A stretch of DNA of 36,540 nt from positions 1-36,540 of the forward strand of contig JAAZXC010000013.1 of NCBI GenBank assembly GCA_014240365.1. Reading direction: 5' to 3'. The stretch's first letter is position 1. Every line of letters begins with the position of its first letter. A model generated the notes under the pieces. That model searched no databases, was not told where the DNA came from, and saw only the letters and a program-made list of their open reading frames with translations. This document shows positions 1 through 36,540 of this stretch, one piece after another. The position numbers and the translations under genes were made by a program. The DNA comes from Acidimicrobiales bacterium. GTDB taxonomy: Bacteria > Actinomycetota > Acidimicrobiia > Acidimicrobiales > MedAcidi-G1.

Positions 1-7
1 GAAGTAG

Positions 8-367
8 ATGAAGGCATGGAACATCGTCGTGATGTCATGCACCCGTGCCACGGTCGTCAGCGAGCACCTCTTCCACACGCCGGGAATCATCAGGTCGACC
101 CGGGCGTGGTCCGAATCGGACTGGTCCCAGGCAGTAGACCGCCTCCGATCTCGTGGGTGGATGGACGACGACGGGATCACAGACGATGGACGGACCCGGC
201 GTAGTTCAATCGAGCGCCGGACCAACGAGTTGGATACCGAGATCTGGAATGGCCTTGACGACAAGGCGGTAAACCGGTTCGCCGGCCTCCTCAAACCAGC
301 GATCGAGGCCCTGACCGGGGGCGGGTACTTCGCTGCAATCGGCCGTCCTGCAACGAAGGGCCGGTAG
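8..367 (+). pseudogene. C-terminal remnant of an SCO6745-like protein
   Basis: The translation contains RAWSESDWSQAVDRL, then a short acidic stretch, ITDDGR and a polar helix ending RTNELD, followed by LLKPAIEAL. This is the order expected in the C-terminal half of the SCO6745 family of actinobacterial proteins, whose members are about 260-290 residues. Function in that family is not established. An in-frame TAG at positions 5-7 directly precedes the ATG, so the N-terminal half cannot be joined in this frame within the window. Either the gene is broken, or a frameshift lies near the window edge, or the resemblance is to a shorter protein. The rest of the gene would lie left of the window, so I cannot decide. 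Family assignment is from memory of the motif pattern. Confidence 0.45.
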
Positions 368-482
368 GGCTACCCGGGGTCCGCTGTGTGACCCAGGCGA
401 CACCGGGCCGGCCGTAACCAATTTGTAAACTTGAGTACGCCCTGAACCGAAGGCGTCTACCGAACGCTTCCAGAGGGTGTCG

Positions 483-2021
483 ATGATCAAGGTTTCCGAA
501 AGGTCAGTACGCGGCCGTCTCGCCGGCCGGTTCTCCGTCCAGCGACTCCGCAACGAGTGGCTCCTGAACCCCGCTGCCAACCTCCTGTCGGGCCTCATCG
601 TCGCCTTCGCCCTGATCCCCGAGGCCATCTCGTTCTCGATCATCGCCGGAGTGGACCCCAGGGTCGGGCTCTACGCCTCGTTCTCGATCGCCATCATCAT
701 CGCCTTCGCCGGCGGACGCCCCGGGATGATCTCGGCCGCCACCGGCGCCATGGCCCTCGTCATCGTGCCACTGGTCGCAGAACACGGGCTCGGCCACCTG
801 TTCGCCGCCACCATCCTCGCCGGGATCATCCAGGTCGGGTTGGGTCGCCTCGGCGTCGGCTCGCTCATGCGATTCATCCCCCGCACCGTCATGGTCGGCT
901 TCGTCAACGCCCTGGCCATCCTCATCTTCCTGGCACAGGTCCCCCACATCCTGCTGTCTGACCACACCGACCGGGCCGCCTTCGGCCTGAACCTGGCGTT
1001 CATCGCCATTGGCCTGGCAATCATCTACGGCCTCCCGAGGATCACCACCGTCGTGCCGTCCCCGTTGGTGGCCATCATCGTGCTGGCCACCGCCGCCATG
1101 GCGTTGGACCTGCACCTGCCCACGGTCGGCGACATGGGGGCCCTCCCCGACTCGCTGCCCGGTCTCTCCCTTCCCGATATCCCGTGGACGCTCGGGACGC
1201 TGCAGGTCATCCTCCCGTTCTCGATCACGCTGGCCTTCGTAGGCCTGCTGGAGTCACTGCTCACAGCACAATTGCTCGACGACCTGACCGACAGCGGCTC
1301 GGACAAGAACCGCGAGGCGCGTGGCCAGGGTGTGGCCAACATCGCCACCGGTTTCCTGGGTGGCATGGCGGGCTGCGCCATGATCGGCCAGTCGATCATC
1401 AACCACCGGTCCGGTGGACGTACCCGGCTGTCAACCCTCGCGTCCGGCCTGTTCCTGCTCATCCTGATCCTTGCCCTCGGCGACTTCGTGGCCCGAGTTC
1501 CCATGGCGTCCCTTGTTGCCGTGATGGTCATGGTCTCGGTCAGCACCTTCGACTGGGCCAGCATCCACCCACGCAACCTGCGGATCATGCCGCGCACCGA
1601 GACCATCGTGATGGCCTCCACGGTCGGCATCGTGATCCTCACCCACAACCTCGCGTACGGGGTTGTCTGCGGAGTGGTCCTCTCAGCGGTGTTCTTCGTT
1701 CGACATGTATCGCACCTGGTGCGGGTCACCAGCGTGGTCGACCCCGACAACGTTGAACGCCTCTACGCGGTCAGCGGGCAGCTGTTCTTCGCCTCGACCA
1801 ACGACCTGGTGCACGCCTTCGACTATGACGCTGTGAAGGTCAAGCGGGTCGAGATCGACTTCAGTGGCGCCCACATCTGGGACACCTCGGCGGTCGTGGC
1901 CGTCGATGCCGTGGTCGCCAAGTTCGCCCAGCGTGGCATCACAGCCGAGCTGGTAGGCCTCAACCGCCACGCAGCACGGCTGCACAGCAACACCACGGAC
2001 TCGCTCAGCCCCCAGCACTGA
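483..2021 (+). CDS. SulP-family anion transporter with C-terminal STAS domain
   Basis: About 512 residues. The N-terminal 400 residues hold the SulP membrane domain: the opening NLLSGLIVAFALIPEAISFS is the characteristic first helix, followed by many hydrophobic segments, a conserved GQSIINHRSGGRTRLS stretch and a MVSVSTFDW region. The last 100 residues form a STAS domain (LYAVSGQLFFAS, then VEIDFSGAHIWDTSAVVAVD). The family exchanges or co-transports sulfate, bicarbonate or other anions across the cytoplasmic membrane; the substrate cannot be read from sequence. I chose ATG at 483 because AGAGG lies 6 nt upstream. A GTG at 477 is in frame but sits within that Shine-Dalgarno region. It is followed 24 nt later by the amidohydrolase gene, which has its own putative promoter. 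Confidence 0.9.
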   Translation: MIKVSERSVRGRLAGRFSVQRLRNEWLLNPAANLLSGLIVAFALIPEAISFSIIAGVDPRVGLYASFSIAIIIAFAGGRPGMISAATGAMALVIVPLVAEHGLGHLFAATILAGIIQVGLGRLGVGSLMRFIPRTVMVGFVNALAILIFLAQVPHILLSDHTDRAAFGLNLAFIAIGLAIIYGLPRITTVVPSPLVAIIVLATAAMALDLHLPTVGDMGALPDSLPGLSLPDIPWTLGTLQVILPFSITLAFVGLLESLLTAQLLDDLTDSGSDKNREARGQGVANIATGFLGGMAGCAMIGQSIINHRSGGRTRLSTLASGLFLLILILALGDFVARVPMASLVAVMVMVSVSTFDWASIHPRNLRIMPRTETIVMASTVGIVILTHNLAYGVVCGVVLSAVFFVRHVSHLVRVTSVVDPDNVERLYAVSGQLFFASTNDLVHAFDYDAVKVKRVEIDFSGAHIWDTSAVVAVDAVVAKFAQRGITAELVGLNRHAARLHSNTTDSLSPQH

Positions 2022-2031
2022 CCCGCCGGGC

Positions 2032-2037
2032 TAGGTT
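2032..2037 (+). promoter_or_regulatory. Putative -10 box (TAGGTT) for leaderless amidohydrolase mRNA
   Basis: TAGGTT fits the actinobacterial TANNNT -10 consensus and ends 8 nt before the ATG at 2046, so transcription would start at or next to the start codon. No Shine-Dalgarno sequence precedes the ATG. No convincing -35 hexamer is visible. Confidence 0.45.
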
Positions 2038-2045
2038 CGGCGACC

Positions 2046-3059
2046 ATGGCGGACAGCGGGAGCCTCACCTTTGATCGACCCGACTGGCATGCCCAGGTCG
2101 ATGAAGAGGTCGTGGATCCAGATCTGGAGATCATCGACCCCCATCATCATCTCTGGCAGATTCCGGGCGCCGACTACCTGCTAGAGAACCTGTGGGCCGA
2201 CACCGGATCGGGTCACAGGGTCGTCAAGACCGTCTTCGTGGAATGCCACGCCTCCTACCGGGATTACGGGCCTGACCACCTCCGACCGGTCGGCGAGACC
2301 GAGTTCGTGGCCGGTCTGGCCGCCGACAGCAACGAAGGGCCGGGCGCACGCATTGCCGGGATCGTGGCCTACGCCGATCTGAGGCTCGGCGACCGACTCC
2401 CCGAGGTGCTCGACGCCCATGTCGAGACCGGACGGGGACTTTTCCGCGGTATCCGCCACGCGCTTTCCCATGCCACCCACCCGGAGGTGCTGGCCTTCCC
2501 CGGTGGGGCTCCAGCCGGCCTCTCCTCCGACGAGGCATTCCGCGACGGGGTACGCATGTTGGGCCGGCTCGGCCACACATACGAGAGCTGGCACTACCAC
2601 GAACAGATGCCCGACTTCATCGATCTGGCCCGGTCTGCGCCGGACACCACGATCATCCTCGACCACTTCGGGACCCCGTTGGGTGTCGGTCCCTGGGCGA
2701 CGCAACGAGACGAGATATTCGAGCAGTGGAAGGTCGACATCGCCGAGGCCGCTCGCTGTCCGAACGTGGTGGCCAAGCTGGGTGGCCTGGCCATGCCCGA
2801 CAACGGCTACGGCTGGCACCTGGCCGACCGACCGCCCACCTCCGACGAGGTGGTGTCCGCCCACCGGGCCCACTACCTCCACACCATCGACCACTTCGGA
2901 CCAGAGCGGTGCATGTTCGAAAGCAACTTCCCGGTCGACCGGGTCTCGGTCTCGTACCGGGTGCTGTTCAACGCCTTCAAGAAGATGGTCGCCGACTTCT
3001 CGACCGACGATCGGGCCGCCATGTTCTCCGGCACCGCCGAGCGCGTCTACCGCCTCTGA
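2046..3059 (+). CDS. Amidohydrolase family (Amidohydro_2) metal-dependent hydrolase
   Basis: 337 residues, the usual length for the TIM-barrel Amidohydro_2 family (2-pyrone-4,6-dicarboxylate lactonase/ACMSD-related). The metal-binding signature IIDPHHHLW lies at residues 29-37. Further family hallmarks are FVECHASY, GIRHALSHA, IILDHFGTP (metal-binding His after the strand) and near the C-terminus MFESNFPVDR carrying the catalytic-type Asp. Members hydrolyse lactones or decarboxylate small carboxylic acids in the cytoplasm; the substrate here is unknown. The gene is preceded by a TAGGTT hexamer suggesting a leaderless transcript. The following gene also hydrolyses C-N bonds, but a functional link is not demonstrated. 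Confidence 0.85.
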   Translation: MADSGSLTFDRPDWHAQVDEEVVDPDLEIIDPHHHLWQIPGADYLLENLWADTGSGHRVVKTVFVECHASYRDYGPDHLRPVGETEFVAGLAADSNEGPGARIAGIVAYADLRLGDRLPEVLDAHVETGRGLFRGIRHALSHATHPEVLAFPGGAPAGLSSDEAFRDGVRMLGRLGHTYESWHYHEQMPDFIDLARSAPDTTIILDHFGTPLGVGPWATQRDEIFEQWKVDIAEAARCPNVVAKLGGLAMPDNGYGWHLADRPPTSDEVVSAHRAHYLHTIDHFGPERCMFESNFPVDRVSVSYRVLFNAFKKMVADFSTDDRAAMFSGTAERVYRL

Positions 3060-3107
3060 CCCGGACGTCGGGATTCGTCTGATCCAGGGCCTGTTGCGGC
3101 ACTCGGG

Positions 3108-3113
3108 TACGGT
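3108..3113 (+). promoter_or_regulatory. Putative -10 box (TACGGT) for leaderless dimethylargininase mRNA
   Basis: TACGGT matches TANNNT and ends 6 nt before the ATG at 3120; there is no Shine-Dalgarno sequence. This suggests transcription begins at the start codon. No clear -35 element is seen. Confidence 0.45.
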
Positions 3114-3119
3114 CGCCGG

Positions 3120-3899
3120 ATGCTCGTCGCCGTTACCCGTGGGGTCAGCCCGACCATCGCCGACTGTGAGCTGACCCACCTCGAACGCACGCCCATAGAC
3201 ATCGAGGTCGCCCGGGCCCACCACGCCGCCTACGAGGCCACGCTGACCGAGCTGGGCTGCCGGGTGGAACAGTTGCCGGCCGAACCCGATCTGCCCGACT
3301 CGGTGTTCGTCGAGGACGTGGCCGTCGTGCTCGAGGAGGTGGCCGTCATCACCCGTCCCGGGGCCGAATCCCGACGCGGCGAACGCTCCAGCATCGAACG
3401 GACGCTCGAGCCGTACCGGACTCTGGCCCACATCCGCTCGCCGGGAATCCTGGACGGTGGTGACGTGCTGGTCGCCGGCCACGACATCCACATCGGCCTC
3501 ACCAGCCGGAGCGACACCTCGGCCATCGACCAATTCCGGGCCATCGTCGGCGACCACGGCTACCGGGTCCACGGCGTGGCCGTGCGTGGCTGCCTGCACC
3601 TCAAGTCGGCGGTCACCGCTGTGGCCGACGACACCCTGGTCATCAACCCCGAACGGGTCAGTGCCGACCACCTCGGCGACCGGCGCTGCATCTCCGTCGA
3701 TCCGGCCGAACCGGATGCCGCCAACGTCGTCCGGGTAGGAGGCACCATCCTCGTGGCCGCTGCCTACCCCCGGACCGCAGACCGCATCTCAGCAGCCGGA
3801 TTCGACGTGCGCTCCGTCGAAGCATCCGAGTTGGCCAAGGCCGAGGGCGCCCTCACGTGCTGCAGCCTCATCTTCGATGCACCGGAACGGAACGCCTAG
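3120..3899 (+). CDS. ddaH: N(G),N(G)-dimethylarginine dimethylaminohydrolase (dimethylargininase)
   Basis: 259 residues, close to the bacterial DDAH size of about 255. The enzyme hydrolyses methylated arginine to citrulline and methylamine or dimethylamine in the cytoplasm. Diagnostic features are the substrate-binding DSVFVED motif at residues 60-66, LDGGDVLV at 111-118, catalytic His160 within CLHLKS, and the catalytic Cys248 in the terminal LTCCS motif. The fold is the guanidine-modifying beta-propeller also found in arginine deiminase, but length and motifs favour DDAH. It appears to be independently transcribed. Confusion with the related citrullinase or agmatine-type members is possible without alignment. 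Confidence 0.87.
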   Translation: MLVAVTRGVSPTIADCELTHLERTPIDIEVARAHHAAYEATLTELGCRVEQLPAEPDLPDSVFVEDVAVVLEEVAVITRPGAESRRGERSSIERTLEPYRTLAHIRSPGILDGGDVLVAGHDIHIGLTSRSDTSAIDQFRAIVGDHGYRVHGVAVRGCLHLKSAVTAVADDTLVINPERVSADHLGDRRCISVDPAEPDAANVVRVGGTILVAAAYPRTADRISAAGFDVRSVEASELAKAEGALTCCSLIFDAPERNA

Positions 3900-4074
3900 A
3901 GGCCTCAACAGGCTCGCCCTCCAACGCCTCCAGAATCGGCGACGCTCGGGAGTTACCTCCTTCCCGGCACCAGCACCGGCACTGGCAGAGCGATTTGCCA
4001 CCCCGGCCATCTGATGCTTCGATGGTCAGAAGCCAGCCCAGAGCGGGTCGTATCCGAGTGATAGGAATCTCCCC
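3900..4074. other. 175-nt intergenic stretch without a recognised gene
   Basis: No open frame with coding character was found. The end of the stretch carries AGGA about 9 nt before the ATG at 4075, a plausible ribosome binding site. No riboswitch or terminator could be identified with confidence. Confidence 0.4.
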
Positions 4075-4371
4075 ATGTCCCAGACCGTCCAGGCCGTATT
4101 CCCATGCAGAGAAGGCCAGGGCGCAGGCCTCGTCGCTGCACTCAAGTCAGCTCTCGTAGAAACCCGGGCATTCGAGGGCTGTGAGTCAGTTGAGGTCTAC
4201 ACCGATGCCGACGCACCCGATCGGGTCGTCCTCTGGGAGAAGTTCGCTGAGCGGGCGAACCACGAGGCCTACATGGCCTGGCGGACCGAGACCGGTCTCC
4301 TCGAGATGCTCGCCCCGATCCTGACCGGCGAGCTCCAGATCACGTACTTCACGGACCATCCGGACATCTGA
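4075..4371 (+). CDS. Antibiotic biosynthesis monooxygenase (ABM) domain protein, YgiN-like
   Basis: 98 residues forming a single ABM ferredoxin-like domain. The pattern MSQTVQAVFPCREGQGAGLV, then EGCESVEVYTDADAP, VVLWEKFAERANHEAYMAWR and a C-terminal ELQITYF strand is typical of small quinol monooxygenase/YgiN-like proteins. Such proteins are cytoplasmic dimers. Some oxidise quinols or polyketides, others bind haem or have no known activity. It is followed by a 148-nt gap to the broken phosphatase gene. A specific substrate cannot be proposed. Confidence 0.8.
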   Translation: MSQTVQAVFPCREGQGAGLVAALKSALVETRAFEGCESVEVYTDADAPDRVVLWEKFAERANHEAYMAWRTETGLLEMLAPILTGELQITYFTDHPDI

Positions 4372-4519
4372 CCTCGACCCCGCGGCACCCGCCCGGGAAC
4401 ATCGGCCTCCGACCCCGGAAACTCCCGACTCCCCGAAGACAGATCCCGGCCGTGATGGCTCTCATGGTCGAGAACGCCGCAGGTGGCAGTTTCGCCAGCG
4501 CATCCTGTTTGGTGCCCTT

Positions 4520-5173
4520 GTGGCCTCCTCGACTGCCCTGACGCTGGCCGTTCGCAGCGACGGGCCTCTTCCCGGAGAGGTGGCGGCAGCGCGCTGGATG
4601 AACCAGAACACACCCGCTGCAGTCGACCGGTTCGCCGACCTCATCGACCTGGCCCTCACCGACATGGCCGCACCTGTCGTGTTCGTCGCCATCGCCCTGC
4701 TGGTGTGGTGGCGATGGGGTCGATATTCAGCGGTGATGCTCGGCTTCGCAGGGGCGTTCACCGGTCTGACGCGACTGGGCGACCTCGTCGAGCGCCCGCG
4801 ACCCACACCCGCCGTGGAATGGAGCGGATACTCGTTCGGCAATGGTGGCTACCCGAGCGGCCATGTGGTGTTCAGCGTGCTCGTCCTGGGCACCGTCGCC
4901 CTGCTGGCGCGTCGCCAAACCACCTCGCGGATCGCGAGGTGGATCGTGGGAGCGATGAGCATTCTGATCGCCGTGACCTCGTGGACGCGGGTGAGTCGCC
5001 TCTAACACTGGCCACTCGACGTCGTAGGCGGGAGCCTGATGGCGGTAGCGGGACTACTCGGCATCACCTGGCTCCACCCTCGCCTCGCCTCCCTGGCGAC
5101 AGGTCGACCGCTGCTCGGTCGCCTTCTGCTCGCCCCCGGGACCCCCTACAGCACTGCCCATCCGGAGGTCTGA
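4520..5173 (+). pseudogene. PAP2-family phosphatase, interrupted by in-frame TAA
   Basis: The frame encodes a PAP2 (type 2 phosphatidic acid phosphatase) membrane protein. Motif 1 is LVERPRPT, motif 2 is YPSGH. Motif 3 should be SRxxxxxHxxxD but reads S-R-L, then a TAA stop at 5003-5005, then HWPLDVVGG in the same frame. The coding character continues with a hydrophobic segment to a TGA at 5171-5173. Between Arg and His only two codons remain instead of five, so a nine-base in-frame deletion creating the stop explains the break. The N-terminus is also unclear: coding character (RRRWQFRQR before the first hydrophobic segment) extends upstream of GTG 4520 without a start codon. The truncated protein would lack the catalytic histidine of motif 3. 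Confidence 0.7.
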
Positions 5174-5179
5174 AGGGCG

Positions 5180-5623
5180 CTAGGCCAGCATCGCCGCCAT
5201 GCGGTCACGGACCGCCTCGACTGCCTTGAACGGTCGGATCATCACCTTGAACTCGGTGATCAGTCCGTCGTCGTCGCAGGTGATGATGTCAACACCGTTC
5301 ACCTGAATGCCACCCATCGTGGTCTCGAACTCGAGAACCGCCTGGTGGCCGTCCAGGACCTTCTTCGTGTAACGGAATCCGGCGCCGGACGATCCGGACT
5401 GCCCTGACCCATCAGTCTCCGCGTCACCGGGGAACACCTGCGAGGCGGCGGTCAGGTACATGAGGGTCAGGTCCCTCCCCTGCTGGGGCGAAAAGATCAC
5501 CGGCGACCAGAAGACCACGTCAGGATGCAGGAGGTCCTCGAGGGTGGCGGACCCTCCGCCCGCCAGATGCGTCAGCCAGGCGGCCATCGTCTGGTGGATG
5601 GGAGATGGATCGGTCACGGTCAT
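5180..5623 (-). CDS. SnoaL-like / NTF2-fold polyketide cyclase-type protein
   Basis: 147 residues if started at ATG 5623, where GGTGAG lies about 9 nt upstream; an in-frame start at 5698 would add 25 low-complexity residues. The translation has the SnoaL/NTF2-like pattern: an N-terminal helix with MAAWLTHLAGGG, the motif LEDLLHPDVVFWSPV, a middle part with YLTAASQVF, then LEFETTMGGIQVNGVDIITCDDDGLITEFKVMIRP. The fold forms a small conical pocket and is found in isomerases, cyclases and many proteins of unknown function. No catalytic assignment is possible. It ends 7 nt from the broken PAP2 gene on the opposite strand and lies divergent to the thioredoxin-fold gene. Confidence 0.75.
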   Translation of the reverse strand: MTVTDPSPIHQTMAAWLTHLAGGGSATLEDLLHPDVVFWSPVIFSPQQGRDLTLMYLTAASQVFPGDAETDGSGQSGSSGAGFRYTKKVLDGHQAVLEFETTMGGIQVNGVDIITCDDDGLITEFKVMIRPFKAVEAVRDRMAAMLA

Positions 5624-5760
5624 GGCGCCATTCTCACCCCGGACCAGATCCAGAAGGGCATCGGGCCCGTGACGGTGTGGCCCTGATCGTGCCGTCATCG
5701 TGCTGTCAGGGCTAGTTTCGGCGTATCGCGCAAGTCGCCCAGAGCGCCGAGGTGCCCCAG

Positions 5761-6792
5761 ATGACCGTAGACACGACCACCATCCTCGCCGAGGACGTCA
5801 CGACCCCGGCCGTCACGTGGGACGGTGACCGGCCAATCGTCGACCCATCACACCTGGGGTCGATCCTGGGATGGGACCTGAAGCCCGAGGGGCTCTGTCG
5901 CAAGGACGTCTGCGTTCCCGTGCACGACCGGCCCGGCCTGAACCATGCGGACGGAGTCGACCTCTGCGCTGTGGCCGACGCCCTGGGACAACCAGTGCTC
6001 GTCGACGCCGACGCCCACCTCGTAGCCATCGGGGCGGCGACCGCCCACCGACAACAGGCCATGGTCGATCGCCTGGCACCGGACGCTTCGGTCCTGGACC
6101 TGCAGGGAAACAGGCGACTGCTCTCCGAGTGGTCGGGAACCAGACGCCTGCTCGTCGCCTTCTCCACGTGGTGAGGATGCGCATTTGACCTGCCCGGGTG
6201 GCAGGCACTTCATGACGAGTTGGCCGACGAGAACTTCACCGTCATCGCCGTGGCGCTGGACGAGAACCTGGCAGCCGTGGCGCCCTTCGCCGAGAACATC
6301 ACGTATCCGGTCCTCGTAGACACGGAACACCAGATGAGCGAGCTCTACGCCATCACCAACGTGCCCACCGTGGTCTGGATAGACGAGGACGACCGGATCG
6401 TCAGGCCCAATGCCATGGAGCCCGGTAGCGACATGTTCACAGAGTTCACCGGGATCAAGTGCGAGGGGCACATGGAGCAGGTCCGGACCTGGATCCGGAA
6501 CGGGGTCCTGCCTGATGACGCCGACCACGAGGTACAGGCGCTGGATCCAGACGAGGTCACAGCCCACCTCCACTTCCGACTTGCCACCCATGCCCGCCGG
6601 GGCGGCCTGGCCGACGCCGCCTAACGACACTTCGCAGCTGCCTCCGAGTTGGCCCCCAACGACTTCACAATCGTCCGCGGAGCCATGCCGCTCACCGGGG
6701 TCAACCCCTTCGGCGCAGCCTTCTTCGAGCTGTACGGGCGGTTCCAGGAGGCAGGGTCGCCGTACCACGGCATTCCCCGGGCGAGGACCTAG
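5761..6792 (+). CDS. Thioredoxin-fold (TlpA/redoxin-like) protein with in-frame TGA at the catalytic Cys and a TAA near the C-terminus
   Basis: One continuous frame encodes an actinobacterial-type redoxin protein of about 343 codons. It has an N-terminal domain with TTPAVTWDG and LCRKDVCVPV, a thioredoxin-like domain (LLVAFSTW, then GCAFDLPGWQALHDEL, YAITNVPTVVWIDEDDRIVRP), and a C-terminal helical part (HLHFRLATHARRGGLADAA, then RHFAAASELAPNDF). Codon 138 (6172-6174), where the W-C-G-C active-site motif should have its first cysteine, is TGA. Codon 288 (6622-6624) is TAA, yet conserved sequence continues to TAG at 6790-6792. The ATG at 5761 is preceded by GAGGTG at a good distance. Two readings exist: selenocysteine at 138 with a truncated tail, or a pseudogene/sequence error. 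Conventional gene callers would split it into two short ORFs. Confidence 0.7.
6189..6205 (+). promoter_or_regulatory. SECIS-like hairpin just downstream of the in-frame TGA
   Basis: CCTGCC pairs perfectly with GGCAGG around the five-base loop CGGGT. The loop starts 21 nt after the TGA at 6172-6174 and has a G as its second base, which fits the general description of bacterial SECIS elements. However, the stem is largely forced by the codons for the conserved Leu-Pro-x-Trp-Gln segment, so it may also be present in cysteine homologues. Confidence 0.3.
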
Positions 6793-6821
6793 CCCACGGA
6801 CATGACGCAGGAGAGCTGAGG

Positions 6822-6863
6822 ATGTCCCAGCACGACGGCCACCACGAGCACGAGCACGACTGA
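6822..6863 (+). CDS. Possible 13-residue His-rich micro-ORF
   Basis: The frame encodes MSQHDGHHEHEHD, with five His and five Asp/Glu residues. AGGAG at 6809-6813 lies 8 nt before the ATG, a good Shine-Dalgarno placement. It sits between the interrupted redoxin gene and the DUF6159-like gene. It could be a metal-binding peptide, a leader, or a chance reading frame; nothing in the sequence proves translation. Confidence 0.25.
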   Translation: MSQHDGHHEHEHD

Positions 6864-6907
6864 CCACACCCTGACACCACCACGATTCCCCAGGGACCAG
6901 TAGCCGG

Positions 6908-6913
6908 TACCCT
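6908..6913 (+). promoter_or_regulatory. Putative -10 box (TACCCT) for leaderless DUF6159-like mRNA
   Basis: TACCCT matches TANNNT and ends 7 nt before the ATG at 6921, with no Shine-Dalgarno sequence between. This suggests a leaderless transcript starting at the coding sequence. Confidence 0.45.
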
Positions 6914-6920
6914 CGCCGTC

Positions 6921-7751
6921 ATGGGACGCATCTCCAACACCATCGCCCTGGCCAAGGTCTCGTGGAAGGTCCTGCGAAAGGACAGGGAGCTCCTACTCCT
7001 ACCGGTCCTCTCGTTCCTCGCATCGATCCTGGTCCTGACCCTGCTCTGGCTGCCCACCCTCAGCGCCATCGACACCTCCGGCCTGGCCGACGAGGGCGGA
7101 GACCCGGGAGCGGTCCTGATCGTCGTCGGCGTCATCTCCGCCATGGCGATGAGCATCATCAGCGTGTTCTTCAACGGTGCCCTGGTGGCAGGCGCCCACG
7201 AGCGCCTGTCCGGTGGAGACCCGACTGTCCGATCTGCGCTGGGGCGTGCCCTCTCGCGGCTCTCCGGACTACTTCCCTGGGCGATCATCACCGGCACCGT
7301 CGGCCTCATCCTCCAGGCCGTACGGGAACGCGCCGGATGGATGGGTCGATTCGTCGTGAACATGGTCGGCATGGCGTGGCAGACGGCCACCTTCCTGGTG
7401 GTCCCCGCCATCGTCATCGACGACCACGGAGCGGTCAGCGGCCTTAAGGCCTCGGCGGCACTCCTGAAGCGCACGTGGGGCGAGAACATCGCAGCACGGG
7501 TGGGCTTCGGCCTACTCGGCCTAGTCGCCGTCATCCCCGCCGTAATCGTGTTGTTTGCAACCGGAGCCCTGGGTGGCGCCGCCCTCGTGGTGGGCATCCT
7601 CCTGGCCGTCCCGTACCTCGCCCTCGTAGTGGTCGTGCTGACCGCCCTGAACGCCGTGTTCCAGACGGCGCTCTACCTGTATGCCACGACCGGTTCCGTT
7701 CCGGCCGGCTTCGACGACTCGAACCTGCAGGACAGCTTCACCACCGCCTGA
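6921..7751 (+). CDS. DUF6159-like multi-pass membrane protein
   Basis: 276 residues. The N-terminus MGRISNTIALAKVSWKVLRKDRELLLLPVLS resembles the DUF6159 family (alanine/lysine-rich amphipathic segment followed by a first membrane helix). About six hydrophobic segments follow, with a GLKASAALLKRTWGENIAARVGFGLLG region typical of related membrane proteins in which a family of helices flanks a conserved cytoplasmic loop. The function of the family is unknown. The gene has a TACCCT hexamer 7 nt before its start and strong hairpins after its stop, so it is probably a single-gene transcript. Confidence 0.7.
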   Translation: MGRISNTIALAKVSWKVLRKDRELLLLPVLSFLASILVLTLLWLPTLSAIDTSGLADEGGDPGAVLIVVGVISAMAMSIISVFFNGALVAGAHERLSGGDPTVRSALGRALSRLSGLLPWAIITGTVGLILQAVRERAGWMGRFVVNMVGMAWQTATFLVVPAIVIDDHGAVSGLKASAALLKRTWGENIAARVGFGLLGLVAVIPAVIVLFATGALGGAALVVGILLAVPYLALVVVVLTALNAVFQTALYLYATTGSVPAGFDDSNLQDSFTTA

Positions 7752-7768
7752 GGCCGGACGCGAGGCGA

Positions 7769-7786
7769 CCCCCGCCGAAGCGGGGG
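7769..7786 (+). terminator. Strong hairpin after the DUF6159-like gene
   Basis: CCCCCGC and GCGGGGG form a perfect 7-bp stem with loop CGAA, 18 nt after the stop codon. No T-tract follows, as is common in high-GC actinomycetes. A second perfect hairpin (CACGGT/ACCGTG, 7794-7809) follows directly. Confidence 0.55.
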
Positions 7787-7900
7787 CCGATCGCACGGTG
7801 GGAACCGTGTCCAGCAGTGACTCCTCAGCCAGCCGCCAGTGCCCACAGGATATGGACGTGGCGGCGATAGTGGTAGGCAGCACGCGTCGGGGCAGCGACC

Positions 7901-7906
7901 TAGGGT
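7901..7906 (+). promoter_or_regulatory. Putative -10 box (TAGGGT) for leaderless PhyH-like mRNA
   Basis: TAGGGT matches TANNNT and ends 9 nt before the GTG at 7916. There is no Shine-Dalgarno sequence, supporting the GTG start and a leaderless transcript. Confidence 0.42.
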
Positions 7907-7915
7907 CTGCGACCC

Positions 7916-8809
7916 GTGACCAATGCTCCCGCTTCCGAGGTGCTCTCCACCGAGCAGCTGGACCGCTACCACAGCGACGGCTACCTGCTCATTGAGGACG
8001 CAGTGCCACCGGACATCCTGGGGCGCCTTCGCGAAGTGTTCGACCGCTGGACGGAGGAGAGCAGGACCCACGAGGGGCCCTACGGCGAGACGATCGACGG
8101 TCGGCCACGTTTCGACGTTGAACCCGGCCACTCCGCCGGACACCCCGGCCTACGTCGGGTGGCATCGCCCACCGAGGTGTCAGAGGACTACCTGGCCTTC
8201 ATGCGCCACAACATCGCGCTGGACGCCACGACACAGGTATTCGGGCAGAACCTGCGATTCAGGGAGTCGAAGGTCAACTCCAAGCTGCCCGGCACCGCCA
8301 CACACCTGAAGTACCACCAGGACCTCCCGTTCGGGCCGCTCACCAACCAGGACCTGATCACCGTCCTCTTCCTCCTCGACGACGTGAGCGACGACAACGG
8401 CCCCCTCGAGGTGGTGCCGGGCAGCCATCTGGGCCCCCTCTACGACCACTGGCATGACGGCGTCTTCACCGGAGCGGTCAGCGAGGAGGTCGCCGGGTGG
8501 GCGAAGGCCCGCTCGGTCACCTGCGTCGGACTGGCCGGATCCGCCTACCTTCTAAACGCCCGCCTTCTCCACGGCTCAGGGCCGAACCTCTCGACGAGAC
8601 CACGCACCCTCTTCATCGTCCAGTACCACGCGGAGGACGCCTACCCGCTGGCTCCCAACCACCTGCCGAGCATCCACGATGGCGAGATCGTCCGGGGCAG
8701 GTCCACTAATCGGGTCCGGTGCACCGAGTGGTCAATCGACCTGCCACAGAAGCCCACCATGGCCTCCTTCTTCGCCCAGCAGGCCGACCCCGCAACCGGG
8801 GCCGGATAA
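7916..8809 (+). CDS. Phytanoyl-CoA dioxygenase (PhyH) family Fe(II)/2-oxoglutarate oxygenase
   Basis: 297 residues, typical for bacterial PhyH proteins. The iron triad is visible: His134 and Asp136 in YHQDLPF, and His219 in LLHGSGPN. An Arg in STRPRTLF at about 228-230 is placed to bind 2-oxoglutarate. The N-terminal STEQLDRYHSDGYLLIEDAV is the family's characteristic opening. Members hydroxylate diverse small molecules, including ectoine, phosphonates and lipids; the substrate cannot be named. The GTG start is supported by the upstream TAGGGT. The gene converges on the EamA transporter gene with only 12 nt between them. Confidence 0.88.
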   Translation: MTNAPASEVLSTEQLDRYHSDGYLLIEDAVPPDILGRLREVFDRWTEESRTHEGPYGETIDGRPRFDVEPGHSAGHPGLRRVASPTEVSEDYLAFMRHNIALDATTQVFGQNLRFRESKVNSKLPGTATHLKYHQDLPFGPLTNQDLITVLFLLDDVSDDNGPLEVVPGSHLGPLYDHWHDGVFTGAVSEEVAGWAKARSVTCVGLAGSAYLLNARLLHGSGPNLSTRPRTLFIVQYHAEDAYPLAPNHLPSIHDGEIVRGRSTNRVRCTEWSIDLPQKPTMASFFAQQADPATGAG

Positions 8810-8821
8810 CGGCGGCAGGCC

Positions 8822-9646
8822 TCAGCCCGCCACCACTCCGGCGACGCCGGCCAGGACAAGACCGAGGCCTAATACCTGGACGGGTCGCACGCTGTCGCCG
8901 AAGACCAGTCGGCCGAGGGCGACGCTGACGGCCGGGAACATCGCACCGGTCACGGCCGCCGGCAGGACGTCGACCTGGATTCCCAGCAGGTAGAGAACCG
9001 AGGCGATGCCACCGAAGACCCCGGACCAGAGGGCCGTCCACCTCACGGCACCCCGGGGCATGACCGGAGAACGTACGACTATGGCCGCCACAACCGTGAG
9101 CAGGCAGGCGACCAGCCGCTGGGCCACGGCAGGCCAGGGGCCGCCGGACGGCGAGGTTCCGATCAGCACCGCCAGGCCGATGCCGTAGCCGAGACCCGAG
9201 GTGGCACCCCACAGGAGGCCGGCCCGCGTGCCGGATCCGACGCGGCCACCGCCGGTGATGAACAGCAGGCCGACGAGCGCCACGCCCACTCCCAGAACCG
9301 CCATCCCGGTCGGGTCCGCTCCTCCCGCGGTGGCGACTCCGAACGGGATGAGGACGGTCAAGGTCGCCACCATCGGAGCGATCACCGTCGCCGAACTCCG
9401 CATGAGCCCGCCGAGGTAGGCGACCATGCCCACGCCGAAGCCGACTCCCGAGATGGCTCCCCTTAGCAGGTCGGACCAGATCGGCTGGCTGGGTAACCAC
9501 AGCAGCATCACGAAGGCCGCCACAGCGGCGACCCCCTGGGAGACGACCGCTACGGCCAGTACCCCGGCGACCCTTGCGCCCCGGCGACCGAACATCTCCG
9601 ACATGCCCACCGACAACGAGCTGAGGGCTCCGAACAGGGCACCCAT
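8822..9646 (-). CDS. EamA/DMT-superfamily transporter
   Basis: 274 residues with about ten hydrophobic segments arranged as two five-helix repeats, the layout of drug/metabolite transporters. The second half (GLLWGATSGLGYGIGLAVLIG, then GVFGGIASVLYLLGIQVDVLPAAVTGAMFPAVSVALGRLVFGD) shows the conserved EamA end with small residues and a charged cytoplasmic loop before the last helix. Such proteins export or import small metabolites across the cytoplasmic membrane; no substrate can be assigned. The gene is divergent from the homocysteine methyltransferase gene with about 130 nt between starts. Confidence 0.82.
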   Translation of the reverse strand: MGALFGALSSLSVGMSEMFGRRGARVAGVLAVAVVSQGVAAVAAFVMLLWLPSQPIWSDLLRGAISGVGFGVGMVAYLGGLMRSSATVIAPMVATLTVLIPFGVATAGGADPTGMAVLGVGVALVGLLFITGGGRVGSGTRAGLLWGATSGLGYGIGLAVLIGTSPSGGPWPAVAQRLVACLLTVVAAIVVRSPVMPRGAVRWTALWSGVFGGIASVLYLLGIQVDVLPAAVTGAMFPAVSVALGRLVFGDSVRPVQVLGLGLVLAGVAGVVAG

Positions 9647-9774
9647 CAGGAGTGCAGGACCATCCCGGACATCGCCGGAACACTAGATGCGCCGACCACC
9701 TGGACCTAGGGTTCCGCCCCAGCGCCGCAACCACCTGCGGGGTCGACGGCAACCGAAGGACGATGGGGGACCTC

Positions 9775-10647
9775 ATGGGTGCGATCACGCTGCTGGACGG
9801 TGGCATGGGTCAGGAGTTGATCAATCGCGGGGCTCCGCGCTCCGAGGAACTCTGGTCGGCATGGGCGCTGCTGGAGGATCCCGGGCTCGTGGCCGCCGTC
9901 CACGCCGACTACGTGGCCGCCGGTGCGGACGTCCTGACGACCAACAGCTACGCCACCTTCGACAACCGGCTGGGTCCCTTCGGCCTCGCCGACCGTACCG
10001 AGGAGCTCACCCGGCTCTCCGGGAGCCTCGCTCGGGCCACCGTGGATGCCGCCGGAGGCTCCGTCCGTGTGGCGGGTTCTCTTCCTCCCCTGCGCCACAG
10101 CTACAACCCCGAGCCGGATGGCACCTACGCCCAGCTCCACGACGAGTACCTCCAGATGGTCGGCCACCTTGTCGACCACGTGGACCTCTTCGTCTGCGAG
10201 ACCATGGGCGCCTGCTTCGAGGCGCGAGCGGCGGCCGACGCCGCCCGCACGACCGGCAAACCGGTGTGGGTCTCATTCACCCTGCAGGGAGGCGAAGGAG
10301 CGGGCCTCATCGACGGCACCTCCTTCTCCGAGGCATGCTCCGTGGTCGATGCCGACGCCTTCCTCCTGAACTGCTGCCCGCCCGAACGCATCGCCACAGC
10401 CCTGCCCCTCCTCCGACAAGCCACGAACCTCACGATCGGTGCGTACGCAAACGCCTTCCACCAGATGCCGGTCGGATGGCGTGGCCGGGACGGCAGCCCG
10501 CTTCCGGAGGCTCGGACCGACATGGGGATCGACCCCTATACGAGGGCCGTCATGCAGTGGGTCGACATGGGCGCCGAGGTCGTCGGGGGTTGCTGCGAGA
10601 TCGGCCCCGACCACATCGCCCGCATCCGACAGGTCCTTGACGCCTGA
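9775..10647 (+). CDS. Homocysteine S-methyltransferase family protein
   Basis: 290 residues from the chosen ATG. The start matches the family opening TLLDGGMGQEL and is preceded by GGGGGA; ATG 9763 is an alternative. The family is a TIM barrel with three zinc-binding cysteines: here Cys200/Cys201 in LLNCCPPE and Cys273/Cys274 in GGCCEIGPDHI. TNSYATF and SLPPLRHSY motifs match homocysteine methyltransferases of the MmuM/betaine type, which move a methyl group from S-methylmethionine, betaine or a similar donor to homocysteine to form methionine. The donor cannot be read from the sequence. TAGGGT at 9707-9712 is a candidate -10 box, implying a short 5' leader. A second, distinct family member is found at 21150. 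Confidence 0.85.
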   Translation: MGAITLLDGGMGQELINRGAPRSEELWSAWALLEDPGLVAAVHADYVAAGADVLTTNSYATFDNRLGPFGLADRTEELTRLSGSLARATVDAAGGSVRVAGSLPPLRHSYNPEPDGTYAQLHDEYLQMVGHLVDHVDLFVCETMGACFEARAAADAARTTGKPVWVSFTLQGGEGAGLIDGTSFSEACSVVDADAFLLNCCPPERIATALPLLRQATNLTIGAYANAFHQMPVGWRGRDGSPLPEARTDMGIDPYTRAVMQWVDMGAEVVGGCCEIGPDHIARIRQVLDA

Positions 10648-10650
10648 CGC

Positions 10651-10678
10651 CGGAACCCCTTCCAACAAGGCCCTTCCG
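10651..10678. terminator. Putative bidirectional terminator hairpin
   Basis: Between two converging genes, CGGAA (10651-10655) pairs with TTCCG (10674-10678) and CCTT pairs with AAGG around the loop CCAAC, separated by a small internal loop. The location between opposing stop codons supports a terminator role. Confidence 0.4.
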
Positions 10679-10688
10679 CCAACTCGTC

Positions 10689-11384
10689 TCAGGCCGGGCG
10701 GAGGGCGAATCGAACCCCACCGATCTCCAGGTCGGCCTGCCGGCTGGCACGCACCTCCACGCCCGCCAACCCCTCGCCACGATCATCCCGGATCGTCACG
10801 AAGCGGACCTCTCCCCCGTCCAGGGCAACCACCGTGTCCTCGACCGGGCGCCGTAGCACCTCACCCCAGCGCCCTGCCATCGCTGCCGGGTCGTCGGCCT
10901 GGACCTCCACAGCCACGATCTCGTTGGCCAACCCGGTCCGCCGATGCTCCCGCCAGTCGGGGCCGGCCCACGGCCAGTCTGTCCAGTCGTCGGTCTCGTC
11001 GACCGACAGGATTGCGCCGCCGACATCGCCGGGGTGCAGGTGGAGGCCGTGGATCCCCGGCATGCGTGCCTCCAGCACCACACGGACCCCCAGGTCCCCG
11101 AGCCGGTCGCCGAATCCATCCAGATCGTCTGTCTGCATGATGACCATGTATCCGCCGTCGCCGCCTCGCCGGGCCAGGTGTCTACCCGCCGCCGTTCCCT
11201 CCTCCACGGGTGAGACCACCTCGAGCAGGGTGTCGCCGACCGGGAACAAGACGTTCCGGAGGCCGAACTGCGCGACGCCGAGGTCATGCACGCACGCCTC
11301 GACGGCCAGGCCATCCACGATCTCGGCTTCGACCCGAGCCAGGTCGCCGGCCACCAGCACCACCTGCCTGAGTCTCATCGCCAT
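10689..11384 (-). CDS. VOC-superfamily (glyoxalase/bleomycin-resistance fold) protein
   Basis: 231 residues in two beta-alpha-beta-beta-beta repeats typical of the vicinal oxygen chelate superfamily. The first module begins MAMRLRQVVLVAGDLARVEAEIV and continues with NVLFPVGDTLLEVVSP and GYMVIMQTDDLDGFGDRL; the second has LANEIVAVEVQADDPAAMAGRWGEVL. Family members are metal-dependent lyases, dioxygenases or binding proteins. A Glu/His metal set cannot be assigned securely, so the activity is unknown. An ACAGTA hexamer on the + strand (TACTGT on the gene strand) lies 6 nt upstream of the start, supporting a leaderless transcript. The gene is divergent from the aldo/keto reductase gene. Confidence 0.75.
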   Translation of the reverse strand: MAMRLRQVVLVAGDLARVEAEIVDGLAVEACVHDLGVAQFGLRNVLFPVGDTLLEVVSPVEEGTAAGRHLARRGGDGGYMVIMQTDDLDGFGDRLGDLGVRVVLEARMPGIHGLHLHPGDVGGAILSVDETDDWTDWPWAGPDWREHRRTGLANEIVAVEVQADDPAAMAGRWGEVLRRPVEDTVVALDGGEVRFVTIRDDRGEGLAGVEVRASRQADLEIGGVRFALRPA

Positions 11385-11390
11385 GGCCGG

Positions 11391-11396
11391 ACAGTA
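11391..11396 (-). promoter_or_regulatory. Putative -10 box (TACTGT) for leaderless VOC-protein mRNA
   Basis: On the minus strand TACTGT fits TANNNT and ends 6 nt before the ATG at 11384. No Shine-Dalgarno sequence is seen. It forms one half of a compact divergent promoter with 11420-11425. Confidence 0.45.
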
Positions 11397-11419
11397 ATCC
11401 CCACAGGTGACCGTGTTGC

Positions 11420-11425
11420 TACGGT
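11420..11425 (+). promoter_or_regulatory. Putative -10 box (TACGGT) for leaderless aldo/keto reductase mRNA
   Basis: TACGGT fits TANNNT and ends 7 nt before the GTG at 11433. This helps choose that GTG rather than any upstream start. Confidence 0.48.
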
Positions 11426-11432
11426 CAACGAC

Positions 11433-12314
11433 GTGCAGACCCGACGCCTAGGCCGAACCGACCACGATTCCAGCATTGCCATCCTGGGTGGTGCGGCGTT
11501 CGCCATGGACTCCCCGAAAGAGGCTGAGGCCCTCCTGTACGAGGCCCTCGACGCCGGCATCAACCACCTCGACATCGCCCCCGGATACGGAGCAGCGGAG
11601 CGGGCCGTAGGGCCGCACATGAAAGCAATCCGCCAACGCCTCTTCCTGGCATGCAAGACAGCCGAAACCGAACGTGACTGGGCCCTGCGGCGCCTTGACC
11701 GGAGCCTCGAACGACTCCAGGTGGACGAACTGGACCTCTACCAGGCCCACGGAGTCACCTCGCTGGAGGTCCTGGACCAGCGTGACGAAGCATTCCAGGT
11801 CATCCTCGAGGCACGCGACCGGGGCCTGACCAGATTCGTAGGCGTCACCGGCCACGACCTGGGCGCCCCCGTCGCCCATCTCGAGGCGATCCGCCGCTAC
11901 GACCTGGACACCGTCATGTTCCCCGTGTTCCCGTCGATCTGGGCCGACCCCGCCTACCGGGCCGATGTAGACGCTCTGCTCGCCGAGTGTGCTGAGCGAG
12001 ACGTCGGCGTGATGGTCATCAAGGCTGTCGCCTGGCGGCCATGGGGTGACCGGACCCCGGATGCCATCAGCTGGTACGAGCCGCATCGGACCGACGACGC
12101 CATCGAGCGTGGTGTCCGGTTCGCCCTGTCGACACCCGGCGTCCACGCCTTCTGCACACCCAGCGACCCGGCCACAGCCCGGCGGGCCATCTGGGCCGCC
12201 AGCCGGTACGAGCCGCTCACCCCCGAGGAACGAACCAGTGCGGTAGCCGACGCCGACGCCGACGCCGACGCGATCTTCCCCGTCGCCGAGAAGGCCGTCT
12301 CAGCCTGGCGTTGA
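11433..12314 (+). CDS. Aldo/keto reductase family protein
   Basis: 293 residues from GTG 11433. The frame is open further upstream, but protein-like sequence only begins with QTRRLGRTDHDSSIAILGGAAF, the usual aldo/keto reductase opening, and TACGGT precedes the GTG by 7 nt. The barrel signatures are INHLDIAPGYGAAE with the catalytic Tyr, the Lys in LFLACKTAE, and the His in DLYQAHGV. The FVGVTGHD strand and FCTPSDPATARRAI near the end are also typical. These enzymes use NADPH to reduce carbonyls or oxidise alcohols in the cytoplasm. The C-terminal part contains a short Asp-Ala run (ADADADADA) at about residues 276-284. Substrate unknown. Confidence 0.88.
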   Translation: MQTRRLGRTDHDSSIAILGGAAFAMDSPKEAEALLYEALDAGINHLDIAPGYGAAERAVGPHMKAIRQRLFLACKTAETERDWALRRLDRSLERLQVDELDLYQAHGVTSLEVLDQRDEAFQVILEARDRGLTRFVGVTGHDLGAPVAHLEAIRRYDLDTVMFPVFPSIWADPAYRADVDALLAECAERDVGVMVIKAVAWRPWGDRTPDAISWYEPHRTDDAIERGVRFALSTPGVHAFCTPSDPATARRAIWAASRYEPLTPEERTSAVADADADADAIFPVAEKAVSAWR

Positions 12315-12704
12315 CCCCGGGAGCACCAACGTCGGCGTGTGCCACACCCTCCCCACCTGGATGGTCGACCCTGAGGCCACCATGGCAGCAATGCAGCACA
12401 GGGGAAAGATCCTGGACCGGCACCTTCCGGCCATGGAGGAGTTCGAGGTCGGTCCCGGCCGAAAGGCTCCCGAGGCCCTGGGCGTCCTGCACGAAAGGTG
12501 CCAGCCGTCACATAAGACAGGACAACCGCCAACCTCCTGTACCCTTGTGACTGCTCCGGTGAGATTCCTCGCCGGTGGGTTCGCAGACGGGCACTGGTTC
12601 TTCCGGTCAACGTGAACCATTCAAGTCCGAATCCCGACCTCCGCTCATTCGTAGAGGCGACGCGAACCCTGATCCACCCGCCACCGAGCGGGACTGGAGA
12701 TCCA
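12315..12704. other. 390-nt stretch between reductase and helicase; possible promoter TACCCT at 12540
   Basis: The first half has a reading frame with codon use like neighbouring genes (see separate entry at 12337). The second half lacks coding character. TACCCT at 12540-12545 is a candidate -10 box that would give the helicase mRNA a leader of about 150 nt. Cold-shock helicase mRNAs are often long-leadered, but nothing specific is identifiable here. Confidence 0.35.
12337..12615 (+). CDS. Unrecognised small ORF with partial coding character
   Basis: A GTG-started frame of 92 codons. The first roughly 57 residues, up to GVLHERC, use strongly G/C-ending codons and read like a natural protein (MVDPEATMAAMQHRG, then a helix with HLPAMEEFEVGPGRKAPEALG). 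The remaining part has poor codon bias and may be non-coding. The frame is also open upstream to the end of the reductase gene. It might be a small real protein, the remnant of a longer gene, or chance. I do not recognise a family. Confidence 0.3.
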   Translation: MCHTLPTWMVDPEATMAAMQHRGKILDRHLPAMEEFEVGPGRKAPEALGVLHERCQPSHKTGQPPTSCTLVTAPVRFLAGGFADGHWFFRST

Positions 12705-14141
12705 ATGTCAACCACCTTCGCCCAACTGGGCGTACCCGATTCCATTACCCGCGCGCTCGAGGCCCGAGGCATCATCGAGCCCTTCGCCATCCAGGCGGCA
12801 ACCATCACCGACGCACTCGATGGTCGTGACATCTGCGGCCGTGCACCGACCGGTTCCGGCAAGACCCTGGCCTTCGGCATTCCGTTGGTGGCCACCGTCG
12901 AGCGGGCCGAGCCCCGTCGGCCCCGAGCCCTCGTGCTGGCCCCCACCAGGGAGCTCGCCGAGCAGATCTGCATCGAACTCCGGACCTTCGCCGGAAAGGT
13001 GCGCATCGGCGCTATCTACGGCGGCGTCGGTTATGGCCCGCAGCTCAAGGCACTGCGTGACGGCGTGGAAATTCTCGTGGCCTGCCCCGGTCGCCTCGAG
13101 GACCTCCTCGACCAGGGAGCCCTGAAACTCGATGCAGTTACCCAGGTAGTGCTCGACGAAGCCGACCGCATGGCTGACATGGGCTTCATGCCTGCCGTCC
13201 GTCGACTCCTGGACAAGACCGCCGAACAGCGCCAGACCGTGCTGTTCTCGGCCACCCTGGATGGCGACGTAGCCAAGCTCACCCGGGACCACCAGACCAA
13301 TCCGATCCGACACGAGGTTGGCGACGAGACCCCCGACATAACCGCCGCCACCCACGTGTTCTGGACCGTGGACCGCAGCGAACGCGTTGAGCTGACTGCA
13401 GAAGCAATCGGTGCAGCCTGGCCCGCGATCATCTTCTGTCGCACCCGCCACGGCGCCGATCGTCTGGCCAAGCAGTTGGCACGAAATGAGATCCGTGCCG
13501 CGGCAATCCACGGTGGACGCAGCCAGAACCAGCGCACCCGTGCTCTGGCCGACTTCATGGACGGCCGGGTCCACGCCCTGGTGGCCACTGACGTGGCAGC
13601 CCGCGGAATCCACGTGGATGGCGTTGCCTCCGTCGTGCATTACGACCCGCCAGAGGACCACAAGGCCTACCAGCACCGTTCCGGCCGGACTGCACGCGCA
13701 GGCAAGAACGGCGTGGTGATCTCGCTGGTCCAGCCCGAACAGCGCAAGGACATCCGCAGGCTCCAGCGCGACATCGGCATCGACGAGCCTGTCGGTGCTC
13801 CGGACCTCGACCGGATTCGCGAACTGTCGCCCCCTGCGGTCGCTTCTCCCGCAATCCTCGCGCCGTACTCCCCGACCGAGTCCACACCCGAACAGGGTCG
13901 ACGTCATGAGGGTCGTGGTCGCCAGAGCGCTCAGCGTCGTGGTGGTTCCGGAGGCCGTGGACGCGATAACGGCTCCGGAGGCGACCGCAACCGCTCCGGC
14001 CAGGGCAACCGCTCCGGCCAGGGCAACCGCAACCGCTCCGGCCAGGGCAACGGTCAGGGCAACTCGCAGGGCAACGGCCAGGGTCGCCCCGCAGGCAACC
14101 GCAACCGGCGCCCCAACCGTCAGGGCCGTCCTGCCGCCTGA
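12705..14141 (+). CDS. DEAD-box ATP-dependent RNA helicase
   Basis: 478 residues. ATG 12705 has GGAG 6 nt upstream and begins MSTTFAQLGV, the typical opening of the family. All core motifs are present: Q motif PFAIQ (26-30), motif I APTGSGKT (47-54), Ia PTRELA (80-85), II DEAD (151-154), III SAT (182-184) and VI HRSGRTAR (324-331). The protein unwinds short RNA duplexes, in ribosome assembly or mRNA turnover. After residue 400 the tail is rich in Gly, Asn, Arg, Ser and Gln and contains repeats of the type NRSGQG, an RNA-binding low-complexity extension common in actinobacterial RhlE/DeaD-type helicases. Which paralogue this is cannot be decided. Confidence 0.93.
   Translation: MSTTFAQLGVPDSITRALEARGIIEPFAIQAATITDALDGRDICGRAPTGSGKTLAFGIPLVATVERAEPRRPRALVLAPTRELAEQICIELRTFAGKVRIGAIYGGVGYGPQLKALRDGVEILVACPGRLEDLLDQGALKLDAVTQVVLDEADRMADMGFMPAVRRLLDKTAEQRQTVLFSATLDGDVAKLTRDHQTNPIRHEVGDETPDITAATHVFWTVDRSERVELTAEAIGAAWPAIIFCRTRHGADRLAKQLARNEIRAAAIHGGRSQNQRTRALADFMDGRVHALVATDVAARGIHVDGVASVVHYDPPEDHKAYQHRSGRTARAGKNGVVISLVQPEQRKDIRRLQRDIGIDEPVGAPDLDRIRELSPPAVASPAILAPYSPTESTPEQGRRHEGRGRQSAQRRGGSGGRGRDNGSGGDRNRSGQGNRSGQGNRNRSGQGNGQGNSQGNGQGRPAGNRNRRPNRQGRPAA
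13988..14095 (+). repeat. Direct repeats encoding the NRSGQG/NGQG tail
   Basis: An 18-nt unit beginning AACCGCTCCGGCCAGGGC occurs three times, with an extra Asn-Arg codon pair before the third copy, followed by degenerate shorter units. These encode the low-complexity RNA-binding tail of the helicase. Confidence 0.7.
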
Positions 14142-14197
14142 CCGCCAGATTGTGGCCTAACCGGCCCCTAATCCGTTGATCACCTGACGGCCTTCGT

Positions 14198-14235
14198 CGC
14201 TGGGTTGATTGTCCCTGACGGACGGCCACCCAGCG
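14198..14235 (+). promoter_or_regulatory. Two-part hairpin just upstream of the lipoprotein start
   Basis: CGCTGGGT (14198-14205) pairs perfectly with ACCCAGCG (14228-14235), and an inner GTCC/GGAC stem closes the loop CTGAC. The structure touches the GAGG Shine-Dalgarno region of the GTG at 14247. It could terminate helicase transcripts or modulate translation of the lipoprotein. Confidence 0.35.
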
Positions 14236-14246
14236 AGGCTCCACCA

Positions 14247-14801
14247 GTGAAGACGAACCTGCTACTGCTCACCACCGCACTCCTCCTGACGTTCTCAGGC
14301 TGCAGCGGCGCTTCAGGCGGAGCTGGTACCGGCAGCGACGGACCGGTACTGGAGGAACAGGTCAAGGAGACCATTCCCCTCGAAGAGGAGGAAGTGGACC
14401 GTCGAAGCGCAGTCATGGCGTTCAACTCCTGTCTCGAGGATGCCGGCTTCACGTTCCGCGGCTTTGCAGGCGACGACGAGACCGATGATGCCGTCACCGG
14501 GGACCCCGCCTACCAGGCGGCTCTTCAGCGATGTAATGCAGAAAGCGGAATTGGGGACCAGCGGGCCGAGTTCGCCGAGTCCCGGGCCTCGCGTACTCCC
14601 GAGCAGATCCGCGAATCCAACGAGCAGATCCTGAAGGTGGTCGACTGCCTCCGCTCGAGGGGTTGGGAGATTGAAGACCCCACCCAGGACCAGACTGGCG
14701 GCCTGAACCTTCGTGAGGTGATCGGCAGCTCAGGAGTCGATATCCGCACCAACGAAGAAGCCAGGGCCTGCTTCAGCGAGATGAGGCTGAACCGGGGCTG
14801 A
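14247..14801 (+). CDS. Small secreted lipoprotein of unknown function
   Basis: 184 residues from GTG 14247, with GAGG about 9 nt upstream. The N-terminus is Lys, then a hydrophobic core LLLLTTALLLTF, then a lipobox SGC with Cys19, so the protein is predicted to be lipid-anchored outside the cytoplasmic membrane. The mature part begins with a Gly/Ser-rich linker and an acidic segment (PLEEEEVDRR). It then has a helical domain with four cysteines in two similar contexts: NSCLEDAGF, ALQRCNAESG, VVDCLRSRGW and EARACFSEM. The spacing suggests two disulfides and an internally repeated motif. I recognise no named family. Confidence 0.7.
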   Translation: MKTNLLLLTTALLLTFSGCSGASGGAGTGSDGPVLEEQVKETIPLEEEEVDRRSAVMAFNSCLEDAGFTFRGFAGDDETDDAVTGDPAYQAALQRCNAESGIGDQRAEFAESRASRTPEQIRESNEQILKVVDCLRSRGWEIEDPTQDQTGGLNLREVIGSSGVDIRTNEEARACFSEMRLNRG

Positions 14802-14887
14802 CGGCTACCGGTCCTGCACCATTTCCGGACCAGTCGCGGCTCACGCTCCACCAGGCCGACCACGCAGCACCGCCCATGGGCCGGCAA

Positions 14888-14893
14888 TAGCCT
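14888..14893 (+). promoter_or_regulatory. Putative -10 box (TAGCCT) for leaderless 14900 gene
   Basis: TAGCCT fits TANNNT and ends 6 nt before the ATG at 14900. No Shine-Dalgarno sequence precedes the start. Confidence 0.42.
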
Positions 14894-14899
14894 TCCCCT

Positions 14900-15286
14900 A
14901 TGGGAATCCCGAGCAGAGGCAGCATCCCCTCGCCTGTCACCCGACTACTGGCATGGGCGTTCGTCGCCCTCCTCGTCATCGGTGTCGGCGGACAGCTGCT
15001 GGGAGGAGCCGACGAGATTGTTCCGCCTCCGCGGACCACCGTGCCGGCAACCACAGTTGCAACGGTGGCAACAGCTCCCCCGGCCTTCTGGATGAACAAG
15101 TACGAATGGGCCCTGAAGGATCACGTCGACGCTCTCGCCGCCGACGCCGACTGTGCCGCACTCCAGGACAGGTACGTGAAGGCCACCCTTGCCAACAGTG
15201 CCGTGAACGCACGCTACGGAACCGGCACCGCCGACCTTCTGGAGTACATATTCATCGTCTCCGAGGCAAGCGGCTGCTACGGCTGA
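14900..15286 (+). CDS. Membrane-anchored small protein of unknown function
   Basis: 128 residues. A hydrophobic segment at about residues 15-34 (LLAWAFVALLVIGVGGQLLG) follows a short basic start and is predicted to anchor the protein, with the remainder outside the membrane. A Thr/Pro/Ala-rich linker (VPATTVATVATAPPA) leads to a small domain with WMNKYEWALKDHVDALAADADCAALQDRYVKA and a C-terminal SEASGCYG; the two cysteines may form a disulfide. It is preceded by a TAGCCT hexamer. I recognise no family; the neighbouring lipoprotein gene may be functionally related but this is only proximity. Confidence 0.6.
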   Translation: MGIPSRGSIPSPVTRLLAWAFVALLVIGVGGQLLGGADEIVPPPRTTVPATTVATVATAPPAFWMNKYEWALKDHVDALAADADCAALQDRYVKATLANSAVNARYGTGTADLLEYIFIVSEASGCYG

Positions 15287-15328
15287 CAACTCCACGCTTG
15301 GACACGCACCAGGCAGCGCAGCGTCAGG

Positions 15329-16493
15329 TCAATCGGCTGAAAGCAGCCGTTCCGAATACCAGGAGGCGAATCTGGCGACGTTCGGCTCCAGGTAGGAGAA
15401 CCTCCCCTGTGCTGCAAACGGCGAACGCATGCCGAGGTGCTGTTGCTCGAGCATTGGAATGTCCTCGTTGATCGCCACGTCGAACCGCTCGTAATAGGAC
15501 CCGGCTACCTCGCCGAAGCCCGGCAGGGCGACTGTCTCCGGGGGGAAGCACACCACCTGGGAGCACCGGCACCTGTCAGGCCCGTCCGGATGGACCTCGT
15601 ACATCCACATCCCCTCGGCCCCCGTGGCGATAACCATGTTCGGGAATACCCACGAGTAGCGAACCCCGTGGGCCTCCCGATCCGAAAGGCCCCCCATCAC
15701 GGGTAGCGCCCTGTGCTGCTCGTCCTCCAGAAGCCCACCGGTGCCCTGCGTGGTTCCGAAGTGCGTGGCGAAGGCGCCGATGACCACATCGGGCTCGTCC
15801 GGGCTCGTTGTAGGTGTCGTCGATGCTGCCTGGGTGCACGTAGGGCAGGTGGTAGTACTCGTTGAAGACCTCGGCGAAGCCCTTCCAGTTGCATTCGACG
15901 GTGAACTCCCGGCGGTGGGTGGTCACCAGGCCAGCCAGGTTCGAAGCCTCGTGCACCCTGCCGAAGTCACCCAGCCATTCATCGATTCCGGGTGGCGACT
16001 CTTCCAGGCTCACGAAGACGAATCCGTACCTCTCGACCAGGGCGAACTCGTGCAGCCCGTGGTCGCCGCGATCAAACCCATCGGTTCGCTGCATGCTGGG
16101 CGCACCGAGGAGACGACCGTCCAGGGCGTATGTCCAGAAGTGGAATGGGCAGCGCATCCGGGAGCAGTTGCCGTCACCGACCATCACCTGAGTGGACCGG
16201 TGGCTGCAGGTGTTGGCGAAGGCCCGCAACTGATCCTCACCCCTGACGACCACCACCGGTACACCACCTATGTCAATGGCGCTGAAATCGCCGACTTCGG
16301 GCCACCGGTCGAAACGACCCACGCCGATCCAACCACGCCGGAACACGGTGTCGCGTTCAACCTGATGGATATCGGGGTCGGTGTAGCAGGCAGCGGGCAG
16401 GGTGGATGCGGAGGCCGCTGGCAGCAGACAGGACGCAAGATCCTCAGCCAGCCCCGGAGGCAACCGGGAGGTGCGAACAGCAGGGTTGCCCAT
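15329..16493 (-). pseudogene. Rieske aromatic ring-hydroxylating oxygenase alpha subunit, split by a one-base frameshift
   Basis: About 388 codons when rejoined. The N-terminal Rieske domain has C96-x-H98 (NTCSHRS) and C115-x-x-H118 (RCPFHFW). The catalytic domain has the mononuclear iron motif EVFNEYYHLPYVHP. After DDTYNEP the frame is lost: the minus strand reads one extra base in the run at 15799-15803. In the next frame the protein continues as DEPDVVIGAFATHFGTTQG to the end, SERLLSAD. Resemblance is to quaternary-amine (betaine/carnitine-type) Rieske monooxygenases, which demethylate substrates, but the substrate is not determined. Start ATG 16493 is preceded by GGAG. Frameshift may be genuine or a sequencing error. 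Confidence 0.75.
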
Positions 16494-16537
16494 CCGCTCC
16501 AGCGTAGGTCCTGAATGCTCATGACCTCCAGATGCCT

Positions 16538-16543
16538 TACGGT
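16538..16543 (+). promoter_or_regulatory. Putative -10 box (TACGGT) for leaderless Ldh_2-family mRNA
   Basis: TACGGT fits TANNNT and ends 7 nt before the ATG at 16551; no Shine-Dalgarno is present. The gene is divergent from the Rieske gene, whose start lies 58 nt away. Confidence 0.45.
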
Positions 16544-16550
16544 GTGCGCG

Positions 16551-17537
16551 ATGCCACGGATCAACCTTGACGATGTCGAACAGACCTCCCGCCGGGCCCT
16601 GATCAGTCACGGCGCCCGTGACGACGCTGCCGGCCACGTCGCCAGGGCCATCCGGGTCGCCGAATCCAACTGCAACCGGATCTGCGGCCTCTACTACCTC
16701 GAGAGCTACTGCAGGCAGCTCCAAACGGGTCGCATCAACGGCACCGCGGAACCCGTTGTGACCGTGGACCGTCCGGGCGCCGTCCGCGTCGACGGTCGCC
16801 TCGGCTTCGCCCAGTCGGCCTTCGCCAGTGGGCTACCCGCCGCCATTGAGTCGGCCAGAACCAACGGAATCTGCGGAATGTCGGTGGAACACACCCATAC
16901 CTGCACCTCCCTCGGCTACTTCACCGAGCAGTTCGCCTGCGCCGGGTTCCTGGCCATCGGTGCCACCAACGCCACACCACGGGTGTCGCCACCCGGTGGA
17001 TCCACGCCGGTGCTGGGTACCAACCCGATAGCCATGGCCGTCCCCGATGGCTCCGGCGGGATCGCATTCCAGTTCGACTTCTCGACCAGTGCCGTGGCTC
17101 TCGGGAAGATCACCATGGCTGCCGCCGCCGGTGACGAGATTCCGCTCGGGTGGGCGGTCGATGCCGACGGTCATCCGACGACCGACCCGCAGGCCGCCCT
17201 CGGCGGTTCGCTGGTCTCAGCGGGCGGCTACAAGGGCTACGGCATAGGCCTCATGGTCGAGGTGCTCGCAGCGGCTCTGACCGGCTGTCGCCTGAGCGTC
17301 GACGTTCCACCTCTCAAGACGCCTGACGGCAGGCCCCATGACCTGGGCCAGTTCTACATCGTGGTGGACCCCACCTCTTACAGCGGGGCCGGGTTCCACG
17401 AGAAGATCCTGGCGCTGGGAGAAAGCATCGTGGCGCAACCGGGCGCACGTCTCCCGGGGGCCGACCGGGTTCCGACGGACCCGGTGGAGATCGAGGACGA
17501 CCTGTGGAACCTCGTCCTGGGGCTGGCCGCCGGCTGA
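16551..17537 (+). CDS. Malate/L-lactate/ureidoglycolate dehydrogenase (Ldh_2) family oxidoreductase
   Basis: 328 residues from ATG 16551. The family is an NAD(P)-dependent dehydrogenase without a Rossmann fold, including ureidoglycolate, sulfolactate and delta-1-pyrroline-2-carboxylate/imino acid reductases. Characteristic segments are the HTHTCTSLGYFTEQFA loop with the likely catalytic histidines, VLGTNPIAMAVPD, FDFSTSAVALGKI, GWAVDADGHPTTDPQAAL, and GGYKGYGIGLMVEVLAAALTG. The substrate is a 2-hydroxy acid or cyclic imino acid in known members. The gene is flanked by a Rieske oxygenase and the M19/DUF3726 genes, a context seen in catabolism of quaternary amines (inference). It converges on 17557 with a hairpin between. 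Confidence 0.85.
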   Translation: MPRINLDDVEQTSRRALISHGARDDAAGHVARAIRVAESNCNRICGLYYLESYCRQLQTGRINGTAEPVVTVDRPGAVRVDGRLGFAQSAFASGLPAAIESARTNGICGMSVEHTHTCTSLGYFTEQFACAGFLAIGATNATPRVSPPGGSTPVLGTNPIAMAVPDGSGGIAFQFDFSTSAVALGKITMAAAAGDEIPLGWAVDADGHPTTDPQAALGGSLVSAGGYKGYGIGLMVEVLAAALTGCRLSVDVPPLKTPDGRPHDLGQFYIVVDPTSYSGAGFHEKILALGESIVAQPGARLPGADRVPTDPVEIEDDLWNLVLGLAAG

Positions 17538-17560
17538 GCAGTCTTGTTCGACAGGCTCAG
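17534..17560. terminator. Putative bidirectional terminator hairpin
   Basis: CTGAGC (17534-17539) pairs with GCTCAG (17555-17560) and an inner GTC/GAC stem narrows the loop. It overlaps both stop codons of the converging genes at 17537 and 17557. Confidence 0.42.
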
Positions 17561-18090
17561 TGTTCGAGTCCGTCCAGGATCGCCTCGGAGACAAGGAACC
17601 TCGACGCCATGGCCTCCAGACGGTTGAATGCCACGCGGTCCACGCTCAGCCCATCACGGTGGGCCTCGACAGATGCCGGTAGATCCACCACACCGGTCCT
17701 GAGGTCCAGCCCGGAGACTGCCAGCGCTGCTGTGAGGTCGAGTGGCAGGTTGTCCACCACCACGCCGCGGCCCGCCATCTCCGCAATGGTCGAGGCCAGG
17801 AATGCGACAGGCACAGGCGTCTCGAACCCGGCCCTCGACGTGCCGGTGGTCCGGGCATCACACTCCGCTTCGGCCAGTACGTCGAGCGCCTGGATCGACG
17901 ACGAGTTGGCAGGGTCCCCGGCCTCGAGTACCTCTGTCGCAACCGCGACCGCTCCCCCCCACCGGACCTCCGCCGCTGTGATGTTGCGGGCCACACGGTT
18001 CGCCGTCCCGGAGTCGCAGCCGGCCACCCGGGCACAGCGCATGACCAGGTCGTGCACCTCACGCGGAGCCACCACCAGCGGTTCCATCAC
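17557..18090 (-). CDS. Possible DUF3726-family protein
   Basis: 177 residues, with an adjacent ATG at 18087 as alternative. The N-terminal half is helical (VAPREVHDLVMRCARVAGCDSGTANRVARNITAAEVRWGGAVAVATEVLEAG) and the C-terminal half contains FLASTIAEMAGRGVVVDNLPLDLT and LDLRTGVVDLPASVEA. The overall pattern resembles DUF3726 proteins, which tend to be encoded next to Ldh_2-family genes; I state this from memory and it needs a profile search. The gene lies downstream of the M19-like gene with a 28-nt gap on the same strand, so the three minus-strand genes at 17557-20811 are likely one operon. Function unknown. Confidence 0.55.
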   Translation of the reverse strand: MMEPLVVAPREVHDLVMRCARVAGCDSGTANRVARNITAAEVRWGGAVAVATEVLEAGDPANSSSIQALDVLAEAECDARTTGTSRAGFETPVPVAFLASTIAEMAGRGVVVDNLPLDLTAALAVSGLDLRTGVVDLPASVEAHRDGLSVDRVAFNRLEAMASRFLVSEAILDGLEH

Positions 18091-18118
18091 CGATCAGCCG
18101 ATCCTCGAGAGTCGGAGC

Positions 18119-19069
18119 TCACCCGAAGACCTCATCGAAGAGGCGCAGCCAGTTGCCTCCCAGCACGAGGTCTCGATCCGCCGGCGAGAAGCCCGCCTCG
18201 TCCAGGCCGTCGGACAGGCTCCCGAAGTCCTTCGGGCCGTCGAACCAGGTCGGCCACGGCGGGAACGACGGCGCCTCGGTCGGGGCGGTCGCCCGGTCCC
18301 ATCGACCGTTGCGCATCCACCCGAGGGCATCCGGGCTCCATCCCAGGACTGCGTCGGACCCGATGGCGACGTGTTCCACACCGATCGTTCCAGCCAGGTC
18401 GGCGAGCATCCCGCAGTACTCGGACCGGGTCACGTCCGCCCCGCCCATGAACAACTGGTAGAGGGTGCATCCGACCACCCCGCCGCGCTCGGCCACTGCT
18501 GCCACCAGGTCGTCCGGCTTGTTGCGCGGCGAGTCGCAGAACGACACCGGATTGCCGTGGGTGATGGCTATAGGTGCCGACGAGGCATGCACTGCATCCA
18601 TCCCCGTCCGATTACCGACATGGGAGATGTCCACCAGCACGCCCGACCCGTTCAGGGCAGCAACCATCCGGTGGCCCACCCGGGTGAGGCCACCGTCATG
18701 CGGCTCCCAGCAGCTGGATCCGAGGTGGTTGGAGATGTTGTAGGTGAGCTGCACCACCCGGATCCCGACGTCGGCGAATATTCCGGCCATCTCGGGATCG
18801 TCACCCAGCATCGTGCTGTTCTGGAAGCCGAGGAGCACGGCGAGGACCCCGTCGGCGACCGCCTCGTGGATCTCGTCCACCGAGCGCACGATCCGGATCA
18901 GGTCCTCGTTGTTGCGACAGACATGGCGGAAGGCACCGATCCTGGCCATCGCCCCGTTGAGGTCCTCCCAGACCCCGACGGTGGCGTGCACCACGTCAAC
19001 CCCGCCCGAGCGGACCTCGACGATCACCTCCCTGGACCAGTCGTTTATCTGTAGGCCGTCGATGATCAC
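18119..19069 (-). CDS. M19 membrane dipeptidase-like protein lacking key metal ligands
   Basis: 316 residues from GTG 19069, with GTGA overlapping the upstream gene's stop by 4 nt, so translation is probably coupled. The TIM-barrel fold of renal dipeptidase (M19) is supported by VLLGFQNSTMLGDD, VQLTYNISNHLG, GVLVDISHVGNRT, PIAITHGNP, and HVAIGSDAVLGW. The catalytic zinc site looks altered: the usual DGHxD motif reads DGLQIN near residue 4, and the glutamate in the GxEGG-type position is Gln (GFQNS). The histidines in DISH and ITHGN remain. The protein may therefore bind metal differently or act on another substrate. Cytoplasmic, as no signal peptide is seen. Confidence 0.75.
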   Translation of the reverse strand: MIIDGLQINDWSREVIVEVRSGGVDVVHATVGVWEDLNGAMARIGAFRHVCRNNEDLIRIVRSVDEIHEAVADGVLAVLLGFQNSTMLGDDPEMAGIFADVGIRVVQLTYNISNHLGSSCWEPHDGGLTRVGHRMVAALNGSGVLVDISHVGNRTGMDAVHASSAPIAITHGNPVSFCDSPRNKPDDLVAAVAERGGVVGCTLYQLFMGGADVTRSEYCGMLADLAGTIGVEHVAIGSDAVLGWSPDALGWMRNGRWDRATAPTEAPSFPPWPTWFDGPKDFGSLSDGLDEAGFSPADRDLVLGGNWLRLFDEVFG

Positions 19070-20811
19070 GGGCTTCTCCTGTCGTCCTGTGTACCGGGAT
19101 TCTCGGGCCTGGCTGGTCTGGGCGGGAGCACCCAGTCGTCGGTGACGTCTGGGCCCATGTCTCCCAGCCGCGGCGCCCCCTGGAAGAGGGTCACCCGGAG
19201 CCAGTCCGTGGACTTGGGCTTGTAGTTGTCCATGCCGTACATGGCCAGCTGGAACCGTTGGATTTGTAGCGGAAGGTAGTCGGCGCTGCAGGCGTTGTCC
19301 CTGGGTTCGCCGTAGCGACGGTCGCTGGCGTGGAGCCGCTCGACGGCCATTCGGTGCTCGGGGTAGCTCGACAGGACCCGATGCATCGGGATGTCATCAG
19401 CCCAATCCCGAAGCGCAGCCCGCAGTCGCCACAGGCGCAGGGCCACGTCAACGGCCACGTCACGGTGCTCCGGTGGCAACAAGTCGCGTCGGGCACGCCG
19501 GGGCTCCTCGGTGTTGTCGCTGACCACCCACCAGTACCTGTCGGCTTCCGGCCCATCCAGGTCGAGATCCGCCAGCCACCCGAACCGCCGATCTAGAAGG
19601 GCCAGCGTCTCGCCGACTGTGGTGGCGGGATCGGCTGATGACCGTTCGTCCACCACGAAGAGGGCATCGAAGTGGTCGTCGTCGCCGTCATGGAGTTCCA
19701 GGAGCAGTGAAACCACCATCTCGGCGGTCTCCGGCCCGTCCATCTCGGCCCACCGGTAGAGGGAGTCGAACGGCCGGTCGTCCCCTGAGGTCGTACGCCA
19801 GGCGGCGGCGATCCTCTCCAGGACCGGCACAAGCGAACGGGAGTTCAGGAACGGATGGCAGTCATCGTCCGTTCCCGATGCGAAGTGCCGATGGGCGCGC
19901 TCCATCCATGCCCCGAGCAGTTCTGCTGCCGGCGCATCTCCCGACCGGCCCCTGACGTCAGCCAGCGCCACCTCGCGTACCCCCACCCAGGCGTCCAGGA
20001 CCCGGGGGTGCTTGAAGGCGTACGGGACCAGCCCCAGACCGGTGGCGTTCCCCAGACCAAAGTATCGACGCCAGCCATCCTCGAAGCCGACAGCCGAGTC
20101 GCCTCCGAGCACCCTGGCGCAGTGTTCGACCATGTCGTATCCGAGTTCACGGAACATCCAGGCGGCAGCGAACTGGGCCCGGTACGGCACCCGGAACGGG
20201 TGGTCGTCCGAATACCCGGCGAACGACCTCATCCCGAACTTGCCGTTGGCGTAGAAGGCCGTGCTTCGCACGATGTAGCCGGCATCGCCGACGTGGTCGG
20301 GATCGGGCTGGTGACCCGCAGCCAGCGTCTCAACCAGGTACCGGAAGAACCGCACGCTCCGGTTTCCCCGGGTCAGCGAAAGGACCCTCGGATCCAGGCG
20401 GCCCTTCTCCTGGGCGGGGACCTCGGCCCGCAGGGTCTCCAGGAGTTCGGCGTCGACATCGCCTTCGACGAGCACGGCGGCCACCTCCCATCGATCCGCG
20501 ATCACCCGATCGGTGTGGGCCGACTCGTCGATCGTGGTGGTGAAGGCCACGAAGCTGAACCGGTGGGTGCCCGTGTCCATCCGGTATATCGACTCTCCGC
20601 GCCCCTCGGCATCGAGGTCCTGGTGTATGAGACCGGCTGTCCATCCATCGGCCACAGCACGTCGGAGCATCGTGCGACTGAAGCTGTAGCGCGTCAGGCG
20701 GGCCGCCCCCAGCATCTCGGGCCGCATGACCACCTCGGCCGGGCGCAGTGCTGTGGCCCGGGCATCCAACTCCGCCTGAAGCAGGTCCGCGACCCTGATG
20801 GCAGTGGTCAT
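19066..20811 (-). CDS. Large protein of unknown function
   Basis: 581 residues from ATG 20811, where sequence becomes protein-like (MTTAIRVADLLQAELDARATAL); upstream in-frame codons to 20931 look non-coding. No signal peptide or membrane segment is visible, so it is probably cytoplasmic. I recognise no family. Visible features: an N-terminal region with RPEMLGAARLTRYSFSRTMLRRAV, a central FYANGKFGMRSFAGYSDDHPF, GYDMVEHCARVLGGDSAVGFEDGWRRYFGLGNATGLG, and a C-terminal YRRYGEPRDNACSADYLPLQIQRFQLAMYG-like part. It overlaps the M19 gene by 4 nt and is first in that operon. TAACCT at 20853-20858 (minus strand) is a candidate -10 box. Confidence 0.75.
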   Translation of the reverse strand: MTTAIRVADLLQAELDARATALRPAEVVMRPEMLGAARLTRYSFSRTMLRRAVADGWTAGLIHQDLDAEGRGESIYRMDTGTHRFSFVAFTTTIDESAHTDRVIADRWEVAAVLVEGDVDAELLETLRAEVPAQEKGRLDPRVLSLTRGNRSVRFFRYLVETLAAGHQPDPDHVGDAGYIVRSTAFYANGKFGMRSFAGYSDDHPFRVPYRAQFAAAWMFRELGYDMVEHCARVLGGDSAVGFEDGWRRYFGLGNATGLGLVPYAFKHPRVLDAWVGVREVALADVRGRSGDAPAAELLGAWMERAHRHFASGTDDDCHPFLNSRSLVPVLERIAAAWRTTSGDDRPFDSLYRWAEMDGPETAEMVVSLLLELHDGDDDHFDALFVVDERSSADPATTVGETLALLDRRFGWLADLDLDGPEADRYWWVVSDNTEEPRRARRDLLPPEHRDVAVDVALRLWRLRAALRDWADDIPMHRVLSSYPEHRMAVERLHASDRRYGEPRDNACSADYLPLQIQRFQLAMYGMDNYKPKSTDWLRVTLFQGAPRLGDMGPDVTDDWVLPPRPARPENPGTQDDRRSP

Positions 20812-20918
20812 CACAGGGTCTGCGATCGAGAGAAGCTCTGGTGCACGGCGGAAGGTTAGACCCCGGCATCCACGCAGGTCGCCTCCACCCCGACCCGGAG
20901 ACCACCTCAGGCGCGGAA

Positions 20919-20944
20919 CACCCGCCTCCAACTCGAGGCGGGTG
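20919..20944. promoter_or_regulatory. Perfect 10-bp hairpin in divergent region
   Basis: CACCCGCCTC (20919-20928) and GAGGCGGGTG (20935-20944) form a perfect 10-bp stem with loop CAACTC. It lies upstream of the predicted -10 box of the minus-strand operon and far from the plus-strand start. It could be a terminator, an operator or an RNA structure. Confidence 0.35.
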
Positions 20945-21137
20945 CATCCCGGGGTTATCCCGTACCGGATGGCTCCCTAGACGTCGCCCGAGTTTCCGTC
21001 GGACCCGTACGCCCAGCCGACCGGCTGCGACAATTCTCGCGCCGCCAGGCCATTCTGGCAAGTGCGGCCACCGGCAAGAGGGTCCCGGGGTGACCAATGT
21101 CCCTGAACCTGTCAGGCTGTCAAGCGATGCTCGACAC

Positions 21138-21143
21138 TAGGTT
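21138..21143 (+). promoter_or_regulatory. Putative -10 box (TAGGTT) for leaderless homocysteine methyltransferase mRNA
   Basis: TAGGTT ends 6 nt before the GTG at 21150, without Shine-Dalgarno sequence. The identical hexamer precedes the amidohydrolase gene at 2046. Confidence 0.48.
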
Positions 21144-21149
21144 CGTTCC

Positions 21150-22124
21150 GTGGACAGTCTGACGAAACTCCTTGACGCCAACGGGTTTCTCGTCACAGAT
21201 GGCGCCATGGGAACCCAGCTGTTCGCCGCCGGCCTCATGGCCGGCGACCCACCTGAGGTCTGGAACCTGGAGCACCCGGACCGCATCCGCGCCGTCCACC
21301 AGTCCTACGTGGACGCCGGATCCGACATCATCCTCACGAACTCCTTCGGCGGGAACCGCCACCGCCTGAAGTTGCACTCGATGGAGGGCATGGTCCACCA
21401 GTTGAACGCCGCCGCCGCCGCTATCGGCAGGGATGTGGCCGACTCCGCCGACCGGCGGGTCCTGGTCGCCGGATCCATGGGGCCCACCGGCGAGCTGATC
21501 AGACCCCTGGGCGAACTGTCCACCGATGAGGCTCAGGTGGCGTTCGCCGAACAGGCCGCAGGGCTGGCCGATGGTGGCGCCGACATCCTCTGGATGGAGA
21601 CGATGAGCGCCCTGGCCGAGGTGGAGGCCGGCGTCCTGGGAGCACGATCAGCCTCCGACCTGCCGATCGTGGTCACCCTCAGCTTCGATACGGCCGGGAG
21701 GACGATGATGGGCCTCACCGGCGAGGACGCCGGTGCCCGGCTGGCTGAACTCGGCGTGGCCGGCATCGGAGCCAACTGCGGTGCCAACCTGGCCGACACC
21801 GAGGCCGCCGTGGCCGCCATCCGCTCGGCCTGCGGCGACATCCCTGTGGTCTCCAAGGCCAACGCCGGAATACCGGTCTGGAAGGGTGCCGAACTCGAAT
21901 ACGACGGCACCCCGGAGATCCTCGCTGCCCACGCCAATCGGCTCCGCGAGGCCGGCATCTCCATCATCGGGGCCTGCTGCGGAAGCGATCCATCCCACAT
22001 CTCCATGATCCGTGCGGTCCTGGACGGAGACCAGTCCGCCCCCGACATCGCCCCGCCGGTTGCCACAGCCACCGTGGGTGCAGAGGAACTGCTGAAGCGG
22101 CGAAAGCACAGGAGGCGATCATGA
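21150..22124 (+). CDS. Homocysteine S-methyltransferase family protein (betaine-homocysteine-type)
   Basis: 324 residues from GTG 21150. Zinc-cysteines are visible: Cys210 in IGANCG and Cys276/Cys277 in IGACCG. Further family motifs are VTDGAMGTQLF (15-25), NSFGGNRHRLKLH (64-76), AGSMGPTG (107-114), WMETMSA and VTLSFD. The C-terminal 30 residues are a charged tail ending KRRKHRRRS. The family transfers a methyl group from betaine, dimethylglycine-like or S-methylated donors to homocysteine. Proximity to the Rieske and Ldh_2 genes makes a betaine-linked role plausible, though only by inference. It is a separate paralogue from the protein at 9775, with different length. The last 4 nt overlap the next gene (ATGA). 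Confidence 0.85.
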   Translation: MDSLTKLLDANGFLVTDGAMGTQLFAAGLMAGDPPEVWNLEHPDRIRAVHQSYVDAGSDIILTNSFGGNRHRLKLHSMEGMVHQLNAAAAAIGRDVADSADRRVLVAGSMGPTGELIRPLGELSTDEAQVAFAEQAAGLADGGADILWMETMSALAEVEAGVLGARSASDLPIVVTLSFDTAGRTMMGLTGEDAGARLAELGVAGIGANCGANLADTEAAVAAIRSACGDIPVVSKANAGIPVWKGAELEYDGTPEILAAHANRLREAGISIIGACCGSDPSHISMIRAVLDGDQSAPDIAPPVATATVGAEELLKRRKHRRRS

Positions 22125-23662
22125 ACCGTTCAGCACCGGGCCTGCTGGCCCTCGCCGTGCTTGCGGGCGCCTGTTCCGGAGCCGCCGAGACAGCGTCCAC
22201 GCCGTCCACCACGACCTCGACGAGCGCAGATGCCGTAGCGCCCACGACGAGCACCGGAACCGCCACCGAATCCTCCACGACCACGGTTGCGGCGACCACC
22301 ACTTCGTCCCAGCCCGCCACGACGGCCCCACCCACTTCGGCGACCACGCCGACCAGCAACGCTGCTCCGACGACGACGGCCGAGACACCCACCACGACGG
22401 TCCCACCGACGACGACCGTTCCGCCAACGACCACCAGCCCACCCACCACGACGGTCCCGCCGACGACGACCAGCCCACCCACCACGACGGTCCCACCGAC
22501 GACGACCACCTCGGCTCCGGTCCGCCTGGCCTGGCCCAGCGATGTGGGAACGAGCAGGTTCGGCGTGCTCGGCCGATCCTTCGCCATTCCGGGAGGCTGG
22601 ATCCGCCCCCACCCCGGGGTATTCCTCTGGTCCGATATCGAACGATCCCGGGGCACCTACGACTGGAAGATGGTGGACTGGAACGTGATGGCCTGGCAGA
22701 CGGACCGCCTTGCGGTGCTCGCCACGGTGTGGCCCTTCAATTCCTGGGACCAGAAGTCCTGCCACGGCGACGAACCGAAAATCCATCCGGTCCTCCGGGA
22801 ACTCCCGAGACGGCTCTTCGCTCCCTGTGACGCTGCGGCATACCGGGACTGGCTCACCGCCCTCGTCGAGCGCTACGACGGCGACGGGGTGGATGACATG
22901 CCCGGGCTGGCATACCCGATACGCCACTGGGAGATAGCCAACGAGCCAGCCATGCAGGGCGGTCACGGCTACTTCTTCCAGGGGACCTCCGCCGACTACC
23001 TCGATCTCCTTGCGACCAGTGCATCCACCATCCGTGCCGCAGACCCCGAAGCCCTGGTCCTCACCGGAGGCCAGGCCGGCATGCAGCCTGAGTTCACCGA
23101 TTTCTGGCGGCCTGTGCTGCTGGAAGCCGGAGGGTCGTTCGACATCGGCAACATCCATTCCATTGGTTCGGATTCATCTTTCTTCAGCGCCCCATACCGG
23201 GAATTCCTGGATTCATACGGTCACGCCGACATCCCCTTCTGGGTCACCGAGGCGCTCCTCCCGACGAGGCCCGAGTTCTTCGGCCAGAGGGCGCCCACCG
23301 GCGACCAACTGGCACGCGACACCTTCACAGGATTCGCCTCGGCCCTGGCCGATGGTGCAGACCGGATCTTCAACGTGGGTCCGCACGATCCGACAGGTGG
23401 TCCGGGACCCGAGTCCGACGCCGCCTTCGAACTCCTCGCCCGCAGCATCGGAGGGTTCTCGAGCGCCTTGCGGTTGTCCCCCTCATCGACCCGGTTCGAC
23501 CTACCGGACGGGACCATCACCTACGTGCTCTGGGACGGATCCGGCCTCCCGGCAGACGTGACCGGCGAGGTGATGACCACCGGCTACGACGGCGCAACGG
23601 CAACAGCTGACGCATCGACCTTCAGAGCCGATGTCCCGACGCTGGTGTCCGTCAGCCCCTAG
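22121..23662 (+). CDS. Secreted glycoside-hydrolase-like lipoprotein with Thr/Pro-rich linker
   Basis: 513 residues, start ATG overlapping the upstream stop by 4 nt. A signal peptide ends in lipobox LAGAC with Cys18, so it is predicted to be anchored outside the membrane. Residues 22-135 form a Thr/Pro/Ser-rich linker with PPTTT repeats. The following domain (135-500) resembles clan A TIM-barrel glycoside hydrolases (GH39/GH5-like): HWEIANEP carries the likely acid/base Glu275 and FWVTEALL the likely nucleophile Glu377. TILATVWPFNSWD-like and NIHSIGSDSSF motifs add support. Substrate is unknown, and I cannot name the GH family securely. It is unusual for such a gene to be coupled to a methyltransferase. 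Confidence 0.7.
   Translation: MNRSAPGLLALAVLAGACSGAAETASTPSTTTSTSADAVAPTTSTGTATESSTTTVAATTTSSQPATTAPPTSATTPTSNAAPTTTAETPTTTVPPTTTVPPTTTSPPTTTVPPTTTSPPTTTVPPTTTTSAPVRLAWPSDVGTSRFGVLGRSFAIPGGWIRPHPGVFLWSDIERSRGTYDWKMVDWNVMAWQTDRLAVLATVWPFNSWDQKSCHGDEPKIHPVLRELPRRLFAPCDAAAYRDWLTALVERYDGDGVDDMPGLAYPIRHWEIANEPAMQGGHGYFFQGTSADYLDLLATSASTIRAADPEALVLTGGQAGMQPEFTDFWRPVLLEAGGSFDIGNIHSIGSDSSFFSAPYREFLDSYGHADIPFWVTEALLPTRPEFFGQRAPTGDQLARDTFTGFASALADGADRIFNVGPHDPTGGPGPESDAAFELLARSIGGFSSALRLSPSSTRFDLPDGTITYVLWDGSGLPADVTGEVMTTGYDGATATADASTFRADVPTLVSVSP
22386..22506 (+). repeat. Tandem repeats encoding PPTTT-type linker
   Basis: Units coding for TTTVPPTTT and TTTSPPTTT recur four to five times with near-identical codons (CCACCACGACGGTCCC type). 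This is a low-complexity linker, prone to slippage; it is not a CRISPR. Confidence 0.75.
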
Positions 23663-24518
23663 CCGACCTCTCGGCAAGGGCCGCCTCGGCGGCCTCCATG
23701 CCGGCCACCAGCAACTCGGGAACGAGTCCGAACTCGAAGTCAGGGGCGTCGTCGACGGTCGGAAGTTCCACGTGCAGCACGTCCAGGTCGGTCGGTACGT
23801 CCAGCCACTGCTGACGGATCAGCTCGGCGGCGGCGGCGCGGACCCCGACCATCATCAGCGACAGTGCCGTCTGCTTTCCCGCCGGTGCGAACTTGGCGGC
23901 CACATCCAGGACGACAAGGCGGGTGGGGGCCAGCGAGACCGCCTTGCGCAGCGGGATGTTGCACACCACTCCCCCGTCGATGTGCCGGGTGCCGTCAGCC
24001 AGCTCGACCACCGGCAGCACGCCGGGTACCGCCGTCGAAGCACACAGGAGGTCCACGACCGGTCCACTGGTCCACCAGGTCACCTGTCCCGTGGCGGCGT
24101 CGGTGGTCCCCACATGGCAGGGGACGGACACCTCGGCCAGGTCCTCCATCGGCACGTGCTCGTCGATCAGCGCCCGGAGTCGGTCACCCGAGTCGAAGCT
24201 GGACCGTCCCCGCAGGATCGACGCCACGTTGCGTACGAGGTTGCCCCGGATGGGGGCATTCTCTGCGACGTCGCGCCAGAGGTCCTCCAGCCGCCCGACC
24301 TGATCGATCGTGGGGTCGTGTGCCAGGTAGACGCCGTTGAGTGCACCGGCCGACACGCCGACTATCTCGTCTGGGACGATGTCGTTTTCCAACAGCACCC
24401 GCAGCATTCCGGCCTGGGCAGCCCCCCGGACAGAGCCGCCGGAGAATACGAACACGGTGTGTTCCCGGACGACCTCAGCCGGTCGGCGCAGACGGTCCAA
24501 CAATCGGAAGCGAGCCAT
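23652..24518 (-). CDS. Patatin-like phospholipase family protein
   Basis: 288 residues from ATG 24518. The lipase nucleophile motif GVSAG and the oxyanion-hole segment VFVFSGGSVRGAAQAGML lie near the N-terminus. The catalytic Asp is in the DGG of TRHIDGGVVCNIPL. This patatin family acts as a serine-aspartate acyl hydrolase on membrane lipids or acyl groups; the natural substrate is unknown. TACCTT on the minus strand (AAGGTA at 24525-24530) lies 6 nt before the ATG, suggesting a leaderless transcript. The stop overlaps the converging glycoside hydrolase gene by 11 nt (23652-23662). Confidence 0.85.
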   Translation of the reverse strand: MARFRLLDRLRRPAEVVREHTVFVFSGGSVRGAAQAGMLRVLLENDIVPDEIVGVSAGALNGVYLAHDPTIDQVGRLEDLWRDVAENAPIRGNLVRNVASILRGRSSFDSGDRLRALIDEHVPMEDLAEVSVPCHVGTTDAATGQVTWWTSGPVVDLLCASTAVPGVLPVVELADGTRHIDGGVVCNIPLRKAVSLAPTRLVVLDVAAKFAPAGKQTALSLMMVGVRAAAAELIRQQWLDVPTDLDVLHVELPTVDDAPDFEFGLVPELLVAGMEAAEAALAERSARG

Positions 24519-24524
24519 GACCAG

Positions 24525-24530
24525 AAGGTA
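24525..24530 (-). promoter_or_regulatory. Putative -10 box (TACCTT) for leaderless patatin mRNA
   Basis: The minus strand reads TACCTT, a TANNNT match ending 6 nt before the ATG at 24518. No Shine-Dalgarno sequence is seen. Confidence 0.45.
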
Positions 24531-24605
24531 GCGGCCCACGCCCCGCCAACTCCCTACGTCGGCGCCGGTAGCACGCTGGCGATCGACGGCTGGCAGAGTC
24601 TGTAC

Positions 24606-24833
24606 ATGGGTGACCTCCGACCTGACACCGACCCGGAGGCGCCCCGCTCTGCCCGGAACACCTTCTGCGACCGCCTCAGAAACGACGCCGGCCCCGTCCC
24701 CACCCTCGAGCTGGTGCCATTGAACGACCTGCCCGCCCGTCTGGACGACCGCTGGTCCCCGGTCACACCGGCTGAACGCTCAGAAGTACTACGCCACCGA
24801 CGCCACGGGGCCCTACGGAGGTTCCGTCGCTGA
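24606..24833 (+). CDS. Small charged protein of unknown function, coupled to LLM oxidoreductase
   Basis: 75 residues. Its TGA overlaps the ATG of the next gene (TGATG), typical of translational coupling. The sequence is rich in Arg and Asp, with NTFCDRLRNDAGPVPTLELVPLNDLPARLDDRW and a C-terminal ERSEVLRHRRHGALRRFRR-like basic tail. No membrane segment, no known motif. Codon use is G/C-ending as in neighbouring genes. I recognise no family; the coupling suggests a role alongside the oxidoreductases. Confidence 0.6.
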   Translation: MGDLRPDTDPEAPRSARNTFCDRLRNDAGPVPTLELVPLNDLPARLDDRWSPVTPAERSEVLRHRRHGALRRFRR

Positions 24834-25771
24834 TGCCGCTCCCCCACCTGTCCATCCAGGTCATCAACTTCGCCGCCACCGACCCCGGCAACTGGCAGGT
24901 CCTGAGCGACCACGCCGTCGCCGCCGACCGTGTCGGGGTAGATCGCCTCGCCGTGTCCGACCACGTCGTCTTCGGAGAGGACCTGGCCGACTACGCCAAC
25001 CCGGCCAAGGGAGGCACGGTCGGGGGACGCCAGCCGACCGGGCCGGACGGCCTGTGGCTCGAGCCGTTGACGACGCTCACCTGGCTGGCCGCCCAGACGA
25101 CACGGATCCGCCTCCAGACCGGAATCCTGTTGGCGGCGCTACGCCGGCCTGTCGTCCTGGCAAAGACCACGGCCACACTGGACGTCCTGTCCGGTGGGCG
25201 CCTCGACCTGGGCGTAGGCGTCGGTTGGCAGGCTGCCGAGTACGAGGCGGCGGGCCTCGACTTCAGCGGACGGGGGCCCCTCCTGGACCAGACTCTGGAG
25301 GTCTGCCAGGCCCTCTGGAACGAGCCGAGGGCCTCCTACTCCGGAGACGGCCTGTCGTTCGATGCGGTACACGCCATGCCGAAACCGGTCTCGGGCAGCG
25401 TGCCCATCTGGGTGAGCGGCACGGTCAACCGGCGCACCGCCAGACGTCTCGCACGCTTCGGTATGGGATGGATCCCGTGGGGCGAGGACCGGGCCGACGT
25501 CGCAGGCGGCATCACCCGTATGCACTCCCTGCTGGGCGAAATGGGCCTGGAGCATGACGGCTTCGAGGTCCAGGGCCCGGTCCGGATGGTGCAGGACTCC
25601 GATGGGGCGCTCGACCTGGAATCGACCATGGCGGGGATTTCCGACCTGGTGGAATCCGGGGTCACCGACTGCCGGCTGGCGCTACGCCTCTCCCCGGAAC
25701 CGGAGGAGGCAGCCGACCTGCTCGGGCATGCCGTGGAGGCCTTCCGGAGCGCCGTCGGACGCGATGCCTGA
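24833..25771 (+). CDS. LLM-class (luciferase-like) F420-dependent oxidoreductase
   Basis: 312 residues. The TIM-barrel luciferase-like fold is marked by the N-terminal LSIQVINFAATDPGNW, the AVAADRVGVDRLAVSDHVVFGEDL motif, TTRIRLQTGILLAALRRPVVLAKTTATLDVLSGGRLDLGVGVGWQ, and PIWVSGTVNRRTARRLARFGMGWIPWG. Actinobacterial members generally use coenzyme F420 rather than FMN. The substrate is unknown. It is coupled to the small upstream ORF and overlaps the paralogue downstream by 8 nt (25764-25771), so the three form one operon. Confidence 0.88.
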   Translation: MPLPHLSIQVINFAATDPGNWQVLSDHAVAADRVGVDRLAVSDHVVFGEDLADYANPAKGGTVGGRQPTGPDGLWLEPLTTLTWLAAQTTRIRLQTGILLAALRRPVVLAKTTATLDVLSGGRLDLGVGVGWQAAEYEAAGLDFSGRGPLLDQTLEVCQALWNEPRASYSGDGLSFDAVHAMPKPVSGSVPIWVSGTVNRRTARRLARFGMGWIPWGEDRADVAGGITRMHSLLGEMGLEHDGFEVQGPVRMVQDSDGALDLESTMAGISDLVESGVTDCRLALRLSPEPEEAADLLGHAVEAFRSAVGRDA

Positions 25772-26642
25772 CATGGACTTCGGATTCTTCGGCGTCAACG
25801 CCGGGGTGCTGGCCGACCCGGCAACGATGGTCGAGGCGGCCACAACCGCCGAGGCCGCCGGCTGGGAGTCGATATGGACCGGCGAACACGTCGTCGTGAG
25901 CAGCCCGCAGCGTCCACCCTCACCGGTCCGGCCCGACACCCACTTCGTGGATCAGGTGGCGGCCCTCGCCCACCTTTCGGCACACACCACGACGCTGCGC
26001 CTGGGTACCGGCATCGTGATCCTCCCCCAACGCAACCCTGTCATCCTCGCCAAGGAACTCGCCTCGATCGACGTGCTCTCCGGCGGCCGTCTGGAGGCCG
26101 GGTTCGGTGTCGGCTATGTACCAGCTGAGTTCGATGCCGTGGGGGTGCCGTTCGCCCAACGTGGCGCCCGCATGGATGAACACATCGATGCGCTGCGAGC
26201 CATGTGGCGTGGTGACCTGGAGTTCGAGGGACGGTTCACGTCGTGGCATGGCGTGGAGGCCCATCCCCGGCCGGTCGGCCCGGATGGCCCCCCGATCCAC
26301 GTCGGCGGAGGTTCGTCGGCCACCTTCCGACGAGCAGTGCTGCGTGGCAACGGGTGGTATGGATTCCTCACAACACTGGACTCCACCCGATCCGCGATCG
26401 AGGCCATGGACCGCGGGTTGGCTGACCTTGACCGACCCCCCCACCTGGGGCGCATCCAGGTCAGCGTCACGCCGTCGGAGCCCGTAGACCGCGACCTGGT
26501 CCGCCGTTACGAGGACCTGGGCGTTGACCGCCTCATCCTCGTCCGCGACTTTCGCGACGTCGGAGGCGTTCCGGATCCCGAGCGGTCCGCCGACGTACTG
26601 CGGTTCATCAGCGAGGCTCCCGGGACACTCGGCTTCGGCTGA
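25764..26642 (+). CDS. LLM-class F420-dependent oxidoreductase, second paralogue
   Basis: 292 residues from ATG 25764 (ATG 25773 is an alternative). The same fold as the gene before it: MDFGFFGVNAGVL, AAGWESIWTGEHVVV, TTTLRLGTGIVILPQRNPVILAKELASIDVLSGGRLEAGFGVGY, and IHVGGGSSATFRRAVLRGNGW. The two proteins share the family core but not the ends, so they are diverged duplicates or hetero-partners. Substrate unknown. It converges on the MBL gene with a strong hairpin between. Confidence 0.88.
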   Translation: MPDMDFGFFGVNAGVLADPATMVEAATTAEAAGWESIWTGEHVVVSSPQRPPSPVRPDTHFVDQVAALAHLSAHTTTLRLGTGIVILPQRNPVILAKELASIDVLSGGRLEAGFGVGYVPAEFDAVGVPFAQRGARMDEHIDALRAMWRGDLEFEGRFTSWHGVEAHPRPVGPDGPPIHVGGGSSATFRRAVLRGNGWYGFLTTLDSTRSAIEAMDRGLADLDRPPHLGRIQVSVTPSEPVDRDLVRRYEDLGVDRLILVRDFRDVGGVPDPERSADVLRFISEAPGTLGFG

Positions 26643-26649
26643 GCCGGAG

Positions 26650-26685
26650 CCGGACATAAGGGCGCCTGGTGGACCATCTGTCCGG
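26650..26685. terminator. Putative bidirectional terminator
   Basis: CCGGACA (26650-26656) and TGTCCGG (26679-26685) form a perfect 7-bp stem, with a long loop that can fold further. It lies between the converging LLM and MBL genes. Confidence 0.42.
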
Positions 26686-26695
26686 GTCCGACGAG

Positions 26696-27316
26696 TCAGA
26701 GTTCGTCCTTCGGAAGCCGTCGTGCCTCATCGCCGATCGTGGTCGAGTCGCCGTGACCGGTATGCACGGTCGTGGCGCCGTCCAGGACGAACAGGCGGGA
26801 CCGGATGCTGTCGACCAGGATCCCGAGGTCGGAGAAGGAACGGCCCGTGGCGCCGGGGCCGCCATGGAAGAGGGTGTCGCCGCTGAACACCGTGCCGAGG
26901 CTCGGCACGTGGATGCAGCAACCGCCCGGCGAGTGGCCCGGCGTGTGCAGGATCGTCATGTCGTCGCCACCCACGGTGATCGTCAGACCGTCGCGGAGGG
27001 GGTCGTCTATGCGCCTGTCGGGGTGGACGACGTCCCAGAGCATCCCGTCGTCGGGATGCAACCAGATCGGGGCGTCGACGGCGTCGGCCAGCTCGACGGC
27101 GGCGTTGATGTGGTCATTGTGGCCGTGAGTGCACAGCACCCCGAGGGTTCGCCTTCCCCCGACCGCCTCGGCAATGGGTCGGTGGTCGTGTGCGGCGTCG
27201 ATTACCACCACCTCGTGGTCGTCGCCGATCAGCCAGATGTTGTTGTCCACGTCGAAGTCCTCGCCGTCCAGCGAGAAGACCCCGCTGGTGACCACGTGTT
27301 CGATCCTGAGTCCCAT
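26696..27316 (-). CDS. MBL-fold metallo-hydrolase
   Basis: 206 residues. The metallo-beta-lactamase motif THGHNDH (63-69) provides the first metal site, with His127 in HTPGHSPG and Asp147 in VFSGDTLF completing it. Glyoxalase II-like proteins of this size hydrolyse thioesters. It lies directly downstream of the mycothiol-dependent dehydrogenase with an 11-nt gap, an arrangement described for mycothiol-dependent formaldehyde detoxification in actinomycetes, where it may hydrolyse the S-formylmycothiol product. That role is inference. Confidence 0.88.
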   Translation of the reverse strand: MGLRIEHVVTSGVFSLDGEDFDVDNNIWLIGDDHEVVVIDAAHDHRPIAEAVGGRRTLGVLCTHGHNDHINAAVELADAVDAPIWLHPDDGMLWDVVHPDRRIDDPLRDGLTITVGGDDMTILHTPGHSPGGCCIHVPSLGTVFSGDTLFHGGPGATGRSFSDLGILVDSIRSRLFVLDGATTVHTGHGDSTTIGDEARRLPKDEL

Positions 27317-27326
27317 ACCGGCGGGC

Positions 27327-28409
27327 CTAGAGGACCACGACGGAACGCAGCACCTCGCCGCGTTCCATGGCGTGGAAGGCCTCTTCGACGTCGTCGATCG
27401 AGATGGTCTCGCTCACGAATCGGTCCAGGTCCAGACGGCCCTGCAGGTAGAGGTCGATGAGCATGGGGAAGTCCCGACTGGGCAGGCAGTCGCCGTACCA
27501 CGACGACTTCAGCGTCCCGCCGCGTCCGAACACATCGATCAGCGGCAACTCGATCCTCATCTCCGGGTTGGGAACCCCGACCAGGACGACGGTGCCCGCG
27601 AGGTCCCTGGAGTAGAAGGCCTGCTCGTAGGTCACGGGCAGGCCAATGGCCTCGATGGCGACGTCCACGCCGTTGCCACCGGTCAGAGCCCTGACGGCCT
27701 CCACCGGGTCCTCGGCCGACGAGTTGATCGTGTGTGTCGCCCCGAACTCACGCGCAATAGCGAGCTTCCGGTCGTCCAGGTCCACCGCGATGATCGTGTG
27801 GGCTCCGGCCAGGAGCGAACCGGCGATCGCCGCATCACCCACGCCGCCGCACCCGAACACGGCCACTGAATCGCCACGACCCACGTTGCCGGTATTCATG
27901 GCTGCTCCAAGACCCGCCATGACGCCGCAGCCAATGAGGCCAGCGACCTCGGGCGGCGCCGCCGGGTCTACCTTCGTTGCCTGACCGGAGTGGACCAGGG
28001 TCTTTTCGGCGAAGGCTCCGATGCCCAGCGCCGGCGAGAGTTCCACACCGTCGAGGGTCATCTTCTGGGTGGCGTTGTGGGTGGCGAAGCAGTACCAGGG
28101 GCGGCCCCGCAGACAGGCTCGGCACTCGCCGCAGACGGCACGCCAGTTCAGGATCACGAAGTCGCCGGGTGCCACGTTCGTGACCCCTTCCCCGACCTCT
28201 TCGACGATGCCGGAAGCCTCGTGGCCAAGCAGGAAGGGAAACTCGTCGTTGATGGCACCCTCCCGGTAGTGGAGGTCCGTGTGGCACACCCCGCAGGCCT
28301 GGACGGCCACGAGGACCTCATCCGGGCCGGGGTCCGGGACCACGATGGTCTCGACGGTTACCGGCTCACCCTTGGCTCGGGCAACTACGGCCCGGACGCT
28401 GTGCGGCAT
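27327..28409 (-). CDS. mscR: S-(hydroxymethyl)mycothiol dehydrogenase / mycothiol-dependent nitrosothiol reductase
   Basis: 360 residues from ATG 28409, which has GGGGAAG upstream. It is a zinc-dependent medium-chain dehydrogenase. Catalytic zinc ligands are Cys42 in ACGVCHTDL and GHE at 62-64; structural zinc cysteines are in [15 protein letters not shown] (93-107). The NAD-binding [14 protein letters not shown] motif follows. The sequence matches mycothiol-dependent formaldehyde dehydrogenase, which oxidises S-hydroxymethylmycothiol to the formyl thioester and also reduces S-nitrosomycothiol. TACGGT at 28454-28459 (minus strand) is a candidate -10 box. The MBL gene behind it probably belongs to the same operon. 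Confidence 0.9.
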
Positions 28410-28624
28410 GACTTCCCCTGGGTTCCACAGGACGACCGGAGGTCGGCCCGACGACCGTAGGACGCTAACAGGTGGCCGTTGTGCCCCTGATGGGCAGATC
28501 ACGGGTGCGCCCCGCCCAGATGATCAGGGTCCCCCAGACTCCGGATCCTGACAGGGACGTGGTCCGCACCTAACGTCACGACCCGACGGCCGACTGGCCA
28601 GCGGACCGGCCCGGGGAGGCGTAC
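28410..28624. other. 215-nt divergent intergenic region with promoter candidates and hairpin
   Basis: Holds the dehydrogenase -10 candidate (ACCGTA on the + strand, 28454-28459) and TAACGT at 28571-28576 for the epimerase. A 9-bp stem with one G-U pair, TCAGGGTCC (28524-28532) with GGATCCTGA (28543-28551), lies between them. Confidence 0.4.
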
Positions 28625-29671
28625 ATGAAGGTTGCGATCACCGGGGCCTCGGGGTTCCTCGGCTCCCACTGCATGGCTGCGGCCGTGGCCGCCGGTCATG
28701 AGGTAAGGGCCGTCGTCCGCAACCCCGCCAAGGTCCGTGCCGCTGTGGTACTCCACGACCTCGATCCCGACGGCATCGAGGTGGTCGTCGCCGACCTGAC
28801 CGACCACGGGGCACTCCGGGCCTCCTTGGACGGGGTCGATTCCCTGCTCCATGCAGGTGCGGTGTTCAGCCTGGATCCCCGTAAGGGTCGCCAGATGCGT
28901 CTGGTGAACCCGACGTCCACCGCCACTCTCCTGGAGGCCGCCGCCGAGCACGGCCTCCAACGGGTGGTCCACGTCTCATCCCTCGGCGTGTACTCGGCGT
29001 CCCTCACGGTTCTGGGCCCGGACACGCCGACAGGTCCGGAGTGCGGGCCCTACACGGGGAGCAAGATCGAGGCCGACGCCGTGGCCGTGGCCCACCAGGA
29101 GGCCGGCCTACCGGTGGTGGTCGTCTGTCCCGGCGGGATCATCGGTCCGCTGGATCCCAGTCCGGACCTGAGCGATTCCATGGCCACGGTGCTCGAGGGC
29201 CTGCAGCGCTCCAGGGTTCCGATGCCTTCCGGGGCCTGCTTCGGCATGGTCGACGTCAGGGATGTCGCCGCCGTCTGTGTTGGTTCCCTCACGGCCGGAC
29301 CGGCGCCGGCCAGGCACCTTCTGGCCGGCCACCTGGTCGGACCTGCCGACATGCTGCGCATGGTGTCGGATCTGACCGGTCGTTCGATAAGGATCTCCAA
29401 CTTTCCGGCACCGCTGCTGAGCCTCACTGGTGTCCTCTGCGAGCTGGTCGGGCGAGCGACCGGCCGCAGGATGCCGCTGGGCCGGGAGGTCGCCCGAATG
29501 ACCACCGCCAACATGGCCGTCGGCGGACTTCAGGAGGTCGACCAGCGCAGCGCTGCCGACGCTTTCGGTTTCCCGGCGACGCCACTCGAGACGACCCTCG
29601 TCGAGACCATGTCGTGGCTGCACTCGGCGGGGCATCTCACCGATGCCCAGGTCGGTCGGCTGGCCCCCTGA
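28625..29671 (+). CDS. NAD-dependent epimerase/dehydratase (extended SDR) family protein
   Basis: 348 residues; ATG 28625 has GGGGAGG 5 nt upstream. The Rossmann motif TGASGFLGSH (residues 6-15) and the catalytic YTGSK (about 141-145) mark an extended short-chain dehydrogenase. HVSSLGVYS is the usual strand with the catalytic Ser. Members epimerise or reduce nucleotide sugars, sterols or flavonoid-like substrates. Substrate unknown. Confidence 0.87.
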   Translation: MKVAITGASGFLGSHCMAAAVAAGHEVRAVVRNPAKVRAAVVLHDLDPDGIEVVVADLTDHGALRASLDGVDSLLHAGAVFSLDPRKGRQMRLVNPTSTATLLEAAAEHGLQRVVHVSSLGVYSASLTVLGPDTPTGPECGPYTGSKIEADAVAVAHQEAGLPVVVVCPGGIIGPLDPSPDLSDSMATVLEGLQRSRVPMPSGACFGMVDVRDVAAVCVGSLTAGPAPARHLLAGHLVGPADMLRMVSDLTGRSIRISNFPAPLLSLTGVLCELVGRATGRRMPLGREVARMTTANMAVGGLQEVDQRSAADAFGFPATPLETTLVETMSWLHSAGHLTDAQVGRLAP

Positions 29672-29680
29672 GACCTGCGA

Positions 29681-29706
29681 CCGGTCGGCCCACATGATCC
29701 GACCGG
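29681..29706. terminator. Putative bidirectional terminator
   Basis: CCGGTCGG (29681-29688) and CCGACCGG (29699-29706) form a perfect 8-bp stem with a 10-nt loop between the converging epimerase and ABC permease genes. Confidence 0.5.
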
Positions 29707-29722
29707 GCCCGTTCCGGACGGC

Positions 29723-30637
29723 TCAGGCCTCCTGTTCGGAACGAACGCCTCGCACAACCATCACCAGCAACACGACAGCTACGGCGACGAGGGCCATGGT
29801 CGCCGGCATGGCGACCTCCTCGGGCGAGGTGTGGCCCACACCGATGGGTGATTCCCCGTGCAGATGACCCGCTGTTCCGAGCAGGTGGTGGGCCAGCAGA
29901 GCGCCCAGGAGCACCGATCCGGTTCCTATGAGTGCCGCCGTGGCCATCATGGCCGGCACCCGGCGTACGAGCATGGCGGCGGCTGACGGTGGGGCGACCA
30001 GGAAGGCGAAGACCAGAAGGCTGCCGACAGCGTTGAACGAGGCGGTGACGGACAGGGCCACGAGCAGCAGGAAGGCCATCTCCGTCAACCGTGGCCGCAT
30101 CCCCATGAGTCGCGCCTGGATCTCATCAAAGGTGAGGACCATCAGGGAGCGGTGGAACACGAGGGCCACCAGGACCGCCACACCCACGATCACCGCCTGT
30201 CGCACCACGTCCGACACGGAGGTGTCCAGTAGCGATCCGAAGAGCATCTCATGCAGGTCGTGCTCGTCGATTCCGTCGGCTGCTGCGACCAGAACGACCG
30301 TCAGGGCGATCATCCCGACCAGGAGCAGGCCGATAGCGGATTCGCCGGGGAGTGGTGAACGTCGCTGTATCCCCCGGACGCCGAAGGCCATGGCTGCAGC
30401 GGCTATCAGCGCGCCGGCGGTCGGGTTGCCTCCCAGCAGGTAGGCCCCAGCGACGCCTGGCAGGATGCCGTGGCCAAGGGCCTCACCCAGGTAGGTGGTT
30501 CCGCGCAGCACCACCCAGGTGCCGACCACCGATGTGACGAGAACGGTGAGCAGGCCTGCGAGTACCGCACGCTGCAGGATGGGATCGCCGATGAACGGCT
30601 GCACCCACCACTGCCAGGGATCGGTCAGGAACTCCAT
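29723..30637 (-). CDS. Zinc/manganese ABC transporter permease (ABC-3 family)
   Basis: 304 residues from ATG 30637, chosen because GAGGTGA lies 8 nt upstream; the in-frame GTG at 30649 lies within that site. The ABC-3 (ZnuB-like) permease signature is clear: FIGDPILQRAVLAGLLTVLVTSVVGTWVVLRGTTYLGEALGHGILPGVAGAYLLG, HDLHEMLFGSLL, and SFNAVGSLLVFAFLVAPPSAAAML. About eight membrane segments. It imports divalent metal, most likely zinc or manganese, with an ATPase and a binding protein. Neither partner gene is in the window. A large palindrome lies 47 nt upstream of the start, the place of a metal-dependent repressor. Confidence 0.88.
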   Translation of the reverse strand: MEFLTDPWQWWVQPFIGDPILQRAVLAGLLTVLVTSVVGTWVVLRGTTYLGEALGHGILPGVAGAYLLGGNPTAGALIAAAAMAFGVRGIQRRSPLPGESAIGLLLVGMIALTVVLVAAADGIDEHDLHEMLFGSLLDTSVSDVVRQAVIVGVAVLVALVFHRSLMVLTFDEIQARLMGMRPRLTEMAFLLLVALSVTASFNAVGSLLVFAFLVAPPSAAAMLVRRVPAMMATAALIGTGSVLLGALLAHHLLGTAGHLHGESPIGVGHTSPEEVAMPATMALVAVAVVLLVMVVRGVRSEQEA

Positions 30638-30683
30638 GCCTACGGTCACCTCGACCGGGATCGGCGACCAGCTGAGGGTCGGA

Positions 30684-30708
30684 ACGATTGAGAACGAGTC
30701 TCAATCGT
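30684..30708. promoter_or_regulatory. Zur/Fur-like palindromic operator
   Basis: ACGATTGAGA and TCTCAATCGT form a perfect 10-bp inverted repeat around ACGAG. The core TGAGAACGAGTCTCA resembles Fur-family (Zur) boxes. On the minus strand TACGAT at 30704-30709 overlaps the repeat and may be the -10 box of the permease gene. Confidence 0.55.
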
Positions 30709-30769
30709 AGGGCCTTGCCGGCGGAGGGCGACGCTCAGGCGGGTCGCACCTCGCCCCCACAGGCGAACC

Positions 30770-31300
30770 TCAGGTGGGCCAGGCCTCACACAGGCGTCGC
30801 CACGAATCACCCAGGGCCTCCGGAAGCACCCGGAGATTCGCAGTGGTCGTAGTGAAGTTCGTGTCACCGGCCCACCGCGGCACCACGTGGACGTGGAGGT
30901 GGCCGGGTACGCCGGCTCCGGCCGCCGCACCCAGATTCAGACCCACGTTCACGCCACCCGCAGAGAACGCCGACCCGACAGCGGCAACCGCATCACGAAC
31001 CGTCGCCCAGAGTTCGTCGTGCTCCCTGTCGGTAAGCCCCGCCAGGGTCGACACGGCGCGTCGAGGCAGGACCATCAGGTGACCGCTCGTGTACGGGTAG
31101 GCGTTCAACAGGGCGAAACAGGTTGCCCCCCGATGGACAATGAAGGTCTCGGAATCATCCAGACCGCTCTGCTCGATCGCCTCGAAAAGGGTGGACCCAT
31201 CGGGCACCGTGGTGCCCGGCCCCCCGGGCCCGACTCCGTCGCCCAACGCCGCCACGTAGGCCTGCCGCCAGCCGGCCCAGAGTTGGTCTAGGCGACTCAG
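30770..31300 (-). CDS. HIT-family protein, Ap4A phosphorylase-like, with a probable CTG start
   Basis: About 177 residues. The HIT motif HLHVHVVPR with W-A-G-D following is typical of the mycobacterial Rv2613c-type Ap4A phosphorylase. Conserved family sequence begins SRLDQLWAGWRQAYV, upstream of the first ATG/GTG (GTG 31255). The only start that includes it is CTG at 31300-31298, overlapping the thrS stop (CTGA). GGAGG lies 7 nt before that CTG, a perfect Shine-Dalgarno distance. I therefore favour CTG as the start. It follows thrS directly, an arrangement also known in mycobacteria. Confidence 0.8.
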   Translation of the reverse strand: MSRLDQLWAGWRQAYVAALGDGVGPGGPGTTVPDGSTLFEAIEQSGLDDSETFIVHRGATCFALLNAYPYTSGHLMVLPRRAVSTLAGLTDREHDELWATVRDAVAAVGSAFSAGGVNVGLNLGAAAGAGVPGHLHVHVVPRWAGDTNFTTTTANLRVLPEALGDSWRRLCEAWPT

Positions 31301-33264
31301 GACTTCGCCTCCATCACCACGGCCAGCCGCCCGATGAACTCGTCGAGAGGCAGGTCACGCTCGGGCGCCTCGGCGCCGCGGGCATTGTCACCCACCGTGT
31401 TGTTGTCCCTGTCGTCGTCACCGACCACCAGCACGTGGGGAACCTTGGCCACCTTGCCGGCACGGACGCGCTTACCCAGCGGTTCGTCAGCCGGAGCCAG
31501 CTGCGCCCGGAAACCCTCGACCGAAAGGCGATCCACAACCGACTCCGCATAGGCCTGATGCTCCTCGGCCACAGGGAGGACCCGGACCTGCTCGGGAGCC
31601 AGCCAGAGCGGGAAGGCTCCTGCATAGTGCTCCAGAAGCACACCGAAGAATCGTTCGATGGAGCCCATGAGAGCCCGGTGGATCATCACGGGTTGATGGC
31701 GACCGCCATCGGCGCCCACGTACTCCAGCCCGAACCGCTCCGGGAGGTTGAAGTCCAACTGGATGGTGGAGAGCTGCCATGGACGCCCGATGGCGTCGGT
31801 GACGTCGACGTCGATCTTCGGTCCGTAGAAGGCGCCGCCTCCCTCGTCGACCACGTAGTCCAGGCCGGCCGACTCCAGGGCGGACCGCAGGCCGTTGGTC
31901 GCCATCTCCCAGAGGGCGTCCTCCCCCACCGCCTTGCCTTCAGGCCGGGTCGAGAGCTTGGCCTGGAAGTCCTCGAAGCCGAACGCCCTCAGCACGCTGA
32001 GGGTGAACTCCAGCAGCGAAGCCAGCTCGTCGGGAACCTGCTCGGGCGTGCAGAAGATATGGCTGTCGTCCTGTGTGAAGCCCCGGCTACGCATGAGGCC
32101 GTGGATCACACCGGAGAGCTCGTAGCGGTAGACGGTGCCCAACTCGAAGAGTCGGCTGGGCAGGTCCCGGTAACTCCGCTGGCCGCTCTGGTAGATCGCC
32201 ACGTGGAACGGGCAGTTCATCGGCTTCGGGTAGTAGGTGGCTCCGTCGAGCTCCATAGGCGGGAACATGCCGTCGGCGTAGAAGTCGAGGTGGCCGCTCG
32301 TCTCCCAGAGCACCCCCTTGGCGATGTGCGGGCTGTAGGCGAAGTCGTAGCCGCCGACCTCATGACGGTCTCGGCTGTAGTCCTCGATCAGCTTTCGGAC
32401 CAGTGCCCCCTTCGGGTGCCAGACGGCCAGACCGGGCCCGAGGGACTCCGGCCACGACACCAGGTCGAGCTCGGCAGCAAGGCGTCGGTGGTCACGCTTC
32501 TCGGCCTCGACCAGTCGGTGGAGGTGCCCCTTGAGGGCCTTCTTGTCCGCCCAGGCGGTGCCGTAGATCCGCTGGAGCATCGGCTGCTTCTCGTCTCCAC
32601 GCCAGTAGGCCCCGGCGACCTTCTGGAGGGCGAAGTGCCCGAGGCGCCCCGTGGACGGCACGTGTGGGCCGAGGCAGAGGTCTATGAAGCCTTCACCGTT
32701 GCGGTAGTAGGTCACCGAGCCATCGGTCGATGCCTCACCGGCCAGCTCGCCGGTGGCGGCGCCGGACGTGACCTGCTCGATGATCTCGCGCTTGTAGGGA
32801 TGCCCGGAGAACAGTTCCAGCGCCTCGGCCGCATCGGCCTCGTGGCGTTCGAAGGCCTGGTCGGCATCGATGACGAGGCGCATACGCACCTCGATCGCCT
32901 CCAGGTCCTCGTTGCTGAAGGTGGCGCCACCTGGCAGCTCGAAGTCGTAGTAGAAGCCGTCCTGGATCGGTGGGCCGATGGCATAGGTGGCGCCGGGCCA
33001 CAGGTCCAGCACGGCCTGGGCCAGCACATGGGCCGTCGAATGCCGGATCGTGTGGAGCCCGTCATCGCTGCTCGCCGTCACGATCGAGACCGTGGACCCG
33101 CCCGGTAGGACCCGGTCGAGATCACGGGCATCGCCGTCGACGGTCACCACCAGAGCGGCCTTGGCCAGACCCGGACCGATGTCGGCGGCAAGGTCGGCGC
33201 CGGTCGCGCCCTCGGGCAGCTTGCGCGTGGAGCCGTCAGGAAGGGTGATCGTGAGTTCCGACAT
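31297..33264 (-). CDS. thrS: Threonyl-tRNA synthetase
   Basis: 655 residues, near the usual 640. Domain order: TGS (1-60), editing domain with HSTAHVLAQAV (75-85) and Cys197 in DLCLGPH, class II core with GVLWETSGHLDFYADGMF, Cys351 in MNCPFH, His402 in DSHIFC, MIHRALMGSIERFF, and C-terminal anticodon-binding domain. It charges tRNA-Thr with threonine. GAGGAGG precedes the ATG by 11-12 nt. AGGGTA at 33361-33366 (TACCCT on the gene strand) is a candidate -10 box. The HIT gene is in the same operon. Confidence 0.97.
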   Translation of the reverse strand: MSELTITLPDGSTRKLPEGATGADLAADIGPGLAKAALVVTVDGDARDLDRVLPGGSTVSIVTASSDDGLHTIRHSTAHVLAQAVLDLWPGATYAIGPPIQDGFYYDFELPGGATFSNEDLEAIEVRMRLVIDADQAFERHEADAAEALELFSGHPYKREIIEQVTSGAATGELAGEASTDGSVTYYRNGEGFIDLCLGPHVPSTGRLGHFALQKVAGAYWRGDEKQPMLQRIYGTAWADKKALKGHLHRLVEAEKRDHRRLAAELDLVSWPESLGPGLAVWHPKGALVRKLIEDYSRDRHEVGGYDFAYSPHIAKGVLWETSGHLDFYADGMFPPMELDGATYYPKPMNCPFHVAIYQSGQRSYRDLPSRLFELGTVYRYELSGVIHGLMRSRGFTQDDSHIFCTPEQVPDELASLLEFTLSVLRAFGFEDFQAKLSTRPEGKAVGEDALWEMATNGLRSALESAGLDYVVDEGGGAFYGPKIDVDVTDAIGRPWQLSTIQLDFNLPERFGLEYVGADGGRHQPVMIHRALMGSIERFFGVLLEHYAGAFPLWLAPEQVRVLPVAEEHQAYAESVVDRLSVEGFRAQLAPADEPLGKRVRAGKVAKVPHVLVVGDDDRDNNTVGDNARGAEAPERDLPLDEFIGRLAVVMEAKS

Positions 33265-33496
33265 GGCGGGTCAGGCCTCCTCGTGGATCGTCTGCGTGTT
33301 CGTCGCCGGAAATCGGCCCATCGGCCCGGCCGTGCCAAGAATCCCCATATCCATCCTGTGAGGGTATGGGAGTTCCCCTTCCGGGACGCAGACGATACCG
33401 ACCATCCCCTCCACGATCGTGCACCCGGTCCGGCCCTAGGATCGGCGAACCGAACGAGCGACCGGAAAAACCGGCAACTACGAAAGGCGCACGCAC
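33265..33496. other. 232-nt divergent region between thrS and the InhA-like gene
   Basis: No gene. Candidate -10 boxes are AGGGTA at 33361-33366 for thrS (minus strand) and TAGGAT at 33437-33442 for the reductase. A CCGG-A5-CCGG inverted repeat (33462-33474) sits in the reductase leader. No T-box-like antiterminator was recognised. Confidence 0.4.
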
Positions 33497-34264
33497 GTGG
33501 GAATCGTCGATGGCAAGCGACTGCTCATCACCGGGGTGCTCACCGATGCGTCCCTGGCCTTCTCCGTGGCCCGGTTGGCTCAGGAGGAGGGCGCCGAGGT
33601 GATCCTCACCGGGGCCGGCAGGGGCCTGCGCCTGACCGAACGAACGGCGCGGAAGTTGCCGAATCCGGCCGAGGTGCTGGAGTTCGACGTGACCTCCCGC
33701 GAGCAGACCGACGCCCTACGCCAACGACTGACCGAGACCTGGGGTCGGGTGGACGGTGCACTACACGCCATCGGATTCGCCCCGGAGATCTGCCTGGGCG
33801 AGGACTTCATGGCAGCCGAATGGTCCGACGTGGCCGTAGCCATGGAGATCTCCGCCTACTCGCTCAAGACGGTGGCCGAGGTGGTCGCACCGCTGATGAC
33901 CAACGGCGGATCCATCGTCGGGCTGGACTTCGACGCCCGCTTCGCCTGGCCCGCCTACAACTGGATGGGTGTCGCCAAGGCAGCCCTCGAATCGACCTCC
34001 CGGTACCTGGCGCGTTCGCTGGGCGAAGACGACATACGGGTGAACATCATCGCCGCCGGGCCGATCCGGACCATGGCAGCCAAGAGCATTCCCGGCTTCG
34101 CCGCCTTCGAGGACGCCTGGGGCGCCCGGGCTCCCCTCGGTTGGGACGTCAACGACTCGGAACCGGTAGCGCGTGCCTGTGTGGCCCTCATGTCGGACTG
34201 GTTCCCGGCCACCACCGGTGAGATGGTTCACGTCGACGGGGGCTACCACGCCATAGGCGCCTGA
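33497..34264 (+). CDS. fabI: Enoyl-[acyl-carrier-protein] reductase (NADH), InhA-like
   Basis: 255 residues from GTG 33497, with AAAGG about 9 nt upstream. The pattern MGIVDGKRLLITGVLTDASLAFSVAR, HAIGFAPE, VAMEISAYSLKTVAE, GGSIVGLDFDARFAWPAYNWMGVAKAALE, AAGPIRTMAAKSI and DWFPATTGEMVHVDGG matches InhA/FabI. The catalytic Tyr and Lys are in YNWMGVAK. The enzyme performs the last reduction of the fatty acid elongation cycle, in the cytoplasm. The close InhA likeness supports an actinobacterial origin. Confidence 0.95.
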   Translation: MGIVDGKRLLITGVLTDASLAFSVARLAQEEGAEVILTGAGRGLRLTERTARKLPNPAEVLEFDVTSREQTDALRQRLTETWGRVDGALHAIGFAPEICLGEDFMAAEWSDVAVAMEISAYSLKTVAEVVAPLMTNGGSIVGLDFDARFAWPAYNWMGVAKAALESTSRYLARSLGEDDIRVNIIAAGPIRTMAAKSIPGFAAFEDAWGARAPLGWDVNDSEPVARACVALMSDWFPATTGEMVHVDGGYHAIGA

Positions 34265-34294
34265 CCCGGCGCACCACGGCACCCGGTCCCGACC

Positions 34295-35164
34295 TCAGTC
34301 GTAGAGCGAGACGTTGATACCCACCCGGTCCGTGCAATGTGCATCGACCAGCGGATACGGGTTCACGGCGTTCTGTCCTCCACCCGGGTGGTACTCGAAG
34401 TGCAGGTGGACGCCCTGGGCGTTGCCGCTGTCGCCCATATAGCCGATCACATCGCCGGCCTCCACCTCACCCTCCCTGCCGTAGGCCGAGAGGTGCGCCC
34501 CGTAGTAGTAGTCGCCGTCGGTGGCTACCAGGTCGAAGGATCGCCCCCCGACACTGTCCCACCGGTACGAGACGACACCGTCCACCGGCGCCAGGAGCGG
34601 GTCGTGGCGCTTGCCGACGAGGTCCACGCCCTCGTGACTACGACCCCCCGAACGCAGATCCCCCCAGGTGTCGCGGAACTTCGTACGGGCTCCTATCGGA
34701 CATACCCAGGCAGCCGACGTCACCTGGCGGATGACCGCCGAACGGTTGCTGCGGGTGTGGGCGCCAAGCCTCAACTGCCTTCGACTGGTCGCGGAGAGGC
34801 CATCGAAGACATCGTCGTAGGTGGATCGCATGTGGTCGGCGTCCCTCACGACGTCGGCAACCATCCGGTTCACCTGCAGGATTGCAGCGACCGCCGCCGT
34901 CTGTCGCGACCGCGCCGAGGCGAGCAGAGCAGCCATCGAGGAATAGCGGACCTCAGCCTCTGCCAGGCCGGCTAAGGCCAGGGGCAGCACGTCCGAGGCG
35001 GCCTCGATCAGGGGCAGCAGTCCCGCATCCCGATCGATCACCAGTGCCCGCGACGGGTCGCTGGTGAAGACCACGGACCGGTCCGTCACCTGGGCGACTG
35101 CAGTGGAGGGAAGGGCCAGAAGGAGCGCGACGAACGCGCCGATCAGGCCGGGGAGGCGGGACAC
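34295..35164 (-). CDS. Secreted M23-family metallopeptidase
   Basis: 289 residues from GTG 35164. A signal peptide (1-25, ending AVA) precedes a helical region and a C-terminal LytM/M23 domain. Zinc ligands His177 and Asp181 (SHEGVD) and HLHFE (253-257) are present. The domain cleaves peptidoglycan cross-links, or acts as an amidase activator if inactive. A TAGAAT hexamer 6 nt before the start suggests a leaderless transcript. Confidence 0.88.
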   Translation of the reverse strand: MSRLPGLIGAFVALLLALPSTAVAQVTDRSVVFTSDPSRALVIDRDAGLLPLIEAASDVLPLALAGLAEAEVRYSSMAALLASARSRQTAAVAAILQVNRMVADVVRDADHMRSTYDDVFDGLSATSRRQLRLGAHTRSNRSAVIRQVTSAAWVCPIGARTKFRDTWGDLRSGGRSHEGVDLVGKRHDPLLAPVDGVVSYRWDSVGGRSFDLVATDGDYYYGAHLSAYGREGEVEAGDVIGYMGDSGNAQGVHLHFEYHPGGGQNAVNPYPLVDAHCTDRVGINVSLYD

Positions 35165-35170
35165 CGTCGG

Positions 35171-35176
35171 ATTCTA
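35171..35176 (-). promoter_or_regulatory. -10 box (TAGAAT) for leaderless M23 mRNA
   Basis: On the minus strand TAGAAT, very close to the consensus TATAAT, ends 6 nt before the GTG at 35164. There is no Shine-Dalgarno sequence. Confidence 0.55.
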
Positions 35177-35220
35177 CCCACTGACCGAATCCGGGCCGTG
35201 ACAAGTCGGTATGGCTCCGG

Positions 35221-36267
35221 TCACTGGGCCCCGTCGTCGGTCTCGTCGGGGATCTCGCCAACGAGTTCCTCGACAACGTCATCCATGGACAGGATCCCGA
35301 TCCAGGATCCCGACCCATCCACGACCACAGCCATCTGGCTTCGGGATCGCCGCAGGCCCTGCAGGACGTCGTCCAGCAGGAGGCTCGTATGCAGCACCAG
35401 CAGGCTGCGAATCGACTCCAGAGGTACCGGCTCGTCCCGGGCCTCGGGTGGGAGCCTGAGCAGGTCCTTGGCGTGCACCATGCCCACCACCTCGCCGGTG
35501 CGTCGATCCACCACCGGGAGTCGGGTGTGCCCGCTGGAGGCCATGACCTCCTCCACCTCAACCAGCGCCAGCCGCCTGTCCACGACCACCACCGATGCCC
35601 GGGCCACCATCACCGATGCCGCAGTCTGTCGCCCCAGATCCAGCACGCCCGTCAACAGGTCGTGCTCGAAGCGTTCGATCAGACCTTCATCATGCGAGGC
35701 GTCCAGCAGGACGGTGAGCCCCGGCGCTCCGACCGCCCGACGGATCTCATCTACCGGCGTGAGGCCGAAGGGCCGCACCGCCATGGCGGCCAACCGGTCC
35801 ACCACGACGATTCCGGGTCTCAGTACCGCCACGAACGCCCCGTGCAGCCGGACCGTCCAGCGGAGCGTGCGTTCCGGATCGGCAATCGCGAAGTTCTTCG
35901 GAACCAGCTCACCGAAAAGCATCTGGAATACGGCGGCCAACCCGATCGCCAGGGCCAGCGCCGTCGTGGACGACACGCCGGACGGCAGACCCGCTGCATC
36001 GGTCAGGGACTCGAGATGGCGCCCGATCGTCGGTTCGGCCAGCACGCCCAGGGTGATGCTGCTCACCGTGATTCCAAGTTGGGCCCCGGACATCTGGACC
36101 CTCAGGTCGCGGCGTGCGGCCAGCGCCCTGACAGCCGATCCGGAACCCTCGGCTGCCGCGGCCTCGAGGCTGGCCGGACGTGCCGCCACGAGGGCGAACT
36201 CCGTTGCCACGAACAACGCGTTGACGGCCACGAGGGCTAAGACCGCCAGCAGTGAAAGCAGGATCAT
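35221..36267 (-). CDS. CNNM/CBS-domain hemolysin-family membrane protein
   Basis: 348 residues. The N-terminal CNNM (DUF21) domain (ALVAVNALFVATEFALVAARPASLE, then AQLGITVSSITLGVLAEPTIG and FQMLFGELVPKNFAI) has three to four membrane segments. It is followed by two CBS domains (VMVARASVVVVDRRLALVEVEEVMASSGHTRLPVVD, and VLQGLRRSRSQMAVVVDGSGSWIGILSMDDVVEELVGEI). No C-terminal CorC domain is present. Family members are linked to magnesium/cobalt export. ATG 36267 overlaps the stop of the upstream gene by 4 nt. Confidence 0.9.
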   Translation of the reverse strand: MILLSLLAVLALVAVNALFVATEFALVAARPASLEAAAAEGSGSAVRALAARRDLRVQMSGAQLGITVSSITLGVLAEPTIGRHLESLTDAAGLPSGVSSTTALALAIGLAAVFQMLFGELVPKNFAIADPERTLRWTVRLHGAFVAVLRPGIVVVDRLAAMAVRPFGLTPVDEIRRAVGAPGLTVLLDASHDEGLIERFEHDLLTGVLDLGRQTAASVMVARASVVVVDRRLALVEVEEVMASSGHTRLPVVDRRTGEVVGMVHAKDLLRLPPEARDEPVPLESIRSLLVLHTSLLLDDVLQGLRRSRSQMAVVVDGSGSWIGILSMDDVVEELVGEIPDETDDGAQ

Positions 36268-36540
36268 GTCGAATCCCCGCCGTCGGAAGGAACGACGATC
36301 CGGAGCGTGGCGATCCGCCTGCCCTCCACAGCCACGACCTCTATCCGCCAGCCTTCGTGCTCGACAATCGCCGTCGGCTGAGGCAGTCGACCCAGGCGTT
36401 GGAGGACGAAGCCGGCGAGGGTCTCGTACGGGCCCGGTGGCAGCCGGAGGCCGGTGAGGTCCGCCACCTCGTCCAGGTTCAGGCGGCCCGACACGACGTT
36501 GCGCCCCGGACCGTCCAACCTGGTCCGCACCACCGCTGTG
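36264..36540 (-). CDS. C-terminal part of a second CNNM/CBS/CorC protein (cut by the window end)
   Basis: The visible 91 codons form a CorC/HlyC-type C-terminal domain (NVVSGRLNLDEVADLTGLRLPPGPYETLAGFVLQRLGRLP, then IEVVAVEGRRIATLRIVV). The frame stays open to the window end, so the gene extends to the right. It is coupled to the CNNM/CBS gene through a 4-nt overlap; this pair is a common actinobacterial arrangement of two hemolysin-family paralogues. Confidence 0.82.
   Translation of the reverse strand, partial: TAVVRTRLDGPGRNVVSGRLNLDEVADLTGLRLPPGPYETLAGFVLQRLGRLPQPTAIVEHEGWRIEVVAVEGRRIATLRIVVPSDGGDST

Follow-up and report, generated by a model that had tools for sequence, protein, structure and literature searches.

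An in-frame TGA in a redoxin gene of an Acidimicrobiales bacterium is almost certainly a selenocysteine codon

The redoxin gene and its product

We analysed a 36,540-nt stretch of DNA (the window) from the draft genome of an Acidimicrobiales bacterium (2.2 Mb, 192 contigs, 95% complete, 2.2% contamination). A frame at 5761-6792 ends at a TAG (6790-6792), an end backed by the alignment of relatives, and is interrupted by a TAA at 6622. The alignment of congeners to its product covers residues 2-343. The features of the locus are as follows:

5761-6792, + strand: predicted selenoprotein gene, encoding a redoxin of the ResA/TlpA fold whose motif is U-G-C (from the frame, domain search and homologues)
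5896-5913, + strand: Cys46 (5896-5898) and Cys51 (5911-5913), the N-terminal domain pair, invariant (62/62)
6067-6399, + strand: AhpC-TSA/redoxin domain, residues 103-213 (PF00578, 43.2 bits, cut-off 26; Foldseek)
6172-6174, + strand: predicted Sec codon 138, a TGA where the redox motif would have its first Cys (33 TGA and 4 Cys among 37 loci)
6178-6180, + strand: Cys140, second member of the U-G-C couple (62/62 aligned sequences)
6189-6205, + strand: predicted SECIS hairpin with stem arms 6189-6194 and 6200-6205 and the loop CGGGT at 6195-6199 (loop-closing pair 6195/6198)
6622-6624, + strand: TAA at codon 288, a private premature stop (or an assembly error); the codon is sense in each of the 36 other loci

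The initial annotation had placed a TGA at codon 138 of this frame and had pointed to a further stop in it. The reading frame bears out both, the second stop being the TAA at codon 288. The context of codon 138 is ...LLVAFSTW-TGA-GCAFDLPGWQ....

The best solved relative by sequence was ResA, with its CxxC aligned to the U-G-C, which has one residue fewer (4nmu). We modelled the protein of the intact congener L052 (mean pLDDT 79.4, pTM 0.82, from an alignment of just 8 sequences) and compared it with known structures by Foldseek; the top matches were ResA chains over the central domain, with a TM of ~0.75 by target length. Of the features that define ResA/TlpA proteins, the model has the thioredoxin fold with the conserved Pro, and U-G-C stands instead of the CxxC redox motif. 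Cys46, Cys51, Cys140 and Pro202 were invariant in all 62 aligned sequences, and residue 138 was U or C in every one. The product is thus predicted, from sequence and model, to be a ResA/TlpA-fold oxidoreductase. It resembles the solved ResA/TlpA proteins (PDB 4nmu, 1st9, 1jfu) in its thioredoxin fold, in the place of the redox motif and in the conserved Pro opposite; it differs from them in having UxC for CxxC, an extra N-terminal domain and a tail, and no signal peptide or membrane anchor evident by eye in its N-terminus. We also observed that the Cys-x4-Cys of the N-terminal domain sits within GWDLKPEGxC....CVP.

Redoxins of this kind are not new. In its available text, a 2008 Global Ocean Sampling study lists 'Prx-like (UGC-containing)' under pfam00578 (PMC2398784), and the later names found in the available parts of two papers are 'UGC-containing Prx-like' and 'UGC-containing TlpA disulfide reductase family protein' (PMC9312934, PMC13188914). 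These proteins, from marine and non-marine bacteria, are described there as pfam00578-type redoxins with Sec in UGC; the present product matches PF00578 at 43.2 bits (cut-off 26) and has UGC at codons 138-140. As the kind has been listed since 2008, we assign the product to it, although it carries an N-terminal CxxxxC domain and a helical tail that the available descriptions do not give. The nearest NCBI model was NCBIfam NF041054, WAxxUGC_long (ResA-like), which matched residues 27-312 with U-G-C at the same place. We rejected membership in it, since the score, 205.7 bits, lies below the cut-off of 300; the motif also reads A-F-S-T-W-U-G-C, not W-A-x-x-U-G-C. The intact congener L052 scored 210.6. 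Higher scores were obtained by four relatives belonging to other phyla (277-337) and by a paralogue type found in the same order (493). What NF041054 models is a sister group. In the literature searched, we found no selenoprotein or selenoproteome work on Acidimicrobiia and no paper for 'WAxxUGC', and the available text of the deep-Sep paper (PMC12013277) mentions neither the motif nor the lineage.

Selenocysteine machinery and the TGA in homologues

The initial annotation had tied a selenocysteine (Sec) reading to selA, selB, selC (tRNA-Sec) and selD, and a search of the genome found every one of them. In a profile search selB scored 267.8 bits (cut-off 242.25), and SelB proteins were the best matches of its product among solved structures. 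It is directly preceded by selA (383.7 bits), and the tRNA-Sec (67.5 bits, anticodon tca) lies on the same contig. The selD gene (359.6 bits) contains an in-frame TGA of its own, in GAG-U-GCKL. Judged by its gene content, the genome is predicted to decode selenocysteine.

The site of codon 138 was read in detail in 37 homologous loci (L022-L058, with the own locus among them). An alignment of homologues had been suggested initially as a check, and it showed a TGA at the same site in 33 of these loci, with Cys in the other 4. The W-C-G-C that had been ascribed to family members was indeed present in the nine Cys forms found. Within the order, 77 of 198 genomes had a homologue match (E <= 1e-20); by a tally of the search table, the TGA form was present in 68 of these and non-TGA forms only in 9. 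Nine of the 17 genomes of the genus (own included) had a match, and all nine had TGA.

We further examined the co-occurrence with selA. A selA match (E <= 0.001) was found in 66 of the 68 TGA genomes and in only 2 of the 9 non-TGA genomes (Fisher p 5e-7), counts that overstate independence because homologues share ancestry. In three of the 66 (G055, G070, G172), selA was present as fragments only, under the family cut-off. The two TGA genomes without a selA match are 78% and 83% complete. Among the 121 genomes of the order without a homologue match, selA was present in 51.

For the sequence sets, 20 of the order-wide matches without a locus were fetched. L059 and L060, which duplicate L053 and L052, were excluded from the counts of 53 TGA loci and 62 aligned sequences; L066, a tail fragment, was left out, L067 yielded no site, and the near-identical rows L024/L025 and L084/L085 were retained. 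A search across the phylum with a Cys-form query (E <= 1e-40) gave a match in 7 of 296 genomes, six of them within this order, and no further Cys form among them. Its seven loci were not added to the set, six being repeats and one new (G248, with TGA).

On a quick tree, in which 13 of 59 inner branches had less than 80% support, the Sec/Cys state changed at least four times. These changes largely match the presence or absence of selA, making the family useful for the study of Sec gain and loss.

The hairpin behind the TGA

A perfect 6-bp hairpin with the loop CGGGT had been reported initially at 6189-6205, at a SECIS-like distance from the TGA, and both statements held. The sequence is CCTGCC[CGGGT]GGCAGG (6-bp stem, 5-nt loop), the loop starts 20 nt past the TGA, and the fold energy of 6184-6213 is -11.2 kcal/mol. 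The limits for a bacterial SECIS, as given in the available text of PMC13188914, are a stem of 4-16 bp, a loop of 3-9 nt, a spacing of 16-37 nt, a G within the first two loop positions and an energy <= -7.5 kcal/mol, and the hairpin lies inside every one of these. Compared with the E. coli SECIS, for which one review, in its available part, gives the apical loop G23 and U24 and the bulged U17 as fixed sites (PMC8659212), the hairpin has nothing on its 5' arm that clearly corresponds to the bulged U17.

By itself the hairpin was unremarkable. Among 200 dinucleotide shuffles of 30 nt, 20 were equally good (z -1.5), and over longer stretches of 39 and 51 nt it was not above chance (z -0.10 and 0.16, respectively). 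At gathering scores, Rfam gave no match within the window. The significance of the hairpin comes from the homologues and not from the single sequence.

The initial annotation had cautioned that the hairpin is largely forced by the codons for Leu-Pro-x-Trp-Gln. We evaluated this with a null in which the amino acids were fixed and codons were drawn by each gene's own usage (200,000 draws). All five loop-adjacent stem pairs were formed in 52 of the 53 non-duplicate TGA loci (before removal of duplicates, the full stem was present in 54 of 55), as against 19.2 expected, and no draw gave more than 34 complete stems. The caution was thus right in part, as the amino acids alone give a full stem in about 36% of cases (19.2/53), but the number seen is far over the synonymous null. 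A hairpin that is a mere by-product of the amino acids is ruled out by this comparison. The Leu codon of the stem was CTG or TTG in 51 of the 53 TGA loci, compared with 46% in the rest of those genes; the two other Leu codons are a CTC in L079, which pairs with the opposite GAG, and that of L031, which does not pair. In L058 and L078, TTG stands opposite CAA.

A second signal was seen in the loop. In 52 of the 53 TGA loci, the third base of the Pro codon was the Watson-Crick partner of that of the Gly or Val codon after it (C-G 39, A-U 9, G-C 4), where 16.3 were expected, and none of 10,000 permutations reached this number. The dinucleotide enclosed by such a pair would be G-G or G-U; the second loop base was G in all 55 TGA loci, duplicates included. 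Independent pairs on the tree agreed in 5 of 5 cases for the C/G loop pair, and for the A/T loop pair there were four pairs, 3.8 agreeing on average and none opposed; with so few independent pairs, p 0.05 is out of reach. From these comparisons among homologues, we conclude that the hairpin is under selection at the RNA level, beyond what a protein by-product would explain. Such pairing of synonymous third bases is evidence, independent of the protein, for the SECIS, and it gives a model, open to test, of the apical-loop features that SelB requires.

The Cys forms were also examined. Only 2 of the 9 kept the full stem (1.6 expected), and 5 of the 9 had Gly-Ala where the TGA loci have Pro-Gly/Val. 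In the four that kept the Pro, the third bases still pair (three G-C, one G-U), so that the loop pair alone fails to separate the Sec from the Cys group. One possible reading, which we put forward tentatively and consider somewhat short of an even chance, is that it is the SECIS RNA and not protein function that keeps the conserved Leu-Pro-[Gly/Val]-Trp-Gln behind the active site. The loop would then need a Watson-Crick pair, closing G-[G/U], between the Pro codon and the Gly/Val codon at their third bases, and lineages that exchanged Sec for Cys would have been freed from the constraint, with Leu-Gly-Ala-Trp-Gln and broken stems as the outcome. The Leu-Gly-Ala form requires one change on the tree, and the release of the motif is thus a single event. 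If true, the family would be a natural experiment in which RNA structure dictates part of an enzyme sequence.

In L031, and in no other of the 53 TGA loci, a stem pair is broken together with the loop pair, although the genome has selA. The hairpin of L031 is possibly another SECIS form or a case of recent decay.

Reading of the TGA and of the second stop

The machinery of the genome, the TGA in homologues and the RNA-level selection on the hairpin support the Sec reading of codon 138 that was proposed initially, and the in-frame TGA at 6172-6174 is almost certainly a Sec codon in a redox enzyme. We hold with high confidence that it is decoded through the SECIS at 6189-6205, in a ResA/TlpA-fold oxidoreductase with the site Sec138-Gly-Cys140. 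The caveats are the broken hairpin of L031, the two TGA genomes without selA and the TAA, with which the own copy is not fully intact.

Computation backs the codon, the homology, the Sec machinery, the SECIS co-variation and the fold; for Sec insertion, the substrate and the electron path, we infer the following. SelB and tRNA-Sec would read the TGA at 6172-6174 as Sec, directed by the hairpin at 6189-6205. The active site Sec138-Gly-Cys140 would be of the CxxC type, one residue shorter and with Sec for the first Cys. The selenolate would attack a disulfide or peroxide substrate, Cys140 would resolve the intermediate as a selenenylsulfide, and Cys46/Cys51 of the N-terminal domain may relay electrons. 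In the own genome, translation would stop at the TAA, with the redoxin domain whole and the last 56 positions gone, unless the TAA is an assembly error.

The second stop either shortens the protein or is such an error. We lean slightly towards a real and recent truncation, in which the redoxin domain, ending ahead of the TAA, is kept and the conserved helical tail is lost. A real-looking deletion just downstream in the same genome also speaks for this. In the congener L052, a cation-efflux gene (PF01545, 130.2 bits) is whole at 2191-3081; in the window, the collinear matches that flank the lost gene meet at 6845. The His-rich ends suggest, at the level of sequence, a repeat-mediated in-frame deletion of this gene. 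Contig 187 carries the sole further PF01545 match of the genome. We also noted 13 codons at 6822-6863 (MSQHDGHHEHEHD) that are a remnant of the cation-efflux gene; this His-rich mini-ORF was considered as a possible small gene and rejected as its leftover.

Against a real truncation stand the draft state of the assembly, with its 192 contigs, and the conservation of the lost tail in relatives. Past the TAA, dN/dS was 0.105 and 0.167 against two congeners. In the L052 model, the first part of the 56 positions is helix predicted with confidence, and the final 30 or so residues have a pLDDT <= 54. With the TAA private to the own genome and the tail apparently still under constraint, the change is either recent or an error, and if real it must be very recent. 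Together, the TAA and the cation-efflux deletion may reflect relaxed selection on the locus in the own genome.

The same two observations, along with the presence of two in-frame stops, could be taken to mark a decaying pseudogene in which TGA and TAA are both inactivating, a reading that we regard as very improbable. The TAA is private to the own genome, but the TGA is common to 33 of the 37 loci and to all nine matching genomes of the genus. Neutral decay of the rest of the gene, named initially as an outcome that would speak against Sec, was not seen: over the whole frame, dN/dS was 0.14 and 0.13 against the same two congeners, and the SECIS is intact at the own locus. Of all these features, just the TAA and the deletion could point to a recent relaxation.

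An in-frame TGA in a conserved gene could also mean that this genome reads TGA as an ordinary amino acid, a reassignment that we rejected as having a negligible chance, since TGA is a working stop here (it terminates selA, selB and 12 of the 15 ORFs looked at in the window), terminates the same redoxin gene in 17 of the 37 loci, and has Cys as the sole alternative residue at the site.

With the TGA read as Sec, it should be kept in mind that the codon at 6172-6174 could pass for a gene break in automatic annotation.

Further frames of the genome were noted. A second SelB-like match (L002, contig 183, 42-905, minus strand) scored 202.3 bits, under the cut-off of 242.25, and may be another translation GTPase. 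The selD gene (L089, contig 139, 958-2025) has its TGA at the known Sec position, followed by an 8-bp hairpin stem. Contig 107 holds another thioredoxin-fold frame that contains a TGA in frame (L100, 5086-5469, minus strand); this frame is ResA-like, with a lipoprotein-like start and an SY-U-PTC motif followed by a hairpin, and by its sequence is probably another selenoprotein. By geometry alone, each of the three TGA sites (codon 138, selD and L100) is followed by a hairpin inside the SECIS limits.
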